Part shown: positions 1-64,000 of the stretch, piece by piece
Layout of the letters: each line of letters opens with the position of its first letter
How positions within the stretch are numbered: the first letter of the stretch is position 1
Assembly: GCA_030650395.1 (NCBI GenBank)
Contig: JAUSDY010000117.1
Span: forward strand, 1-64,000
Source of the DNA: Acidobacteriota bacterium
GTDB taxonomy: Bacteria; Acidobacteriota; Vicinamibacteria; Vicinamibacterales; UBA2999
Length of the DNA stretch: 64,000 nucleotides
Direction: 5' to 3'
Program-made: the position numbers and the translations under genes
The notes under the pieces: model-generated
What the model was told of the DNA's origin: nothing
The model's database searches: none
Seen by the model: only the letters and a program-made list of their open reading frames with translations

Positions 1-243
1 GTACAGGAACAGCAACGCGCTCAGCGCTTGGTTCTGCGTCGACGCGCTCACGTGCTGCTGCACCGCCAGCCATGTCAGAAAGGCGGAGATCTGCTCGGCG
101 CCCAGTGTCGACGGATGTGCCTTCCCGTGGAACACGATGTACCGCCGGATCCAATGGACGTACGCCTCCTCAGTCCGGCGGCTGTAATGGCGCGTGCGGA
201 TCGCCTCGCGAACGCGGTCGAGCAGTTTTGGGGAAGAGGTCAT
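1..243 (-). CDS. Tyrosine recombinase, integron-integrase-like, N-terminal part only
   Basis: The first 81 residues are visible; the rest lies beyond the left edge. The protein begins [20 protein letters not shown] and continues with the signature [20 protein letters not shown], then [19 protein letters not shown] and [12 protein letters not shown]. This is the N-terminal SAM-like core-binding domain of IntI/XerC-type tyrosine recombinases, and the wording is closest to integron integrases. The catalytic domain and the IntI-specific extra patch cannot be seen, so an integron is not proven. The ATG at 243 is the first canonical start after an in-frame stop. No attC site or cassette row is seen on the side (right) where one would expect cassettes; a GNAT gene on the same strand follows. 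Confidence 0.75.
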
Positions 244-432
244 ACCGAACTGCTCGCGAAGACCGTGCCAGTCCGAATCCTGAGCAAATCCGCCGAATGA
301 CAGCGCGGAGATCGCAGTTTCTCAACGGTCGTCGGTCGGTAGGAACGGTAAGAATTGCGTACAGTGAAACCGACCACAGCGAAGGCCAAATACGAAAAAA
401 AGACTCCTCATGCCGTGTGATGTATTTGGGGG

Positions 433-915
433 CTAGAGGGGCAGGACGTATCGAATGTATTCGCCTGCGAAACCCCGTCGCTCGTAGAGTGCTCGCGCGC
501 GAGCATTCGTAACCAGCGCGCTTAGTGTCAGCCGGTCTGACTGCTGCTCCCGGGCCCACTCGGCGGAGCGCTCGAGCAGCGCCGATCCGACGCCGTGACC
601 TTCGGAAGCTTCATTGACCGCGAGAACCGACAAGTGCGCGTGCGGCCGCTGGTTGAAGTAATCGACGAGCGTGACGAGGTAGGCGCATCCCGCCGGCTGC
701 CCATCGAGCTCGGCGATGTACATCGCCTCATCCTCTGAGCCTGCCGCGCCGGAGCCTGGGCGGAGGCGGGCGGCGAACCACTCTTCGAGCGCCCGGCGAT
801 CGCCCGCGACGAGCTCGTCTTTCGAGCGCCACGCCGGCACATCGAACGATACCAGGCGATCGGCGAGTGCAAGGACGAACGCGCGATCCTCGGGCGTGGC
901 GGGTCGAATCGTCAG
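433..915 (-). CDS. GNAT family N-acetyltransferase
   Basis: About 160 residues. It starts [20 protein letters not shown], has the acetyl-CoA binding stretch [20 protein letters not shown] (motif A, R/Q-x-x-G-x-G/A variant) and ends with [19 protein letters not shown], the usual motif B of small-molecule GNATs. The substrate is unknown. The reading frame stays open far into ispG, but homology begins at the ispG stop. No ATG, GTG or TTG lies in frame nearby. A CTG at 915-913 overlaps the ispG TGA as CTGA, which suggests translational coupling from a rare CTG start. It is likely co-transcribed with ispG. Confidence 0.8.
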
Positions 916-2156
916 GCAACGACCTTCTTCGAGTATTTGTTCTCGATGTACTCGTCGAGCAGTTTCTGGAACGCCAGCGCGAGCTCGGAGTAATTTCCCT
1001 TGAGAGTGGTGGTGTGGACGCCGTCGATGAAGACAGGGCAGTTGGGTGCTTCGCCCGTGCCCGGCAGCGAGATGCCGATGTTGGCGGCCTTCGATTCGCC
1101 CGGGCCGTTGACCACGCACCCCATTACCGCCAGCGTCAGGTTCTCGACGCCTTCGTACTTCGTTTTCCACGACGGCATCGATTCGCGGATGTAGCCCTGC
1201 ACGGCCTCGGCCAGCTCTTGGAACGTCGTGCTGGTGGTGCGTCCGCAACCCGGGCAGGCCGTCACGCTTGGCGCGAACGCTCGCAGGCCGAGCGCCTGCA
1301 GCAACTCACAGGCGGCGTAGACCTCTTCGCGGCGATCGCCGCCCGGCCGCGGCGTGAGCGAAACGCGGATGGTGTCGCCGATGCCGTCGCTCAGCAGTAC
1401 CCCCATCGCCGACGCCGACCACACCAGGCCCTTCGTGCCCATGCCGGCTTCGGTCAATCCCAGGTGCAGCGGTTGATCGGTTTGCTTCGCCAGCGCGCGG
1501 TAGACATCGATCAAGTGCCGCGGCCGCGAGACCTTGCAGGAAATGATGATCTGATCCTTGCGGAGGCCGGTCTCAATCGCGAGCTCGGTCGACTGCAGCG
1601 CCGACAGCACCATGCACTCGCTGATGATGTCGTCCGAGTCCTTGCCGAGGTTGCGGTCGGTGTTCTCCTGCATCTTCGCCATCACCAGCTCTTGATTGAG
1701 GGAGCCGCCGTTGACGCCGATCCGCACCGGCTTGTTGTGATCGATGGCGACCTGGCAGATGGTGGCGAACTGTTCGTCGCGCCGCTTGCCGGTGCCGACG
1801 TTGCCGGGGTTGATGCGGTACTTGTCGAGCGCCGTCGCGCAGCCCGGGTAGCGCGTCAACAGCAGGTGGCCGTTGTAATGGAAGTCGCCAATCAATGGCG
1901 CGAAGTGGCCGGCGTCGAGCATCCGTTGCTTGATTTCGGGCACCGCGGCGGCCGCTTCCGGCAGGTTCACCGTCACCCGCACCATCTCGGAGCCCGCCTC
2001 GCACAACTCGATGCACTGCTGCGCGGTCGCCTTCGCATCCGCCGTGTCGGTCATCGTCATCGACTGCACGACCACGGGCGCGCCGCCGCCGACCGTGACA
2101 GGCCCGACCTTCACGCCGACGGTTCGGTGACGCTTATCGATCGAGAGAAAACTCAT
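912..2156 (-). CDS. ispG: (E)-4-hydroxy-3-methylbut-2-enyl-diphosphate synthase
   Basis: 414 residues, normal for the short bacterial IspG. It converts MEcPP to HMBPP in the methylerythritol phosphate pathway of isoprenoid synthesis, using a [4Fe-4S] cluster. An N-terminal TIM barrel starts with [19 protein letters not shown], includes [11 protein letters not shown] and the substrate loop, and is followed by the cluster domain with ACPGCGRTT (Cys-x2-Cys) and [12 protein letters not shown]. Cytoplasmic. The GNAT gene overlaps its 3' end. Upstream lies a period-7 repeat array rather than a clear promoter. Confidence 0.95.
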
Positions 2157-2213
2157 AACTTAAAACTGAACTTCAAACTGAAACTGTCAACTCTCAACTT
2201 TCAACTTTCAACT
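2155..2213. repeat. Period-7 array (CAACTTT-type)
   Basis: Degenerate 7-mers run from just upstream of the ispG start to the stop of the small gene at 2214. The core is repeated CAACTTT, with drifting units such as AACTGAA towards ispG. A closely similar array in the opposite orientation lies at 10031-10113. See the finding on inverted arrays. Confidence 0.85.
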
Positions 2214-2432
2214 TCACGCCTCGCTCCATCCGTCTGTGGCGAGCGAGCGCTTGATGTCGTCAGCGCGGAACACCGCGAGGTCCATGGTGTCGTAATTCTC
2301 GGCGCGGTCCATGTGCTCGTTGGCGAAGAACGCCAGGAGGTACGGCGGGCCTCCCGGAAGAAGCACCGCGCGCACAGGCTCCCGGCCAGTGCGGAACATC
2401 CGCCACAGCACGGTAGGGGCCACCGATTCCAC
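2214..2432 (-). CDS. Small hypothetical protein (72 aa)
   Basis: Unrecognised. From the GTG at 2432 it reads VESVAPTVLWRMFRTGREP, VRAVLLPGGPPYLLAFFANE, HMDRAENYDTMDLAVFRADD and ends DGWSEA. The balanced composition and the long acidic/hydrophobic tail look like a real protein; the same frame further upstream is arginine-rich antisense of the oxidoreductase gene and is not credible. It follows the Gfo/Idh/MocA gene on the same strand after a palindromic repeat. The start is uncertain, and a function cannot be given. Confidence 0.45.
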   Translation of the reverse strand: MESVAPTVLWRMFRTGREPVRAVLLPGGPPYLLAFFANEHMDRAENYDTMDLAVFRADDIKRSLATDGWSEA

Positions 2433-2448
2433 GTCTATTGAGGATACA

Positions 2449-2477
2449 TCCGCCTTCGCCCGGAGGGCTACGGCGAG
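2449..2477. repeat. Palindromic repeat (CCGCCTTCGCC...GGCTACGGCG type)
   Basis: Arms CCGCCTTCGCC and GGCTACGGCG around a short variable centre. Related copies: 8875-8911, 10868-10902, 14437-14452 and 43021-43063. The copy here supplies the stop codon and last residues (VSP-stop) of the oxidoreductase gene at 2468, just as the copy at 14444 does for vapC. Confidence 0.75.
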
Positions 2478-3460
2478 ACCGGCCGGAGGCCGGACGTGGA
2501 ATCGCGCGCCGAGGCGTAGAGCGCCGACAAGCTGGCCGCCGTGCCGCGGCTCTCGGCCAGGCTGACGACCGGCGGGGCGCCATCGAGCACGGATGCCTCG
2601 AAGTGCTCGACCTCGCGCACGAAGATCTCCGGCGAGCCCGTCACGTCGATGCGCTCCACTTGTCCCGCGCGCTCGAGCTCGAGCGTCTCGAGCGGCCCCG
2701 GCCGGAACGGATTCGGCACGGTCAGCGCGCCGTCGCTGCCGAGCACTTCCAGCCAGGTGCGGGACGCGGCGATGAACCCGGCGTAGATGGTGGCGGTCGC
2801 GCCGCCGGGAAAGCGCAGCAGGCCCATGAACTCTTCGTCGATGCCGCCGGCCGTCCAGTGCGCGGAGCCGAACACCATCTTCGGATCGCGATCCGCGATC
2901 AGCCGGGCATAGGTGACGGGGTAGCAGCCGATGTCCCACAGCGCGCCGCCGCCCAACGCGGGATCGAGCCGCACGTCGTTGTCGCCCGTGCGCGTGTAGG
3001 TGAATCCTGAAACGATCGCGCGCACGGCGCCCAGTGCGCCGCTGCGCACCAGCTCCAACACTCTGGCCGTGAGCGGTTCATGCCGGTACATGAACCCCTC
3101 CTCGACGCAAATCTTCGCGGCTCGCGCCGCCGTCGCGATCTGATCGACGTGCGCGGGGTCGAGGGCGAGCGGCTTTTCGCACAGCACGTGCTTGCCCGCG
3201 GCAATCGCCGCCAGCGTCCACTTCACGTGCTCGCTGTTGGGAAGGGGAATGTAGACGGCATCGATCGACGGGTTCTCGAGCAGTCGCTGGTAGCCCTCCA
3301 CGGCCTGCGGAATCTCCCACTCGCGCGCGAACGCCTCGGCACGCGCGCGATCCCGGCTCGCCACGGCCTCGAGGCTGCTGCGCCGCGCCGCACGGATCGC
3401 GGGGATCAGCCGGCGGTTGATCCGCGCCGTACCCAGAATGCCCCAACGGAGATTTGCCAT
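2468..3460 (-). CDS. Gfo/Idh/MocA family NAD(P)-dependent oxidoreductase
   Basis: 330 residues. The N-terminal Rossmann fold begins MANLRWGILGTARINRRLIP (GILGTA dinucleotide site). The family signature GKHVLCEKPLAL carries the conserved EKP lysine, and the C-terminal half has GGGALWDIGCYP, typical of sugar or inositol dehydrogenases. The substrate is not defined. The C-terminus (GLRPVSP) is encoded by a dispersed palindromic repeat, so the native end was probably altered by repeat insertion. A 9-bp-stem hairpin lies just upstream of the ATG. Confidence 0.9.
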   Translation of the reverse strand: MANLRWGILGTARINRRLIPAIRAARRSSLEAVASRDRARAEAFAREWEIPQAVEGYQRLLENPSIDAVYIPLPNSEHVKWTLAAIAAGKHVLCEKPLALDPAHVDQIATAARAAKICVEEGFMYRHEPLTARVLELVRSGALGAVRAIVSGFTYTRTGDNDVRLDPALGGGALWDIGCYPVTYARLIADRDPKMVFGSAHWTAGGIDEEFMGLLRFPGGATATIYAGFIAASRTWLEVLGSDGALTVPNPFRPGPLETLELERAGQVERIDVTGSPEIFVREVEHFEASVLDGAPPVVSLAESRGTAASLSALYASARDSTSGLRPVSP

Positions 3461-3468
3461 GTCGACCT

Positions 3469-3490
3469 GGACAAACCTGAAGGTTTGTCC
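3469..3490. repeat. Perfect hairpin, loop TTCA on the minus strand
   Basis: Arms GGACAAACC and GGTTTGTCC around TGAA. It sits 8 nt upstream of the oxidoreductase ATG on its coding strand. Two copies of the 12-mer CGTTGTACTCTA follow at 3494-3518. One of several hairpins in the window with unrelated stems but TTNA loops. Confidence 0.8.
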
Positions 3491-3514
3491 CCACGTTGTA
3501 CTCTACGTTGTACT

Positions 3515-4054
3515 CTACGCGCCCTTCAGTTTAGCCAGCATCCGGCGGTTGAACTCTTCCGACTGGCCGCGCGGGATCGACAGCGTTTTCCAGTTCGGGC
3601 CGAGCAGGTGCTTGGCCAGCAGGAGGATCTGATACGCGTGGCCGGCATAGTGCGCCACTTGGCGGCTCATGGCCTTGTAGACCGAGTGCGACTCGCTGCG
3701 AATCATCACCGTCCGTTGAAGGTCGGCATCGGTCAGCGGCGTGATGGCGTCGAACACGCAGTGCCAGCCGTGTTCCCATTCCGCCATCAGCTCGCCGCGC
3801 GTCTGCGGCACGTCCTCGAATTCGCGGTCGCGCATCCGCTCCGGCTTCTCGCCATCAGTGGTGAGAAAGTCCACCCAGCGCGAGCGCATGTTGCCCGCCA
3901 CGTGGCGCATGATGATCGCCACGCTGTTCGCCTCGGGATCGATCTTCGCGTTCAGCTGGTCGTCCGACAATTGCTCAATGGCCTTGTCGGCCAGCTTCTT
4001 GATTTTCTGGAGCTCGTCGACGACGGCGGCGACGATGGGCGAGTTAATCGGCAT
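3515..4054 (-). CDS. DinB-like / DUF1572 family protein
   Basis: 179 residues, all-helical. It begins MPINSPIVAAVVDELQKIKK. NSVAIIMRHVAGNMRSRWVD holds the first conserved histidine of the DinB four-helix metal site, and SRQVAHYAGHAYQILLLAKH carries the later histidine pair. DinB-like proteins include divalent-metal-dependent thiol transferases, but DUF1572 members have no assigned reaction. Cytoplasmic. Followed downstream by the oxidoreductase on the same strand. Confidence 0.8.
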   Translation of the reverse strand: MPINSPIVAAVVDELQKIKKLADKAIEQLSDDQLNAKIDPEANSVAIIMRHVAGNMRSRWVDFLTTDGEKPERMRDREFEDVPQTRGELMAEWEHGWHCVFDAITPLTDADLQRTVMIRSESHSVYKAMSRQVAHYAGHAYQILLLAKHLLGPNWKTLSIPRGQSEEFNRRMLAKLKGA

Positions 4055-4084
4055 ATTCGATCCCGGATCAGGCTTGCGCTTCTA

Positions 4085-4205
4085 AGACAGTTGCCAGTTG
4101 CCAGTTAACAGTTGCCAGTTAAGAGTCAACAGCTCGGACTTTCCGGGCTCGAAAACTCTTCACTGGTAACTGAACTGTTAACTGTTAACTCTTAACTGTT
4201 AACTG
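4085..4205. repeat. Inverted pair of period-7 arrays (GCCAGTT / AACTGTT)
   Basis: The left array (about 4087-4130) is built of GCCAGTT/AACAGTT units. After about 30 nt, the right array (about 4154-4205) has the complementary units AACTGTT/AACTCTT. Together they could fold into a long slipped hairpin. The right array runs into the stop end of the gene at 4199. Confidence 0.85.
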
Positions 4206-4765
4206 AACGAGCGCTCAAACAGCGCGGTAATGGCTTTTGCTGCCGCGTCACTGGGGACGCGGGTTCCCGTGCCCGTGAAGTGGACGTGCTGAATCACGGG
4301 CTCGTCGCTGCCCTTGAGCGCCGTCCAGGTCGACGCATCGCCGTCCCACGCGAACCAGCCGTTCTTCTCTTGATCGAACACGAAGAGCGGCTTGTTGCAC
4401 AACTTCGCGAATTCCGCGCCCCACCCGGTGCCGCCGCGCACGGTCTGATCGGATTGAATCGCGCCGACGACATAGATTTCCTGGCCGTTGTTGATCTGGT
4501 ACCAGATGCTCTGAAGAATCTTCCGGAAGGTCGGCGTGTCGGGGTAGCGCCGGCTCATGAGCCTCGACACGTACGCGAGGCTGACTTCACCCGCCGCCAG
4601 CTCTTCGTGATTGAGCACCCGCAGGCCGCGCGTGCGTGGCGGTTTGTGGCCGTCGAAGGAGAAGTTGACCTCTTCGATCCCGAAGCGCTCGGCGCACGCG
4701 CCGAACTCGGCCTCGGCGCCCTGTGCGCCGCCGCTGAAGAGGATGACGTCCTCGCGTTTCAGCAT
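4199..4765 (-). CDS. SLOG-like Rossmann protein, function unknown
   Basis: 188 residues. MLKREDVILFSGGAQGAEAE shows the GGxxG-type nucleotide loop after a first beta strand, as in SLOG/DprA/LOG-like folds. Further stretches are EIYVVGAIQSDQTVRGGTGW and KPLFVFDQEKNGWFAWDG. The order (SGGAxGAE, central VVGAI, then a strand with VFDQ) supports a ligand- or nucleotide-binding Rossmann protein. No catalytic role can be assigned. It lies 10 nt downstream of the RRM gene and may share its transcript. Confidence 0.6.
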   Translation of the reverse strand: MLKREDVILFSGGAQGAEAEFGACAERFGIEEVNFSFDGHKPPRTRGLRVLNHEELAAGEVSLAYVSRLMSRRYPDTPTFRKILQSIWYQINNGQEIYVVGAIQSDQTVRGGTGWGAEFAKLCNKPLFVFDQEKNGWFAWDGDASTWTALKGSDEPVIQHVHFTGTGTRVPSDAAAKAITALFERSFS

Positions 4766-4774
4766 GACGCGCTG

Positions 4775-5452
4775 CTACTCCTTGTCGTCGTCTTCGCCGT
4801 TGCCGCCCGCCGGGGGGGCGTCGGGCGCGCCGTCAGCGGCATCAGGTGGCTCAACGGCGTCGACCGGGGCATCCGGATCCGGATCGTCAGGCTTCATGAA
4901 GTCGGGCGTGACGTCGATGGCGTCTTCATCCGAGTCGTCCAGGTCGTACATCCGTCCCGTGAACTTCATCGGGATGGGGCCCTTGGGCTTTTCTTCTTTC
5001 TTGAACGCCTGCTTCTTCTTGTCTTTGGGCGGCGCAGGCGGGCCGAAGTTGCGATCGCGCGAGCCGCCGCTCGGCGGGCCGTCGCCGAAGCCGCCGCTGC
5101 GCGGGCCGCCGAATCCGCCGCCGCCGCCACCGCTGAAGCCACCCGGTCGCGGCGGACCGCTAAAGCCGCCGGGCCGCGGCGGGCCACCCGGGCCGCGGTC
5201 TTCGCGGGCCCGTGCCTCGCTCACCGCGAGTGGACGGCCCATGAATAGCTGGCCGTCGAACTTCTTGATCGCCTCTTCCGCAGGGGCGCGCTCGGCGTAT
5301 TCGACAAAGGCAAAACCGCGCGCGCGGCCGGTCTCGCGGTCGAGCGGACGAACGATCTGCGTGGGCTGGCCGACCTGCGAGAAGTGCGTACGCAGGTCCT
5401 CTTCGGTCGCCTGATAGGGCAAATTTCCAACGAACAATCGGACTGGTGGCAC
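4775..5452 (-). CDS. RRM RNA-binding protein with Gly-rich and acidic tail
   Basis: 225 residues from a GTG start. Residues about 5-80 form one RNA recognition motif: RNP2 LFVGNLP and RNP1 RGFAFVEY are both intact. A low-complexity Pro/Gly/Phe segment follows (about 90-135, with repeated PRPGGFSGPP), then a Lys-rich patch (PPKDKKKQAFKKEEKPKG) and a strongly acidic end (DSDEDAIDV to GEDDDKE). Related to the small bacterial RRM proteins, but with a long disordered tail; likely a single-strand RNA binder or chaperone. A TAGAGT hexamer is only 5 nt before the GTG. Confidence 0.88.
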   Translation of the reverse strand: MPPVRLFVGNLPYQATEEDLRTHFSQVGQPTQIVRPLDRETGRARGFAFVEYAERAPAEEAIKKFDGQLFMGRPLAVSEARAREDRGPGGPPRPGGFSGPPRPGGFSGGGGGGFGGPRSGGFGDGPPSGGSRDRNFGPPAPPKDKKKQAFKKEEKPKGPIPMKFTGRMYDLDDSDEDAIDVTPDFMKPDDPDPDAPVDAVEPPDAADGAPDAPPAGGNGEDDDKE

Positions 5453-5575
5453 GGTGAACTCTAACGGGTGACGGCTGGGTGCACTAGCTATTCGGAATTC
5501 GGTTCCAACGTGGATTTGGAAGTTTGGTGGGTTTCGGGATCTTAGGGCGGTCAGCTTAACAAATCCGCCCCTTCG

Positions 5576-5824
5576 TCACAAGCCCTCGAGCCTGGCCTCG
5601 AGCCTGGCCCGGATCGCGTCCAGCCGGAGTTTGAGCATCTCCCGATGAGCTGGCCGACAGGCCGCGCTGATTTCGGCCTGGGTCTGGGCCAGGGCCAGTT
5701 CCAGCCCGGCTTTCTCGGTGGCACGCTCCCGCTGTTCGGCGGTCAGCTCGGGCCCGGGCGGTGGCTTGCGCCCGGCATCATCCTGCTGCGACTCGATCGA
5801 CTTGCTCTCCCAACCGCGGGCCAT
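5576..5824 (-). CDS. Small helical hypothetical protein (82 aa)
   Basis: Begins MARGWESKSIESQQDDAGRK, then PPPGPELTAEQRERATEKAG and a charged helical end (LELALAQTQAEISAACRPAH, REMLKLRLDAIRARLEARLE). Probably a short coiled coil. A TATGCT hexamer at 5836-5831 lies 6 nt before the ATG, so the message may be leaderless. Function unknown. Confidence 0.6.
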   Translation of the reverse strand: MARGWESKSIESQQDDAGRKPPPGPELTAEQRERATEKAGLELALAQTQAEISAACRPAHREMLKLRLDAIRARLEARLEGL

Positions 5825-5838
5825 ATTTCGAGCATAAG

Positions 5839-5946
5839 CTAAAGTGCCTAAGGTGCCTAAAGTGCCTAGAGTGCCAATGGGTTAGTGCTGCACACGGCAC
5901 CAACCCTTTAGGCACCATAGGCACTCTAGGCACCCTAGGCACCAGG
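5839..5946. repeat. Inverted pair of period-9 arrays (TAAAGTGCC / AGGCACCCT)
   Basis: Left array: four 9-mers of the form TAAAGTGCC. About 30 nt later a right array of complementary 9-mers (TAGGCACCC-type) runs up to the ribosome binding site of the VOC gene. The array sits directly between two divergent gene starts (5824 minus, 5954 plus). Confidence 0.85.
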
Positions 5947-5953
5947 AGTGGCC

Positions 5954-6358
5954 ATGATCCGATTTACATCCGTGACCCCCAACCTCGTTGTGAAAGACGT
6001 CGCCCGCAGCACGGCGTTCTACCGTGACGTGCTCGGCTTCAAAATCACCATGAACGTGCCCGACGCCGAGCCATTCGTGTTCGTCGGCCTCGAGCGCGAC
6101 GGCGTGCCCGTGTTCCTCAACGACAAGACGGCCTCGCTTGAAGACCATCCGGAGATGGCGTCAACGCCCTTTGGCGGCACTGCCACCATGTTCTTCGTCG
6201 TGACCGGCGTCGACGAGTTGCATGCGGCGGTGGCGCCGAAGGCGACGGTGGTCATGCCGCTCAAGACGCAGTTCTACGGCATGCGCGAATTCGCGATCAC
6301 CGATCCGGACGGACACCTGATGACGTTTGCAGAGCGGGTCGCAGGGAATAACCAATAA
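5954..6358 (+). CDS. Glyoxalase/bleomycin-resistance (VOC) family protein
   Basis: 134 residues. VTPNLVVKDVARSTAFYRDV is the first beta-alpha-beta module of the vicinal oxygen chelate fold. MREFAITDPDGHLMTFAERV is the second, with the usual Asp-Pro-Asp-Gly-His turn. Family members are metal-dependent lyases, dioxygenases or antibiotic-binding proteins; the substrate is unknown. ATG 5954 is chosen over GTG 5948 because AGGAG at 5943-5947 gives 6 nt spacing to the ATG. Confidence 0.88.
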   Translation: MIRFTSVTPNLVVKDVARSTAFYRDVLGFKITMNVPDAEPFVFVGLERDGVPVFLNDKTASLEDHPEMASTPFGGTATMFFVVTGVDELHAAVAPKATVVMPLKTQFYGMREFAITDPDGHLMTFAERVAGNNQ

Positions 6359-6384
6359 CCAATTACGAATAACAAAAGCGATTG

Positions 6385-7314
6385 ATGTTACTCGCGGCGC
6401 TCATCGTTCAGGCGGCACTGGGGCAAACGGTTGCCACTTGCCGCCTGCCTGATGATCCGCAGCGGCGCGAGTGGAGACTGGAGCGCCGCGACGCCGGCGC
6501 TTCAACCCCGGAATGGCGCGCGGTGTTTCGTGGCCGCATGCTCGACAAGCCGGCCGTCGAACTGCGATTGCCCGGCGCCACGCCGGTGATCGCGCCGGGT
6601 GAAGTCCGGCTGTCGTACGCCACCGCCAACGGCGGCCGATCGATCGAATGGCGCGCCGTCAATGGCCCGTCAACGCTCGACTTGCACGTCAGCCACGGGC
6701 TCGAGGTGAATGTCGAAGCGGACCTGGATCCGGCGGTCGATCACATCAACACCGAGGGCCCGCTCGCGGTCGTCTGCACCGTGAGCGGCAGCGCCCGGTC
6801 CAGCAGCCAGTCCGCCGAGCTCGTCGTCGGGGCCGGCGCCGCATGGAGCGTCAAGCTGTTCCAGTCGGCCGCCAACCGCCGCTACGCGGTGCAGACCGTG
6901 TCGTGGGGCCGCGAGCTGACGCGCGCGGTCGGTCCCGGCATTTTTCGCGGGCGGTTCGCATGGGCCGCGGAGGCCACGCCGATCTTCGCGCAGACCTCGC
7001 CCGGCGGCGTCTACGGGTTCGGCGTCGCGCCGGTGGTGTGGCGATGGAACTTCGAGCCGCGCCCGCGCTGGTCGGCGTTCGGCGAGTTGTCGATGGGAGG
7101 TTTGTGGACCTCCGACGCGATTCCCGAAGACACCTCGCGCGCAAATTTCACGGCGCATTGGGGCGGGGGCGTGCGTTTGTTCGAATCAGCCGGGCGATCG
7201 CTGATGCTCGGCTATCGCTTTCAGCACATCTCTAACGGCAACAACCTCGGTTCGAATCCGGGCGTCAACAGCCATGTCGTTCTGGCCGGCTGGTCACGGC
7301 GAGCCGGCGGCTAG
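6385..7314 (+). CDS. Secreted acyloxyacyl hydrolase, PagL-like
   Basis: 309 residues with a signal peptide (MLLAALIVQAALGQ). The N-terminal third is an unassigned beta-rich region. From about residue 155 the pattern is a beta barrel: YAVQTVSWGRELTRAVGPGI, FAQTSPGGVYGFGVAPVVWR, then SLMLGYRFQHISNGNN, which contains the His-x-Ser-Asn signature of PagL-type lipid A 3-O-deacylases, and NPGVNSHVVLAG. Predicted outer membrane lipid A remodelling. The unusual part is the extra N-terminal domain. It overlaps guaB tail-to-tail by 4 bp. Confidence 0.7.
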   Translation: MLLAALIVQAALGQTVATCRLPDDPQRREWRLERRDAGASTPEWRAVFRGRMLDKPAVELRLPGATPVIAPGEVRLSYATANGGRSIEWRAVNGPSTLDLHVSHGLEVNVEADLDPAVDHINTEGPLAVVCTVSGSARSSSQSAELVVGAGAAWSVKLFQSAANRRYAVQTVSWGRELTRAVGPGIFRGRFAWAAEATPIFAQTSPGGVYGFGVAPVVWRWNFEPRPRWSAFGELSMGGLWTSDAIPEDTSRANFTAHWGGGVRLFESAGRSLMLGYRFQHISNGNNLGSNPGVNSHVVLAGWSRRAGG

Positions 7315-8813
7315 CGCTCGTAGCTCTCGCGCTTGGACGAGGACGACAGTTTAATCAGGTAACGCTGCGGATCGTCGCGGAACATCGTGCGCAGTTCCGC
7401 CAGGTTCTTCGCGCCGCCGTAGCTGACCGACGAGCACAAGTGCTTCAGGATGTCCTGGATGATCGGCCGCACCGATCCGCGCGCCGGCACGCTGACCTCC
7501 GTCCCTTCCGCGCCGAGCGCTTCCAGATCCATCACCTCGTCGTCTTCGACATCGAGCCGATCGCGGATCGCCTGGATCGAGGCCATGCCGCGCAGCACCT
7601 TGAACGGCACTTTCACCGACCGCTGTTGATCGGGCAGCATCACGGATTTCTGCACGACATCGCCGGGAGTTTCCTCGGTGCCGGCGAACATGCTGCCGAG
7701 CATCACCGTGTCGCCGCCAAACAGCAGCGCCTCGAGAATGGCGCCGTGACGCTTGATGCCGCCGTCGGCGACGAGCGGCACGCCGTTCTCGCCCGCGGCC
7801 TGCCGGCATTCGACCAGCGCCTGCAGCTGCGGCACACCGAAGCTGGTGGTGAGGCGCGTGGTGCAGCCGCCGCCTGGCCCAATCCCGACCTTGATCGCGT
7901 TCACACCGCGCTCGGCGAGAAACCGCACGCCGTCGGCGGTGGCGACGTTACCGGCCACCAGCTCCACATTGCCGAACTGTTTCTTGAACTGCTCGATCGC
8001 GCGGGTCATCACCACCGAGTGGCCATGCGCAATGTCGATCACGATCGCGTCGACCTGCGCCTTCACCAGCTCCGCGGCCCGCTCGAGGTAGTCGCCGGTG
8101 GCGCCAATCGCCGCCCCGACTCGCAGGCGGCCATGCAAATCGCGCGTCGCAAACGGCAGCCGCTCCTGGCGGTAGATGTCTTTGGCGGTGATCAGCCCCA
8201 GCAGCGTGCCGTGCGCATCGACGAGCGGCAGCTTCTTGACCTTCTTCTCGACCATCACCCGCTCGGCGGCGTCGAGCGACAGCTCGCCCTGGCCGACGAT
8301 CAGTTGATGGACCGGCGTCATGCGCGACGACACCAGGCCCTCGCGCGTATCCACGAACCGGACGTCGCGTTCGGTCAGCAGCCCCTTGAGGCGGCGGTCG
8401 CCGTCGACGACCACGAGCGTGCCGGCGCGCATGCGTTTCATCACCGCGGCCGCCTCCGTGAGGCTGGTCTCGGGCGATACCGCATAGGGATCGCGGATGA
8501 TGATGTGCTGCATCCGCTTGACCTTCTCGACCTCGCGCACCTGCGGCTCGATGTCGCCGTTGCGGAAGCCGCGGTCGATGATCCCGATGCCGCCCTCCTC
8601 GGCCTGCACGATGGCCATCGGCGCGCGGGTGACCGTGTCCATGTTGGCCGACACCAGCGGCCGCTTGAGCGTGATGTTTGTCGAGAAGCGGCACGACAGG
8701 TCGATGATCGCCGGGTCGCGCCGTTCGATCACGCTCCGCTGCGGGCGCAGCAGAAAGTCGTCGAAGGTTGCGCCGCGAACCAGCTCCACGAGGGCATCGA
8801 AGCCTGAGGCCAT
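7311..8813 (-). CDS. guaB: Inosine-5'-monophosphate dehydrogenase
   Basis: 500 residues, standard length. Oxidises IMP to XMP, the committed step of GMP synthesis. The TIM barrel starts [14 protein letters not shown]. Two CBS domains occupy about 95-210 ([40 protein letters not shown]). The catalytic loop is [14 protein letters not shown] with the nucleophilic Cys (most IMPDHs have GPGSICTTR, so GGG is a variant), and the flap region has RGMAS. A TAAAGT hexamer at 8825-8820 lies 6 nt before the ATG, suggesting a leaderless mRNA. Confidence 0.95.
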
Positions 8814-8848
8814 GCCGTTACTTTACTGCTAAGATCGCGCCAGCTTCG

Positions 8849-9463
8849 ATGCAGCTCGATTTGCCGTTGCACCCGCCTTCGCCGCTTCGCGGCTCCGGCG
8901 AGGCAGGCTCGTACACAGTGTTCGTCCGGCACCGCTGGGCGCGCCGCTACATCCTTCGCGTGCTGGACGATGGGACGTTGCGGGTGACGCTGCCGCGCTG
9001 GGGGTCGAAGCGCGACGCGCTCGAGTTCGTGCGCACCAGCGAGCCGTGGATCGAAAGGCAGCGGCAGACGACGCTGGCCCGGCCCGCCGTGGTGCACCCG
9101 GACGAGCCCGCGCTGCGCGCGCGGGCGCAGGTGGAGCTGCCCGAGGCGCTGCGCGCGCTCGCCGCCGTGCATGACGTCACCGTGGCGCGCGTGTCGGTTC
9201 GCAACCAGCGCTCGCGCTGGGGCGCGTGTTCCGCACAGGGCGCCATCACGCTGAACTGGCGCCTGATTCTCGTGCCGGCGTTGGTGCGGGAATACGTCAT
9301 GCTGCACGAGCTGATGCATCGCCGCGAGCTGAATCACTCGAGACGGTTCTGGCGCCACGTCGCAGTCGTGTGCCCGCGATACCAGGAAGCAAGACGCTGG
9401 CTGCTGACCGAGGGCCAACGGCTGTGGGCACCCCTTGATGGGGTGCCGTTGGAGATTCGATGA
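8849..9463 (+). CDS. YgjP-type (DUF45) zinc metalloprotease
   Basis: 204 residues. The active site is YVMLHELMHRRELNHSRRFW, the HExxH zinc helix plus the downstream histidine typical of YgjP/DUF45. RSRWGACSAQGAITLNWRL is the other family block. ATG at 8849 is the first start. Residues about 6-18 (HPPSPLRGSGEAG) are encoded by a dispersed palindromic repeat (8875-8911), so an insertion lengthened the N-terminus. The C-terminus contains an 8-bp-stem hairpin (9427-9447) whose arms match the hairpin at 59789. Confidence 0.85.
   Translation: MQLDLPLHPPSPLRGSGEAGSYTVFVRHRWARRYILRVLDDGTLRVTLPRWGSKRDALEFVRTSEPWIERQRQTTLARPAVVHPDEPALRARAQVELPEALRALAAVHDVTVARVSVRNQRSRWGACSAQGAITLNWRLILVPALVREYVMLHELMHRRELNHSRRFWRHVAVVCPRYQEARRWLLTEGQRLWAPLDGVPLEIR
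9427..9447. repeat. Hairpin inside the end of the YgjP gene
   Basis: Arms GGCACCCC and GGGGTGCC around TTGAT. It encodes part of LWAPLDGVPLEIR. The same arms occur with loop TTTA at 59789-59808, in front of the DUF4175 gene. It could double as an intra-operon RNA stop or stability element. Confidence 0.75.
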
Positions 9464-10017
9464 ATTCGATTCGTGTGTCGATCGTGTTGGCGCTGCTCGC
9501 CATCGCCGCGGGCCGCGCCGATGCGCAGACCGGAACCTACAGCGGCTTCCTCACGGGGCAGATCGGTGTCACCACCGCGGGTGACACGCCGGCCACCGTG
9601 CTGACGCCAAGCCTATCGGTGTCGGTGCAGGACATTTCTGGGTGGGGCGCCGAGCTCGACTTCGGCTACGCCAACGGCGCGCCGTCAACCGGCCGTGAGC
9701 TCGACCTGGCCACCTACATGGTCAATGCGATCTGGCAGGCGCGTGCGGGGACGGTACTCCCGTACGCCGTGGGCGGCGCCGGCGCCATCCAGGTCCACGG
9801 CTGTTTTACGTCGTGCGCGCAGATCGCCACCGTGTACGACCTTGGGGTCAACGTCGGCGGCGGCGCGCTCTACGCCATGAACGACATCGTCGGCGTCCGC
9901 GGCGACGTGCGGTACTTCTGGGCGCCCGGCGACAAGACGGGCACGACGCGTCCCGGCAACTACAGCTTCTGGCGTGCGTCGATCGGGGTCACTTTCATGT
10001 GGGCCATTACTCCGTGA
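9460..10017 (+). CDS. Secreted outer membrane beta-barrel protein
   Basis: 185 residues. Signal peptide MNSIRVSIVLALLAIAAGRA-DAQ, then alternating strands (YSGFLTGQIGVTTAGDTPAT, WGAELDFGYANGAPSTGREL) and an aromatic C-terminal strand FWRASIGVTFMWAITP. Resembles small OmpA-like or porin-type barrels. The ATG overlaps the stop of the metalloprotease gene (ATGA), so the two are translationally coupled. Exact role unknown. Confidence 0.75.
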   Translation: MNSIRVSIVLALLAIAAGRADAQTGTYSGFLTGQIGVTTAGDTPATVLTPSLSVSVQDISGWGAELDFGYANGAPSTGRELDLATYMVNAIWQARAGTVLPYAVGGAGAIQVHGCFTSCAQIATVYDLGVNVGGGALYAMNDIVGVRGDVRYFWAPGDKTGTTRPGNYSFWRASIGVTFMWAITP

Positions 10018-10030
10018 TGCTTGCCGGGTG

Positions 10031-10113
10031 TTAAGTTGAAAGTTGAAAGTTGAAAGTTGAAAGTTGAAGTTTCAGTTTCTAGTTCAGTTTCAAGTTTGAG
10101 TTTTAAGTTACAA
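10031..10113. repeat. Period-7 array (GTTGAAA-type)
   Basis: About five near-perfect GTTGAAA units followed by drifting units (TTCAGTT, AAGTTTG). Reverse-complementary in type and in order of decay to the array at 2155-2213, so the two arrays flank about 8 kb in inverted orientation. No gene occupies 10018-10298. Confidence 0.85.
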
Positions 10114-10298
10114 GTTTGGGTTTAGCTCGTCCGCGCCGTGACTGCCGCCGCCCGCTCCGTTCGCTGCGGCTCAGGTGTCCTGTCACCGCCGCGCAGAGTG
10201 CTCTCTAAACAGCACGATAATCGGCGTTTCTCTCATGATTCACGCCCAAAACCGATGGCACGCCACTTGATGACAAGTGACGGCAGAGGGTAACGATC

Positions 10299-10862
10299 AT
10301 GATGAACACTGTCGTCGGATCAGCATTGGGTGGGCTCGTTGCCGCGGCGATCGCGCTCGTGGCCTCGGGTCAAACGAAGAGCGCACCGGCTGCTTACTGG
10401 GGTGCCGATGCGAACGGCGCTCGCGCGATGACGGTCGCCGACACTCGCGGACTGAGCCAGGGTTCCGCGGTGCAGTGCCAGCCGTACGAGGAAGCCGTGC
10501 TGCGGCGGGCGTTCGTCAACGGTCGCGAGATGGCGGAAGTCACGTGCATCACGCGCATGGACGACCGCTCGGCCTACTACCAGCCGCAGCCGGTCTACGC
10601 CGCGCAGCCGGTGGTCCGCACGGTGCAACGGCCGGTGGCGCGTCAGCGCGTGGCCTCCACGCAGCGCGTGGCCGCCACGCCGGCGTATGAAGAAGACCGC
10701 CGCACCGACAAGCGATCGTGGGGCAAGACGGCCATGATCATCGGCGGCAGCAGCGGCGCAGGCGCCGGAGTGGGCGCGCTCGTGGGCGGCAAGAAGGGTG
10801 CCCTGATCGGCGCGGCGATCGGCGGCGGCGCGGCGACGATTTACGAGTCGACAAAGCGCTGA
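10299..10862 (+). CDS. Glycine-zipper envelope protein
   Basis: 187 residues. A hydrophobic N-terminus (VVGSALGGLVAAAIALVASG) serves as signal or anchor. The middle is Gln/Pro/Val-rich with TVQRPVARQRVASTQRVAAT repeats, and the C-terminus has the glycine zipper (IIGGSSGAGAGVGALVGGKK, GALIGAAIGGGAATIYE), as in YMGG-like / Gly-zipper proteins. Likely periplasmic or outer-membrane associated. GAGGG lies about 10 nt before the ATG. A palindromic repeat follows at 10868-10902. Confidence 0.7.
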   Translation: MMNTVVGSALGGLVAAAIALVASGQTKSAPAAYWGADANGARAMTVADTRGLSQGSAVQCQPYEEAVLRRAFVNGREMAEVTCITRMDDRSAYYQPQPVYAAQPVVRTVQRPVARQRVASTQRVAATPAYEEDRRTDKRSWGKTAMIIGGSSGAGAGVGALVGGKKGALIGAAIGGGAATIYESTKR

Positions 10863-11019
10863 CAGCCCCGCTTTCGCCTGAGGGCTTCGGCGAGGCAGGC
10901 GGTTAAGTCAAACGCCGGGGTGGTGGTTGCGAAAGCGACAAGAAGCCGCCCCGGCGTTGTTGTGTACAAGATTGCACGCAGATCGGGATTGGGGGCGCAA
11001 CACTGTAAAATGTCCCCGG

Positions 11020-11616
11020 ATGACCGACGCCCCCGCGCAGCCCAAGACCGAGCTGCCCTTACCCAACATCCCGCTGATTCACAGGCCCGACGATGTCCCG
11101 TCGCAGTCTGCTTTGCCGCGCCCCTCGCTCGCCGGCCGCAAGCGCGTTCTCATCGTCGACGACGAGCAGCCGGTCCTGAAACTGGTGGTTCGGATCATTG
11201 CCAACGACAACTATGAAATCCGGTCGGCGGATTCGGGCGTCACGGCGGCGCGCTTGCTCGACGAGCCTGATTTCCCCGGCGTTGATTTATTGATCACGGA
11301 CTTGATGATGCCCGGCATGAACGGTCGCGAGCTTGCCGCGGCGGTCAAGGCGAAGCACCCGGCGGCGCGAGTGCTGTTCGTCACGGGTTTTGCGGACAAC
11401 CTGTTTACCGGGCTGCATGAGCTCGGCGCCGGCGAGTCATTCATCGAGAAGCCGTTCGGCGCGGAGGGCTTGCTCGAGGCCGCGCGGCTGCTGATGTTCG
11501 GGCATATCGCGGATGGCCAGGTCCCGGTCGACAAGCGCGACGACGAGGCGGAGTGGGAAGACAACCGGCTCCGCACCAAGATCGTGCGCGTGCTGAAGCG
11601 CTGGAAGCTCGCCTGA
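11020..11616 (+). CDS. Single-domain response regulator
   Basis: 198 residues. An N-terminal Pro-rich leader precedes the receiver domain (about 48-165): RVLIVDDEQPVLKLVVRIIA with the acidic pair, VDLLITDLMMPGMNGRELAA with the phospho-Asp, VLFVTGF and FIEKPFG with the conserved Lys. There is no DNA-binding domain; the tail is a charged helix (NRLRTKIVRVLKRWKLA). ATG 11020 is preferred because TAAAAT at 11006-11011 stands 8 nt before it, a leaderless arrangement. The cognate kinase is not adjacent. Confidence 0.85.
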   Translation: MTDAPAQPKTELPLPNIPLIHRPDDVPSQSALPRPSLAGRKRVLIVDDEQPVLKLVVRIIANDNYEIRSADSGVTAARLLDEPDFPGVDLLITDLMMPGMNGRELAAAVKAKHPAARVLFVTGFADNLFTGLHELGAGESFIEKPFGAEGLLEAARLLMFGHIADGQVPVDKRDDEAEWEDNRLRTKIVRVLKRWKLA

Positions 11617-11620
11617 CGCC

Positions 11621-11647
11621 AGCCGCGACCGGCGGCTCGTCGCGGCT
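11621..11647 (+). terminator. Possible terminator hairpin after the response regulator
   Basis: A 9-bp perfect stem AGCCGCGAC / GTCGCGGCT with a 9-nt loop begins 5 nt after the stop codon. There is no clear T tract, so intrinsic termination is uncertain. Confidence 0.45.
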
Positions 11648-11838
11648 TCTGCAAGTCAGCACGCAATCGTCGTTGGCTACCGTTGGCTGAAGTCGGCGTC
11701 GGATTGGCTGGTCACAGGGACAGTTTCGGGGACAGTCGATCACCGTGCTCAGCATGATGTAGTTGATCATCTAGAACGTTGGCGCAATGCTGATTCTGTT
11801 AGCGACAGATCGCGACGGCGCGCGCTGCGAGGCCGTAC

Positions 11839-12192
11839 GATGACCGAGATGAAGCCACCTGCCAACAACATCAGGCCCACAGCAGCGATCGTGCATCCTA
11901 CGCCTTCAGACCTGGCCAGAGTGGTCATCCTGCCGGTCGCCGCCCCGGCACGCGCAACCGCGTCACAATCGAGGCGCAGCAAGCAGCCGCCGAACTTGTA
12001 GATGATCCTGAATACCGCGCCGCGCTACGGCAGAGATTGATCAGCGGCACCGCAGGCGCGATGGAACCTCTGCTGTGGTTTTACGCGAAGGGCAAACCAG
12101 TAGACCGCGTCGAACAGGGTGGGCCTGAGGCGTTTGCCGGTGCCAGCGACGAGGAACTGTGCCGGCGCATGGCCGAAGCGCTAGCGTCCTGA
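11839..12192 (+). pseudogene. Frameshifted DUF5681-like (phage/mobile-element associated) gene
   Basis: From ATG 11839 the reading MTEMKPPANN starts well, then the homology moves to the next frame: ASYAFRPGQSGHPAGRRPGT, RNRVTIEAQQAAAELVDDPE and YRAALRQRLISGTAGAMEPL, ending LWFYAKGKPVDRVEQ to LCRRMAEALAS at the TGA 12190-12192. FRPGQSGNPAGRP plus LVDDPxYR and YAKGKP are hallmarks of DUF5681-type proteins found beside phage terminases and in mobile elements. The second frame has no ATG/GTG/TTG before the homology, so one frameshift has broken the gene. A 71-aa antisense frame here looks spurious. Confidence 0.6.
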
Positions 12193-12194
12193 AA

Positions 12195-12360
12195 GACCGG
12201 ACCCCACTCACTCTTATATAGAGGCCACCTACATACATATAGAGGGCCTATAGATCTATGTACATGCGCGCGCAATGTACATAAGTACCACCTCCCAAGA
12301 CCTATATAGATATAAGTACTAGATCATATATAAGTCATTACAGGTCAACAGGTTACGGGC
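12195..12360. other. Gene-free, very AT-rich stretch
   Basis: About 165 bp of TATATA-, CATATA- and GATATA-rich sequence in an otherwise GC-rich window, with small palindromes such as TGTACAT/ATGTACA around GCGCGCGC (about 12258-12283). No reading frame of note. It may be a remnant of a plasmid/phage control region or an attachment site. Confidence 0.6.
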
Positions 12361-12419
12361 AATTTTTTCTTGCAAAACTCGCCTCGGTTCGGCATGCTGA
12401 TCGTCAAGGAGAACCGACG

Positions 12420-12764
12420 ATGCCCAGCACTTTTCGCGAACCGTGTCCCAAGCACCCGAGCATGAAGGGCTACTGCGCCTGCCAGACCAGCACACGCGGA
12501 ACGACCCTGCCCCCGAAATTCTCGGCGGTTGAAACGGAGTTCGCCGGCTACCCGGTGATCGAGCTGCTGAAGAACGGCGGGCCGATGCACATGTACGACA
12601 GTCACTTCCGCTTCGGCGTACGGAAGGCGGAGATGCTGCTGGCTTGCTTGGATGATAGGCGGCGGGATCGTCCACCCGCGAGCCGCGGCGACCACCGGCC
12701 GCCAGTTTCTCCAGAGCGGCCAGACGGGACAGGAACCGAACTTCGGCGAAGCGCAAGAAAATGA
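12420..12764 (+). CDS. Hypothetical protein, C-terminus probably fused or truncated
   Basis: Unrecognised. A good ribosome binding site (AAGGAG at 12407-12412) precedes MPSTFREPCPKHPSMKGYCA. The credible part is the first 78 or so residues, with CxC (YCACQT) and VIELLKNGGPMHMYDSHFRF. After LACLDD (about 12655) the frame simply reads the antisense of the hsdM fragment and turns Arg/Pro-rich, so the native C-terminus has been lost at a recombination junction. Confidence 0.5.
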   Translation: MPSTFREPCPKHPSMKGYCACQTSTRGTTLPPKFSAVETEFAGYPVIELLKNGGPMHMYDSHFRFGVRKAEMLLACLDDRRRDRPPASRGDHRPPVSPERPDGTGTELRRSARK

Positions 12765-12909
12765 GGCCGAGGACTGGCTGGGAGTATTGGGCGGACGTGA
12801 GGCCGGAATTGGCGCGGAGTTGATCGGCTGCCTTCCAGAGCCGATCTTCCAGCGTTTCCGCATCGTCCTTCCGTTCGATTGGTGCGATCCACTGCATGAA
12901 TTGGCTCAA
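12652..12909 (-). pseudogene. hsdM: Type I restriction-modification methyltransferase, 5' fragment
   Basis: About 86 N-terminal residues only. AETLEDRLWKAADQLRANSG, LTSAQYSQPVLGLIFLRFAE and RRGSRVDDPAAYH match the N-terminal helical domain of HsdM M subunits; about 400 or more residues with the SAM and NPPF motifs are missing. Homology stops abruptly at about 12652, exactly where the plus-strand gene also stops making sense, so two unrelated fragments were joined tail-to-tail. A relic of a restriction locus next to tRNA-Leu. Confidence 0.75.
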
Positions 12910-13093
12910 TAGGATTTCGAGTGAACAGACGGCCTACATACTACCCGGCCTACGGTCTTTGCGAGCCCGATGGACTGGTCGGCTTAGGGGGAGTGATCTG
13001 CGCGGTGGCGTCGCACGCCTAGCCACAGCGATGACGGGGACAATTCCACGGGACAATCGACCCGAACGGGGAGTTGATTGATCCGATCTGCGT

Positions 13094-13249
13094 ATTCCGG
13101 TCCATCGTGAACACTCATTCCGTTTCAACGTGAACGCCCATTCCGCTGATGCTGAACAGCGATTCCGGCCATCGTGAACACCGATTCTGGTCATGGTGAA
13201 CACGGATTCCGGTGAACGTGAACGGCGAATCTGGCTGATCTGACCACTC
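13094..13249. repeat. Seven tandem 22-23 bp repeats, IS21-end-like
   Basis: Units start at 13094, 13117, 13140, 13162, 13184, 13206 and 13228. Each begins with ATTCCG (ATTCTG and AATCTG variants) and carries a GTGAAC-type core near its middle, as in ATTCCGGCCATCGTGAACAC. The layout (multiple ~22-bp sites with this wording) resembles the terminal transposase-binding repeats of IS21-family elements, but no istA/istB is present. Plasmid-type iterons are an alternative. Nothing codes between 12910 and 13289. Confidence 0.7.
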
Positions 13250-13289
13250 ATCGGGCGTTGTGCGCGATCCTGAGGGGTTTCTCTTTCCA

Positions 13290-14165
13290 TCACGACTTTG
13301 ATAGTCCTAGGCCGGTGTATCGCAGGCGCCAGAATTGCTGATTCGGTTGGAGCGCTGGTGACCCAAGGCGGAAGCGTTTCACATTCGCGGAATCTCGCTC
13401 AGCCCTGGGAGTGTCGATTAGGTCTAACCCTTCGCCGATGCGCCTTTGGACGGCGAACGCAAGCGCGTCTTCTACAAATCCTAATAACTGGTCGAGCATC
13501 TTGCTGGAAAACTCCGAGACGGGCAGGCCATCAACAACCGGCTCGATGAAAGTCATTGGGCCATCCTCACCCCCGACGTAGCGCGCCTCCGCGAGCCGCC
13601 AGCCCTCATGCTCCAACACGTGTCTTCTCTTGATCAACGGTTCCGACCATCCTTTTCTAGTACCCGCGAGATAGTCAGCCAACTCGATAGCTCCAGACTC
13701 TCGCAATCGCTCCAACTCGCGTAGGAAGCGAGGCTCCTTCTGAAACAGCATTCCGATCTCAACATCGAGGTACGAGAGGAGAGCTTGCAACAACTTCGCT
13801 GCTCTGGCTGAAGCTGACAAGAAAGACGCGAAATGGTCTTGTAGTTGTGAGTCAACCGTTTCGCCAATCTGAACAGCATTTTGCTGTCGCGAGATGATCG
13901 AACCGTCGGCGACTTTTGCCTTGTGCGAAACAAGGATTTCGCGAATGGCTTTTTCGTGATTGCGGGCAGAACCGAGAGCGTCCAGTACAGGCATATAACG
14001 GTCATCAAAGTGGCGACGACGCAACTCGCGGTCCTTGTCGCTAGTTGCGTCATAACCAATGGACAGATTACGAAGCTCAAGAGCGCCGTTCATCAGGCGC
14101 GCGACGAACGGCTCAGAGGTACCCTCGTCGGCGACGTGCTTCATCTGCCACATTGCTGGTTTCAT
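13290..14165 (-). CDS. Hypothetical protein, possibly HEPN-like
   Basis: 291 residues, mostly helical. It has a hydrophobic helical centre (FASFLSASARAAKLLQALLS, YLDVEIGMLFQKEPRFLREL) followed by WSEPLIKRRHVLEHEGWRLA, where R-x5-H (RRHVLEH) recalls the Rx4-6H motif of HEPN ribonucleases. It shows no further family signature that I recognise. Its position in a tRNA-adjacent island with hsdM debris favours a defence or stress role, but this is inference. Less GC-biased codon choice than neighbours (for example runs of AAT/GAT/TCA) suggests transfer. Confidence 0.55.
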   Translation of the reverse strand: MKPAMWQMKHVADEGTSEPFVARLMNGALELRNLSIGYDATSDKDRELRRRHFDDRYMPVLDALGSARNHEKAIREILVSHKAKVADGSIISRQQNAVQIGETVDSQLQDHFASFLSASARAAKLLQALLSYLDVEIGMLFQKEPRFLRELERLRESGAIELADYLAGTRKGWSEPLIKRRHVLEHEGWRLAEARYVGGEDGPMTFIEPVVDGLPVSEFSSKMLDQLLGFVEDALAFAVQRRIGEGLDLIDTPRAERDSANVKRFRLGSPALQPNQQFWRLRYTGLGLSKS

Positions 14166-14261
14166 TGCTGTCCCGGCGAATTTAGGGGAACTCTAGGGAA
14201 GTTAGCCGATCCTGAAGCTGGCGTCGTTTACGCGACGTGACCGTAAAGTACTGATTCTGAA

Positions 14262-14348
14262 TGGTGCCGGAGGAGGGGGTCGAACCCACACACCCTTGCG
14301 AGTACGGGATTTTGAGTCCCGCGCGTCTGCCAGTTCCGCCACTCCGGC
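14262..14348 (-). tRNA. tRNA-Leu (anticodon CAA)
   Basis: 87 nt including an encoded CCA. The acceptor stem GCCGGAG pairs with CTCCGGC, followed by A-CCA. The anticodon arm is CGGGA-CTCAAAA-TCCCG with anticodon CAA (reads UUG). A long variable arm (class II) and GGTTCGACC in the T arm fit tRNA-Leu. The 3' end faces the island of broken mobile genes at 11.6-14.2 kb, a usual integration site. Confidence 0.95.
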
Positions 14349-14390
14349 CCGAACTTCGAATTATAGCCCGAGGCCGCCGACGCGCGGCCC

Positions 14391-14452
14391 GTCCTGAGCG
14401 AGGGACGTCGCGAGCCTGACGAGCGACGCCCCGAGTCGAAGGGCTACGGCGA
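14391..14452. repeat. Palindromic repeat (CCTGAGCGAG...GAGTCGAAGGGC type)
   Basis: Conserved ends CCTGAGCGAG and GAGTCGAAGGGC enclose a variable hairpin core (arms GGGACGTCGC and GCGACGCCCC). The same ends with another core lie in frame in the radical-SAM gene (27295-27348), and a core-less form in the DUF4175 gene (about 62476-62500). The adjoining GGCTACGGCGAGAC supplies the vapC stop. Confidence 0.7.
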
Positions 14453-14848
14453 GACGATGCGGAGCTTGGGGAAGTAATAGCGATAGCGGCGGGCATCCCG
14501 GGTCAACAGCGTGTGGCCAGCGACGGCCGCATGCGCGCCAATGTAGAAATCCGGTAAGGGCGAGCGCCGCTCGCCACCCGCATGCCGATAGATGACGTAG
14601 GCCCGGGCTGCGAGAAACGCCGCGTCCCACGGCAGCGGCTCCCGCTCCACGTAGTCCGGTGGCAGGATCTCATTGAGCGTCTCGAAAGAATCGAACCCGG
14701 CGGCCAGTTCCGCAAGAATGATCGGGTTGATCACGACGCGGCCGCGGTCTGCGGCTTTGGCGAGCATCGCATCCGACCATCCCTGCCATTCCGAATCGTT
14801 GTCGAACAGGTCGATCAGGACGTTGGAATCAACGAGGGTCGATTTCAT
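14444..14848 (-). CDS. vapC: PIN-domain toxin (VapC-like)
   Basis: 134 residues. Begins MKSTLVDSNVLIDLFDNDSE (first PIN Asp), has NPIILAELAAG (conserved Glu), SPLPDFYIGAHAAVAGHTLL (Asp plus helix) and TRDARRYRYYFPKL (last Asp). Expected Mg-dependent ribonuclease toxin. It overlaps the antitoxin gene by 20 bp. The last residues (VSP) come from a dispersed repeat that also gives VSP-stop to the gene at 2468. Confidence 0.88.
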   Translation of the reverse strand: MKSTLVDSNVLIDLFDNDSEWQGWSDAMLAKAADRGRVVINPIILAELAAGFDSFETLNEILPPDYVEREPLPWDAAFLAARAYVIYRHAGGERRSPLPDFYIGAHAAVAGHTLLTRDARRYRYYFPKLRIVSP

Positions 14849-15083
14849 CAGGCTCGTCGCGCAGCAGGGCCATGAGGGCCTTACTGCTCATGATCATCTT
14901 GCCCGCGCCCTTTTCCCGAAGATACCGGACGAGTTGTTCACCGCGGCTGGCGCTGCCTTTTTTCTTGCGAATGACCGCGCGCCCGCGCTCGACGGCGAAC
15001 TCGACCTCGGTGTTCGGATGCAGCCCCAGCTTCTCGCGGACGTCCTGAGGGATGGTGACCTGGCCCTTGCTCGTGATTCGCAT
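14829..15083 (-). CDS. vapB: AbrB/MazE-family antitoxin
   Basis: 84 residues. MRITSKGQVTIPQDVREKLG followed by HPNTEVEFAVERGRAVIRKK is a complete SpoVT-AbrB swapped-hairpin DNA-binding domain. The C-terminal tail (REKGAGKMIMSSKALMALLR) is the expected toxin-binding segment. It is the first gene of the pair and begins 1 nt after a palindromic operator, so autorepression is likely. Confidence 0.88.
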   Translation of the reverse strand: MRITSKGQVTIPQDVREKLGLHPNTEVEFAVERGRAVIRKKKGSASRGEQLVRYLREKGAGKMIMSSKALMALLRDEPDEIDPR

Positions 15084-15084
15084 G

Positions 15085-15112
15085 GTAATACTCTTACTGG
15101 TAAGAATATTAC
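15085..15112. promoter_or_regulatory. Palindromic operator of the vapBC pair
   Basis: Arms GTAATACTCTTAC and GTAAGAATATTAC with one mismatch and a 2-nt centre, ending 1 nt upstream of the antitoxin ATG. It overlaps the place where a -10 and the RNA start would be, as expected for AbrB-type autoregulation. Confidence 0.75.
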
Positions 15113-15126
15113 CACAACGATCGCGG

Positions 15127-15798
15127 CTATTGGCGCGCGCCGGTCCAGGTGCCGCTGCACGAGCCGCCCGTGAAGGTTCCGGTCAGCGATCGGCGATCGG
15201 CCGCGAGCGTCGCCGTGAATGTGTAAACCGAGTCGACGAAGACGGCGAACTGAAGTGCATTCGTCGACAGGATGAGGTTCACCGTCTGGTTGACCACGCC
15301 AACCGACGGGAGCGAGATCACAAGCTCGGGACTGCCGGCAGCGGTCCGGCGAATCGTGCCGTTCCACGCGACGGTTGCCGGCAGGATGGCCGGGCAACCG
15401 GCCCCCTTCGAGATCGACCCGGCCCAGTTGCCGAACACCGGATCGCCCGAGGACTGGTTGACCGTGACAGTCTGGCCGCCCACAGTGAGCGTCGCGGTTC
15501 GGGCATCTCCCGTGTTCTCCGCCACGCTGATGGTGACGTTCCCGGGCCCCGTTTGACTGGTGGGCGACGTCACGTTCACAAACGCGCCGCTCGAGACCAC
15601 GGTCCACGAGCAGATGCTTCCGGTCGTCACCGAGATACTCGCGGTGCCGCCAACACCGGCCACGCTCAGGGCGGTGCTCGAAACCGTGAACGCACACGTC
15701 GCGGCCGGCGGAGTAGTCGGGGTCGGAGACGACGGCGACCCGGAACACGCCGCAATCACGACAGGAACAATCAGACCGAACAGCCAGAGTCGACGCAC
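15127..15798 (-). CDS. BACON-domain lipoprotein
   Basis: 223 residues. Lipobox in LIVPVVIAAC-SGSPSSP, then a Thr/Pro linker and one BACON-type beta domain: CAFTVSSTALSVAGVGGTAS, CSWTVVSSGAFVNVTSPTSQ, GNVTISVAENTGDARTATLT and VGGQTVTVNQSS. A second beta-rich unit with GSCSGTWTGAR at the end resembles the extracellular calycin-like tails seen in acidobacteria. Exported, membrane-anchored, possibly glycan or protein binding. Starts at GTG with GGAGG 5 nt before. Confidence 0.8.
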   Translation of the reverse strand: MRRLWLFGLIVPVVIAACSGSPSSPTPTTPPAATCAFTVSSTALSVAGVGGTASISVTTGSICSWTVVSSGAFVNVTSPTSQTGPGNVTISVAENTGDARTATLTVGGQTVTVNQSSGDPVFGNWAGSISKGAGCPAILPATVAWNGTIRRTAAGSPELVISLPSVGVVNQTVNLILSTNALQFAVFVDSVYTFTATLAADRRSLTGTFTGGSCSGTWTGARQ

Positions 15799-15820
15799 GG
15801 GCCCTCCAGGATCGAGCGTA

Positions 15821-16816
15821 TCAGAAGGACAGGCGGGTGCGGATGGTGCCGACGGTTTCGCCGCGGGTGTTCAGGATCGCGGGGAGCGCGTAACGCGAGA
15901 GCGCCTCGAATTCGCGATAGTCGATGACATCCATCAGGCGCAATGCGGCAAGCAGGACCGGCTCGGATGCGCGCCCCGAGCCGTCTTCGACCTTGAGGGC
16001 GATCCCCATGTGTCGACTCGGAATGGCGGCGGCGTAGAAGCCTTCGGCGCCGACCTTCGAGAAGAGGCGGCCCGGCACCGTGCGCATCAAGTCGCTGTCG
16101 AGGCGATCGGTGCCCGCCACCATTTCGGGATGCGCGGTCATCGCACTGAAGATCTGCAGCGGCGCCGGCTGCTTGTCGGCGACCGCGGCGGCAAAGCGCG
16201 CGCAGCCCTCGGCCACGGCATCGAGCGGCAGCGCAAATGTCGGCAGCCCGCAGCCATCCACGGCCTGCTCGATGTCGTCGGCCTCGGCCCGCATCCAGCG
16301 CGCCACGGTGCTGAGAATCCGCTGCTGCGTGGGATGCTGCGCGCGGTGGTAGCCGCTCGTGACCCATCCTTGCTGGATGGTGAACGCGAGCATGCCGGCG
16401 TGCTTGCCGGAACAGTTGTTATGGATGCGCGAGGGCGGCACGCCGGCCTCGCGGAGCGCTTTCGCGGAGGGCGCGTGCATCGGCGGGTGCGGACCGCAGG
16501 CCAACGCAGCTTCGGTCAGTCGTGCTTTCTTGAGCATCGACTGCGCCACGGCCACGTGAACGGGCTCGCCGCCATGCGATGCCGTGCACAGGGCCAGCTC
16601 CGCGGTCGTGAATCCGAAATGCTCGACCCCGCCGCCCTCGACGAAAGGCAGGACCTGGAACATCTTGATCGCCGAACGGACGAAGCTGTGGTGAGCCGGG
16701 TTGCCGGCGCTGGCCACGAGGCCCTTGCCGGCCTCGGCGATCGCCACGTGGACGCGGTGAATCGACTCGACCGTCTCACCCCGCAGCACTTCGACCACGC
16801 AAGTGCCACTCTTCAC
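15821..16816 (-). CDS. L-asparaginase II family protein (PF06089-type)
   Basis: 331 residues from GTG 16816. CVVEVLRGETVESIHRVHVA opens the family. SFVRSAIKMFQVLPFVEGGG carries the catalytic Arg-Ser-x-x-Lys stretch; later blocks are SRIHNNCSGKHAGMLAF and VDGCGLPTFALPL. This class (rhizobial, Zn-modulated) hydrolyses asparagine in the cytoplasm. GTG 16816 fits the family length, is preceded by GAGGG, and avoids the GGCTTGA repeat just upstream. Confidence 0.88.
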   Translation of the reverse strand: MKSGTCVVEVLRGETVESIHRVHVAIAEAGKGLVASAGNPAHHSFVRSAIKMFQVLPFVEGGGVEHFGFTTAELALCTASHGGEPVHVAVAQSMLKKARLTEAALACGPHPPMHAPSAKALREAGVPPSRIHNNCSGKHAGMLAFTIQQGWVTSGYHRAQHPTQQRILSTVARWMRAEADDIEQAVDGCGLPTFALPLDAVAEGCARFAAAVADKQPAPLQIFSAMTAHPEMVAGTDRLDSDLMRTVPGRLFSKVGAEGFYAAAIPSRHMGIALKVEDGSGRASEPVLLAALRLMDVIDYREFEALSRYALPAILNTRGETVGTIRTRLSF

Positions 16817-16822
16817 GTCAGC

Positions 16823-16848
16823 CCTCAAGCCCTCAAGCCCTGGGTTAT
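16823..16848. repeat. Short array of CCCTCAAG units
   Basis: Two to three 8-9 bp units directly upstream of the asparaginase start. The complementary GGGCTTGA units form the array at 19110-19166 and recur at about 41576-41592 and 41633-41645. Confidence 0.7.
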
Positions 16849-16886
16849 CCAAGTGAGCGCGACCAGTCCGAGCTTCTCGAAATCCT

Positions 16887-17525
16887 TCACTGACGAACCT
16901 TCCCGTCGGCGATGTAGAGATAGAGCGTCCGGCTCCGGCCTTCGACATCGGTAAACGTGTCGACCTTCGCGGGCGGCCAGTCGCCCATGCTGAAAGTGTG
17001 GGCGACGATGCGCGCGCCGCGCGCCAGCTGCCTGGTCAGGATCGGCCGCAGCTTCAAGTTCGACGCCGACAGCAGATATGTCGTCACGACGTTGGCCTTC
17101 GACACGTCCGTCTTCATGGCGTCTTGCAGCGAGAACGTCACCAGGTGCTCGACCTTGGCGGCTTTCGCGTTGGCGTTGGCTTCCGCGATCCGCAGCGGGT
17201 CGATGTCGACCCCGAACCCGCGGGCGCCGTATGTTTTCGCCGCCGTGATCGGGATTCGGCCGTCACCGCATCCCAGATCGATGACCAGCTCGCCCTTCTT
17301 CACATCGGCCAGGGCCAGCATGCGGTCGACCACGTCCTGAGGCGTCGGGACGTAGGGGGCGAGTTGGGGCGCGTCAGGCCGTTTGGCCGGTGGTTGGGGG
17401 CCAGAAACAGGATCGAATGGCCCGCCTTGAGCGACACCCAAGTTTCCGGAGTCGAAAGGATGAGCTGGCGTCGAGACGGCGATCAAACTGATGAAAAAGG
17501 TCAACGAGGCCACCAATCGGATCAT
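16887..17525 (-). CDS. Secreted SAM-dependent methyltransferase
   Basis: 212 residues. Signal peptide (MIRLVASLTFFISLIAVSTP), a Pro-rich linker, then YVPTPQDVVDRMLALADVKK and motif I ELVIDLGCGDGRIPITAAKT, with GVDIDPLRIAEANANA as motif II. Similar proteins (methylate an unknown acceptor after export) are widespread in acidobacteria. ATG 17525 is preferred over 17537: TATGCT at 17538-17533 lies 7 nt before it, a leaderless layout that would use the upstream ATG as part of the -10. Confidence 0.75.
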   Translation of the reverse strand: MIRLVASLTFFISLIAVSTPAHPFDSGNLGVAQGGPFDPVSGPQPPAKRPDAPQLAPYVPTPQDVVDRMLALADVKKGELVIDLGCGDGRIPITAAKTYGARGFGVDIDPLRIAEANANAKAAKVEHLVTFSLQDAMKTDVSKANVVTTYLLSASNLKLRPILTRQLARGARIVAHTFSMGDWPPAKVDTFTDVEGRSRTLYLYIADGKVRQ

Positions 17526-17656
17526 GATGGCCAGCATATCAAGGCTGTAAAAAAGCGATCGGAAAACGGTCTAACCATGTGCCGAATCAGGGGTTACTCC
17601 AAGCGGGATGGCGCCGGCTGAATTCACGAAAATGCCCTGTTTCCGGCCTATTTCCG

Positions 17657-17685
17657 TTGATTCCACGGCCGGTCTCGGCTATACT
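17657..17685 (+). promoter_or_regulatory. Sigma-70 promoter of carD
   Basis: TTGATT (17657-17662), 17-nt spacer, TATACT (17680-17685). The distance to the GTG start leaves about 55 nt of leader. One of the few clear -35/-10 pairs in the window. Confidence 0.7.
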
Positions 17686-17746
17686 GAAGAGGCTCGATTA
17701 ACGCATTTCGGCCTGCCATACCTACCAATCTCGAAACGAGGGGCAC

Positions 17747-18361
17747 GTGGGATTTAAGATCGGTGACAAGGTCATTTACCCGAACCATGGGCTCGGCGTC
17801 GTTGAGAAGGTCGAGGAAAAGACCATTCTCGGAACGACGTGCGGATTCTTCCACTTGAGGATTCTGTCAAACGAGACCACCGTTTTGGTACCTGTCGCGA
17901 ACGTAAACAATGTCGGCCTCCGCCGGGCCATCACCGACGAAGAGGTCGAACGCCTGTTCCTGCTGCTGGGCGACGGCAAGATCGACAACCATCAGAACTG
18001 GAAAGGCCGCTTCAAGGACAACTCCGACAAGATGCGCACCGGCTCCATTTACGACATGGCCGATGTGCTCAAGAGCCTGACGTTCCTGGCCAAGTCCAAG
18101 AGCCTGTCGTTCCGCGAGAAGCGCATGCTCGACCGCGCCAAGGCGCTCATCATCTCCGAGATCTCGGAAGTGATGCAGACCACCGTGGCCGACGTCGAAG
18201 AGCGCGTCAATACCGCGCTCGAGCGCTGCTTCACGATGAAGGCTCGTGCCGCACAGCGTGCGGCGACCCGCGTGGCTAAGGCGGCCCCGGCAAAGGCGGC
18301 GGCCCGCGTCACGGCGGCGCCGCCGGTGACGGCACCTCGTCGCCAGGCTCGCGCCTCGTAG
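17747..18361 (+). CDS. carD: CarD family transcriptional regulator
   Basis: 204 residues. MGFKIGDKVIYPNHGLGVVE is the N-terminal RNAP beta-binding (TRCF-RID-like) Tudor domain. A helical DNA-binding domain follows (about 70-165; DMADVLKSLTFLAKSKSLSF, REKRMLDRAKALIISEISEV). The tail is an unusual Ala/Arg/Lys-rich run (KAAPAKAAARVTAAPPVTAP) that probably binds nucleic acid non-specifically. It stabilises open promoter complexes. GTG start with a GAGGGG site. plsC follows 30 nt later. Confidence 0.92.
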   Translation: MGFKIGDKVIYPNHGLGVVEKVEEKTILGTTCGFFHLRILSNETTVLVPVANVNNVGLRRAITDEEVERLFLLLGDGKIDNHQNWKGRFKDNSDKMRTGSIYDMADVLKSLTFLAKSKSLSFREKRMLDRAKALIISEISEVMQTTVADVEERVNTALERCFTMKARAAQRAATRVAKAAPAKAAARVTAAPPVTAPRRQARAS

Positions 18362-18390
18362 GCGCTTCTTCAAGTTAGACTGACGGCGGC

Positions 18391-19110
18391 ATGACCACGT
18401 TCATTGCCGCCGTCAGATCCGTACTGACCTACCTCGTCGTCTCTCTCTATCTATTGATCGCCGGTCCCATCGGGCTGGGCATCGCCATTCCCTTCAAGCT
18501 GAAGGGCGTGGTCTACGAGCTCGGCCACATCGGCGTCGGGTTGGCGCTGTCGATGGCCGGGATCCGCTACCGCGTCAGCGGCCGCGAGCACATTCCGGCG
18601 GGCCGCGCCGTGGTGTTCTGTTCGAACCACGAGAGCAACGTCGACCCGCCCGTGCTGTTCCAGGCGCTGCACCGGCGATTGCACGTGCTGTTCAAGGCCG
18701 AGCTGACCAAGCTGCCGATCCTGGGCCGGGTGATGCTGGCCGGCGGCTTCGTGCCGGTCGAGCGCGACCGCCGCGAGGCGTCGATGGTCTCGATCGACCG
18801 CGCCGCGGCGTCGATTCAGGCCGGCAACTCTTTCCTGATCTTTCCCGAGGGCACCCGCAGCCGCACTTCGGAGCTCTTGCCATTCAAGAAGGGCGGCTTC
18901 ATCATGGCCATCAAGGCGCAGGCGCCGATCGTGCCGGTCGCCATCTCGGGCGGCCGCGATGCCATGCGGAAGGGCAGCTGGTTCGTGCGGCCGGTGATGT
19001 GCCGGATCCGCATCGGCGAGCCGGTTGAGACGGCCGGCATGTCGGTCGACGATCGCGACGAGGTGATCGAGGTCGTGCGCGCGCGTATCGAAGAGCTCTT
19101 GCGGACTTGA
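18391..19110 (+). CDS. plsC: 1-acyl-sn-glycerol-3-phosphate acyltransferase
   Basis: 239 residues. One N-terminal membrane segment (VLTYLVVSLYLLIAGPIGLG), then the acyltransferase motifs: CSNHESNVDPPVLFQ (H-x4-D), GFVPVERDRR (motif II), FLIFPEGTRSRT (motif III) and APIVPVAISG (motif IV). Makes phosphatidic acid at the inner membrane. Its stop adjoins a GGGCTTGA repeat array. Confidence 0.92.
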   Translation: MTTFIAAVRSVLTYLVVSLYLLIAGPIGLGIAIPFKLKGVVYELGHIGVGLALSMAGIRYRVSGREHIPAGRAVVFCSNHESNVDPPVLFQALHRRLHVLFKAELTKLPILGRVMLAGGFVPVERDRREASMVSIDRAAASIQAGNSFLIFPEGTRSRTSELLPFKKGGFIMAIKAQAPIVPVAISGGRDAMRKGSWFVRPVMCRIRIGEPVETAGMSVDDRDEVIEVVRARIEELLRT

Positions 19111-19166
19111 GGGCTTACTGGCTTGAGGGCTTGGGTGGCTTGAGGGCTTGAAGGCTCGAGGGCTTG
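19110..19166. repeat. Array of 8-9 bp units (GGCTTGAG-type)
   Basis: Six or seven degenerate units TGAGGGCT / TGGGTGGCT / TGAAGGCTC fill the whole plsC-DUF4126 gap and run into the start codon of the next gene. Opposite in orientation to 16823-16848. Confidence 0.8.
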
Positions 19167-19754
19167 ATGGAGATCCTAACCACTCTCGGACGGACGCTCG
19201 GGTTCTCGCTCGCCGCGGGCGTAAACCTGTACGCGACGATGGCCGTACTCGGCCTGGCGTCGCGCTACGGGTGGGTGCAGCTGCCGGAGCAGTTTGCGGT
19301 GTTCGACAATCCCTGGATCATCGGCGCCGCCGGCGTGCTCTACGTGATCGAGTTCGTGGCGGACAAGATCCCGTGGGTCGATTCGATCTGGGATTCGGTG
19401 CACACGATCATTCGCCCCGTGGGCGGCGCGCTGATCGCCGTGGCGGCGCTCGGCGACGCATCGCCGGTCGTCGTCGGCCTGATCGCGCTGCTCGGCGGGG
19501 CGACCGCCGCCGGCAGTCACATGACGAAGGCGGGCACGCGTGTTGCGATCAATACGAGCCCCGAGCCCTTCACCAACTGGTTCATCAGCCTGGTCGAGGA
19601 TGTGTTCGTGATCGGCCTCAGCCTGTTCACGCTGAAGTTTCCGCTGCTCGCGCTCGTCGTGAGCCTTGCGATCGTCGTGATGATCGTGTGGATCGCGCGC
19701 AAAATCTGGCGGTGGCTGAAGCCGACACCAGCAGCTGATCCTCGGATTCTGTAA
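19167..19754 (+). CDS. DUF4126 family membrane protein
   Basis: 195 residues, four to five membrane segments. GFSLAAGVNLYATMAVLGLA, DNPWIIGAAGVLYVIEFVAD, KIPWVDSIWDSVHTIIRPVG and a C-terminal segment with PLLALVVSLAIVVMIVWIAR match DUF4126. Role unknown. ATG 19167 rather than TTG 19164. A repeat-bounded accessory block begins right after the stop. Confidence 0.85.
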   Translation: MEILTTLGRTLGFSLAAGVNLYATMAVLGLASRYGWVQLPEQFAVFDNPWIIGAAGVLYVIEFVADKIPWVDSIWDSVHTIIRPVGGALIAVAALGDASPVVVGLIALLGGATAAGSHMTKAGTRVAINTSPEPFTNWFISLVEDVFVIGLSLFTLKFPLLALVVSLAIVVMIVWIARKIWRWLKPTPAADPRIL

Positions 19755-19756
19755 GC

Positions 19757-19870
19757 GGCAGCCGGCCCCGCTACGCGACGAGAGGTTGCTTTGAGCAAAA
19801 ACCGTTGGGCCCAGCTCATGAAGCGCCACGTAAGCTCACCGGTTTTTCTCAAAGCAACCTCTCGTCGCGT
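19757..19870. repeat. Left boundary repeat with a 31-bp-arm hairpin
   Basis: 19757-19776 is GGCAGCCGGCCCCGCTACGC; the inverted copy with one mismatch is at 23248-23267. Next comes a long hairpin: arms 19773-19804 and 19840-19870 (ACGCGACGAGAGGTTGCTTT and its complement, about 31 bp, one indel) around a 35-nt loop. It forms the left edge of the block ending at 23267. Confidence 0.8.
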
Positions 19871-19903
19871 CTACGCGCCCTCCGGCTGCGAGCCTCAGTA
19901 CCG

Positions 19904-20115
19904 TGCGCGGGCGTGACGCGGAGAGGTGTCTCCCGGCGTTCGCGACTCGTCTCGGCGGTCAAACCTTCACTCGGCACATTAAGCACTCCAGCTATGGACG
20001 CGCCAAAGACGGCAAGACGCCTGCGTAGCCTCCGTTCGATTTGACGACGGGATGCTTGTCGACGCCTCGCTCGACGCTCACGCCGGAAGACACCTCTCCG
20101 CGTCACGCCCGCGCA
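19904..20115. mobile_element. MITE-like element, copy A (212 bp)
   Basis: Terminal inverted repeats of about 36 bp with one mismatch: TGCGCGGGCGTGACGCGGAG at the left, its complement at the right, continuing AGGTGTCT[C/T]CCGGCGT. The inside contains CGCCAAAGACGGCAAGACGC. Copy B at 23031-23237 has the same ends and the same interior in the opposite orientation. It encodes no transposase; apparent frames across it (ending MDAPKTARRLRSLRSI) are repeat translations. Confidence 0.8.
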
Positions 20116-20158
20116 TGTCGCCTGCGCGTGGTGTGGTTGCTGTAAGACAATACGGTTC

Positions 20159-20929
20159 GTGACTGGCCTTCCCGTCGACCCTCCCGTGCAGCCCGTGATC
20201 GACTCGACCCGTTGGTTCGAATCCGGGCCGGATCTGATTCGACGAGACCCAGCGCTGGCGACTTTGATCGTTCGAGTTGGAATGGCGAGCAACGCGCTGA
20301 ACGCCCAGCTGATGGCGGGAGTAAACGCCGCGGCAAACAACCCGGGTGAGAGATTCCGGAACGTCATGGGCGCATTGGTCACCACGGCTGCCGTCACGAC
20401 GGAAGCGGTGCGGTTAGCACGAGAGGAACTGAAAGTTCTTCGTCCGCTCGCCATCGCGACGGGCGTGCCCCCTGAAGTCCTGGAGGGCGTGAAGCAGCTA
20501 TGCGCGGGCACGCATCGAGCGTCGCCGATTCTGGCGCGCGCCCGCAATCAGATCGGATTTCATTGGGATGCAGATGTGATTCAGCCCGTGGTTGAAGACT
20601 TCGGAAAGAACGAGAGCATCATCTGGGTGGAATCAAATGCTGACGACGCCCCCATTCACCGATTGGCGTTGGATGTGCTTGCCCTAGCTTTGCTGCCCCC
20701 GGAGGTCGCGAAGCAACCAGACGAGGCCGCGACTCAGCGGGCGATTGCCGTAGCGCTGGACGACGTGTCGTCGGCGATGCGATTCATTACGCAATTCTTT
20801 ACGGCAGCGATCTATGGCTATCTGCGGCAGTCCGGCGCGACGCGACGGGATCGCAAGCTCAGTTGGTTCCTGAGGGTTTCCGCGTGGTTTCAACGATTGT
20901 GGAGGAGGTGGTTCTGTGAACGCGAGTGA
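20159..20929 (+). CDS. HEPN-like hypothetical protein
   Basis: 256 residues from a GTG. Mostly helical (ALATLIVRVGMASNALNAQL, NVMGALVTTAAVTTEAVRLA). The notable block is ILARARNQIGFHWDADVIQP: R-N-x4-H is the Rx4-6H-type catalytic motif of HEPN ribonucleases, with Asn after the Arg as in many of them. C-terminus basic/aromatic (LSWFLRVSAWFQRLWRRWFC). It sits between two MITE-like copies with an AbiJ-like gene, which supports a defence role. Function is inferred, not shown. Confidence 0.6.
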   Translation: MTGLPVDPPVQPVIDSTRWFESGPDLIRRDPALATLIVRVGMASNALNAQLMAGVNAAANNPGERFRNVMGALVTTAAVTTEAVRLAREELKVLRPLAIATGVPPEVLEGVKQLCAGTHRASPILARARNQIGFHWDADVIQPVVEDFGKNESIIWVESNADDAPIHRLALDVLALALLPPEVAKQPDEAATQRAIAVALDDVSSAMRFITQFFTAAIYGYLRQSGATRRDRKLSWFLRVSAWFQRLWRRWFCERE

Positions 20930-21386
20930 CCTCGACTGAGCCTCTCACGTATAAGTCCTGCATGACGTCAGCAGTCTCGGCCGCTCTGGCAAGCCTGTCG
21001 ATACTCCGAGAGCACGGAAGGCTCGCTCGCGTTTTGCCGTCGACGTGATTCTCGCGTGGGTGCTTCCGTTGCCATCCTTGTTTCCGAGGCGGGCATCCGC
21101 GTGGCATGGCCCAATGTCCACGCCACAGCGCGAACGCCGCGCCGACATGTAGTTGCCACTCTCGGCCGTTGGGAACATTAGGGCAAGGACGTTCGCGGGT
21201 TCACCTACGGCATGACCGACGACGAGGTCGGCCGTCTGCGCGCGCGGACGAATGGCGCGATCGAAGTCGCGCCGCGCCACTGGAGGGCGACGGACGTTGT
21301 GAGCGAATGCCGCTGGTTTCACCTTTAGCAGCCAGGGCGAGCCTGCCAACGGCTCACGTTACACGCGGCGACTTGAGGCGATCCAC
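20930..21386. other. Gap with a possible gene relic
   Basis: No convincing intact gene. On the plus strand one frame reads VAILVSEAGIRVAWPNVHAT then RRHVVATLGRWEH, an in-frame TAG (21180-21182), then GKDVRGFTYGMTDDEVGRLR and ends at a TAG after CRWFHL (about 21330). Composition on both sides of the stop is protein-like, so this may be the remains of a gene with a nonsense mutation. The family is not recognised. Confidence 0.35.
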
Positions 21387-21854
21387 TTACTCCGGAGGCG
21401 GCGATGGTATCGCGATCACCTGCATCGGTTCAGCAGTCCACAGAACCCATGTCTGCGCGGCCGCCGCGAAGACGAGAGCGCCTGTGGCAATGGCCAGCCA
21501 CAGCGTCCACTTCGCGAGCCGATTTGTGCCTTCGTCCGCTTTTTTGGTGAAGTCCTGTATTTGACGATTCAATTCAATCACGGTGCCATTCATCTGCTTG
21601 ATGCTGGAGTCAACAATCTCCGTTGCAGCTATGACCGCAGTCGCAAGCTCGCGGTTGCTCTCGGCGGCGAGCACGGCAGCCTCAACTCGGCTCTTAACGT
21701 CGGCGCCCTGGTCAATACCGGTTCTCCGATCGGCTTCGATGCTCACTTCTCGGATGGCTTGGATCTGCTTGTCTGTCTCGCCGCGCTGAATCTTGAACAT
21801 TTCCAACGCCGCGCGCGCCATCGTTCCCGGATCGTTGTTCTCGTCTTGTCCCAT
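21387..21854 (-). CDS. Coiled-coil protein with C-terminal membrane anchor
   Basis: 155 residues. A soluble, charged helical part (ALEMFKIQRGETDKQIQAIR, NGTVIELNRQIQDFTKKADE) leads into one membrane helix WTLWLAIATGALVFAAAAQT near the C-terminus. Family not recognised. TAAAAT at 21867-21862 stands 7 nt before the ATG (leaderless layout). Between the HEPN-like and AbiJ-like genes; it could be a membrane effector or sensor of the same locus, but this is inference. Confidence 0.6.
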   Translation of the reverse strand: MGQDENNDPGTMARAALEMFKIQRGETDKQIQAIREVSIEADRRTGIDQGADVKSRVEAAVLAAESNRELATAVIAATEIVDSSIKQMNGTVIELNRQIQDFTKKADEGTNRLAKWTLWLAIATGALVFAAAAQTWVLWTAEPMQVIAIPSPPPE

Positions 21855-21943
21855 GTGCGGGATTTTAGCCGAGGTCGGGCAATGCCTTATCGCCGCGCGG
21901 CCGATCGAGGACGATCGAAATCGGTGAGTCGGTCATGGCAGAC

Positions 21944-22954
21944 TTAGCCGAGTTGCTTCTCCGATTCAGTCAAAAACAGAATCGAGGCGGCAGTGAGGTG
22001 CAATGCGAAACTGGCGAGATGCACCGGTATTTTCTTGGGTACACTTCCGGCACCGTGACCTGATTCGCGGTTTCGAGTCGTTGGCACGCCCGCTTCGAGC
22101 ACCGCGCGGAGGCCGCTAAACTCGCTTTGCATGTAGTCGGGCACCAATCCGTGTTTAAAAACGATCTCAAGCAGCGACTTGGCGGTGTCCTTCTCCTGAA
22201 CAGGCCACTTCTGCTTTTCGCAGATCACCTTGAGAGTGCTCTCAAATGCTTTGAGGCACTCATTGAGAGCTTCCCCGTAGCGCCCGTGCCTGTAGTGTTC
22301 ATGAGCATTGAGGAACTCGTGGTTGGCCCCAGCAAAGCGCTTCGCCGCCAATACCTGCAGCGCGGGTTTTACGGTTTCACTATGTAAGAACTCTGAATCG
22401 ACACGTTGCACCATTCCCGATTCGTACTGGTATCCAATTCCGTGTTCTCGGAATCGCTGGTTCAGTTCATCGATGGTCTGTTGAACGGTCATGACCGGGT
22501 GTGCGAAGTTCTGGAGTCGGTAGCGCTCTTCAGCCGCACGACTGAGCATGAGCTCGATCACATCGATTACTTGCTCGGTAGTGGCCTTGGTCCCAAGGAA
22601 TTGAAATACCACCCATCGATAACTAACGTTGCACGGAAGTTCCTTTTCGAGAATGTTAAAAACGCCATATTCGCGCGCAAGGTCATCGTGAAGTCCCTTG
22701 AATATCTTTTCGATGAGCCCCTGATGATCGTTCTCTCCGAACAAGTCGCCCAGTACAAACACCAGCTGCACTCGAAACGCGTTCGGCAGGTCGGTATATT
22801 GATAAACGTCAGGGAACTCGCCTCGAAGACGTTTCTGACGACGTGAGAACAGATTTAGAATCGACAAGGTTCGCTTTGAAGGTCTACTGGGATAGGACGA
22901 AGTCGACTTCAACTTTAGCTGAACTTTAACCATTGCGGCTAAGATCGGTCGCAT
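21944..22954 (-). CDS. AbiJ-like abortive infection protein
   Basis: 336 residues. The N-terminal domain has LSILNLFSRRQKRLRGEFPD, VYQYTDLPNAFRVQLVFVLG, matching AbiJ_NTD4 / STM4504-CBY_0614 type proteins. The C-terminal domain has LLEIVFKHGLVPDYMQSEF, ETTRNRESGHGAGSV-like wording (TRNRESGHGAG: R-N-x3-H) and FALHLTAASILFLTESEK, the abortive-infection C-terminal HEPN-like domain. Expected phage-triggered growth arrest by RNA cleavage. Lower GC than flanking genes. ATG 22954 or 22933 both possible. Confidence 0.72.
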   Translation of the reverse strand: MRPILAAMVKVQLKLKSTSSYPSRPSKRTLSILNLFSRRQKRLRGEFPDVYQYTDLPNAFRVQLVFVLGDLFGENDHQGLIEKIFKGLHDDLAREYGVFNILEKELPCNVSYRWVVFQFLGTKATTEQVIDVIELMLSRAAEERYRLQNFAHPVMTVQQTIDELNQRFREHGIGYQYESGMVQRVDSEFLHSETVKPALQVLAAKRFAGANHEFLNAHEHYRHGRYGEALNECLKAFESTLKVICEKQKWPVQEKDTAKSLLEIVFKHGLVPDYMQSEFSGLRAVLEAGVPTTRNRESGHGAGSVPKKIPVHLASFALHLTAASILFLTESEKQLG

Positions 22955-23030
22955 CCGGTGCTACTGGGTACTAGCAGACACATAGAATTCCGGAGCAAAT
23001 GTGCCATTGCCGCTGCCCGGCCGGTGCCGG

Positions 23031-23267
23031 TGCGCGGGCGTGACGCGGAGAGGTGTCTCACGGCGTGAGCGTTCGAGCGAGCCGACACAAGTAACAAGGT
23101 CAAATAGAGCGAAGGCCACGCAGGCGTCTTGCCGTCTTTGGCGCGTCCATCGCTAGGGCGTTTAATGCGCCGAGCGAGATTTGACCGGCGAGCGAGAGCG
23201 AACGCCGGGAGATACCTCTCCGCGTGACGCCCGCCCATCGACAGGATGCGTGGCGGGGCCGGCTGCC
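23031..23267. mobile_element. MITE-like element, copy B, and right boundary repeat
   Basis: Element 23031-23237 (207 bp) has ends TGCGCGGGCGTGACGCGGAG and CTCCGCGTGACGCCCGCCCA with a few mismatches, and an interior CGTCTTGCCGTCTTTGGCGC that is the reverse complement of copy A. The 20-bp boundary at 23248-23267 (GCGTGGCGGGGCCGGCTGCC) is inverted relative to 19757-19776. There is no gene between 22955 and 23295. Confidence 0.8.
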
Positions 23268-23295
23268 ATCGTTTGATTGGGTAGAATCGACCGGT

Positions 23296-24231
23296 ATGCA
23301 GATCGTTGTAATCGGCGCAGGTGCGATTGGCAGTGTGTATGGCGCGAAGTTGTCCGCGCGGCATGAGGTCATGCTGGTCGGCCGGCCAGCTCACGTGACA
23401 GCGATTCAACAAAACGGTTTGCGGCTCGAGGGCGGGACCGTGGCCACGTACGCTGTTAACGCTACGACCACGCTCGGGTCGGTGGCCCCGGGCTCGCTGG
23501 TCCTCGTCACGACCAAGGTCAACGACACGGCGGCGGCGATGGCGCCGGTCGCGCCGCTTCTGCCCAACGACGCCACCATCCTGTGCGTGCAGAACGGTCT
23601 TTACTCCGAACGAATCGTCCGCGACATGGTCGGCGGCGACGTCGTCACGCTGCGCGCCATCACGCAGTTCGGCGGCAGCGTGCGCACTCCCGGCGTGGTG
23701 TCCGATGTGGTCAACGGCTACACCCTCGTCGAGCCGCACGAGCGGGCGTCCGACCTTGCCGCAGTGCTGACCGACAGCGGGCTCGATGGCCGCGTGACCG
23801 ATGACATGAAGCGCGAGATGTGGCGCAAGGTCATCTTCAACTGCGTCATCAACCCCATCACCGCCATCGTCGGATCGCCGGTGGGCGGCATCTCGGCGCC
23901 GGGGCTGGTACCGCTCAAGCGGCTAGTGATCGACGAATGCGTCGCGATGGCGCGGGCCGACGGCGTCGGGTTCGAGGTGGACTTCGTCGCGGTGATCGAC
24001 GAGATCTTCGCAACGCTCACCAACGTGGCGTCGACGCTGCAGGATCTGTCGAAGGGCCGCCGCACGGAGATCGATCACCTGAACGGCGCGGTCGCGGCGC
24101 TGGGCGCCGGCTACGGCATCGATTGCCCGGTCAACCGGGCACTGACCGCGCTGATCAAGGCGCTTGAAGCACCGCGCGGAGCCGCTGGAGGACATCGGGC
24201 GGAACCGCCACCGCCTTCACCGCGCCATTGA
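23296..24231 (+). CDS. panE: 2-dehydropantoate 2-reductase
   Basis: 311 residues. NADPH site MQIVVIGAGAIGSVYGAKLS; catalytic-domain blocks KREMWRKVIFNCVINPITAI (active Lys and Asn) and KGRRTEIDHLNGAVAALGAG (Glu/Asp of the substrate site). Reduces ketopantoate in pantothenate/CoA synthesis. TAGAAT at 23282-23287 lies 8 nt before the ATG. The last 20 or so residues (RGAAGGHRAEPPPPSPRH) run antisense through the thioesterase gene: the convergent genes overlap by 77 bp. Confidence 0.88.
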   Translation: MQIVVIGAGAIGSVYGAKLSARHEVMLVGRPAHVTAIQQNGLRLEGGTVATYAVNATTTLGSVAPGSLVLVTTKVNDTAAAMAPVAPLLPNDATILCVQNGLYSERIVRDMVGGDVVTLRAITQFGGSVRTPGVVSDVVNGYTLVEPHERASDLAAVLTDSGLDGRVTDDMKREMWRKVIFNCVINPITAIVGSPVGGISAPGLVPLKRLVIDECVAMARADGVGFEVDFVAVIDEIFATLTNVASTLQDLSKGRRTEIDHLNGAVAALGAGYGIDCPVNRALTALIKALEAPRGAAGGHRAEPPPPSPRH

Positions 24232-24601
24232 CGTCCCGCCTGACGCAGACGGCGGTGACCGTTCCCGTGCAGATCGCTTCGCTGCCGCGAACAATCTCGT
24301 GGGCGTATTTGATGGTGCGCGCGCTCACCGCCTCGATGCGCACCAGCACCTCGAAATCGTCTTCGAAGTGGAGGGGCGTCTTGAAATCACAGGTGGCGGC
24401 GATGCGTGGCCAGCCAGGCGGATCAGCGGCTGAGCCTGCCACGCCGTACAGACCACTCGCCGGCGAGATGGTCATTCCGGCTGCGCGCCACAGTGCGTGC
24501 TCGGCCTCCTCCATGTAACGGAAGAAGTTCGAGAAATGCACCATGCCGGCCGCGTCGGTCTCCGCGAACTGGACCCGCCGCGAATAACGGAATGGCGTTA
24601 T
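24155..24601 (-). CDS. Acyl-CoA thioesterase (hot-dog, YbgC/4HBT-like)
   Basis: About 148 residues. FRYSRRVQFAETDAAGMVHF is the 4HBT signature with catalytic Asp, followed by SNFFRYMEEAEHALWRAAGM; ATCDFKTPLHFEDDFEVLVR and KYAHEIVRG complete the hot dog. Homology needs a start upstream of VQFAETD, but no ATG/GTG/TTG exists there. An ATA overlaps the TAA stop of the flavoprotein gene (ATAA), suggesting coupled start at a rare codon. Likely releases the product of the flavoprotein/radical SAM pathway next door. Confidence 0.75.
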   Translation of the reverse strand: MTPFRYSRRVQFAETDAAGMVHFSNFFRYMEEAEHALWRAAGMTISPASGLYGVAGSAADPPGWPRIAATCDFKTPLHFEDDFEVLVRIEAVSARTIKYAHEIVRGSEAICTGTVTAVCVRRDVNGAVKAVAVPPDVLQRLRAVLQAP

Positions 24602-25983
24602 GGCGTGCGCCCCTCGGGCAGCGTCAGCTCGTTGGCCTTGTGCTGCGCCGCTTCCGGCACCATGCCCTCGCGCCAGGTCGGCAGGCGCTGCTTGTCGTCG
24701 GGATACAACGATTCCATTGGCCCCCACACCTTGTCGACCTTGTCGGTGAAGAGGTCGCCGATCAGCAGATCGGTCACCGTGTTCCGCAGCTCCGGATAAT
24801 TGCGGACGAAGTTGCCGAAACTGAAGCCGTCGTAGTACTCGCACACCAATCGGCGCATGCGGTCGACGCCGTGATTGAACGTCTCACCCCAGGCGCCCAA
24901 CTGCGCCGCGCCGGTGTCGCCCCTGGCGAGCCCGTCGATAATCGCATCGGCCGCCAGCTCGCCCGACTTGAGCGCCAGCAGCACACCCGACGAGTAGAGC
25001 GGATCGAGAAACCCGAAGGCGTCGCCGACCAGCACCCACCCGTTGCCCGCGACTTGCGTCGAGCGATACGAGTAATCACGCGTCGCGAAATAGCCGGTGA
25101 CACGCTTGGCGTTCTTGACGCGTTCTTTCACCGCCGGCGTGTTCTCGACCTCTTCCTGATAGGTCTGCTCGTGATTGCCCTGGCGCCCCTTGAACAGGTA
25201 ATCAAATGGCGCCACCACGCCGAGGCTGACAATGTTGTCGTGGAGAGGGATGTTCCAGAACCAGCCGTCCTTGCCCGGCGTCTGGATGACCATGGTCGCG
25301 CCCCCGTTTTTGCCGGTGTCGCGGTAGGCGCCCTCCCAGTAGGTCCAGATCGCGCCCTTGTTCAAGACCGGATCCCACAACCGCAGCTTCATCCGGTTCA
25401 TCAGCAGCGCCGCCTGGCCGCTGGCATCGACCACGACCTTGGCGCGGATCTCTTTGCGGACGCCGTCCTGCTTGATGGCGACGCCGGTGGCCCTAATACC
25501 TTGACCGCGCCCCGCGCGGTCGGCTTCGCCGTCGCCGTCGCTACTACCTTGACCGCGCTCCGCGCGGTCGAAGAGGACCTCGATCACATGCACGCCGTCG
25601 TGGGCGTCGACGCCGTGCTCGCGGGCGTTGTCGAGCATCATCTGGTCGAATTCGCTGCGCACGACCTGCCAGGTCTGCGAGCACTCGTGCGGCTTGTTGT
25701 CCCAGAAATAAAACGGCGCCGACAGCTTGCCGTTGGCGTTGATGAACTGGACGCTGTACTTCTTGACGAAGTGGCTGCGCTGCATCTTCTCCAGCATGTT
25801 GAGCCGCTTCAGCACCCAATAGGTTTCGGGGATGAGCGACTCGCCGATGTGGAAGCGCGGGAACTTCTCGCGCTCGAACAGGCCGACGTTGAGCCCGCCT
25901 TGCGCGAGCAGCGTCGAGGTCGTGGATCCGGCGGGGCCACCGCCGATCACTACGACATCGTATTCAGACGAGATTAGTGACAT
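24598..25983 (-). CDS. FAD-dependent oxidoreductase, tryptophan-halogenase/GGR-like
   Basis: 461 residues. FAD site SEYDVVVIGGGPAGSTTSTL, FPRFHIGESLIPETYWVLKR typical of flavin halogenase-like reductases, and NGWVLVGDAFGFLDPLYSSG for the second FAD contact. No WxWxIP halogenase motif is evident (the nearest is DGWFWNIPLHDN), so halogenation is uncertain; a monooxygenase or reductase is equally likely. Residues around LFDRAERGQGSSDGDGEADR, AGRGQG come from a doubled palindrome inserted in frame. A period-7 array pair lies between it and the radical SAM gene. Confidence 0.8.
   Translation of the reverse strand: MSLISSEYDVVVIGGGPAGSTTSTLLAQGGLNVGLFEREKFPRFHIGESLIPETYWVLKRLNMLEKMQRSHFVKKYSVQFINANGKLSAPFYFWDNKPHECSQTWQVVRSEFDQMMLDNAREHGVDAHDGVHVIEVLFDRAERGQGSSDGDGEADRAGRGQGIRATGVAIKQDGVRKEIRAKVVVDASGQAALLMNRMKLRLWDPVLNKGAIWTYWEGAYRDTGKNGGATMVIQTPGKDGWFWNIPLHDNIVSLGVVAPFDYLFKGRQGNHEQTYQEEVENTPAVKERVKNAKRVTGYFATRDYSYRSTQVAGNGWVLVGDAFGFLDPLYSSGVLLALKSGELAADAIIDGLARGDTGAAQLGAWGETFNHGVDRMRRLVCEYYDGFSFGNFVRNYPELRNTVTDLLIGDLFTDKVDKVWGPMESLYPDDKQRLPTWREGMVPEAAQHKANELTLPEGRTP
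25498..25570. repeat. Doubled in-frame palindrome in the flavoprotein gene
   Basis: Two copies, 25498-25522 and 25546-25570, of ACCTTGACCGCGC[C/T]CCGCGCGGTCG; each is an 8-bp perfect hairpin (GACCGCGC/GCGCGGTC, 3-nt loop). They encode DRAERGQG and DRAGRGQG, in frame, in a surface loop of an otherwise intact enzyme. Confidence 0.85.
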
Positions 25984-25992
25984 AGACAACGT

Positions 25993-26110
25993 AGTTCAGA
26001 GTTCAGAGTTCAGAGTTATGAGTTAAGAACAGAATTCGTGCCCAATGAATATGTGTCTATATGCCCCGGTGTTATCGACTCTTAACTCTGCACTCTTAAC
26101 TCTGCACTCA
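25993..26110. repeat. Inverted pair of period-7 arrays (GTTCAGA / CTCTGCA)
   Basis: Left array 25993-26026 of GTTCAGA/GTTATGA units; about 50 nt of spacer; right array 26077-26110 of ACTCTTA/ACTCTGC units, complementary in type. It fills the gap between the flavoprotein start and the radical SAM stop, both on the minus strand. Confidence 0.85.
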
Positions 26111-27463
26111 CGTGTAGCGAATGTTGGAATGTTCGGGTAGGAAGAAACGCGGCAGCAGCACGTCGACGCGCATCAGCCCCTCACGCGTGAGGGCAATGCG
26201 GTCGGCGCTGCGCTCGGCGAGGTAGCCTTCGGCCGCCAGCGAGTCGAGGGCGTCCTTGAATCGCCCCAGCACGTCGACGCCGTACTTCTGCGCGAAATAC
26301 GGCGGTCGATTGGCGCCGCGCTTCAGCTGGAGCACGAACTCGCGGATCATCCGCTCTTCATCACTCGGACGATACCCGCGGCCGAGCGGGATCTCGCCGC
26401 GGTTGATCGCATCCTCGTAGTTCGGCCAGGTGTCGACGTTCTGGACGTGCACGCCGTTGATGTGGCCGAACGATGCGACGCCGAGGCCGAGCAGGTCCGC
26501 GCCCTCCCACAGGCGATCGCGATACACGAACTTGGCCGTCGAGGGATTCTTCACCGCGGTATAGGCGCTGCCGACGTGGTAGCCGGCGCGCTCGAGCGCG
26601 CTGAAGGCGTCCTGCACCCATCGCCGCTTGGTTGCCCAGCCGGCGACCGGCTCGTTGAACTGCCCGCCCTGCTTGTGCAGGTCGCCGCTGATCGTGGTGT
26701 TGTAGGGCAGCTCCATCTGGTAGATGGTGACGCTGTCGGGCTCGAGCGCGAGCGTGCGCTCGATGCACTGCTGCCAGTTGGCGTCGGTCTCGCCCAGCAT
26801 GCCGGCGATCAGGTCGATGTTGATCTGCGGAAACCCGAGCTTGCGGGCTTGCGCGTAGGCGCGGCCGATCTCGGGCGTGCGATGCGCGCGCCCGTTGATC
26901 TCGAGGATGCGATCGTCGAAGTTCTCGACGCCGAGGCTGAGGCGCGTCACGCCCATCTCGCGAATCGCCGCAAGCTTGGCTTCGCTCAACGTGCCCGGCT
27001 CGCACTCGAACGTGATCTCTTCGGCCTCGCTCCACGCGCCGCCGGCATTGAGCCGGCCCATCAGGCCCTGCAGCTGCCTGGTCGACAAGAACGACGGCGT
27101 GCCGCCGCCGAAGTAGACGAAGTTGAACTTGCGGCCGGCCACCGCGGGCTGCGACGCGTACAACTCCCATTCGCGCGCGACCAAGTCGAGGTAGTTCTCG
27201 ACCTCGCGCGCGTTCTTGTCGGTGTAGACCCGGAAGTAACAGAAGTGACAGCGCTTGCGGCAGAACGGGATGTGCAGGTACAAGCCGAGTGGCCGCCCTT
27301 CGACTCGCCCTCCCGGACCTTCGGTCCGCGAGGGCTCGCTCAGGGCAGCGTGGGCATCGTTGATCCCTTCAGGCTTCCACGCTGAAAACGGGGGGTAGTT
27401 GGCGACGAAATAACTGCCGACGTCCGTCTGTTCGACGGTGGCGTCTCCTTGCACACCAGACAT
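26108..27463 (-). CDS. Radical SAM protein, coproporphyrinogen III oxidase (HemN/HemW) family
   Basis: 451 residues. Cluster motif LYLHIPFCRKRCHFCYF (Cys68, Cys72, Cys75), VYFGGGTPSFL, ITFECEPGTLSEAKL and RLSLGVENFDDRIL are HemN/HemW hallmarks, and the C-terminal HemN domain is present. True heme function is doubtful because it lies with a flavoprotein and a thioesterase; a radical SAM step in a specialised lipid pathway is possible. Residues about 36-56 (AHAALSEPSRTEGPGGRVEG) are encoded by a palindromic repeat. TATAGT at 27477-27472 is 8 nt before the ATG. Confidence 0.85.
   Translation of the reverse strand: MSGVQGDATVEQTDVGSYFVANYPPFSAWKPEGINDAHAALSEPSRTEGPGGRVEGRPLGLYLHIPFCRKRCHFCYFRVYTDKNAREVENYLDLVAREWELYASQPAVAGRKFNFVYFGGGTPSFLSTRQLQGLMGRLNAGGAWSEAEEITFECEPGTLSEAKLAAIREMGVTRLSLGVENFDDRILEINGRAHRTPEIGRAYAQARKLGFPQINIDLIAGMLGETDANWQQCIERTLALEPDSVTIYQMELPYNTTISGDLHKQGGQFNEPVAGWATKRRWVQDAFSALERAGYHVGSAYTAVKNPSTAKFVYRDRLWEGADLLGLGVASFGHINGVHVQNVDTWPNYEDAINRGEIPLGRGYRPSDEERMIREFVLQLKRGANRPPYFAQKYGVDVLGRFKDALDSLAAEGYLAERSADRIALTREGLMRVDVLLPRFFLPEHSNIRYT
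27295..27348. repeat. In-frame palindromic repeat in the radical SAM gene
   Basis: Outer ends CCCTTCGACTCG and CGCTCAGGGCAG enclose a hairpin core (GCCCTCCCGGACC, loop TTC, GGTCCGCGAGGGC). It encodes part of AALSEPSRTEGPGGRVEG. Same outer ends as the repeat at 14391. Confidence 0.8.
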
Positions 27464-27526
27464 GTCTTCTCACTATACCGTCGGTAGGGCGCCATAGTTT
27501 ACTCGGCGCCCGTGACGAAGTTTGTG

Positions 27527-27633
27527 ACGGGAGGGCACTTCTTGACGGGAGAGCACCTCTTGACGGGATCGCAATCCGTGACGGGATGGCAATCCTTGAC
27601 GTGGACGGCACTTGTCGACGGCACTTCTTGTCT
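27527..27633. repeat. Array of 18-bp repeats, left copy
   Basis: Six units beginning GACGGG(A/T): GACGGGAGGGCACTTCTT, GACGGGAGAGCACCTCTT, GACGGGATCGCAATCCGT, GACGGGATGGCAATCCTT and two decayed units. It directly abuts the left inverted repeat of the IS5-like remnant; the inverted array is at 29520-29622. Confidence 0.9.
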
Positions 27634-27695
27634 TAAGAGCGTGTAACAAAACCTCCGAAGCCTGATCCTCGTCGGCGAGGTAGTGTGAACGGGGT

Positions 27696-28274
27696 ATGGC
27701 CGCCACGCTGCTTCCAGATGCGTCGTCGAATCTGGTCCAACCGTTCCTGCCGATTCCACTCTGTCGACCAAAAGGCGGACGGCCGCGCATCTCGGATCGC
27801 GCGTGCCTGACCGGCATCGTTTTCGTCCTTCGCAGCGGCATTCCGGCAGATGCTCCCGCCAGAACTCGGGCGCGGATCGGGGATCACGTGCTGGCGCCGC
27901 TGCACGACTGGCGGCCGGACTATGTGCTCGGGGATCGAGCTACGACGCGACGGCGATTCGGCGTGGACTGCGGGCGCCGCACCTCGTGCCGTGGCTCGCT
28001 ATGCGTCGCACCGCGCACGGGGAGTGGATTGCGCCGGTGGCGGTGGGTCGTGGAGCGGACGAATGCCTGGCTCAATCAGTTTCGTCGTCTGCGCGTGCGG
28101 TTTGACAAGCGGGCCGACATCCGCGAGGCATTCCTCTCACTGGAGCGCGTTGATTTGTGGGCAGTCGCTGCGCAAGACGTGGATAACGGCCTGAGCCGGT
28201 GCCCACTCGCGCCGAGGCGCTTCCCGCGGGCGGGACACGGAATCGGTAAACATTACGGCGTCAGTCGGGACTAA
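27696..28274 (+). pseudogene. IS5-family transposase, decayed
   Basis: The N-terminus is clear: CRPKGGRPRISDRACLTGIV, FVLRSGIP (DUF4096-type). Homology then shifts frame (ELGRGSGITCWRR at about 27857), shifts again (SSYDATAIRRGLRAPHLVPW at about 27940) and returns to the first frame for RWVVERTNAWLNQFRRLRVR and FDKRADIREAFLSL, with the DDE Glu. The segment with the first two catalytic Asp residues is largely deleted. Inactive. Confidence 0.85.
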
Positions 28275-29108
28275 TCATGGGTAACGCTCGTCCGACCTCT
28301 CGGCCGTTAGGTGCTGCCGCAAGAACCGCAGTGTCTGGCGAATGATGTCGCGCGATGTTCGGCTGTCGTCGAAGAGATCAAAGGCGTGCGGGCCTTCGGC
28401 ATGGTTCACGAAGGTAATCGGGAGATTCTCGATAAGTCCGTGACGGATGAAGCTGTCGATGGAGGCATTCATCGCCGGAAACTGGTCGCGTCCAGCCCTC
28501 GTTATGAGCAGCGGCACATCCCGTCGAAGATCCGCAAAGGTGCGGCCGACGCCTGGGTTTGCGAAGCCAAACTGCCGCGCCGCATTTGCCACGTCTGTCG
28601 CGCCATCGAGATCAAGCAGACATCCGCAGCCGAACACCGCACAGGCCGGCGTTCGGCTGGCGTCCTGCATGATGGTCGTGAGGGCTGTCGGGACATTCCC
28701 AGACACTGCGATGACCCCGACCCGTGCCGGATCGATCCGCAACGATCGAGCGCATTCGTGAATGTGCTCGAAGACGGCCTGAAGATCCGCGACGGGGTCA
28801 CGGTTCGTGTAAGCGATTGCCACCATGCCTGACAGCGCGATCAACTGGCACATCGAGACCGTCCACCCGATCTCCTTGTAGGTCAAGGTGGTCGGACGCG
28901 GTTCCATCGTCCCCGGGTAGCCTGCCACGATGATCACTGCGGGCCAGCGACTATCGTCCGTTTCGTCGGGCGGGTAGTAGACGTCCATGCAAAGACGACT
29001 CTCCGGCGGGCCGTACGCGACGTCGCGTCGCACGGTCATGGCGTCCATTCCGTCCAACTGCAGGCACACTCGACGTGTGAAGATGTCACCCGGCGGCGAT
29101 TGAGTCAT
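28275..29108 (-). CDS. Alpha/beta hydrolase (dienelactone-hydrolase-like)
   Basis: 277 residues. DVAYGPPESRLCMDVYYPPD, WPAVIIVAGYPGTM (oxyanion region), nucleophile elbow VGVIAVSGNVPTALTTIM (Ser in an S-G-N context rather than the usual GxSxG), RAGRDQFPAMNAS with the Asp, and NHAEGPHAFDLF with the catalytic His. Substrate unknown. It is enclosed with the transposase relic between inverted ends, so it may be cargo. Alternative start at MDAMTVRRD. Confidence 0.75.
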   Translation of the reverse strand: MTQSPPGDIFTRRVCLQLDGMDAMTVRRDVAYGPPESRLCMDVYYPPDETDDSRWPAVIIVAGYPGTMEPRPTTLTYKEIGWTVSMCQLIALSGMVAIAYTNRDPVADLQAVFEHIHECARSLRIDPARVGVIAVSGNVPTALTTIMQDASRTPACAVFGCGCLLDLDGATDVANAARQFGFANPGVGRTFADLRRDVPLLITRAGRDQFPAMNASIDSFIRHGLIENLPITFVNHAEGPHAFDLFDDSRTSRDIIRQTLRFLRQHLTAERSDERYP

Positions 29109-29635
29109 CGACCCTCCAAAAGCTGGCGGCGGTTTCGCGAACCGCCCTCAAGGTCGCCAGTGTGATTCCTCTTGTGGGCCTTGTGTCCAGTGGGGATAAT
29201 GAAATCTACTTGCCGGCAAGCCGACGGACCTGCCTGCCTTCCCCAGTCCCTTTAAGTTTCAGTCCCTCGGCTCGGCACAGTCTTGGCGCCGCTCGAGCCG
29301 TAGTCGGAACTGGGTTCCACTGTGCGCGAGATGCGATTAGTAACGAGCAGTCGCGAAGGGTTTGCCTATCTGCCCAGGTCGCGCATCGCGCCGTTCGGTC
29401 GGGGCCACCAGTTCGAGAAAATGGTCGCCTCGTGCCGACGAAGTGGCAGGGTGCTCGCCTGGCAAGCGCTCCGGTCGGGGTTTTGTTAGAGGCTCTAAGG
29501 GACTTTCTTGATGGGACAAAACCTCTAAGTGAGGTCCCGTCAAGAGGTGCAATCCCGTCAGGAAGTGCAATCCCGTCAGGCAGTGCCGTCCCGTCAGGAG
29601 GTGCCGTCCCGGCAAGAAGCAGGTAAAGTGGGCCG
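29109..29635. repeat. Gap holding the right IS end and the right 18-bp array
   Basis: No credible gene in 527 bp; an apparent frame here ends in PSRGAIPSGSAIPSGSAVPS, which is simply the repeat translated. 29475-29497 is the right inverted end. 29520-29622 is an array of 18-bp units such as AGAGGTGCAATCCCGTCA and GGAAGTGCAATCCCGTCA, the reverse complement of the 27527 units. TAAAGT at 29624-29629 lies 6 nt before the next ATG. Confidence 0.8.
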
Positions 29636-31717
29636 ATGCGACTTCGCGCGATCCTGCTCGCCTCGGGCTGGGCGGCGGTAACCGTTGTCGGCGCGGCCCA
29701 AGAGCCGGCGACGCCGCGGTTTCGCGCCGGCGCCAACCTGGTGCACGTCGACGCCTATGTCGCGAAGAACGGTGTCGCGCTGACCGACCTGCGGCCCGAA
29801 GACATCGAGGTGTACGAAGACGACAAGCTGCAAACGATCGAAAGCGTCGAGCTGATCAAGGCGCGCGGTCCCATTCCGCAATCGGAACGCATCAATCCCA
29901 CGACCGTGCGCGACATGCAGCAGGACGGGGCCGACGCCGCGCGGCTGTTCACGTTGTTCTTCGATCGCTATCACGTCAGCGTCGCCGGTTCGTACCACGC
30001 CAACAAGCCGATCATCCAGACCCTGGATAAGGTGATCGGCCAGGACGACATGGTCGGCGTGATGACGCCCGAGATGTCGGCCACGAGCATCACCTACAGC
30101 CGGCGCACCACCAACATCGAGCGCTACGTCACCGACTCATGGGCGTGGGGCATCAAGGATCAGGTCGCCACGCTTAGCCCCGCCGAGCAGGCCTTCCACG
30201 ACTGCTATCCGCAGTCTCAGTACCCCTCCATCGCCGCTGAGATGGTCGCCAGGATGCGCGAACAGCGGACGCTGGACGCGCTCGACGCGCTGGTGCTCCA
30301 TCTCGAGGGGCTGCGGCCGGAACGAAAGTTCGTGCTCGTCTTCACGGAAGGCTGGCCCCTGTATCAGCGCAGCGACCGGCTCGCACGGCCGCTCAACGAC
30401 GCCGTCCCCGGCCAGGATCCCTTGCGAGTGAACCCGCTGACCGGAGGCATCGCGAAGCCGGGGTCACCCGACACGGGGCGGGGCATGAGCACGAGCTACC
30501 AGGCGTGCGAGCGCCAGCGGGCGATGCTGGCGAACATCGATCATCAAACGGAATTTCGCACGCTGCTGCAGCGCGCCAACCGCGCCAACGTCAGCTTCTA
30601 TCCGATCGACGCGCGCGGGCTGATCGTGTTCGATCAACCGACCCGGTTTGATCTGCCCCCGTCGGTGGACCAGGTGTTTCTTCGCAAGCGGCACGACGAC
30701 CTGCGGATGATGGCGCTGCAGACCGACGGGCTGGCCGTGCTCGACAGCACCAACGACATCGCCGGCGCGATGCAGCGCATCTTCGGCGACGTCGGGTCGT
30801 ACTACTTGCTTCGCTATTACTCGTCGAATACCAAGCTCGATGGCAAGTTCCGGCGGATCCGCGTCGAGGTGAAGCGGCCGGCCGTGGACGTTCGTTCGAG
30901 ACCGGGTTACCTGGCACCGACGGAAGCCGAAGCGCGCGCGGCAGGCGGCGCGGCAGTCGGCTCGAAGGGGCGCCCGGGCGCCGTGCCCGCGCCCCCACCG
31001 CCACCCCCGGCCGTGACGCGGGCCCTCGATGCGATTGCACCGGGCCGCGGCAACCTGCCCGTCCGCATTCAAGCGTCCGGCGCCCGCTCCTCAATCCGCG
31101 CCGTCGTCGAGCTCGATGCCGCGACGATCAAGTTGCCGGAATGGATGTCGGGCGGCACGCTTCGCCTCGTGATCGATCCGGAGCGCGGCACGACGGCCGC
31201 GACGCAAACCATCACCACCGCGATTCAGCCGGGGCAACGCAGCATACCCATCGCGGGCACCGATGCGCCGTTGCCGCCGGGCCGGTATTCGGTGCGCGCG
31301 GAGCTCACACCCAAGGCGGGGCGTTTGCCGATCCAGGTGACGACGTTCGCGACGGTTCCGGCTGAGTCCGCCGATCTTGGTACGGGTGCGCTGGCGTTGC
31401 GGCGCGGACCGAGCACCGGGCTGGCCTACGTGCCGACCGCAGATCCGCGATTCCGCCGCACCGAGCGATTGCGCGTCGAGGTGCCGTTGATCGGCGAAGG
31501 CCATACCGGGACGGCCCGTCTCCTGACGCGCGAAGGGCAGCCGATGCCGCTGGTGGCAAGCTTCACGACGCGCGTCGACGAAGAGAAGGCGCAGGCGCTG
31601 GGTGTGGCCGAAGTCAACCTCGCCCCCCTCGCCGCCGGCGAGTACGTGCTCGAGGTCTCGATCGTGAAGGACGGCAAGACCGGGCTTGCCGCGTACGGCT
31701 TCCGCATCATTCCGTGA
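29636..31717 (+). CDS. VWFA-related acidobacterial domain protein (TIGR03436-like), copy 1
   Basis: 693 residues, exported (signal LRAILLASGWAAVTVVGA-AQ). The family core is TPRFRAGANLVHVDAYVAKN, GVALTDLRPEDIEVYEDDKL, LFTLFFDRYHVS in place of a classical DxSxS metal site, FVLVFTEGWPLYQ, NRANVSFYPIDARGLIVFDQ and SYYLLRYYSSNTKLDGKFRR. A Pro-rich linker and a beta-rich C-terminal domain end in EYVLEVSIVKDGKTGLAAYG. Role unknown in the family (secreted, often amplified in acidobacteria). Leaderless-type start. Confidence 0.9.
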   Translation: MRLRAILLASGWAAVTVVGAAQEPATPRFRAGANLVHVDAYVAKNGVALTDLRPEDIEVYEDDKLQTIESVELIKARGPIPQSERINPTTVRDMQQDGADAARLFTLFFDRYHVSVAGSYHANKPIIQTLDKVIGQDDMVGVMTPEMSATSITYSRRTTNIERYVTDSWAWGIKDQVATLSPAEQAFHDCYPQSQYPSIAAEMVARMREQRTLDALDALVLHLEGLRPERKFVLVFTEGWPLYQRSDRLARPLNDAVPGQDPLRVNPLTGGIAKPGSPDTGRGMSTSYQACERQRAMLANIDHQTEFRTLLQRANRANVSFYPIDARGLIVFDQPTRFDLPPSVDQVFLRKRHDDLRMMALQTDGLAVLDSTNDIAGAMQRIFGDVGSYYLLRYYSSNTKLDGKFRRIRVEVKRPAVDVRSRPGYLAPTEAEARAAGGAAVGSKGRPGAVPAPPPPPPAVTRALDAIAPGRGNLPVRIQASGARSSIRAVVELDAATIKLPEWMSGGTLRLVIDPERGTTAATQTITTAIQPGQRSIPIAGTDAPLPPGRYSVRAELTPKAGRLPIQVTTFATVPAESADLGTGALALRRGPSTGLAYVPTADPRFRRTERLRVEVPLIGEGHTGTARLLTREGQPMPLVASFTTRVDEEKAQALGVAEVNLAPLAAGEYVLEVSIVKDGKTGLAAYGFRIIP

Positions 31718-31727
31718 TCGCGCCCAG

Positions 31728-33800
31728 ATGACATTGCGACTTACGCTCTTCGCGCTGGCACTCTCGGTGCTCGTCGCAACAGGTCAGGAGCCACAGCTTC
31801 CGCGGTTTCGATCGGGCGCGAATCTTGTCGCGGTCGACGCCTACGTGTCGAAAGACGGCGTGCCCGTGACCGACCTTCGAGCCGAAGACCTCGAAGTGCT
31901 CGAAGACGATCGCCCCCAAAAAATCGAGAGCTTCCGCCTCGTGCAATCGCGTGCCGCCGGCGGGATCACGACGCGGCCGGAGCCGCTGGGGTCGGTGGCG
32001 CAGCGCGATGCGGCGTCCGATCCCGAGTCACGCCTGTTCGTGCTGTTCCTCGATCAATGGCACGTCAGCCTCGGCGGCTCGGCCCGGGCGCAAGCGCCGG
32101 TGTCGGAGATCCTGAACCGGGTGATCAGCCCAGACGACCTGGTAGGCGTGATGACGCCGGAGATGTCGCCACAAAGCCTGAACCTGACGCGGAGGACGGC
32201 GGCGATCGACCGGATGCTAAGGGACAACTGGACGTGGGGCGAGCGCGATAAGCTCAACACTTCCGACCCGCGCGAGCGCGATCTCGAGCTTTGTTACCCC
32301 GACGATCCGCGAAAACCCGAGCAAAACGGTGTGGCCAAGGAGCTGATCGAACGCCGCCGCGAGCTGAGGACGCTGCAGTCGCTCGATGCGCTCGTCACGC
32401 ACCTGGGCACGCTTCGCGACGAGCGCAAGTTCGTGGTGCTGCTGACCGAAGGGTGGGTGCTGTTCCGGCGCAACGATCGGCTGGGCGGCGTGCTGGGCGG
32501 CTCGATTCCGGGCTCGCTGCCGATTGGCGTCGGCACGGACGGCCGAATCGTGACCGGACAGGATCCGCGCGAGTCGGCCGGCAGGGGCATGGAGTCCTGC
32601 GACCGCGAGCGCGTGCTGCTGTCGTTTGTCGATCACGAATACGAGCTGCGCCAGATTGCGCAGCGCGCCAATCGCGCCAACGTCAGCTTCTACATCATCG
32701 ACCCGCGCGGGCTTGCGGCGTTCGACGATCAGATCGGTCCGATGCGTCCCGCCACGCCGGAGCAAGATCGCGCCCGCATGTCGGCGCGGCAAAACGGCGT
32801 GCGCGAGCTCGCCGAGCAAACTGATGGCGCGGTCGTCCTCAACACCAACGACGTGCGCGGCGCCACGGCGCGGATGATGGCCGACCTCGGCTCGTATTAC
32901 CTGATGAACTATTACTCGACCAACACCAAGCTCGATGGCCGCTTCCGCCGCATCACGGTGCGCGTGAGACGAGAAGGCGTCGAGGTGCGCGCGCGGCCGG
33001 GCTATCTCGCGCCGACTGAAGCCGAAGCACGGGCCGCGGGGGTCGCGCCGGTGCTCCCGCCGGGAAGCCGCGGGCCTGCGGCTCTGCCACCGACCGTGGC
33101 GCGGGCGCTCGAGATGATCGCGCCGGCGCGCGGCAACCTGCCCGTGCGCATCCAGGCGGCGGGAGGACGCGGCTCGATCCGCGCGGTCGTGGAGCTCGAT
33201 CCGGTCACGCTCAAGCTGCCGGAGTGGGCGACGGGCGGAACCGTGCGCCTCACGATCGATCCGGAGAAGGGCTCGGGCCCCGAATCGCAGGTCGTGACGT
33301 CAACGCTCGACCCTGGCGCGCGCAGCGTGGTGTTGGCCGCGAGCGGCAATCCATTTCCGCCGGGCCGCTACATCGTTCGCGCCGAGGTCACGCCGAAAGC
33401 CGGACGCATTCCGATTAAGGCATCGACGGCGGCGATGGTCCCGCCGGAGGCCGCCGAGGTGGGCACCGGCCTGCTCGCGCTGCGCCGCGGCCCGAGCACG
33501 GGCCTGGCCTATGTGCCGACCGCGGATCCGCGGTTCCGCCGGACCGAACGGCTGCGCGTGGAAGTGCCGCTGGCCGCCGCCGAATATGCGGGCGCGGCGC
33601 GACTACTGACGAGGGAAGGGCAGCCGATGCCGCTCGTGGCGACCTACACCACTCGGGCGGATGCCGCGACGAGTGTCACGTTCGGCGTCGCCGAAATCGT
33701 GCTGGCGCCGCTCGCGGCGGGCGATTACGTGTTGGAGGTGACGCTGACCAAGGGGAAAAATAGCGAGGTCGTGGCCTACGGATTTCGGATCGTGCCCTAA
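31728..33800 (+). CDS. VWFA-related acidobacterial domain protein (TIGR03436-like), copy 2
   Basis: 690 residues, paralogue of the preceding gene and 10 nt behind it. Signal MTLRLTLFALALSVLVATGQ, then PRFRSGANLVAVDAYVSKDG, LFVLFLDQWHVSLGG, FVVLLTEGWVLFRRNDRLGG and NRANVSFYIIDPRGLAAFDD. The stretch RRGPSTGLAYVPTADPRFRR is identical in both copies, so the C-terminal part is the best conserved or has been converted. ATG 31728 starts the signal peptide. Tail-to-tail 4-bp overlap with the next gene. Confidence 0.9.
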   Translation: MTLRLTLFALALSVLVATGQEPQLPRFRSGANLVAVDAYVSKDGVPVTDLRAEDLEVLEDDRPQKIESFRLVQSRAAGGITTRPEPLGSVAQRDAASDPESRLFVLFLDQWHVSLGGSARAQAPVSEILNRVISPDDLVGVMTPEMSPQSLNLTRRTAAIDRMLRDNWTWGERDKLNTSDPRERDLELCYPDDPRKPEQNGVAKELIERRRELRTLQSLDALVTHLGTLRDERKFVVLLTEGWVLFRRNDRLGGVLGGSIPGSLPIGVGTDGRIVTGQDPRESAGRGMESCDRERVLLSFVDHEYELRQIAQRANRANVSFYIIDPRGLAAFDDQIGPMRPATPEQDRARMSARQNGVRELAEQTDGAVVLNTNDVRGATARMMADLGSYYLMNYYSTNTKLDGRFRRITVRVRREGVEVRARPGYLAPTEAEARAAGVAPVLPPGSRGPAALPPTVARALEMIAPARGNLPVRIQAAGGRGSIRAVVELDPVTLKLPEWATGGTVRLTIDPEKGSGPESQVVTSTLDPGARSVVLAASGNPFPPGRYIVRAEVTPKAGRIPIKASTAAMVPPEAAEVGTGLLALRRGPSTGLAYVPTADPRFRRTERLRVEVPLAAAEYAGAARLLTREGQPMPLVATYTTRADAATSVTFGVAEIVLAPLAAGDYVLEVTLTKGKNSEVVAYGFRIVP

Positions 33801-34924
33801 GATCCGCCGGTCGTGAACGTCATGGTGAAGGGCGCCATCGCGCCGCCGTCAGTCCCTTTGATCCCTTCGAGAAACTCGACCTTCACGGTACGAAAGCGCT
33901 GCCACGGCTGCGTGGGCCGGATCTCGAGCGAGCGGTTTTCTTTCGCATAGGTCGTGGCAAAGGCCACCGTCGGGGGCTGCGCTTCGCCGCGATCGCGAGA
34001 CTCGGACGCCGCATAGGTGATCCGGATGCGATCCTTTAAGGTCGCCGGATCGAGGTCGCGCGACAGTTGAAGCCGGATCCGGTCATCGAGCCGGACATCG
34101 GCTTCGCCTTCGCTCGGCGCCGCAAACAACACGTCCACCGGCGGCGGCGGTGGCGCCGCGATCGTCACTTCGGTCGCCGTTTCAGCGGGCGCCGGTGCGA
34201 GCTCGATCGATGTCCCTTCCAGCCAGGTCAGACCCTTGGCGGTGCGGACCGTGCCCGAGACCTTGACCCAGCGTCCGCTGTCGATGCGCTTGTTGGGATC
34301 GAAGTTGAACGTCCTGCCCCTGGGCTGCAGGCCCATCACCCACACCGCGGCGTCGGCCGAGCGCAGCACGAACTGCCATTTGTTGTTGATCGGCGCTTCA
34401 GGAAGATCGCCGAACAGGTTGCGGCCGCGGAACTGTCCCTGGATCGTGACGGGGCGGCCGACGAATTTCTCGGGCTCCATCGCCAGCGTCCGCAGCGGCG
34501 GCGTCGCGACGGCGGTCGCCGCCGGCGGCGGAGCGCTGCTGCCCAGGATCAGCATCAGCTCCTCTCCGGGCCGCGGCCAGCGATCGGGATACGCGCTGCG
34601 AACCAGGTCGAGCAGGTTGAACGGAATCAGCCGCGGATCGTCTTGCGAGACGCGCCCGATGTCGAAGAACTGGCCGCGGGCTTCGATGCGGCCTTCCGGA
34701 TAATCGCGCGCGATCAGCCGCACGCTGGCTTCGTCGGTGCCGATCGAGCGGCGCTCGCCCTCGCCGCGCACCTCGCCGACGATCAGCACGGTTTGCTGGT
34801 GGTAGAAGCCCGGATAATTCTTGAGCGCGGCGATGGTCGTGGCGCGCCGCGTCGCCGGCTGCGCCACGACGGTGGCGCACAAGCCGGCGACGGCAATCGC
34901 TAGGGCTCCGGCGAGGGTTCGCAC
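33797..34924 (-). CDS. Secreted protein with Ig-like (Big_5-type) C-terminal domain
   Basis: 375 residues from GTG 34924, which overlaps the OPT transporter stop (TAGTG). Signal peptide TLAGALAIAVAGLCATVVAQ. The middle has two OB-like units (GFYHQQTVLIVGEVRGEGER; MEPEKFVGRPVTIQGQFRGR) and the end an SbsA-type Ig domain: LFAAPSEGEADVRLDDRIRL, QLSRDLDPATLKDRI, KVEFLEGIKGTDGGAMAPFT. Function unknown; co-transcribed with the transporter. Confidence 0.75.
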   Translation of the reverse strand: MRTLAGALAIAVAGLCATVVAQPATRRATTIAALKNYPGFYHQQTVLIVGEVRGEGERRSIGTDEASVRLIARDYPEGRIEARGQFFDIGRVSQDDPRLIPFNLLDLVRSAYPDRWPRPGEELMLILGSSAPPPAATAVATPPLRTLAMEPEKFVGRPVTIQGQFRGRNLFGDLPEAPINNKWQFVLRSADAAVWVMGLQPRGRTFNFDPNKRIDSGRWVKVSGTVRTAKGLTWLEGTSIELAPAPAETATEVTIAAPPPPPVDVLFAAPSEGEADVRLDDRIRLQLSRDLDPATLKDRIRITYAASESRDRGEAQPPTVAFATTYAKENRSLEIRPTQPWQRFRTVKVEFLEGIKGTDGGAMAPFTMTFTTGGS

Positions 34925-36918
34925 TAAATCTTTCGTCGCGCGAATCTCGACAGGATCACGGCCAGTGCGAGGAACAGCACCGCGCCCGCGAGTTGCGCAG
35001 CCGCGCTCTCGCCGTGCAGCCACGGCACGATATCGCCGATCGGGGCAAAGTAATCCGCGTAGAGCGAGCTGGTCGCGTTCGGATTGTCCGCGGTCGGCGC
35101 CGCGTATTGGTAGCCGAAGAGAATCGCGTAGAGGATGCCGGCGAGCGAGCCGCCGGCGATGAGGCCCGAACTGAACAGCGTGCCGGCGCTGAGGTCCGAG
35201 TCGCTCGTCTCGCCGGTCTTGCGCTCGACCCACCAGCGCACCAGGCCGCCCACGAAGATCGGCGCGGTCGTGGCGATGGGCAAATACGCGCCGACGGCAA
35301 ACGACAGCGAGTGGATGCCGCACAGTTCCAGCGTCACCGCGACAAAGACACCGACCAGCACCAGGCCCCACGGCAGGCTCTGCGAGAGCAGGCCTTCGAT
35401 CAGCGTGGCCATCAACGTCGCTTGCGGGGCCGGCACGGCCTCGGATCCAATTCCGAAGGTCGTGTGCATTTGCAGAACCGTGTAACCGATGATGAACGCC
35501 GACGTGATCACGCCGATCGTCAAGCCCAGCTGCTGGTAGAGCGGCGTGGCGCCGACAATGTAGCCGGTCTTGAGATCCTGCGACGTGTTGCCGGCATTCG
35601 CGGCGGCGATGCAGACGATGGCGCCGACCGACAGCGCCACCGGCCCGTAGACATCGCCGGTCCATCCCAGCGCCACGAAAATAATGCAGGTAATGATCAG
35701 TGTCGCGATCGTCATGCCCGAGATCGGATTTGAAGAGGAGCCGATCAGACCCGTGATCCGCGACGACACAGTGGCGAAGAAGAACCCGAACAAAATAATC
35801 AGAATCGACACCAGCACATTGCCTTGCGTCGGCAGGCCGGGCGTCACGGCCAGGAACACCGCGAGCAGGAACGATCCGCCCAGCACGACCATCATCGGGA
35901 TGTCGCGTTCGGTGCGGAGTTGCTGGCCGCCGCCCGCCGCGCCGAACCCCTTGAGCCCCTCGCGCGCCGACGAGATGATGGTCGGCAGTGTCCGGGCCAA
36001 CGTGATCAATCCGGCGGCGAGCACCGCGCCGGCGCCGATGTAGCGGATGTAGGCGCGCCAGATTTCGCCCGGGCTCATTTCAGAAATCAGGTACGGCAGT
36101 CCCGTCGCCGGGTTGTTGGCGAGGGTCGGATGAATCGGCGGCAGCGGCGTGGTCATCGACGCGCCGAGCAACGACAGCAGCGGCAGCAACACGAGCCACG
36201 ACAGCACGCCGCCGGCGACCATCGTGCCGGCGATACGCGGGCCGATCACGTAGCCGACACCGAGGTACTCGGGCGAGATGTCGACGGCCACAGTCGCATT
36301 AGGGAATGGGCTCAGCCGCGACATCGAGTAGCCGATGTCCTGGCGGAAAATATTGAAGGTCCATGACAACGATTTCCACAGCGCCCCGAAGCCGAGGCCG
36401 CTGAACACCAGCCCGGCGAGCTTGCCGCCGCGTTCTCCGGCGACCAGCACCTGGGCGCAGGCGGTGCCTTCGGGATACGGCAGCACACCGTGCTCTTTGA
36501 CGATCAGCGCCCGCCGCAGCGGCACCATCATCAACACGCCGAGGATGCCGCCCGCAAACGCCAGCATCGTGATCTGGGTGTAGTTGAAGTAGCCGGGGCC
36601 GTCGGGCAGCAGGAAGATCAGCGCCGGGACGGTGAACACGACGCCGCCGGCGACCGACTCGCCCGCCGAGCCGATGGTTTGCACGATGTTGTTTTCGAGG
36701 ATGGTCGAGCCGCCGAGTTTCTTGAGCACCGAGATGGCGAGCACCGCGATCGGGATCGAGGCGCTGACCGTGAGGCCGGCGCGCAGGCCCAGATAGACGG
36801 TGGACGCGCCGAAGATCAACCCGAACAGCACGCCAATCATGATGGCCTTGGCGGTGAACTCTGCGGGCGATTGCTCGGCGGAAATGTAGGGGTGGAAGCC
36901 TTTAGGGGTCTCTGCCAT
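34924..36918 (-). CDS. OPT family oligopeptide transporter
   Basis: 664 residues, about 15 membrane segments. GFHPYISAEQSPAEFTAKAI, MIGVLFGLIFGASTVYLGLR, NNIVQTIGSAGESVAGGVVF and RITGLIGSSSNPISGMTIAT (NPISG) are signatures of the bacterial OPT branch. Imports peptides or metal chelates across the inner membrane. ATG 36918 matches family length; the frame stays open further upstream but reads antisense of rex. Divergent from rex, starts 70 bp apart. Confidence 0.92.
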   Translation of the reverse strand: MAETPKGFHPYISAEQSPAEFTAKAIMIGVLFGLIFGASTVYLGLRAGLTVSASIPIAVLAISVLKKLGGSTILENNIVQTIGSAGESVAGGVVFTVPALIFLLPDGPGYFNYTQITMLAFAGGILGVLMMVPLRRALIVKEHGVLPYPEGTACAQVLVAGERGGKLAGLVFSGLGFGALWKSLSWTFNIFRQDIGYSMSRLSPFPNATVAVDISPEYLGVGYVIGPRIAGTMVAGGVLSWLVLLPLLSLLGASMTTPLPPIHPTLANNPATGLPYLISEMSPGEIWRAYIRYIGAGAVLAAGLITLARTLPTIISSAREGLKGFGAAGGGQQLRTERDIPMMVVLGGSFLLAVFLAVTPGLPTQGNVLVSILIILFGFFFATVSSRITGLIGSSSNPISGMTIATLIITCIIFVALGWTGDVYGPVALSVGAIVCIAAANAGNTSQDLKTGYIVGATPLYQQLGLTIGVITSAFIIGYTVLQMHTTFGIGSEAVPAPQATLMATLIEGLLSQSLPWGLVLVGVFVAVTLELCGIHSLSFAVGAYLPIATTAPIFVGGLVRWWVERKTGETSDSDLSAGTLFSSGLIAGGSLAGILYAILFGYQYAAPTADNPNATSSLYADYFAPIGDIVPWLHGESAAAQLAGAVLFLALAVILSRFARRKI

Positions 36919-36986
36919 GCGCCGGATAATAGCAGGGACTCTGCGCTTCGCCCCTCGTGGGAATTGCGGTATTCTGAAAATCGAGC

Positions 36987-37005
36987 TTGTGAATTCACCG
37001 AACAA
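36987..37005. promoter_or_regulatory. Possible Rex operator over its own start codon
   Basis: TTGTGAATTCACCGAACAA: half-site TTGTGAA, then an inexact inverted half ending AACAA, near the TTGTGAA-n4-TTCACAA Rex consensus. It includes the rex GTG. The right half is imperfect, so this is a suggestion only. Confidence 0.35.
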
Positions 37006-37657
37006 GCGGAAGCCCGCGACCGAGCCGGTTTCCGAGCTGACAACCAACCGTCTCTCGGTCTACCTTCGCTGCCTGACCCAACTCGAGTCGGCGGGGGTCG
37101 AGACAATCTCTTCGCAGGCGCTCGCCGATCAGTTCCTCTTGAACGCCGCCCAGATCCGCAAGGATCTGGCGTACTTCGGCGAGTTCGGCGTGCGCGGCGT
37201 GGGCTATTACGTCAAGGACCTGAAGCGTAACCTGCGGCAAATCCTCGGGCTCGATCGCAAGCTGCGCGTCGCGGTGATGGGGGCCGGCAACCTCGGCCTG
37301 GCGCTGGCCGACTATCCGGGCTTCAAGCGCGAAGGCTTTGAAATTGCTGCGATGTTCGACGTGGCCGACGCAAAAATCGGCGACGAATCGCGCAGCGGGG
37401 TCCCGATCCACGATTTGCGCGAGCTCAAGAAAGTGGTGCGCAAGGAGCACATCGACATTGCCGTGATCGCCGTGCCGGCCGAATCGGCGCAGCAGGTGCT
37501 CGAGCAAGTGGTGGCCGCCGGCATCAAGGCGGTGCTGAATTTTTCTCCAGGAGCGCTGAAGGTGCCGTCAGGCATCAAGCTGAAGAGCGTCGATCTGACG
37601 GTGTCGCTCGAAAGCCTGTCGTTTTACCTGGCGCAGGGGATTGATGATGGCAGCTAA
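36989..37657 (+). CDS. rex: Redox-sensing transcriptional repressor Rex
   Basis: 222 residues. N-terminal winged helix [20 protein letters not shown] and [39 protein letters not shown]; Rossmann NADH domain [20 protein letters not shown]-terminal swapped helix [17 protein letters not shown]. It senses NADH/NAD+ and represses respiratory and fermentative genes. GTG 36989 is chosen because the earlier frame reads through the OPT promoter region. Overlaps moaC. Confidence 0.93.
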
Positions 37658-38135
37658 GCGTCCCGGATTGACGCATGTCGATGCGCGCGGGCGCATTCGC
37701 ATGGTCGACGTCGGCCACAAGCCGGTGACGTCGCGCGAGGCCGTGGCCCGCGGCTCGATCGCGATGTCGGCTGCTGCGCGCAAGCTGATCCGATCCGGCG
37801 CCGTCAAGAAAGGCGATCCGCTGCAGGCCGCGCGCCTCGCCGGCATCATGGCCGCCAAGAAGACGAGCGAGCTGATTCCGCTCTGCCACCCGCTGGCCCT
37901 GACGCACGTGTCGGTCGACCTCACCGCCACGCGCACCGGCTACACGATTGAATCGCGCGTGCGCACGTCGGGGCAGACCGGCGTTGAAATGGAAGCGCTC
38001 ACCGCCGTCGCCGTCGCCGCCCTCACGCTCTACGACATGGTGAAGGCGGTCGACAAGACGATGGAGATCGGTGACATCCACCTCGCGGAGAAAAAAGGCG
38101 GGCGCTCGGGACACTACGTCAGAGTTAAGAGTTAA
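37647..38135 (+). CDS. moaC: Cyclic pyranopterin monophosphate synthase
   Basis: 162 residues. [40 protein letters not shown] (active-site loop), [20 protein letters not shown] with the catalytic Asp, and [20 protein letters not shown]. Second step of molybdopterin synthesis. ATG 37647 (or 37644) overlaps the end of rex by about 11 nt, with GGGG at 37637-37640 as binding site. No other moa gene is nearby. Confidence 0.95.
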
Positions 38136-38216
38136 GAGTGCAGAGTGCAGAGTGAAAAACGAAGACACCGTTGCTTTGTTCTAAACTCTGAACTCTCAAC
38201 TCTGAACTCTGAACTC
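38113..38216. repeat. Inverted pair of period-7 arrays (AGTTAAG / ACTCTGA)
   Basis: Left array 38113-38152 (AGTTAAG, AGTGCAG units) begins inside the last codons of moaC; after 28 nt the complementary right array 38181-38216 (ACTCTGA, ACTCTCA units) ends at the ATG of the dehydrogenase gene. Confidence 0.88.
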
Positions 38217-39200
38217 ATGAAGGTCCTGATCTCCATCCAGCAACCCGTTAAGCAGTGGCAAATACCGGCTGAGGGTGTCGCCACGTTGCGGGCACGCTTT
38301 CCGCACATCGATTTCAGTCACGCCACCACCGACGAGACGCGCGCGCAAGGGCTGGCCGAGTGCGACATCGCCTACACCTGGATCCTCAACAAGGCCGAGC
38401 TCGATCGCGCGCCGAAGCTGCGCTGGGTCCACACCTCCGCCGTCGCGGTCGACACGCTCTGCCTGCAGGACCTGTTCGCGCGCGGCGTGGCGGTCAGCAA
38501 CACCCGCGGCGTGCAGGCGGTCCCGATCGCCGAGCACGTCATGGCGGTCGTGCTGGCGTTCGCCAAGCAACTGCCCGCGGTGCTCGACAACCAGCGCCGG
38601 GCCCACTGGGCACAGAACGAGTTCGTCGGCCTGCACCTGCCCTGGCTGCTGCGCGGCCGCACCCTCGGCCTGATCGGCGTCGGCACCATCGGCGCCGAGA
38701 TCGCCGCGCGCGCCAAGGCGTTTGGCATGCGAGTGGTGGCGGTGCGGCGTCGGACCGGGCACGACGCGATCAAGAACGTCGACGACACCTTCGGTCCGGA
38801 GCAACTGAGCGACATGCTCACGCAGTGCCACGTGCTGGTCGTGGCCGCCCCGTTGACGCCGTATACGTCGGGCATGCTCGGCGCCCGCGAGTTTCAGCAG
38901 CTCCCGCGCGGCGCGCTGGTCGTGAACGTCGGCCGCGCGAAGATCGTCGACACCGACGCGTTGATGGACGCGCTCCATTCGGGTCACCTCGGCGGCGCAT
39001 CGCTCGACGTGTTGCCACAGGAGCCGCTGCCGTCCGACCATCCGCTGTGGAACTGTCCGAATGTGATCTTGTCGCCCCACACGTCTGGTTTTCGCGAGGG
39101 CCACTGGGATGAGGTCGTCGCGCTCTTCGGCGAAAACCTCGAGCGCTTTGAAAGAGGCGAGGCGCTGCGGTTTCGCGTCGAGCCGGAGCTGGGGTACTAG
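38217..39200 (+). CDS. D-isomer specific 2-hydroxyacid dehydrogenase
   Basis: 327 residues. Nucleotide site LRGRTLGLIGVGTIGAEIAA; catalytic Arg in LVVNVGRAKIVDTDALMDAL; Glu in LDVLPQEPLPSDHPLW; His in NVILSPHTSG. The substrate 2-hydroxy/2-keto acid is not predictable. The start lies immediately after a repeat array with no ribosome binding site, so translation initiation here is unusual. Confidence 0.9.
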   Translation: MKVLISIQQPVKQWQIPAEGVATLRARFPHIDFSHATTDETRAQGLAECDIAYTWILNKAELDRAPKLRWVHTSAVAVDTLCLQDLFARGVAVSNTRGVQAVPIAEHVMAVVLAFAKQLPAVLDNQRRAHWAQNEFVGLHLPWLLRGRTLGLIGVGTIGAEIAARAKAFGMRVVAVRRRTGHDAIKNVDDTFGPEQLSDMLTQCHVLVVAAPLTPYTSGMLGAREFQQLPRGALVVNVGRAKIVDTDALMDALHSGHLGGASLDVLPQEPLPSDHPLWNCPNVILSPHTSGFREGHWDEVVALFGENLERFERGEALRFRVEPELGY

Positions 39201-39207
39201 CCGGTCG

Positions 39208-39302
39208 ATTTCAGATGTCAGATCTCAGATCTCAGATCAATCGCCGAGATCTCAGATCTGAGATTGATCTGAGATCTGAGATCTGCGATCTGAGATCGGC
39301 GG
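39208..39302. repeat. Inverted period-7 arrays (CAGATCT / GATCTGA)
   Basis: Left units CAGATGT, CAGATCT, CAGATCT and right units GATCTGA, GATCTGC repeat around a short centre. Because AGATCT is self-complementary the array folds in several registers. The right half encodes the last residues (SDRRSQISDQSQI) of the CDF gene. Confidence 0.88.
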
Positions 39303-40154
39303 CGGTTCAACATGAATGATGGCGTCCTTGATCTGGGGGAAGGCCGCCATCACCCGATCCTTGACGACGTGCGAGAGCGCGTGGGCCTTGTCCAGCCGCA
39401 TCTCAGGGTCCATCCAGATGTGCAGGTCGAGAAACACGAAGTCCGCCGAGCCTCGGCTGCGAATGTGGTGGCAGCCGAGCACGTCGGGCACGCTCGTCAC
39501 CACCTGGCGGATCGCCTCTTCAGGCATCGCGATCTGATCCGCCAGGATCCCTGACGTCGACTTGAAGATCTCCCAGCACGCGTAGCCGATGAACACCGCC
39601 ACCACGATGGCCGCGGCCGGGTCGAGCCACGCGTAGCCGAGGTTGACGCCGACGAGCGCGAGGATCACCGTGATCGACGTCAGCAGATCGCTGGTGGTGT
39701 GGTGCGCGTCGGCCAGCAGCACCTCGCTCGACAGCCGCCGCGCGGCGCGGCGCTCGTACGCCACCACGCCCAGGTTGATGAGCAGCGTGCCGCCCATCAC
39801 GACGAACGTCATCACGTTGATCGTCGGCTCACCGCCGGTCTGAAACCGCTCCCACGCCGCCGACAGGATCTCGCGCAGGACCAGCAGCAGGAACAGCAAG
39901 ATCCCCAACGACGCCATCGTCTCGAACTTGCGATGGCCGTAGGGGTGATCGTCATCCGGCGGCGCGCCGCCCATTCGCACGCCGAACAGCGCGACGATGT
40001 TCGAGGCGGTGTCGGTGAGCGAGTGGAAGCCGTCAGACAGGACGCTGACGGCGCCGGTGGCTATGCCGGTGGCGATCTTGGCGGCCGCGACGATCAGGTT
40101 GAGAAGAAAGACACGCCAGAGAACCTGCTGGACCTGGCTGGTGCGGTCTTTCAC
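39252..40154 (-). CDS. Cation diffusion facilitator (CDF) metal exporter
   Basis: 300 residues, six membrane helices. Metal sites: SVLSDGFHSLTDTASNIVAL (HxxxD variant of helix II), DHPYGHRKFETMASL, LLADAHHTTSDLLTSITVIL (helix V HxxxD). Cytoplasmic domain with CHHIRSRGSADFVFLDLHIW. Exports Zn/Co/Fe/Mn-type ions. The final 13 or so residues are encoded by a 7-bp repeat array and are not part of the family. Confidence 0.92.
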   Translation of the reverse strand: MKDRTSQVQQVLWRVFLLNLIVAAAKIATGIATGAVSVLSDGFHSLTDTASNIVALFGVRMGGAPPDDDHPYGHRKFETMASLGILLFLLLVLREILSAAWERFQTGGEPTINVMTFVVMGGTLLINLGVVAYERRAARRLSSEVLLADAHHTTSDLLTSITVILALVGVNLGYAWLDPAAAIVVAVFIGYACWEIFKSTSGILADQIAMPEEAIRQVVTSVPDVLGCHHIRSRGSADFVFLDLHIWMDPEMRLDKAHALSHVVKDRVMAAFPQIKDAIIHVEPPPISDRRSQISDQSQI

Positions 40155-40158
40155 GTCG

Positions 40159-40815
40159 CTAGAACACGCGGGCGTGAGGAACCGGCCACCAGCGAATCTG
40201 GACTTTCCCGATGATGTACTTCTTGGGCACGAAACCCCAGTGACGGCTGTCGGAGCTGTTGTTGCGGTGATCGCCCATCACGAAGTAATAACCCTCGGGG
40301 ATGACCTGCGGGCCCCAGTCGTCGTGGCTGCGGTACTCGGCGGGCACGAAGTCGTCGCGCACCGGCACGTCGTTCACGTAGACGCGGCCGTCGACGACGC
40401 GCACCGTGTCGCCTTCTTCCGCGATCACGCGCTTGACGAACGACTTGTCGGGGTTGAGCGGGTAGTAGAGCATCACGATGTCGCCGCGCTGCGGCGCCGC
40501 GAGGCGGTAGCGCAGCTTGTTGACGATCAGGCGATCCTGGTCGGCCAGCGTCGGCGCCATGCTCTGGCCTTCGACGCGCGCCACCTGGAACCCGAACGTG
40601 ACGATCAGCGTGGCGTAGACCGCGGCCGAGGCGAGCGTGCGGACCCACGCGAAGAACTCGTCGCGCCACACTTCCATGCGGCGCATGAACGCGACCGAAT
40701 CGTCCACCGGCATCGATATCGGGATGGCGGTGGGGTTGCCGAAGCGATCGACCGCGTCGCCGGCCCTGACGAGGGTCGTCAGCGGCGGCGTCTCGTCGCC
40801 GGGGTCGGCGAACAC
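40159..40815 (-). CDS. lepB: Signal peptidase I
   Basis: 218 residues. One N-terminal membrane helix (WVRTLASAAVYATLIVTFGF), catalytic Ser in VARVEGQSMAPTL, catalytic Lys in KSFVKRVIAEEGDTVRVVDG, then VPEGYYFVMGDHRNNSSDSR-type box D/E (VIPEGYYFVMGDHRNNSSDS). GTG 40815 overlaps the stop of the response regulator (TAGTG). Processes Sec/Tat substrates at the outer face of the inner membrane. Confidence 0.92.
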   Translation of the reverse strand: MFADPGDETPPLTTLVRAGDAVDRFGNPTAIPISMPVDDSVAFMRRMEVWRDEFFAWVRTLASAAVYATLIVTFGFQVARVEGQSMAPTLADQDRLIVNKLRYRLAAPQRGDIVMLYYPLNPDKSFVKRVIAEEGDTVRVVDGRVYVNDVPVRDDFVPAEYRSHDDWGPQVIPEGYYFVMGDHRNNSSDSRHWGFVPKKYIIGKVQIRWWPVPHARVF

Positions 40816-41696
40816 TACAGCTTCAGGTAATCCCGAAGACGGCGCGTCTGCGATCGGCTGACTGGAATCTCCGTCGCCTTCGCGTCGGTCATCCTGAGGA
40901 TGTAGTTCCGGCTGAACCAAGGAACGATCTCCTTCACCTTGTTGATGTTGACGAGGTGCGACCGGTGAACCCGCCAGAAGACGGCCGGGTCCAGCCGGGC
41001 CTGCAATTCGTCGAGGGTCCGGTCGTTCGACGTGCCCGAGACCTGACTCGTCACAATAGTAATCGAATCCTCGGCCAGCGACGCGTGGATGATGTCGTCG
41101 GCCTGGACGAGCACGAATCTGTCGTTTACTTTGACGGCGACCTGTTCCCGGCGGTCTTTTTGGCCCGCCATCAGGCGAACCAGCCGGTCCAGCTGACCCG
41201 CCAGCGGCTCGTTTTCACCCCGCCGCTTGCGCGCGCGCGACACCGCCACCTCCAGGCGCCGCGCGTCGACCGGCTTCAGCACGTAATCGACGGCATTCAC
41301 CTCGAACGCCTCGATCGCCCGCTGATCAAAGGCTGTGACGAAGATCACACCCGGTCCGGTTCCCCGTTCGAGCAGCCGCTGCGCGACCTCGAAACCGGTG
41401 AGCCCAGGCATTTGCACGTCGAGGAACGCGACGTCCGGCGCGAGCCGCGCGATCTCGTCGATCGCCTCCATGCCGTTGGCAGCCTGTCCCACCACCTCGA
41501 TGCCATCCAGTTGTCCTAACAGGAAGCACAACTCGTCCCGCGCCAACTGCTCATCGTCGGCCACGACGGCCGTCAATGAGGGCTTGAGGGCTTCCACCCC
41601 AGCGCGGGTGCCGCGCTGGGGGCCCGGGTCAGGGCTCGAGGGCTTGGCTTGCTTGTCCACCGTAGCCTTGGCGGAGGTGGAAGGGCTTGAGCTCAT
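40815..41696 (-). CDS. LytTR-family response regulator
   Basis: 293 residues. Receiver domain: AVVADDEQLARDELCFLLGQ, APDVAFLDVQMPGLTGFEVA (phospho-Asp), VIFVTAFDQ, VLKPVDARRL (Lys). C-terminal LytTR DNA-binding domain: VKVNDRFVLVQADDIIHASL, FWRVHRSHLVNINKVKEIVP, EIPVSRSQTRRLRDYL. ATG 41696 overlaps the kinase stop (ATGA). About 45 N-terminal residues (STSAKATVDKQAKPSSPDPG, PQRGTRAGVEALKP) are encoded by dispersed repeats. Confidence 0.92.
   Translation of the reverse strand: MSSSPSTSAKATVDKQAKPSSPDPGPQRGTRAGVEALKPSLTAVVADDEQLARDELCFLLGQLDGIEVVGQAANGMEAIDEIARLAPDVAFLDVQMPGLTGFEVAQRLLERGTGPGVIFVTAFDQRAIEAFEVNAVDYVLKPVDARRLEVAVSRARKRRGENEPLAGQLDRLVRLMAGQKDRREQVAVKVNDRFVLVQADDIIHASLAEDSITIVTSQVSGTSNDRTLDELQARLDPAVFWRVHRSHLVNINKVKEIVPWFSRNYILRMTDAKATEIPVSRSQTRRLRDYLKL
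41593..41690. repeat. Two dispersed repeats in the regulator's N-terminal region
   Basis: 41593-41630 has flanks TCCACCCC and GGGGGCCC around a hairpin core AGCGCGG/CCGCGCT; the same flanks with another core occur at 52069 and 62822. 41656-41683 (TCCACCGTAGCCTTGGCGGA) is a second palindromic type encoding SAKATVD. GGGCTTGA units surround them. Confidence 0.8.
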
Positions 41697-43015
41697 GCGG
41701 TGATGCGCTCGCTCGCCAGGTCGAGCGGGATCTCGACGCGGGCGCACACGCCCTTGCCGGGGGAGCCTGTCAGATCGAGCCGGCCGGTTGTGCCGTAGAG
41801 CACGCGCAGCCGCTCGTGCACGTTGCTCAAGCCGATGCCGCTCGACAACGCGATTTGCAGCCGTTCCACCGAGATGCCCAGCCCGTCGTCTTCCACTTCG
41901 ATGATCGCGGCGCCGCGCTCGCGCCAGCTTCGCAGCGTGATGGTGCCGGGGCCGACCTTGCGCGCGAAGCCGTGCTTGATGCAGTTCTCCACCAGCGGCT
42001 GCAGCAACAGGCTCGGCACGATCACGCCGAGCGTGTCGGGCGCGATCTCTTTCTTCACCGTCAGTCGCGGTCCGAAGCGAATCACCTCGATGTCGAGGTA
42101 CTCGTCAATCGCCTCGAGCTCTTCCCGCAGCGTGACGAACTGCTCCTGGTTTCGCATCAGCTTCCGCAACAACCCCGACAGCTTCTGGATCACGGTGCGC
42201 GCCGTCTCGGGCTGCGACCTGATCAATGACGACACCGACGTCAGCGTGTTGAACAGGAAATGCGGGTTGATCTGGCTCTTGAGCGCCTCGACCTTGGCCG
42301 CCATCAGCAGCTTCTCCTGCTCCTGCAGCCGATGCTCGATGCGGGCGTTGTTCCAGATCTTGATCGGCGTCGACACGGTGACGATGGTGGCGAGGTAGAC
42401 GAGGGCGGTGATCCACCACGACTCGCTCGAGAGGTGAAAGAGCCGCGCGGTGCCGAAGCGGGCGCCGACCGTCTGGCGAATCAGCTCGAGGCCGACGATG
42501 GCGAGCAGGATGACGACCTGCCAGTTGACGTGGAAGTCGCGCACCATGCGCCACACGTAGCGGGGCAGGCTCAGCACCACGAACGGCGAGAAGCTCCAGA
42601 TCTCTTCCTTGGGGCACGCCTCGCGCAAGCCGCCACCGGCAAAGCCGCAGCCCACCGCGAAGAACGGCGCGCCGTACTCGCCGACGGCGAGCGCGGGCAA
42701 TCCCATCGCGAGTCCCACCAGCGCGCCCGTATACGGGCCGGCGATAAGGCCCGCGATGAATGCGCCCTCGAGCGTCAAGTCGGCGGCGTCGTAATTGAGC
42801 AGCACGCGCGAGGCGACCCCGGCGGTCAGGGGCACGCCAAGGCCCAGGGCGAAGACCAGACGGTCGGGCCAGTTGCGCTGCTCGAAGATCAGGATGTGGC
42901 GGAAGCGCCGGTAGCGCGCGAGCATCGTCGCCAGCGCCGCCATGGCCGCAAGCTTGACCACCAGCGTGGTCAGGAGAAACTGCCCGGCAGAGAGAAATTT
43001 GGGTTCTTGCACCAT
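41693..43015 (-). CDS. LytS-type sensor histidine kinase
   Basis: 440 residues. N-terminal 5TM-LYT-like membrane domain (LEGAFIAGLIAGPYTGALVG, LAMGLPALAVGEYGAPFF), further helices, then the phosphoacceptor box VEALKSQINPHFLFNTLTSV and the ATPase box LLLQPLVENCIKHGFA, IIEVEDDGLGIS. It has an extra Cys-containing loop, FAVGCGFAGGGLREACPKEE. Partner of the LytTR regulator with which it overlaps. Stimulus unknown. Confidence 0.9.
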   Translation of the reverse strand: MVQEPKFLSAGQFLLTTLVVKLAAMAALATMLARYRRFRHILIFEQRNWPDRLVFALGLGVPLTAGVASRVLLNYDAADLTLEGAFIAGLIAGPYTGALVGLAMGLPALAVGEYGAPFFAVGCGFAGGGLREACPKEEIWSFSPFVVLSLPRYVWRMVRDFHVNWQVVILLAIVGLELIRQTVGARFGTARLFHLSSESWWITALVYLATIVTVSTPIKIWNNARIEHRLQEQEKLLMAAKVEALKSQINPHFLFNTLTSVSSLIRSQPETARTVIQKLSGLLRKLMRNQEQFVTLREELEAIDEYLDIEVIRFGPRLTVKKEIAPDTLGVIVPSLLLQPLVENCIKHGFARKVGPGTITLRSWRERGAAIIEVEDDGLGISVERLQIALSSGIGLSNVHERLRVLYGTTGRLDLTGSPGKGVCARVEIPLDLASERITA

Positions 43016-43018
43016 TCA

Positions 43019-43075
43019 GGCCCGCCCGCCTTCGCGGCCGTAGGCCGCTACGGCGGGCGTCCGCCGTAGCTCGCG
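43019..43075. repeat. Palindromic repeat upstream of nuoI
   Basis: CCGCCTTCGC and CTACGGCGGG arms with core GGCCGTAGGCC, followed by a partial third arm CCGCCGTAGC. Same family as 2449. Confidence 0.65.
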
Positions 43076-43122
43076 CATCATCCTGGCGAGCGCAGGCGGA
43101 CGAAATGGTATCATTTCCTTCT

Positions 43123-43569
43123 ATGATCGGTCCGCTCGTCAAAGGCTTTGCGCTCACGTTCCGACACCTGTTCCGCCGTCCGATCACGGTGAACTACCCC
43201 GATCAGAAGATGCCGATGTTTCCGCGCTATCGCGGCAAACAGGTGCTGATGCGCGACGAGAACGGCCTCGAAAAGTGCGTCGCCTGCGGCCTCTGCGCGG
43301 TGGCGTGCCCAGCCGATGCGATTTATCTCGAAGCGGCGGAGAACGACGGCACCGTGATGGCGGGCCCGCGCTACGCGTCGACGTACCAGATCCACAAGAC
43401 GCGGTGCATCTTCTGCGGCTACTGCGAAGAGGCGTGCCCGGTGGCGGCGATCTTCATGGGCAAGGATTACGAGCTGGCGGTCTACAGCAAGGACGATTTC
43501 GTGTGGGACAAGACGGAGTTGCTGGTCCCCGCTGCGGCGAATGAAAAAGCGCCGATGCCGGCGCGATAG
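43123..43569 (+). CDS. nuoI: NADH-quinone oxidoreductase subunit I
   Basis: 148 residues. Two [4Fe-4S] motifs: KCVACGLCAVACPADAI and RCIFCGYCEEACPVAAI; amphipathic N-terminus GFALTFRHLFRRPITVNYPD typical of NuoI. Part of the peripheral arm of complex I. It stands alone here, with no nuo neighbours. TATCAT at 43109-43114 lies 8 nt before ATG 43123, favouring this start over 43105. Confidence 0.93.
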   Translation: MIGPLVKGFALTFRHLFRRPITVNYPDQKMPMFPRYRGKQVLMRDENGLEKCVACGLCAVACPADAIYLEAAENDGTVMAGPRYASTYQIHKTRCIFCGYCEEACPVAAIFMGKDYELAVYSKDDFVWDKTELLVPAAANEKAPMPAR

Positions 43570-43608
43570 TGTGAGTTGGGGCCTGACCCCAATCATCCCT
43601 TACCAACA

Positions 43609-45456
43609 GTGAAGCCTTTTCTTTCTGCGTTAGATGAACGTGTGCTGGTGTGCGACGGAGCCATGGGCACGATGCTGTACGGCAAGGGCGTGTTCATCAA
43701 CCGCTGCTTCGAGTCGCTCAACCTCACGCAGCCTGCCCTGGTCGTCGACGTGCACCAGGAGTACCTGCGGGCCGGCGCGGATGTGATCGAGTCCAACACG
43801 TTTGGCGCCAACCGGATGAAGCTGCGGGCGTTCGGCCTGGGCGACCAGGTGCGCGACATCAACCTGGCCGGTGCCACGCTCGCGCGCCAGGCGATCGACA
43901 CCTCCGGGCAGCCCGGCTACGTGGCCGGCGCGATCGGTCCGCTCGGCGTGCGCATCGAGCCGTGGGGCAAGACCGGCGTCGACGAAGCCGAAGCGATGTT
44001 TCGCGAGCAGGCGCAGGCGCTGGTCGACGGCAAGGTCGACCTGTTCGTGCTCGAGACCTTTCGTGACCTGAACGAGATCGGCGCAGCCATCGCCGCGGTG
44101 CGCTCGATTTGCGACCTGCCGATCGTCGCGCAGATGACGACTGAAGAAGACGGCTCGAGCCTCGACGGCGCGCCGCCGGAACAGTTTGCGCCGACGCTCG
44201 TCGCGCGCGGCGCCGACGTCGTCGGCGTCAACTGCAGCGTGGGTCCCGCGCCGATGCTCGAGACGATCGATCGCATCAGCGAGGTGACCGACGCATGGCT
44301 CTCGGCGCAGCCCAACGCCGGCAAGCCCCGCGACATTGAAGGGCGCAATCTCTATTTGTGCTCACCCGAATACATGGCGTCGTACGCGCGGCGGTTCATC
44401 GCGTCGGGTGTCCGCCTTGTCGGTGGGTGTTGCGGCACGACACCTGAGCACATCCGCCAGATCAGCCTGGCCGTGAGATCGATGGCGCCCGGGCTGGCGC
44501 GCCACCACGGCAGCACGGACGCGCCGACGCCGGTGAAGAATCAGCTCAATGCCCGGCCGGCGGCGCCGCGTGAAACCAAGTCGACCATGGCCCGCAAGCT
44601 CGTGAACGGCGGATTCATCCGAGCGATCGAGCTGGTGCCCCCGCGCGGCCATTCCTCGTCTACGGCCGTGTTGGATGCGAAACGATTGGCGGCGCGCGGC
44701 GTCGAAATAATAACCATCCCTGATGGCCCGCGATCGGGCGCGCGCATGAGCGCGCTGTCGCTCGCGGTGCTCGTGCAACAGCATGCATCGGTTGAAGTGC
44801 TGCTGCAGTATTCATGTCGAGACCGGAACTTGCTCGGCATTCAGTCTGATCTTCTGGGCGCGCACGCGATGGGCCTGCGCAACCTGCTCGGCGTTACGGG
44901 CGATGTGAGAAGCCTCGGCGACATCCCCGACGCCACAGCTGTGTTCGACGTGGACTCGATCGGACTAACGAACGTGATTACTCGTCTAAACCATGGACTG
45001 GATATCGGCGGCCAGTCGATAGGCGATCCCACTTCGTTCCATACCGGCGTGATGGTGAACCCGTCGCGCGATCTCGACCAGGAATTGCGGCGGCTCGAGT
45101 TCAAAGTCGCAGCCGGCGCGGAATTCGCGGTGACGAGACCGGTGTTCGATGTGTCTGCATTCGAACGGTTCCTCGCGCGGGTCGAGCCGCTGGGGATTCC
45201 GATCATCGTCGGGATTTGGCCGTTTGAAAGCGCGCTCAACGCGGAGTTCATGGCCAACGAAGTGCCGGGCGTGACCGTGCCAGACGCCCTGGTGGAGCGT
45301 ATGCGCCGTACGTCGAGTGCGGAGGCAGCGTGCGCGGAAGGCGTGCAAGTGGCCCGCGAGCTCGTGGCAGCCATCAAGGGCATGGCTGCGGGCGTACAGA
45401 TCTCGACACCGTCGGGCCGGTTGGACGCCGCCCTCGACGTGCTTGACGTGGTATAG
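43609..45456 (+). CDS. Bifunctional homocysteine S-methyltransferase / methylenetetrahydrofolate reductase
   Basis: 615 residues. N-terminal methyltransferase barrel: LVCDGAMGTMLYGKGVFINR, GVNCSVGPAPM and LVGGCCGTTPEHI give the three zinc Cys. C-terminal MTHFR barrel: IRAIELVPPRGHSSSTAVLD, EVLLQYSCRDRNLLGIQSDL, NLLGVTGD. The YitJ-type fusion couples methyl-THF formation with methionine synthesis. GTG 43609 gives a normal start, just after a small GGGGCCTGACCCC palindrome. Confidence 0.9.
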   Translation: MKPFLSALDERVLVCDGAMGTMLYGKGVFINRCFESLNLTQPALVVDVHQEYLRAGADVIESNTFGANRMKLRAFGLGDQVRDINLAGATLARQAIDTSGQPGYVAGAIGPLGVRIEPWGKTGVDEAEAMFREQAQALVDGKVDLFVLETFRDLNEIGAAIAAVRSICDLPIVAQMTTEEDGSSLDGAPPEQFAPTLVARGADVVGVNCSVGPAPMLETIDRISEVTDAWLSAQPNAGKPRDIEGRNLYLCSPEYMASYARRFIASGVRLVGGCCGTTPEHIRQISLAVRSMAPGLARHHGSTDAPTPVKNQLNARPAAPRETKSTMARKLVNGGFIRAIELVPPRGHSSSTAVLDAKRLAARGVEIITIPDGPRSGARMSALSLAVLVQQHASVEVLLQYSCRDRNLLGIQSDLLGAHAMGLRNLLGVTGDVRSLGDIPDATAVFDVDSIGLTNVITRLNHGLDIGGQSIGDPTSFHTGVMVNPSRDLDQELRRLEFKVAAGAEFAVTRPVFDVSAFERFLARVEPLGIPIIVGIWPFESALNAEFMANEVPGVTVPDALVERMRRTSSAEAACAEGVQVARELVAAIKGMAAGVQISTPSGRLDAALDVLDVV

Positions 45457-45484
45457 TCCGCTCGGTTCGGAGACTTCTAAAAAA

Positions 45485-46168
45485 ATGGGCCTATTTGACG
45501 GAGAAACACGGCGCTCGGGCACTGCGGCCACCAGGGCGCTGTCGGTGACGTCGGTCGAAACCGACTTTGTCGAGAAGGTCTACCAGAACATCGCAGGCCT
45601 GTACGACTACACCTACGGGCCTACGCTGCACCCCGGCCGACTCGAAGCCATCAAGAAGATGGCGATCCGCCCCGGCAAGCACGTGCTGGAAGTGGGTGTC
45701 GGCACCGGCATCAACCTCGCGCTCTATCCGCGCAATTGCCGCGTGACCGGCATCGACCTGTCGAGCAAGATGCTCGCGAAGGCGCAGGGCCGCATCGACT
45801 CGAAGGGCCTGCATCACTGCGAAGTCGCCGAGATGGATGCGACGAAGATGTCGTTTGCAGACGACTCGTTCGACGTCGTGTATGCGCCCTACGTCATTAG
45901 CGTGGTGCCCGATCCGGTCAAGGTGGCGCGCGAGATGTACCGCGTCTGCCGTCCCGGCGGCCGCGTGATCATCCTCAATCACTTCAAGAGCGCCAACGCG
46001 CTGATGGGGCGATTCGAAACGGCGATCTCGCCGATGACCGTGCACATCGGCTTCACCGCCGACCTGGATCTGCACGAGTTCCTGAAGCAGGCCGAACTGA
46101 ACCCGGTCTCGATCGAGAAGGTCAACGTCCCGAAGATGTGGACGCTCGTGACTGTCGTGAAAGAATAA
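45485..46168 (+). CDS. Class I SAM methyltransferase, PmtA-like
   Basis: 227 residues. VYQNIAGLYDYTYGPTLHPG, motif I GKHVLEVGVGTGINLALYPR, CRVTGIDLSSKMLAKAQGRI, DDSFDVVYAPYVISVVPDPV and CRPGGRVIILNHF match bacterial phosphatidylethanolamine N-methyltransferases (PmtA) and relatives. Phospholipid methylation is likely but not certain. ATG 45485 follows the upstream stop by 28 nt. Confidence 0.82.
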   Translation: MGLFDGETRRSGTAATRALSVTSVETDFVEKVYQNIAGLYDYTYGPTLHPGRLEAIKKMAIRPGKHVLEVGVGTGINLALYPRNCRVTGIDLSSKMLAKAQGRIDSKGLHHCEVAEMDATKMSFADDSFDVVYAPYVISVVPDPVKVAREMYRVCRPGGRVIILNHFKSANALMGRFETAISPMTVHIGFTADLDLHEFLKQAELNPVSIEKVNVPKMWTLVTVVKE

Positions 46169-46196
46169 AGGAACAGAATAAAGGAACATAGTGTAG

Positions 46197-46216
46197 AGCG
46201 GATCTTCAGATCCGCT
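46197..46216. terminator. Hairpin with TTCA loop between convergent genes
   Basis: Arms AGCGGATC / GATCCGCT around TTCA, preceded by TGTAGAG. It lies between the stops of the methyltransferase and the PaaI gene, so it could end transcription from both sides. Same lay-out as 52656 (TGTAGAG, then stem-TTTA-stem). Confidence 0.6.
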
Positions 46217-46697
46217 ATCGCAGCCCGTTCAGCGACTTCAGCATCTCGTCTTTCAGCACCACGAACAATCCTTGCCCCTCGGAGACAATCTGTCCCGAGG
46301 GGTTTTTCATGTGCGCCCGCAAGTGGATCTTGCGGCCGTCGATGTTGTCGATCCACGCCTCGACGGTGGTGTCGGTGCCGATCGGCAGCATGCCGGCGAA
46401 CGTAATCGCGATCTGCGCGGCCACCACGGAGTGGCCGTTCATCCAGCAGGCCGCGCCCATGGCTTCGTCGAGCACCGCGGCCATGGCGCCGCCGTGGACG
46501 TGCCCCGGCGGCCCGAGCGCGCGCGGCCCGAACCACGCCCGCACGTAGAGGGTTCCGGAATCCGGCTTTCGGAAATACGCGATGCGGACCCGCTCGTCAT
46601 CATCGGCCGGACGGAGAAACGTCTCGCGGACGTTGGAGTTAGGGAAGGGCTGGGCGGGAACCCAACCAGGCTCGGGGACGGCGTTAGGTGCAGCCAT
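46215..46697 (-). CDS. PaaI family thioesterase
   Basis: 160 residues. Hot-dog fold with GPPGHVHGGAMAAVLDEAMG, AACWMNGHSVVAAQIAITFA and GTDTTVEAWIDNIDGRKIHL, the PaaI/YdiI-type acyl-CoA thioesterase pattern (HGG at the active site). Substrate unknown. Cytoplasmic. Confidence 0.85.
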   Translation of the reverse strand: MAAPNAVPEPGWVPAQPFPNSNVRETFLRPADDDERVRIAYFRKPDSGTLYVRAWFGPRALGPPGHVHGGAMAAVLDEAMGAACWMNGHSVVAAQIAITFAGMLPIGTDTTVEAWIDNIDGRKIHLRAHMKNPSGQIVSEGQGLFVVLKDEMLKSLNGLR

Positions 46698-46714
46698 GCT
46701 CTGTCAGCATTATC

Positions 46715-46918
46715 TCTTGATCTGTTGAGCTGGTGATCGGTTGATCAATCGGTTGATCCGTTGACCTCGTGATCTGGTGATCAAAATCTTGTTGATCTAC
46801 GTAAAGGCGGCGCCCAGAGATCGCTAGATCGAAGCTCACCAGATCGCCCGCTCACCACATCAGGAGATTGGTCAACAGATCACGAGATCGACAGATCACG
46901 AGATCGACTGAACTGCGG
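46715..46918. repeat. Inverted pair of irregular GATC-rich arrays
   Basis: Left part (46715-46800): TGATCTG, GGTTGATC, CTGGTGATC units. Right part (46820-46918): CAGATCACGAGATCGA doubled, CTCACCAGATC. The two parts are complementary in type. Unit length drifts between 8 and 10. No gene in 46698-46931. Confidence 0.75.
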
Positions 46919-46931
46919 GTACAATCGGCGA

Positions 46932-47342
46932 GTGAGCTTGGACGAAAAAGCCTGCTTCAGTGAGCGCCCAGAGAGCCGGCCGGCGAAGTATCCGTGCCCG
47001 CGCTGCAAGCGGGTCAACGAGTACACAATCCGGTGGATGCGCCGCACCAAGAAAGACCGCGCGCCGCAGGGCGGCGACGAGCGCGATCGCGCGCAGTTCG
47101 CCAAGCTGCGCGATCACCTGCTGCGCCTGGACGACGAGGTGACGTGCAAGACGTGCGGCAAGAAGTTCGAGATCCCCTCGCTGCACTCGCTGATGTTCGT
47201 CGATCAGCTCGAAGGCCTGCCGAAGGACGAAGAAGCCGACGTCTCCGAGGCCACCGAAGCGCCCGGCAAGCCGATGGACGCCACAACGAAGGCGGCGCTG
47301 CCGGCACGCTTTACCCGGCCGACCAAGGGCTGGCGCGGGTAG
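46932..47342 (+). CDS. Zinc-ribbon hypothetical protein
   Basis: 136 residues from GTG. YPCPRCKRVNEYTIRWMRRT and EVTCKTCGKKFEIPS give a CPxC...CxxC zinc ribbon split by a charged helix (RDRAQFAKLRDHLLRLDDE). The tail is acidic/Pro-rich. Probably nucleic-acid or protein binding. TACAAT at 46920-46925 lies 6 nt before the GTG (leaderless layout). Confidence 0.7.
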   Translation: MSLDEKACFSERPESRPAKYPCPRCKRVNEYTIRWMRRTKKDRAPQGGDERDRAQFAKLRDHLLRLDDEVTCKTCGKKFEIPSLHSLMFVDQLEGLPKDEEADVSEATEAPGKPMDATTKAALPARFTRPTKGWRG

Positions 47343-48032
47343 TTACCAAACCCCGGGCAGGATTCGCGATCTGACCTGGCGTTGGTAGGTGTGATACTTC
47401 TCGCCGAAGGCTTCGACGAGCGACGCTTCTTCCCACGGAATGGCCGCGAGCAGGTAGGCCGAGCTCACCACCGCGAACAGCAGTTTGCTGGCCGTCATCG
47501 GGATCGAGGCGAACACCAGCAGGATCCAACCCAGATAAATCGGATGACGGACGAGGCCGAACGGCCCGGTGGCCTTGAATTCCACGGGCCGCTGGTGATT
47601 GGCTTGCCGCACGCCGGCGAGCTCGAACACGCTGATCATCCCGGCGGCGCGAATGGTCAGCCATACGCCAACAGCCTGCACGAGCAGCAACAGCCAGCGG
47701 AGCCATCCATCGGCGTCCCACATCATTCCCGGCAGCGGTTGCCACAGCCAGCACACGGCCAGAAAAAGCAAGCTGGCGATCCACACATAGACGCTGCGCT
47801 CGAGGTCGTGCGGCACGATCCGCGTGATCCACGCCTTGGCGCCGCTCCGGGCCATCACGCTGTGATGCAGCGCGAAGATCGTGAACAGCGCGATGTTGAT
47901 GAGCACTGCCGGCATCACCGAGCCGCCGGTGGCAGCGGCGGGCATGCCCAGCCTGAGCTGGTAGGCCACCAGGAATGACACCAGCGACACCACGAACAGG
48001 AGCGCGCCGAGCCACACGAATGCCTTGCTCAC
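47343..48032 (-). CDS. Membrane methyltransferase, NnrU/ICMT-like
   Basis: 229 residues, six membrane segments: VWLGALLFVVSLVSFLVAYQ, VLINIALFTIFALHHSVMAR and later FGLVRHPIYLGWILLVFASI, the GxxRHPxY motif of isoprenylcysteine methyltransferase / phospholipid methyltransferase-type enzymes, then YHTYQRQVRSRILPGVW. Acceptor unknown. TATAAT at 48045-48040 stands 7 nt before GTG 48032, which supports this start and a leaderless mRNA. Confidence 0.78.
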   Translation of the reverse strand: MSKAFVWLGALLFVVSLVSFLVAYQLRLGMPAAATGGSVMPAVLINIALFTIFALHHSVMARSGAKAWITRIVPHDLERSVYVWIASLLFLAVCWLWQPLPGMMWDADGWLRWLLLLVQAVGVWLTIRAAGMISVFELAGVRQANHQRPVEFKATGPFGLVRHPIYLGWILLVFASIPMTASKLLFAVVSSAYLLAAIPWEEASLVEAFGEKYHTYQRQVRSRILPGVW

Positions 48033-48046
48033 GAACGGTATTATAG

Positions 48047-48105
48047 GGTTCTGAAGGGTTCCGAAAGGTTCTGAAGGGTTCTGAGAGGTTCTGAAAGGTT
48101 CTGTG
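48047..48105. repeat. Period-10 array (GGTTCTGAAG)
   Basis: Six 10-mers: GGTTCTGAAG, GGTTCCGAAA, GGTTCTGAAG, GGTTCTGAGA, GGTTCTGAAA and GGTTCTGTGA. The last unit contains the GTG start codon of the ketosynthase gene. It separates two divergent genes. Confidence 0.92.
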
Positions 48106-49371
48106 ACCGCATCGCGAATAGCCATCACCGGCATCGGCGTCGTCTCCACATTCGGCGTCGGGCGCGAGGTGTTTTGGGATGCCATCCGCCGCGGTGAGAG
48201 CGGCACGCGCGCGATCACCGAGTTTGACGTCTCGACCTACCCATGCAAGGTGGCGGCGGCCGTGCCGCCCGTCGACATCAGCGTGGCGATGCCGCTGTCG
48301 GGCGAGCTCGAGGGCCGCGACGCGCGCGCCGACCCCAAGCGCTATTCACGCGCCGCGCTGTTTGGCGTGATCGCCGCGCGCGAGGCGTGGAACGATGCGG
48401 GACTGGTCTTTGGCGAAGCCAACGCCGGCGTCATCATCGGCAGCGGCGGCGGCGGCATCGACGTCGGCGAGGCGCAGTATCGCGATTTCTTCACGAACAA
48501 CGGCCAGCACGTCTCGCCCTATGCCATCGCCGTCGGCATCTGCGGCATGGTGTCGAGCGAGATCTCGATCGCGCTCGGCCTTCGCGGCATCAGCCACGTG
48601 CTGTCAACCGGCTGCACGAGCTCGACCGACGCGATGGGCTACGCGGCGATGCTGTTGAAGCAGGGCGACTGCGACGTGCTGCTGTCGGGCGGCACCGACG
48701 GGTGCGTGCTGCCGGGCCTGATCTTCGGCTTCTCGCGCATGCGGGCGGTGTCGACGCATTTCAACGGCTGCCCGTCGCAGGCGTCTCGCCCGTTCGATCG
48801 CAACCGCGACGGCTTCGTGCTCGGCGAAGGCTCGTGGATGATGGCGCTCGAGCTCGAGGCCCGCGCCCGGGCGCGCGGCGCGCGCGTCTATGCCACGATC
48901 GACGGTTACGGATCGACGTGCGATGCCTACCACCGCGTGCAGATGGATCCGGAGGGGGAGCAGATCGTGCGCTGCATGGACCTGGCGATTGAACGATCGG
49001 GCCGGGCTGCCGAGGAGATCGGCTACATCAACTATCACGGCACGTCGACGCAGCTGAACGACGCGATCGAATCGCGCTGCACGCGGATGGCGTTCGGCGC
49101 GTTGGCCGATCGCATTCCCGGGTCGTCGACCAAGTCGATGATCGGCCATCCGCAAGGCGCCAGCGGCGCGGCGGGCGTAGTGGCCACCGCGCTCGCGCTG
49201 TCGCGCGGGTTCCTGCCGCCGACGATCAACCAGACGACGCCCGATCCGCAGTGTGACCTCGATGTGATACCCAACGAGGGCCGGGCCGTCCAGGTCGAAG
49301 CGGCGCTCTGCAATTGCCTCGGGTTCGGCTCCAAGAACAGCGCACTGGTTCTCGGGTGCTCGCATGCCTGA
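48103..49371 (+). CDS. Beta-ketoacyl synthase (FabF/KAS II-like)
   Basis: 422 residues. RIAITGIGVVSTFGVGREVF start; active Cys in SHVLSTGCTSSTDAMGYAA; His in INYHGTSTQLND and SMIGHPQGASG. Overall a KAS II, but CTSSTD replaces the usual CATGAH, as in ketosynthases of specialised lipid or polyene pathways. Followed by a flavoprotein (8-bp overlap) and an ICMT-like gene, so it is probably not the housekeeping FabF. The start codon is inside a repeat unit. Confidence 0.88.
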   Translation: MTASRIAITGIGVVSTFGVGREVFWDAIRRGESGTRAITEFDVSTYPCKVAAAVPPVDISVAMPLSGELEGRDARADPKRYSRAALFGVIAAREAWNDAGLVFGEANAGVIIGSGGGGIDVGEAQYRDFFTNNGQHVSPYAIAVGICGMVSSEISIALGLRGISHVLSTGCTSSTDAMGYAAMLLKQGDCDVLLSGGTDGCVLPGLIFGFSRMRAVSTHFNGCPSQASRPFDRNRDGFVLGEGSWMMALELEARARARGARVYATIDGYGSTCDAYHRVQMDPEGEQIVRCMDLAIERSGRAAEEIGYINYHGTSTQLNDAIESRCTRMAFGALADRIPGSSTKSMIGHPQGASGAAGVVATALALSRGFLPPTINQTTPDPQCDLDVIPNEGRAVQVEAALCNCLGFGSKNSALVLGCSHA

Positions 49372-50506
49372 TGTGATCGTCGCGGGAGGCGGGCCTGCCG
49401 GCGCGCTTGCGGCGATCCTCCTGGCGCGCGCCGGCGCGCGGGTGCGGGTGTTCGAGCGGGCGCGGTTTCCCCGGCACAAACTGTGCGGCGACACGCTCAA
49501 CCCCGGCGCGCTCGCCGTGCTGGCACGGCACCTCGACACCACGCCGCTGCTGGCGAACAGCGACGTGATCGACGGCATGGTGATCACCGGCCCCGGCGGT
49601 GTCAGCGTGCGCGGCCGATACGGCCGCGGCCTGTCGGGCCGCGCGATCACGCGCGAGGTCTTCGATCACTGGCTGATCGCGCAGGCCGCCGATGCCGGGG
49701 CGGAGATCGACGAAGGTGTGGCGGTGCGCGACGTGACTGCCACAACTGATGGCGGACGCACGCGCATCAACGGTGTCATCGTTCAGGGCGGCGGCTCGAC
49801 GGCGTCTCACACGGCGCGAATGGTGATCGCCGCCGATGGCCGGCGATCGTCGCTCGCGTTCGGACGCGGGCTGGCGCGGCAACCCGCGCGCCCAAGGCGC
49901 TGGGCGATCGGCGCGTACTTCACGGGCGTGACCGGCCTGACCACGGCGGGGGAGATGCACGTGCGCGACGGCCATTACATCGGCGTGGCGCCGCTTCCGG
50001 GCGGGCTCACGAATGCGTGCCTCGTCGTTCCCCACGCGCATGGCGATGAGGCGATGAAAACGCCCGCGCGTGTGCTCGACCAATACCTTGGTGCGGATGC
50101 CGCGTTGGCGCCACGATTTGCCGCCGCCAGCCCTGCCGGGCCGGTGGTGATGCTTGGCCCCATGGCGGTCGACAGTCTCGCGTGCGGCGAGCCCGGTCTC
50201 TTGCTGGCGGGGGATGCCGCCGGGTTCATCGATCCGATGACCGGCGACGGCCTGCGTCTCGCGCTCGCGGGCGCCGAGCTGGCGGCTGCCGTGACGCTCG
50301 ACGTGCTGGCCGGACGCGTGGCGCCCGATCAGGCGCACACGCTGTTAGCCGCCCGCCGCCGCGCGGCGTTTCAGTCGAAGTGGCGATTCAATCGCACGCT
50401 GCGATCGCTCGTCGCCTCGCCTCGCGGCGTGACCGCCGCGGCGCTGGCCGCCCGCGCGCTGCCGTCGGTCTTCGAGCGGATGATTCGCTACGCCGGAGAT
50501 TGCTGA
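49364..50506 (+). CDS. FAD-dependent oxidoreductase, geranylgeranyl-reductase-like
   Basis: 380 residues. MPDVIVAGGGPAGALAAILL (FAD), RVFERARFPRHKLCGDTLNP (GGR-like CGD), and EPGLLLAGDAAGFIDPMTGD (second FAD motif). Expected to oxidise or reduce a lipid chain. Overlaps the ketosynthase gene; the ICMT-like gene follows 4 nt after its stop. Confidence 0.85.
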   Translation: MPDVIVAGGGPAGALAAILLARAGARVRVFERARFPRHKLCGDTLNPGALAVLARHLDTTPLLANSDVIDGMVITGPGGVSVRGRYGRGLSGRAITREVFDHWLIAQAADAGAEIDEGVAVRDVTATTDGGRTRINGVIVQGGGSTASHTARMVIAADGRRSSLAFGRGLARQPARPRRWAIGAYFTGVTGLTTAGEMHVRDGHYIGVAPLPGGLTNACLVVPHAHGDEAMKTPARVLDQYLGADAALAPRFAAASPAGPVVMLGPMAVDSLACGEPGLLLAGDAAGFIDPMTGDGLRLALAGAELAAAVTLDVLAGRVAPDQAHTLLAARRRAAFQSKWRFNRTLRSLVASPRGVTAAALAARALPSVFERMIRYAGDC

Positions 50507-50510
50507 CTTC

Positions 50511-51029
50511 ATGAGCCCTGCCCTCTCGATCGCGCTAATCACGTTGTTGGCCGTCTTGTTGATGATGGGTGGCGAGTTGATCCTCTCGGCCTTCAACGAG
50601 GTCCGGCTTCGCGCGCGCGGCGCGGTCGAACCGGGCGGCGACGTGATTGCGGCGATGCGATGGGCCTACCCCGGCTCGTTTGTCGCGATGGCGATCGAAG
50701 GCGCGCTCAGCGGCCCAGCGCCCCCGACCATCCTGGTTGGCGGTCTCGTGCTGTTTGGGATCGCGAAAGCCTTCAAGATGTGGGCAATCGCATCGCTCGG
50801 TCCCAGGTGGAGCTACCGCGTGCTGGTCATACCGGGAGAGCCGCTCGTGCAGTCAGGCCCGTACCGGTTTCTCTCGCATCCCAACTACCTCGCGGTGGTC
50901 GGTGAAATGGCCGGCGTGGCGGCAACGGTGTGGGCCCCGATCACCGGCACGCTCGCCATCATGCTGTTCGGGTGGTTGATGACGCTGCGCATCCGCGTCG
51001 AGGATCGCGCATTAGGCCGCCTTCGCTAA
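50511..51029 (+). CDS. Isoprenylcysteine carboxyl methyltransferase family protein
   Basis: 172 residues, about four membrane segments. ALITLLAVLLMMGGELILSA, then FKMWAIASLGPRWSYRVLVI and VQSGPYRFLSHPNYLAVVGE (GPYRxxxHPNY, the ICMT/PEMT signature). In KS-flavoprotein-ICMT clusters such enzymes O-methylate the lipid product. Third gene of the trio. Confidence 0.85.
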   Translation: MSPALSIALITLLAVLLMMGGELILSAFNEVRLRARGAVEPGGDVIAAMRWAYPGSFVAMAIEGALSGPAPPTILVGGLVLFGIAKAFKMWAIASLGPRWSYRVLVIPGEPLVQSGPYRFLSHPNYLAVVGEMAGVAATVWAPITGTLAIMLFGWLMTLRIRVEDRALGRLR

Positions 51030-51035
51030 CCTAAT

Positions 51036-51163
51036 TCTCCACGAGGGTTCCTCACGAGGGTTCCTCACGCAGGTTCCTCACGCAGGTTCCTCACGAGGGT
51101 TCGAAGAACCTCCGTGGAGAACCTCTGTCTGGAACCTCCGTCCAGAACCTCCGTCCGGAACCA
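51036..51163. repeat. Inverted pair of period-13 arrays
   Basis: Left: five units of GAGGGTTCCTCAC / GCAGGTTCCTCAC. Right, from about 51106: GAAGAACCTCCGT, GGAGAACCTCTGT, CTGGAACCTCCGT, CCAGAACCTCCGT, roughly complementary (GGTTC...AC versus GT...GAACC) to the left. The array ends at the -10 of the next gene. Confidence 0.88.
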
Positions 51164-51177
51164 CTACAATGACCCGC

Positions 51178-52635
51178 GTGAAGTTACCGAAGTGGGCGAC
51201 CGCACTCGACGTGCTCGCGGTCGTCATGGCGATAATCGCCATCTCTGTGTTTGTCGCGGGCGGGTTCCGCCTGGTCTTCTTCGACATCCGGCTGTCGGTC
51301 ACCGATTGGTGGCGCCCCGCATTGTGGAGCGCGATCGCGCTGGTGATCCGGCACGCGATCATTCGCCGGCATCCCCTCCCGCAACGTGTCGCTCTCGCCA
51401 TCGCCAACTGGTGGCGCCATCCGGACACCAGAGTGGTGTTGCCGATCCATCTCGCGACGCGTGGCGGCGTGTTGGCCGTCGGCTTCCTGGCCGTCATCCT
51501 CGTTGGCTATCCAGCCAACAGCGGTGCACCGCCGTGGCGCGTCTATTCGAACGACTTCCTCGATCTGCCGGGGCGCTGGGACACCGGGTGGTACCTCGGT
51601 ATCGCCAACGAGGGTTATCAGTGGAATCCCACCCTCGGTCCGGAGGTCCAGCAGAACATCGCCTTCTTCCCGGCGTTCCCGATGACGATGCGCTACCTGT
51701 CTGCCGTCCTCGGCCATCAGCCGCTGTGGACGGGCGTCGGCATCTCGCTCGTCGCGTTTTTTCTTGGCCTCGTGTACTTCCTGCGCCTCGCGCGTGACGA
51801 GCTTGGCAACGAAGATAGTGCAGCGGCGGCCGTGGCGCTGCTGGCCGCGTACCCATTCGCGCTGTTCTTCAGCGCCGCCTACACCGAGGGATTGTTTTTC
51901 CTCACGCTCGTAGCAGCGGTGTCTCACTTCCGCAAGGATCAACTGTGGCGATCGGCGGCCTGGGGATTCGCCTGCGGCCTCACGCGTCCTAATGGCTGCT
52001 TCCTGTCGGTCGCGCTCGGGTTGATGGCGCTTGGCCCGGCGTGGGACGCGGCGCGGTGGCGCCCCATCCTCCACCCCACCACGCAAAGTCCGCGTGGCGG
52101 GGGCCCCAGTCTCCCGCCGGCGATCGGTTGGGGCCTGCTGTGGGCCCGGCTGGCGTCGGCATCGGCGCCAGGTCTCGGCATGATCGCCTTTTCGTTTTTC
52201 ATCTATCGGCTCACCGGCAACCCGTTGCAGTGGACGACGCAGAATGCGGCATGGGGCCGTGTCTATCGCGGACTCGATACGCTCGTCGCCGATCGCGTCG
52301 GCTTCATCGCCACCAACGGCCTCTATTCCTACGCGTCGACGCAGACGATCGACTTCTTCTACCTGCTCGCGGTGCTCTTTGCGCTCGGCGCGGTGTGGCC
52401 GGTGTACCGGCGCTTCGGCCTCCCGTATGCGGCCCTCATCCTCGTCAACGTGCTGCCACCGGTTTCGGTCGGCGGGTTGCTCTCGATGGGACGAGTGACG
52501 TCGGTCCTGTTCCCGGCGTTTCTCTGGATGGGCGCGGCCGTGCCCGCGCGGCACCGCGTGGCATGGGTCGCGTTCTTCGCGTGCCTCCAGGGATTTGTCG
52601 CCATCATGTTTTTTACGTGGCGGCCGATCTATTAG
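51178..52635 (+). CDS. PIG-V-like mannosyltransferase (membrane glycosyltransferase)
   Basis: 485 residues, about ten membrane segments. The key block is LDLPGRWDTGWYLGIANEGY, matching the WDxxxY luminal loop of PIG-V/GPI mannosyltransferase II-like GT-C enzymes; FFPAFPMTMRYLSAVLG and SAAYTEGLFFLTLVAAVSHF follow. Uses a lipid-linked sugar donor at the inner membrane. GTG 51178 lies 7 nt after TACAAT (51165-51170), which overlaps the alternative ATG 51169. An in-frame palindrome encodes HPTTQSPRGGGPSLPP in a loop. Confidence 0.85.
   Translation: MKLPKWATALDVLAVVMAIIAISVFVAGGFRLVFFDIRLSVTDWWRPALWSAIALVIRHAIIRRHPLPQRVALAIANWWRHPDTRVVLPIHLATRGGVLAVGFLAVILVGYPANSGAPPWRVYSNDFLDLPGRWDTGWYLGIANEGYQWNPTLGPEVQQNIAFFPAFPMTMRYLSAVLGHQPLWTGVGISLVAFFLGLVYFLRLARDELGNEDSAAAAVALLAAYPFALFFSAAYTEGLFFLTLVAAVSHFRKDQLWRSAAWGFACGLTRPNGCFLSVALGLMALGPAWDAARWRPILHPTTQSPRGGGPSLPPAIGWGLLWARLASASAPGLGMIAFSFFIYRLTGNPLQWTTQNAAWGRVYRGLDTLVADRVGFIATNGLYSYASTQTIDFFYLLAVLFALGAVWPVYRRFGLPYAALILVNVLPPVSVGGLLSMGRVTSVLFPAFLWMGAAVPARHRVAWVAFFACLQGFVAIMFFTWRPIY
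52069..52107. repeat. In-frame palindromic element, copy in the mannosyltransferase gene
   Basis: 39 bp with flanks CTCCACCCCA and GGCGGGGGCCCC and core CCACGCAAAGTCCGCGTGG. The reverse complement of 62822-62860 matches at 38 of 39 positions although the host genes are unrelated. Confidence 0.92.
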
Positions 52636-52655
52636 CCCCGGCGTCTGACATGTAG

Positions 52656-52677
52656 AGGCGGGTCTTTAGACCCGCCT
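52656..52677. terminator. Hairpin with TTTA loop after the mannosyltransferase gene
   Basis: Arms AGGCGGGTC / GACCCGCCT around TTTA, preceded by TGTAGAG, between two co-directional genes. TATACT of the next gene begins 7 nt later, so it may insulate the two transcripts. Confidence 0.65.
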
Positions 52678-52696
52678 GCTGACCTATACTCAAATC

Positions 52697-55195
52697 ATGC
52701 GTCGCCTCGGGTTGCTCCTGCTCGCACTGGTGTTCACCGCCGGACTCACGCCGCACGTTACGGCTGAGCAAGCGCAGAACGTGGGCGCCGCACGCGCCGC
52801 CGCCGACAAGGCGTGGCGATCGGGCCGGATCGACGACGTCGAAAAGCTGGCGCAGGCGTTCCCCTCCGATGAGACGCTCGCCGTGCTGCGCGCGCGGGCG
52901 ATTGCCGCGCGCGGCGACTACGCGCGCGCCGAAGCGCTGCTGCAGCCGACGGCCGCAGCCAACCCGGGCGGTGATGCGGCGCTCGAGACCGGCCTTCTGC
53001 ACCTGACACTTGGCCGCCGCACCGAGGCCCGCCGCTCGCTGCAATTGGTGCTGATGAGCGATCCGCGCTCGCCGACGGCCCGCGACTTCCTGCGCGCGGC
53101 GCGCGCGGCGCGGGCGCTCGGCCGGATCGACGACGCGCAGGCGTATTTTCGCGACGCCGTTGACCTGGCGCCGACCGATCCGCTCGTCAACACCGAGTGG
53201 GGCGACCTGTTCGTCGAGAAATACAACAACAAGGATGCGGCGCGCTCGTTCGAGGTCGCGCTCAAGTCGGATCCGGCATACGGCCCGGCGCTGCTCGGCA
53301 TGGCGCGCGCGGTGGCCGACAGCAACCCGCCACAAGCGATGGGCTTTGCCGATCGCGCGCTCAAATTGAACCCGATCGATCCGGGCGCGCACCTGTTCAT
53401 GGCGCAGCACGCCATCTATCAGGATAAGAAGAAAGAGGCACGCCAGTCGATCGACCGCGTGCTCGAGACCAATCCACGCCACCTCGAGGCGCTCTCGATG
53501 AAGGCGGCGCTGGCCTACGTCGAAGGCCAGAACCAGGAATACCAGGATACGCTCGCCGCGACGCTGAAGATCAATCCGACCTACGGCGAAATCCACCGCA
53601 TCGTCGGATCGGTCACCGCGCATTATTACCGCTTCGACGAAGCGGTCGAGCAGGTGCGCAAGGCGATCGCGCTCGACCGCGAGAACAACCGCGCCTACGC
53701 GGACCTCGGCGCGCACCTGATGCGCACCGGCGACGAGCGCAACGCGCGGCGGGCGCTCGAAACCGCGTTTCGCGTCGACCCGTTCGACACGGTCACCTTC
53801 AACTTGTTGACGCTGCTCGACAATCTCGAGCCGTTCGACACGATCAAGGACGGAGACATGATCATTCGTCTCCATCCGGATGAGTCACCGGTGATGCGCC
53901 ACTCCGCGCCCCAGTTGGCGCGCGCGGCCCTCGACGCGCTCAGCAAGCGCTGGGAGTTCACGCCGAAGGGACCGATTCTGGTCGAGATGTTTCCGAAGCA
54001 CGACGACTTCGCGGTGCGCACGCTCGGGCTGCCCGGCATGCTCGGCGCGCTCGGCGCCTGCTTTGGCCGCGTCGTGACGCTCGATTCGCCCAAGGCGCGC
54101 GACCCTGGCACCTTCAACTGGGGCGAGACCCTGTGGCACGAGATGGCGCACGTCATCACGCTGCAGCTGTCGAACAACCGGCTGCCGCGCTGGCTGAGCG
54201 AAGGCACCTCGGTGTTCGAAGAGCGCCGCGCCCGCGACGACTGGGGCCGTGAGATGGACCTGCCGTTCACGCGCGCGATCGACCGCGGCCAGGTGATCAA
54301 GTTGCGCGAGCTCAATTCGGGGTTCTCGAATCCCGAAACGATTTCGCTGGCGTATTACCAGGCCTCGCTCGTGGTCGAGCACATCGCCGAGGTCCATGGC
54401 CAGAGGAAGCTGCGCGAGCTGGTGCGATCGTACGCCGATGGCCTCGATACCGAAGCCGCGATCAAACACGCGCTCGGTGTCGACATCGACGATCTGCAGA
54501 AGACGTTCGACGCGTTCATCGACAAGCGCTTTGCGACCGCGCGGCGCGCGCTGGCCGAGGTCGAGGGTCTCGGGCCTGATACGCCGCTCGAGCGGCTCAA
54601 GACGATCGCCGCCGCGAACCCCGGCAGCTACGCCGCGCAGATGTCACTGGGCATGGCGCTGCAGGAGTCGTCGCCTGATGCGGCGATTGCCGCGCTCGAA
54701 CAGGCGGCCGCCCTCGTGCCAAACGCCACCGGCGATGACAGCCCGAACGCCATGATCGCGGCGATTGCGCTCAAGAAAGGCGACAAGCCGCGCGCGGCGC
54801 GCGCGCTCGATGCGCTCACCGCCCACGCTCAAACCGACGTCACGTCGTCGCGGGAGCTGGTGACGTTGCTCGACGGCGCTCGCGATCCCGCCCGGCTGCA
54901 GGTCGCGCTCAGGCGACTGGTCGCCATCGATCCGTTTGATGCGCAGGCCCAGTCGAAGCTGGGGCGCATCACGCTTGATGCCGGCAACGTGCCCGAAGCC
55001 ATCCGGATGTTCCGCGCTGCGCTCGGAGCGCGCCCCGTGGACCGCGCGGGGGCGCACGCCGACCTTGCCGAGGCGCTCGCACTCGCGGGCGAAAAAGACG
55101 AAGCCAAGAAGCAGGCCTTAGCCGCGCTCGAGATTGCGCCGACTTTCACTCGCGCCCAGGACCTGCTTTTGAAACTCACAAGTGGGGGAAGCTAG
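52697..55195 (+). CDS. TPR protein with peptidase MA-like metallopeptidase domain
   Basis: 832 residues, exported (RLGLLLLALVFTAGLTPHVT-AE). At least eight TPR units surround a central gluzincin-type domain: GETLWHEMAHVITLQLSNNR, LPRWLSEGTSVFEERRARDD gives HExxH plus the downstream Glu (about residues 480-510). More TPRs follow (AIRMFRAALGARPVDRAGAH). Probably a periplasmic protease-scaffold and the first gene of the Bat-type operon. TATACT is 6 nt before the ATG. Confidence 0.85.
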   Translation: MRRLGLLLLALVFTAGLTPHVTAEQAQNVGAARAAADKAWRSGRIDDVEKLAQAFPSDETLAVLRARAIAARGDYARAEALLQPTAAANPGGDAALETGLLHLTLGRRTEARRSLQLVLMSDPRSPTARDFLRAARAARALGRIDDAQAYFRDAVDLAPTDPLVNTEWGDLFVEKYNNKDAARSFEVALKSDPAYGPALLGMARAVADSNPPQAMGFADRALKLNPIDPGAHLFMAQHAIYQDKKKEARQSIDRVLETNPRHLEALSMKAALAYVEGQNQEYQDTLAATLKINPTYGEIHRIVGSVTAHYYRFDEAVEQVRKAIALDRENNRAYADLGAHLMRTGDERNARRALETAFRVDPFDTVTFNLLTLLDNLEPFDTIKDGDMIIRLHPDESPVMRHSAPQLARAALDALSKRWEFTPKGPILVEMFPKHDDFAVRTLGLPGMLGALGACFGRVVTLDSPKARDPGTFNWGETLWHEMAHVITLQLSNNRLPRWLSEGTSVFEERRARDDWGREMDLPFTRAIDRGQVIKLRELNSGFSNPETISLAYYQASLVVEHIAEVHGQRKLRELVRSYADGLDTEAAIKHALGVDIDDLQKTFDAFIDKRFATARRALAEVEGLGPDTPLERLKTIAAANPGSYAAQMSLGMALQESSPDAAIAALEQAAALVPNATGDDSPNAMIAAIALKKGDKPRAARALDALTAHAQTDVTSSRELVTLLDGARDPARLQVALRRLVAIDPFDAQAQSKLGRITLDAGNVPEAIRMFRAALGARPVDRAGAHADLAEALALAGEKDEAKKQALAALEIAPTFTRAQDLLLKLTSGGS

Positions 55196-55972
55196 GTGCC
55201 AAGGCTGGCCCTCCTGGCCCTTCTGCTTTGGTGCGTTTCAGAAGTAGGGGCGCAAATCCCGGCGATCGGCGGCGACAAGTTCGCCGGCCTCAAGTGGACG
55301 TTTGTTCGCATCAAGTACAACACGTGGGACAACGAGGGCGGCGCTCGCAGCCGCAGCCTGAGCTATTGGGACGACCCGTGGGCGATCGACGCGCCGGCCG
55401 CCGAACAGAACCTGTCGCGGCGCATCAAGTCCGTCACCTCGATCGGGGTCGGCGATCCCCAGGTGATGACGCTGGACGATCCGAACCTCTGGAAGTATCC
55501 GTGGATCTACATCGTCGAGCCCAGCAACCTGCTGCTCTCGGACGCTGAAGTACCGATCCTTCGCGAGTTCCTGCTACGCGGAGGCACGCTGACCGTCGAT
55601 GATTTTCACGGCCCGTACGAGTGGGACCTCACGGTGAAGCAGTTGCAGCGCGTGTTCCCCGATCGCGAGATCGTCGAGATCGCGCCGCCGCACCCGATCT
55701 ACAACTGCTTCTACCGGATCGACAAGTATCCGCAGATCCCAGGATTAGGATCGTTCTTGAGCGGCCGCACCTGGGAGAAGGGCGGCTTCACGGCCCACCT
55801 GCGCGGCATCATGGACGACTCGGGCCGGCCGATGGTCCTGATCAACTGGAACACCGACATGGGCGACGGCGTCGAGTGGTCCAACGCCGAGGAATACCAG
55901 GGCTACATCAAGTGGACCGCGCAGGCCTACCAGATGCTCATCAACGAAGTGATTTATTCGCTCACGCACTGA
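55196..55972 (+). CDS. DUF4159 family exported protein
   Basis: 258 residues. Signal RLALLALLLWCVSEVGA-Q; LKWTFVRIKYNTWDNEGGAR, PWIYIVEPSNLLLSDAEVPI, LREFLLRGGTLTVDDFHGPY and RPMVLINWNTDMGDGVEWSN define DUF4159, a glutamine-amidotransferase-like fold often found in Bat operons. GTG start directly abuts the preceding TAG. Function unknown. Confidence 0.88.
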   Translation: MPRLALLALLLWCVSEVGAQIPAIGGDKFAGLKWTFVRIKYNTWDNEGGARSRSLSYWDDPWAIDAPAAEQNLSRRIKSVTSIGVGDPQVMTLDDPNLWKYPWIYIVEPSNLLLSDAEVPILREFLLRGGTLTVDDFHGPYEWDLTVKQLQRVFPDREIVEIAPPHPIYNCFYRIDKYPQIPGLGSFLSGRTWEKGGFTAHLRGIMDDSGRPMVLINWNTDMGDGVEWSNAEEYQGYIKWTAQAYQMLINEVIYSLTH

Positions 55973-55978
55973 GGCTTC

Positions 55979-56989
55979 ATGAACCGGACGACGGATGTGG
56001 CAGTTGAGGGCCTGGCCGAGAAAGTCGCCACCAGCCGCACGAAAATCCTCACCGAGTTGCGCAAGGTCATCGTCGGCCAGGACGACGTCGTCGACGAAGT
56101 CCTGATGTCGCTGTTTTGCGGCGGCCATTGCCTCATCACCGGCGTGCCCGGGCTCGCCAAGACGCTGCTGGTGAAGACGCTGGCGCAGATCCTCGATCTG
56201 AGCTTCAAGCGCATCCAGTTCACGCCGGACCTGATGCCCACCGACATCACCGGCACGGAGATCCTCGACGAAGAGCACGGCCACCGGGCGCTGCGCTTTG
56301 TGAAGGGGCCGATCTTCGCGCAGATCATCCTGGCTGACGAGATCAACCGCACGCCGCCGAAGACGCAGGCCGCGCTGCTCGAGGCCATGCAGGAATACAC
56401 GGTCACGGCGGCCGGGCGCAGCTATCCGCTCGAGCGGCCGTTCTTCGTGCTCGCCACGCAGAACCCGATCGAGCTCGAGGGCACCTATCCGCTGCCGGAA
56501 GCGCAGCTCGACCGCTTCCTGTTCAATGTCGTGATGACGTACTTGTCGGAAGACGACGAGGTGCAGGTCGTGACCGATACGACGAGCGTCAAGCGTCCCG
56601 ATCCGATGCGGGTGCTCGACGGCGCGGAGATTCTCGCCATTCAGGATTACGTGCGGCAGGTGCTGGTCGCCGAGGAAGTGGTGCGGTACGCCGTCCGGCT
56701 GGCCGACAGCTCGCGTCCCGGCCGCGGCGCGAAGCTCGATTTCATCGAGAAATGGGTGAAGTGGGGCGCGGGGCTGCGGGCGTCGCATGCGCTGGTGATC
56801 GGTGCGAAGGCGCGCGCGCTGCTGCACGGGCGTCATCACGTCTCGGTGAAAGACATCCAGGCGCTGGCCAAGCCGATCCTCCGCCACCGCGTGCTGCCGA
56901 ATTTCTACGCCGAGGCCGAAGGCATCACGGCCGACCGCATTGTCGATCGGCTGATCGACGCGGTGCCGGCGCCCGCCAGCGGGTTGTAA
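55979..56989 (+). CDS. MoxR-family AAA+ ATPase
   Basis: 336 residues. Walker A in HCLITGVPGLAKTLLVKTLA, Walker B in QIILADEINRTPPKTQAALL, sensor 1 in FVLATQNPIELEGTYPLPEA, and C-terminal lid PGRGAKLDFIEKWVKWGAGL. MoxR proteins act as chaperones for VWA-domain partners, here the DUF58 and BatA-like products encoded next. Confidence 0.95.
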   Translation: MNRTTDVAVEGLAEKVATSRTKILTELRKVIVGQDDVVDEVLMSLFCGGHCLITGVPGLAKTLLVKTLAQILDLSFKRIQFTPDLMPTDITGTEILDEEHGHRALRFVKGPIFAQIILADEINRTPPKTQAALLEAMQEYTVTAAGRSYPLERPFFVLATQNPIELEGTYPLPEAQLDRFLFNVVMTYLSEDDEVQVVTDTTSVKRPDPMRVLDGAEILAIQDYVRQVLVAEEVVRYAVRLADSSRPGRGAKLDFIEKWVKWGAGLRASHALVIGAKARALLHGRHHVSVKDIQALAKPILRHRVLPNFYAEAEGITADRIVDRLIDAVPAPASGL

Positions 56990-56993
56990 GCCC

Positions 56994-57887
56994 ATGGCTG
57001 GCGAGGCCCGCTACCTCGATCCGGCGGTCGTGGCGCGGCTCGGCACGATCGACCTCAAGGCCCGCACCATCGTCGAGGGCTTTCTGACGGGGCTGCATCG
57101 CAGTCCGTACAAAGGTTTCAGCGTCGAATTCGCGGAGCACCGGCAGTACATTCCCGGCGACGATCTGGCGAGGCTCGACTGGAAGGTCTACGCGCGGTCG
57201 GATCGACATTTCGTCAAGAAGTTCGAGGAAGAAACCAACCTCACGTGCCACCTGCTGCTCGACGTCAGCGGATCGATGGCGTATGCCAGCGGCGGCGTCA
57301 CCAAGCTGCAATACGGCTCGTACCTGACCGCGGCGCTGGCCTACCTGATGCATCGACAGCGCGACTCGTTCGGGTTGATGGCGTTTGACGACAGCATTTC
57401 GGCGCTGCTGCCGGCGAGCGCGCGCGCGGGGCACCTGCGGGCGGTGCTGCTCGCGCTCGAGCGGCTCAAGATCGGCGCGAAGACCGACGTCGCCAAGCCG
57501 CTGCACGACCTCGCCGCCGCGGTGCGAAAGCGGGGGCTCGTGGTGCTGGTGTCGGATCTGCTGGACGATCCGGTGCGCGTGCTCGACGGCCTCAAGCATT
57601 TTCGTTATCGCGGCACCGACGTGATCGTGTTTCACGTGCTCGACCCCTACGAATTGCAGTTTCCGTTCGAGCAGGCCGCTCGGTTCCGCGACATGGAAAC
57701 CGCCGACGAGGTCATGGCGGTCCCGAGCACGGTGAGAAAGGGTTACATCGAGCGCATGCAGGGGCTGATTGCCACCTACAAGCGCGAGCTGGGGCTGGTC
57801 GGCATCGACTACTGCCTGCTCGACACCTCACAGCCACTCGAACTGGGATTGATGTCGTACCTGATGACCCGCCGCCGAGTGCTGTGA
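56994..57887 (+). CDS. DUF58 domain protein
   Basis: 297 residues. RSPYKGFSVEFAEHRQYIPG, DDLARLDWKVYARSDRHFVK (the conserved Y-x-P-G-D-D-x-R-x-I/L-D-W block), LLLDVSGSMAYASGGVTKLQ (VWA-like DxSGS) and LVVLVSDLLDD. Partner of MoxR; role inferred in envelope stress or aerotolerance. Its TGA overlaps the next ATG. Confidence 0.92.
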   Translation: MAGEARYLDPAVVARLGTIDLKARTIVEGFLTGLHRSPYKGFSVEFAEHRQYIPGDDLARLDWKVYARSDRHFVKKFEEETNLTCHLLLDVSGSMAYASGGVTKLQYGSYLTAALAYLMHRQRDSFGLMAFDDSISALLPASARAGHLRAVLLALERLKIGAKTDVAKPLHDLAAAVRKRGLVVLVSDLLDDPVRVLDGLKHFRYRGTDVIVFHVLDPYELQFPFEQAARFRDMETADEVMAVPSTVRKGYIERMQGLIATYKRELGLVGIDYCLLDTSQPLELGLMSYLMTRRRVL

Positions 57888-59773
57888 TGTTCGGGGTCTC
57901 GTTCCTGTCACCGCTGTTCCTGATCGGCGCGCTCGCCGCGGCCGTACCGATCCTGCTTCACCTGTTTCACCGCCGCACCGAGGTGGTGATCGATTTTCCC
58001 GCGGTCAGCCTGCTGACGCGGGCGCCGATCGAGCAGCACCGCCGCAGGCGCCTGCGCGAGATTGTGCTGCTCGTCTTGCGCATCGCCGCGCTGGTGCTGC
58101 TAGCGGTGTCGTTCGCCAGGCCGTACGTCGCGGGAGCGATCGCGCCGGAGTCCGCTCCGGTCACGGTGGTCGTGGCTGATACCTCGATGAGCTTGTCGGC
58201 GCCCGGGCAGATCGAGCGTGTTCGGGAGGCGGCTCTTAATGCGATCCGATCCGCGCCGGCGCCGAATGCCGTCGCGCTCGTTGCCTTCGCGGACGCCGCG
58301 ACTGTCGTCGTGCCGGCGACCACGGATCGCGCTGTCGCGCTCGCGGCCGTGCCGCAGCTGGCAGCAGGACCCGGCGGCACGCGATACCGGACCGCACTGG
58401 CTCGGGCCGCCGAGTTGATCGGCGCGCGCGAAGGCCGCGTGGTCGTGATCACTGACTTGCAACAGGCAGGGTGGGAAGTGACGGACGAGGGCGGGTTGCC
58501 GGACGGCGTGGGCGTCGAGGTGGTGGCCATTCCGCCGCCCTCGTCGAACGTGGCGGTGACATCAGCGGAGCGTCGCGATCGGACCGTCGTGGCAACGGTG
58601 CAGAATTACGGACCCGATCCCGCACGCATGCCGGTTGCGCTGATGGTGGATGGGAAGAAGATCGCCACCGTGACGGTTGACGTGGCGCCGCTGTCGGCGA
58701 CCGATGCGCGGCTGAATGGCGCCATCCCGGCCGCCGGCGCCGCGCAGGTCGTGGTCGATGACGCGACCGGTTACCAGGGCGACAACATCCGCCACCTGGT
58801 TCTCGAACCCCGTCCGGCAATCGAGATCACTGTGGTCGTCGCGGATCCCTCGGGAGCGACCGGCGGGTTGTATGTGGAGCGCGCGCTCGCCGTGGCAGGC
58901 GGCGGCCGCGAATTCAAGGTCGACGCCGTCGACGGCCGCGTGTTCTCGTCGTGGACCGCTGAAGCGGTGTCGCGCCAGGGTGCGATCGTGCTCGTCGGCA
59001 CGCGCACGCTGGATCGCACCGGGCGCGCGCTGGTCAAGAACTACCTGGCCAACGGTGGGCACGTCTGGCTCACGCTGGGACCCGACATTGACCCGGCCAC
59101 GCTGGGCGACGTGATCGGCGCCAACCTCGGGGTCATCGCCGCGCCGGTGACGGTCATGGGCGGCACGATCATGGTGGCGAGCGACGGCCGTCATCCCATC
59201 TTTCGTCCGTTTCTCAATCCTTCAGGGGCCCTTGGTGACGTCCAAGTGGACCAGCACCGGCGTCTAAACGATCAGACAGGCCGCACGGTGCTGGCGCGGT
59301 TTTCGGGAGGCGACCCTGCGCTCACCGAGCAGGTGGTCGGACAGGGCCGGCTGCTGATCTTCACGTCGGATCTGGACAACCACTGGAGCCGGTTTCCGCT
59401 GAGTCCGGCATTTGTCCCGTTCGCGGTGGAAACGGCGCGCTACCTGACGGCCGGACGGCAGCAGAAGCAGGCGTGGGTGTTGCCCGACGTGCCGCGCGGA
59501 ATCGTCGCGGCGCCCGGGGTCGCGACGGTGAGCGAGGGGACGACGGCGCCGTATCTGGTTGCGGTGAATGTGAACGTGCGCGAGTCGAGCCCGGCCACGA
59601 CGTCGCTCGAAGAGTTTACAGCTGGCATCGAACGCACCAGCCGCGCGGGCCTGCCAGCGCCGGTGAACCAGGCGCGCGAGATCGAAAATCGGCAGCGGTG
59701 GTGGCAGATCGGATTACTCGTGATGCTGGTGGCATTGGCGGGCGAAGGGCTGGTTGGACGGCGCGCCACGTAG
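57887..59773 (+). CDS. BatA-like membrane protein with VWA domain
   Basis: 628 residues. N-terminal BatA-type double helix SFLSPLFLIGALAAAVPILL, HLFHRRTEVVIDFPAVSLL and LVLRIAALVLLAVSFARPYV; VWA domain starting VVVADTSMSLSA (DTSMS, metal site). A glutamine-amidotransferase-like part follows (VKNYLANGGHVWLTLGPDID), and a terminal membrane helix WQIGLLVMLVALAGEGLVG. Start ATG 57887 overlaps the DUF58 stop (TGATG). Confidence 0.9.
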   Translation: MFGVSFLSPLFLIGALAAAVPILLHLFHRRTEVVIDFPAVSLLTRAPIEQHRRRRLREIVLLVLRIAALVLLAVSFARPYVAGAIAPESAPVTVVVADTSMSLSAPGQIERVREAALNAIRSAPAPNAVALVAFADAATVVVPATTDRAVALAAVPQLAAGPGGTRYRTALARAAELIGAREGRVVVITDLQQAGWEVTDEGGLPDGVGVEVVAIPPPSSNVAVTSAERRDRTVVATVQNYGPDPARMPVALMVDGKKIATVTVDVAPLSATDARLNGAIPAAGAAQVVVDDATGYQGDNIRHLVLEPRPAIEITVVVADPSGATGGLYVERALAVAGGGREFKVDAVDGRVFSSWTAEAVSRQGAIVLVGTRTLDRTGRALVKNYLANGGHVWLTLGPDIDPATLGDVIGANLGVIAAPVTVMGGTIMVASDGRHPIFRPFLNPSGALGDVQVDQHRRLNDQTGRTVLARFSGGDPALTEQVVGQGRLLIFTSDLDNHWSRFPLSPAFVPFAVETARYLTAGRQQKQAWVLPDVPRGIVAAPGVATVSEGTTAPYLVAVNVNVRESSPATTSLEEFTAGIERTSRAGLPAPVNQAREIENRQRWWQIGLLVMLVALAGEGLVGRRAT

Positions 59774-59788
59774 GGTACGATTGCGTAG

Positions 59789-59808
59789 GGCACCCCTTTA
59801 GGGGTGCC
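59789..59808. promoter_or_regulatory. Perfect hairpin containing the ribosome binding site
   Basis: Arms GGCACCCC / GGGGTGCC around TTTA, ending 7 nt before ATG 59816. GGGGTG is the only Shine-Dalgarno-like sequence, so folding would hide it. Same arms as the hairpin at 9427. Confidence 0.6.
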
Positions 59809-59815
59809 GAACATT

Positions 59816-62800
59816 ATGAGCGAGCTGCGGACCATTCTCGCGGACGTGCGGCGGCGCTGGGCGCGCCGTGCGCTGCTGCGCGCGTGGATGCTCGGCGCCG
59901 CGACAGCTGCGGCGATGCTGCTTGTGGGATTCGCCGCCGTGTGGCTGGTGGCGCGTGACGGCGTGCCGCTGGTTCTCGCCGTTGTCGCCGTCTCGGCGGT
60001 CGCCGCGGTATCGCTGGTCTTCGCGCTGCTGCCCCTGCGCCACGCCCCCACCGACAAGCAGATCGCGCGCTTCATCGAAGAGCGCGCCGGCGGACTCGAT
60101 GATGTATTGGTCACGGTGGTAGACCAGGGCCTCGATGCCCGCGGGCCGATGGCGGACATCCTGGTGCACGATGCCACCCGGGCGACGCGACAGCTTGATT
60201 TAGACCGCGTCATCAGCCGCCAGACCTTGCTTCGTGCCGCGGCGGGCGCCGCGCTCGGCAGCGCGGCGTTGCTGGTGGCGATGGTGTTGTTTGCGCCGTC
60301 GGCGACACGCGCGGCCAACGTCGTCGGCTCGTACCTGTTTCCCAGGAGCTATACGATCGAGGTCACGCCCGGATCCGCCAAGGTCCGCACCGGATTTCCG
60401 CTTCAGATCGTGGCGCGCATTGCCGGCATCGACGGCGGATTGGTGCCGATGCTGACGGTTGGCACCGGAGCCGACGCCCGATCGGCGCGGATGTCGCCAG
60501 GCGATGCGCCGGGCGAATTCACGATCACCCTGAATAACGTCACGGTGTCGTTTCCCTATTCGGTCTCCGCCGGCTCGGCCCGATCGGCCGAGTACACCAT
60601 CGACGTGATCCGGCCGGTGCGCATTGCGCGCATCGACCTGGCATTCGAGTATCCCAGGGGCGTCGGCCTCGCTCCGCACACCGAAGAAGATTCGGGCGAC
60701 ATCTACGCGCCGGCCGGCACCAGGGTCACAGTGACGGTCACCACCGACAAACCGGTGACTCGTGCGCAGTTGACAATGGCCGATGGCACCGCGATGGCGA
60801 TGAGCGGCAGTCACCTTCGCCAAGGCGACGGTGCCCAGGCCGGCAAGGTCGTCACCGCCGACTTGCTCATCGCCAAAGACGGCTCGTACCGGGTCGCGCT
60901 GAACGATATCGACGGGCTGTCGAGCGAGGGAGACACCGAGTACTTCATCCGCATGTTGGACGATCGCCCTCCCGACGTACGCATTCTGCGGCCGGCGGGC
61001 GACAAGCAGGTCTCACCGCTCGAGGAAGTTGCGATCGAGGCACGCGCCGATGACGATTACGGTCTCGCGGCGCTCGAGCTCGTGTTCAAGACGTCGGCGG
61101 GTACACAAACCGTGGTACCGCTCGGCTCTCCGGTCAGCGGATCCATTGCCGCCGGCACGCACACCGTGTTTCTCGAAGACCTGAAAGTGAAGCCAGGCGA
61201 TTTCGTGACGTATCACGCGCGGGCGCGCGATCTCGGCCGCGGGCGGCGCGCGTCCGAGGCGCGCAGCGACATCTTCTTCCTGGAAGTGAAGCCGTACGAA
61301 GAAGAGTTCGTCGCGTCGGAAAGCCAGGCCGGCGGCGGTGGGGGACAGCAGTCGGCCGGCGTCGAAGAGCTGGCGGCGATGCAGAAAGACATCATCGCCG
61401 CGACCTGGAAGCTCGATGCGCGCGCACGACGCGCGAAGGATGCCCGCCCCGAACAGGACATCAAGGCGGTCGCGAAGGCGCAGAGCGCGCTGAAGTCGAA
61501 GACCGAAGAGCTTGCGGCGCAGATCGCGGGGCAGGCCTTCGCCGAGCGGCGCCGCCGCGGCGCGCAACCCGGCAGGCGGGCGGCCGCGACCACCGAGGAT
61601 CCGTTGCCGCGCGCGGTCGAGGCGATGGGCCGCGCCGCCGCCGAGCTCGATCGCCTGCAGACCGCAAAGTCGCTGCCGCACGAAGAAGAGGCTCTGGGCC
61701 AGTTGCTGAAGGCGGCGGCCGAGATCCGCCGCCGGCAAGTGCAACGGCAGCAGGCGCAGGGCGGCGGCGGTGGCAATGGCAATCGGCAGCAGCCCGACCT
61801 GTCGACGCTGTTCGACCAGGAGCTGCGCAAGAAACAACAGACCAACTACGAGACGCCGCCGACGACTGAAACCAGGAACGACCAGCCGCAAGACGACGAT
61901 CCGCTGTCTAGCATCCGCGAGCTGGCACGCCGTCAGGAAGCGCTGTCGCGCCAGCAGAAAGAGCTGGCCAAGAACAAGGAACAGCTCGCCGAGGAAGAGC
62001 TCCAGCGCCAGCTCGAGCGGCTGACGCGCGATCAGGAAGAGCTCAGGAAGCAGGCGGAACAACTCGCGCAGCAGCAAAACGAACAAGGGTCGTCGTCCGA
62101 GGGCCGCAAGATGCGCGAGATCGCCGACGAGATGCGCAATGCGGCGAAGGAGCTGGGCCGGCAGGACCCGCAACAGGCCGGCGTACGCGGTGACCGCGCG
62201 ACACAGCAACTACGCAGCCTCGAACAGCAGATGCAGGGCGCCAGTCCCGACGAGCGCCGCCGGGCCCTCGGCGATCTGCAGCTCGAAGCGCGTCAGCTGG
62301 CCGATGCCGAACGCCGCCTGGGTAACGAATCGGCGAAAACTGCAGAGGGCGCCGCCGGCGAAGACGCACGCCGCCGGCTCGCCGCAGAACAGCAACGCCT
62401 TGCCGATCGAACCGATCGATTGAGCGAGACGATGAAACAGCTCGCCAAGGGCCCCGCTGAAGGCGAGCCGCAAAATCCCTTCGACTCCGCTCAGGGCAGG
62501 CGCCAGGCGATGACCGACGCGTCGCGCGAGCTGGAGCGGCAACGCTTGAGCGAGCGGATGCGCGAGTCGGCGAAAGCCATGCGGCAGGGCGCGAAAGCAG
62601 ATCCACAGGGGCAGGCCAGACCCGAAGACCTCGCCCGTGGCCTCGATACGGTCGCCGAACGATTGGGCGCCGCAACCGGCGGCCGCGACGGCGAAACCGC
62701 GCGGCTCTCCGATCAGCTCGGCAAGACCCAGGAGCTGCGGGATCGGCTGAGCGAGCTGCAGAAGACGATGGACGCGTTGTCGAAGGCGGGTGATACGCCG

Positions 62801-63298
62801 CAGCCCGGTCAGGAAGGGCCCGGGGCCCCCGCCACGCGGACTTTGCGTGATGGGGTGGAGAAGCAGCCCGGCGCGGAGGGCCGCGACGGACCAGCGGGTC
62901 AGCAGGGGACGTCCGAAGGCGGCCGTGCCGGCGCGGTCCAGCGCCTGCAACGAGAGGCCGACGAAAAAATGCGCGAGGCCCAGCGGCTCGCCGACGAAGT
63001 GCAGAAGCAAAATCCCGGAATGCAGAAGGGCGGCTCGACGCCGGAGCAATGGCAGCGCAGCACCTCGGCGCCAGGGACAGAAAGCTTCAAGCAGGACTTC
63101 GCCAAATGGGAGTCGCTCAAGAAGAATTTGCTGGCGGCACTCGAGCAGACCGAATCGCAGTTATCGGATCAGCTGCGCGCCCGCGAGAACAAGGAGCGCT
63201 TGAACGCCGGCCGTCACGACGCGGTCGCCGACACCTATCGCGAGCTCGTCGACCGTTATTACCAGTCCCTCGCCGCACCGCGGAGACAGCCGCGGTAA
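59816..63298 (+). CDS. DUF4175 family membrane protein
   Basis: 1160 residues. Three N-terminal membrane helices (LLVGFAAVWLVARDGVPLVL, AVVAVSAVAAVSLVFALLPL; AAAGAALGSAALLVAMVLFA), several Ig-like beta domains to about 510, then a long Gln/Glu/Arg-rich coiled coil (QEALSRQQKELAKNKEQLAE, RQLERLTRDQEELRKQAEQL). Typical DUF4175 of Bat-type operons. In-frame repeats encode NPFDSAQGRRQA (about 62476) and GPGAPATRTLRDGVEK (62822). ATG 59816 preferred over GTG 59804 inside the hairpin. Confidence 0.85.
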   Translation: MSELRTILADVRRRWARRALLRAWMLGAATAAAMLLVGFAAVWLVARDGVPLVLAVVAVSAVAAVSLVFALLPLRHAPTDKQIARFIEERAGGLDDVLVTVVDQGLDARGPMADILVHDATRATRQLDLDRVISRQTLLRAAAGAALGSAALLVAMVLFAPSATRAANVVGSYLFPRSYTIEVTPGSAKVRTGFPLQIVARIAGIDGGLVPMLTVGTGADARSARMSPGDAPGEFTITLNNVTVSFPYSVSAGSARSAEYTIDVIRPVRIARIDLAFEYPRGVGLAPHTEEDSGDIYAPAGTRVTVTVTTDKPVTRAQLTMADGTAMAMSGSHLRQGDGAQAGKVVTADLLIAKDGSYRVALNDIDGLSSEGDTEYFIRMLDDRPPDVRILRPAGDKQVSPLEEVAIEARADDDYGLAALELVFKTSAGTQTVVPLGSPVSGSIAAGTHTVFLEDLKVKPGDFVTYHARARDLGRGRRASEARSDIFFLEVKPYEEEFVASESQAGGGGGQQSAGVEELAAMQKDIIAATWKLDARARRAKDARPEQDIKAVAKAQSALKSKTEELAAQIAGQAFAERRRRGAQPGRRAAATTEDPLPRAVEAMGRAAAELDRLQTAKSLPHEEEALGQLLKAAAEIRRRQVQRQQAQGGGGGNGNRQQPDLSTLFDQELRKKQQTNYETPPTTETRNDQPQDDDPLSSIRELARRQEALSRQQKELAKNKEQLAEEELQRQLERLTRDQEELRKQAEQLAQQQNEQGSSSEGRKMREIADEMRNAAKELGRQDPQQAGVRGDRATQQLRSLEQQMQGASPDERRRALGDLQLEARQLADAERRLGNESAKTAEGAAGEDARRRLAAEQQRLADRTDRLSETMKQLAKGPAEGEPQNPFDSAQGRRQAMTDASRELERQRLSERMRESAKAMRQGAKADPQGQARPEDLARGLDTVAERLGAATGGRDGETARLSDQLGKTQELRDRLSELQKTMDALSKAGDTPQPGQEGPGAPATRTLRDGVEKQPGAEGRDGPAGQQGTSEGGRAGAVQRLQREADEKMREAQRLADEVQKQNPGMQKGGSTPEQWQRSTSAPGTESFKQDFAKWESLKKNLLAALEQTESQLSDQLRARENKERLNAGRHDAVADTYRELVDRYYQSLAAPRRQPR
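62822..62860. repeat. In-frame palindromic element, copy in the DUF4175 gene
   Basis: 39 bp, reverse complement of 52069-52107 with one mismatch. It encodes GAPATRTLRDGVE in a low-complexity linker. Confidence 0.92.
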
Positions 63299-63322
63299 GG
63301 CTGCTGAGAGACGACGACCAAG

Positions 63323-64000
63323 ATGCAGTTTGCCGTTGTGCTTCCGTGGTGGGGCTACGCGCTCGCGTTCGGCAGCGCGCTCGTGCTCGCCTGGCTGGCG
63401 TACGCGCGCATTCCTACTCCGCTCGGTGCGGGCACGCGCGCGCTGTTGATCGGCCTGCGCGCGCTGACGTTGATCCTCTTGACCGCCATTCTGTTGCGGC
63501 CGGTGGTGCTGGTGCCGCCCTCAGCCGCGAACAACAGCCTGCTGCCGATCCTGGTCGACGTGTCGCGCAGCATGCGGCTGACCGACGGCGATGGCCCGTC
63601 GCGGTTGGCACGCGCGCAAGCGATCGTGCGAGACCTGCAAGCGAGGCTCAGCACGGAATACCGGCTCGAGCTGTTGACCTTCGGCGACGCGCTGGCACCC
63701 GGCGATGTCGATCATCTGGCAGCGACCGCCCGCCGCAGCGATTTGAGCGGCGCGATCGCCGATCTCGCCGATCGCCATCGCGATCACAAGCTCGCCGGGG
63801 TGATTGTGATCTCCGACGGCGGTGATACCGCGGCGCAAGAAGGCGAGTCGGTGCGATCGGTCAGCGCCCCGGTGCTCGCCGTCGGCGTCGGCGACCCCGT
63901 GGCCGCGCGCGATCGCGAGATCGTCAACCTCACCGCCGGGGAACCTGTGCTGGCCGGCGCCTCGATCGACTTGAGCGTGTCCGCGTCGAGCGCCGGGTTC
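63323..64000 (+). CDS. VWA-domain membrane protein, partial (cut by window end)
   Basis: 226 residues visible. Two N-terminal membrane helices (GYALAFGSALVLAWLAYARI; ALLIGLRALTLILLTAILLR), then PILVDVSRSMRLTDGDGPSR with the DxSxS metal site, and GVIVISDGGDTAAQEGESVR, VLAVGVGDPVAARDREIVNL. Like the BatA/glutamine-amidotransferase-type proteins that end such operons. It begins 24 nt after the DUF4175 gene; the C-terminal part lies outside the window. Confidence 0.85.
   Translation, partial: MQFAVVLPWWGYALAFGSALVLAWLAYARIPTPLGAGTRALLIGLRALTLILLTAILLRPVVLVPPSAANNSLLPILVDVSRSMRLTDGDGPSRLARAQAIVRDLQARLSTEYRLELLTFGDALAPGDVDHLAATARRSDLSGAIADLADRHRDHKLAGVIVISDGGDTAAQEGESVRSVSAPVLAVGVGDPVAARDREIVNLTAGEPVLAGASIDLSVSASSAGF

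Follow-up and report, generated by a model that had tools for sequence, protein, structure and literature searches.

We estimate, with a probability of about 0.75, that a permissive turn of a halogenase-like flavoenzyme has recently gained hairpin-forming DNA, with the frame kept, and carries it as tolerated, probably neutral, sequence; the gain is lineage-specific, the segment being absent from close relatives. The DNA concerned is a doublet of two near-identical copies. It lies in the window, by which we mean the whole 64-kb stretch of DNA that was analyzed, and belongs to a 5.4 Mb draft genome of 180 contigs.

The doublet and its hairpins

The gene and the parts of the doublet are located as follows, in coordinates of the + strand:

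24598-25989, - strand: flavin-dependent halogenase-like protein with the doublet, 463 aa (assigned from the ORF, Pfam and structure matches)
25541-25570, - strand: repeat copy 1, first in coding order, with its stem at 25551-25569
25493-25522, - strand: repeat copy 2, with its stem at 25503-25521
25495-25566, - strand: residues 142-165, RAERGQGSSDGDGEADRAGRGQGI, encoded by 24 codons as against 2 in relatives (from the alignments of 24 and of 94 sequences)

The two copies are identical at 28 of 30 positions, differ at the other 2, start 48 bp apart, and each has a loop of 3 nt closed by a perfect 8-bp stem. The original prediction had the 48-bp spacing and the perfect 8-bp hairpins right; its two near-identical copies are there as well, at about 30 bp each rather than 25. 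The roughly 25 added residues that it proposed become 24 against 2 in relatives, a net gain of 22 residues (66 bp), and the extra segment does lie between strands of the FAD enzyme, with the frame kept and free of stops.

The doublet is not a chance product, since no second pair in the window reaches 23/24 identity when spaced 24-100 bp apart and since 0 of 100 shuffles gave two or more matches to the pattern. Perfect 8-bp hairpins by themselves are ordinary in the GC-rich window, numbering 32 (some of them nested) vs 16 ± 5 in 20 shuffles; lone hairpins are frequent there, whereas a near-identical local doublet is not.

The host enzyme

By profile, sequence and fold, the host protein is a member of the flavin-dependent halogenase group with a putative halogenating activity. 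A profile search assigns it the Pfam family Trp_halogenase at 8e-26, sequence comparison gives FasV, Mpy16 and PltA as its matches of solved structure, and a fold search with the predicted model returned the halogenases FasV, Bmp2, PltA, Mpy16 and CndH, whose fold is like that of the host enzyme; among the matches listed, no NCBIfam equivalog cut-off was reached. The protein has both the fold of known halogenases and the residues W243, W245, I247 and P248, which we take to be the WxWxIP motif of flavin-dependent halogenases. These four and the residues of the FAD fold are invariant in the 46-sequence alignment, which suggests an intact enzyme. When plasmids were searched with the protein, only homologues below 60% identity were returned.

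Place of the segment in the protein and its absence from relatives

The input for AlphaFold2 was this alignment of 46 sequences, the query together with 45 of 80 genome_contigs loci hand-picked for spread and whole-codon length, and the resulting model has a mean pLDDT of 84.3 and a pTM of 0.88. Its sole stretch of at least three residues with pLDDT below 50 is residues 144-162, at the tip of a beta-hairpin between strands 134-142 and 165-174; the extra residues are thus placed in the turn between two beta strands and predicted to be disordered. In a residue-by-residue alignment, FasV has no such insert; its turn there is short (LFDGDRMVGV).

A search of 99 genomes gave a match at E <= 1e-40 in 25, the own genome included, and the first alignment contained the query and 24 sequences, one per match kept and two from G046. 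In most of the 24 the turn reads VLF[DE]-GD-RA or similar, vs VLFD, 24 residues and RATGV in the query. Addition of genome_contigs relatives (80 of 121 loci kept) brought the alignment to 105 sequences, 94 of them distinct. The turn segment is 18-19 residues long in 87 of the 94 relatives, 25-35 in the other 7 and 40 in the query, and the congeners G001, G004 and G007, at 85-93% identity over the matched stretches, are without the doublet. The alignment that the original prediction proposed as a check therefore gives zero copies in the 94 distinct relatives, two in this genome and one in none. Conservation of the segment as a structured part of the fold, named beforehand as the observation that would speak against an insertion, is not what the homologues display: 0 of 94 carry the doublet and the model is disordered there. 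Alignment and predicted structure together argue that the segment is a recent tolerated insertion rather than conserved structure. The broader proposal, that repeats expand within coding sequence while the frame is kept, holds as regards the frame; as regards expansion it is not borne out by two copies here, zero elsewhere and a one-copy state that was not found.

Searches for further copies

At up to 3 mismatches, the doublet core occurs in its own genome at this locus only, in its 2 copies, and in none of 42 other genomes of the family; the exact pattern has no match in genome_contigs, a collection that may omit records close to the window's genome. The stem alone, with 1 mismatch, is found 4 times vs 5 for the control in the own genome and 7 times vs 2 in G004. 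A loose pattern gave 181 + 182 matches at up to 3 mismatches vs 94 + 94 for the reversed control; without mismatch it recovered only the two copies here and C11:42313, the last of which has an unrelated context. When 80 bp of DNA was searched against 43 genomes, only short, weak matches appeared outside the locus, the best at E 1.5e-4 in G009 (27 bp at 93%) and, elsewhere in the own genome, at E 0.008. A shortened pattern had ten hits in viral_contigs, and the 8-bp stem is completed in 0 of 10. Six strings of repeat sequence were found in no paper among open-licence PMC texts. We discarded the idea of a dispersed family, since the pattern and 80-bp searches and those of genome_contigs and viral_contigs show no spread copies; and since the doublet is not dispersed, this locus alone is no demonstration that repeats spread through coding DNA.

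A dispersed 24-bp repeat of the same genome

The same genome contains a 24-bp repeat, CCTTCGACTNCGCTCAGGGCAGGC, for which we know of no published name, in 25 copies at up to 2 mismatches vs 1 for the control. An open frame of at least 90 aa on some strand covers 24 of the 25; where DNA is rich in GC, such frames are weak evidence for coding. Two of the 25 were compared with relatives and both are 8-codon in-frame insertions; genes of this genome do, then, take up repeats without loss of frame. One of the two is in the window, in ORF 59804-63298 and separate from the doublet:

62478-62501, + strand: CCTTCGACTNCGCTCAGGGCAGGC repeat copy, in-frame PFDSAQGR

At this place G001 has PLDVAQGR, 6 other congeners aligned lack the insertion, and G006 gave no match; an insertion of the PFDSAQGR type is common to two species, that of the own genome and G001. 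The other copy adds PSTALRAG in frame in L211 (G000:C71, ~1484-1507), presumably, from a reading of its sequence, a valyl-tRNA synthetase-like gene. PSTALRAG is absent from 11 other sequences aligned (G045, a distant match only, was left out of the alignment), and the place is a variable one, G003 having filler of another kind there. It is this separate repeat, and not the doublet locus alone, that demonstrates the spread of repeats through coding DNA.

Kinship between the doublet and the 24-bp repeat was rejected, since their similarity does not rise above that of shuffles despite a common 24-bp rhythm (48 = 2 x 24): against CCTTCGACTCCGCTCAGGGCAGGC of the 24-bp repeat, the fraction of shuffles scoring as well was 0.47, 0.72 and 0.11 when the three units of 24 bp were taken singly and 0.30 when all 72 bp were taken together. 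The repeat CCTTCGACTNCGCTCAGGGCAGGC resembles the doublet in standing in frame at variable places of proteins, with two units in the same turn of the L107 orthologue described below, and differs from it in sequence and in having 25 copies vs 2.

Insertions at the same turn in other lineages

Insertions of at least 6 residues were counted between core columns in the alignment of the 94 relatives and the query. There are nine, eight of them at the doublet-bearing turn (query, L005, L006, L009, L102, L107, L165 and L171); the aligner split these eight among three adjacent gap positions, which we counted as one turn. The ninth is in L107 near query residue 236 and comprises 10 residues (ARTGGQGPPD); its DNA is GC-rich and includes a short inverted repeat. 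At the turn itself, L107 (Acidobacteria bacterium 13_1_40CM_65_14) has a CTTCGACTCCGCTCAGSGC repeat in two tandem units of 24 bp, a repeat that occurs 12 times in its genome vs 0 for the reversed control, and L102 (Planctomycetota bacterium) has a hairpin-forming sequence beginning CCCTCACCCC, the core pattern of which is found 145 times in that genome vs 33 for the reversed control. The turn inserts of the query, L107 and L102 are mutually unrelated in sequence; the repeat nature of the insert is established for L107 and L102, not for L005, L006, L009, L165 and L171. On the evidence of these alignments, the turn seems to take up inserts repeatedly, in several lineages.

Other repeats in the window

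The window contains further repeats at other places. Units of 18 bp (TGACGGGAGGGCACTTCT and the inverse type) form two arrays, at 27525-27621 and 29535-29619, which lie about 2 kb apart in opposite orientation and flank the ORFs 27696-28274 and 28275-29108. A repeat of about 40 bp is present in four copies, direct and inverted and 93-95% alike (19904-19944, 20075-20115, 23031-23072 and 23198-23237), and the two members of a 39-bp inverted pair at 97% lie 10.7 kb apart (52069-52107 and 62822-62860). Arrays of 7-bp units, of AACTTTC/AAGTTGA and AGTTCAG/TCTGAAC types, are found at 2182-2214, 10033-10068, 25993-26028 and 38180-38221, the third of them just upstream of the halogenase-like gene. The window also has the palindrome GGACAAACCTNAAGGTTTGTCC, at 3469-3490. 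Two more occurrences, in L245 at 3062-3083 and 3115-3136, lie downstream of the single Y1 transposase gene of the genome, so the palindrome may represent a REP-like family.

Origin of the doublet and alternative explanations

For the source of the doublet DNA we put a local origin at even odds, a view taken because the sequence was found nowhere else. The DNA may have arisen in place, perhaps by template switching at a hairpin: in G001, the closest relative, the Asp-Arg-Ala codons of the turn are GACCGCGC, which is one stem arm, so a switch of this kind could have made the other arm from a native one. The segment would then have been doubled as a 48-bp unit, and selection would have left only the in-frame, stop-free outcome. 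Against a local origin, the tail AAGGTANTAG is not explained and, on inspection of the sequence, the 19-bp spacer has no clear source in the flanks; against stepwise growth, the relatives supplied no one-copy intermediate. As the main rival source, a REP-like element of very low copy number, or one since lost, may have inserted here, which is conceivable though somewhat doubtful, and the small remaining probability falls to a source of neither kind.

A mobile family of REP-like palindromes might have placed two members in or close to the one turn, its other copies being lost or in unsampled genomes; this we consider unlikely. Their identity at 28/30 bp within differing flanks would suit such a family, and so would the dispersed repeats in the same turn of L107 and L102, the in-frame entry of the 24-bp repeat into genes of the own genome, and the double REP insertions within one gene described in PMC3733652. 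Against it, the 5.4 Mb genome yields only these two copies when up to 3 mismatches are allowed, with none in the 42 other family genomes and no exact match in genome_contigs, although the draft may hold a further, unassembled copy; the doublet's likeness to the 24-bp repeat is no better than chance, and the genome's single Y1_Tnp gene is without this hairpin at its flanks, for which reason an origin by RAYT was also rejected. A functional loop, serving as a substrate lid, a partner-binding loop or an RNA hairpin that regulates translation, is improbable: an open frame without stops and the stability of the lone RNA hairpins (-15.6 kcal/mol for a single 26-nt copy, z -3.6 to -3.7) speak for one, but a 91-nt piece folds with z -2.1 on the coding strand vs -3.35 on the opposite strand, Rfam has no match up to E 1 across 24500-28500, and both the absence from all 94 relatives and the disordered model count against it. 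Least probable is an artefact of assembly or sequencing, since a kept frame without a stop, two differences between the copies and a site well inside a 71-kb contig weigh more with us than the 180-contig draft and the restriction of the sequence to this one genome. We thus favor the reading of a recently gained, tolerated insertion.

Comparison with known systems

In REPs of the GTAG type, GTAG or a variant of it marks one end of the repeat and stands before the stem. In the doublet, by contrast, the stem is followed in coding sense by GGTAGTAG in copy 1 and by GGTATTAG in copy 2, and GTAG precedes it on neither strand. CGTC-type REPs, as portrayed in PMC3733652, have a CGTC end, an 8-9-bp stem beginning with A/T pairs, a 4-5-nt loop and a CCA-like tail, whereas the doublet stem begins with a G-C pair, its loop is 3 nt, and no CGTC tag is in the place there described. 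The 8-bp stem, with its 3-nt loop, is within the range of 5-13 bp given for REP stem-loops in the same paper, but REPs have many copies across a genome and the doublet has two at one locus. Intragenic GTAG/CGTC REPs are likewise short in-frame hairpins, often double, most of the inserts having 20 to 30 residues, and different REPs are found at about the same recB site in two species (PMC3733652). Rickettsia palindromic elements are palindromic DNA that stands in frame within the genes for conserved proteins and seems to be tolerated there; they are 105-146 bp long and have many places in the genome (PMC2229807). The doublet shares with them the in-frame palindrome in a conserved protein gene, and differs in its size of about 30 bp and its two copies in a single gene. 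In-frame palindromic insertion is already known in other bacteria (PMC3733652 and PMC2229807), and the doublet adds a case.

The added case is from an uncultivated bacterium, whose congener G001 is recorded under Acidobacteria. Tentatively, unrelated repeats, whether palindromic or dispersed, may land at this turn again and again in different bacteria (query, L107 and L102); with 8-codon units entering other genes in frame, short repeats might then mark insertion-tolerant turns and keep supplying new loop sequence. Because 24 bp is a multiple of three, copies of the 24-bp repeat could be counted to ask how frequently repeat DNA is turned into protein. The interest of the doublet itself is modest and lies in the repeated use of the turn: one exposed turn seems to collect unrelated inserts in several lineages.
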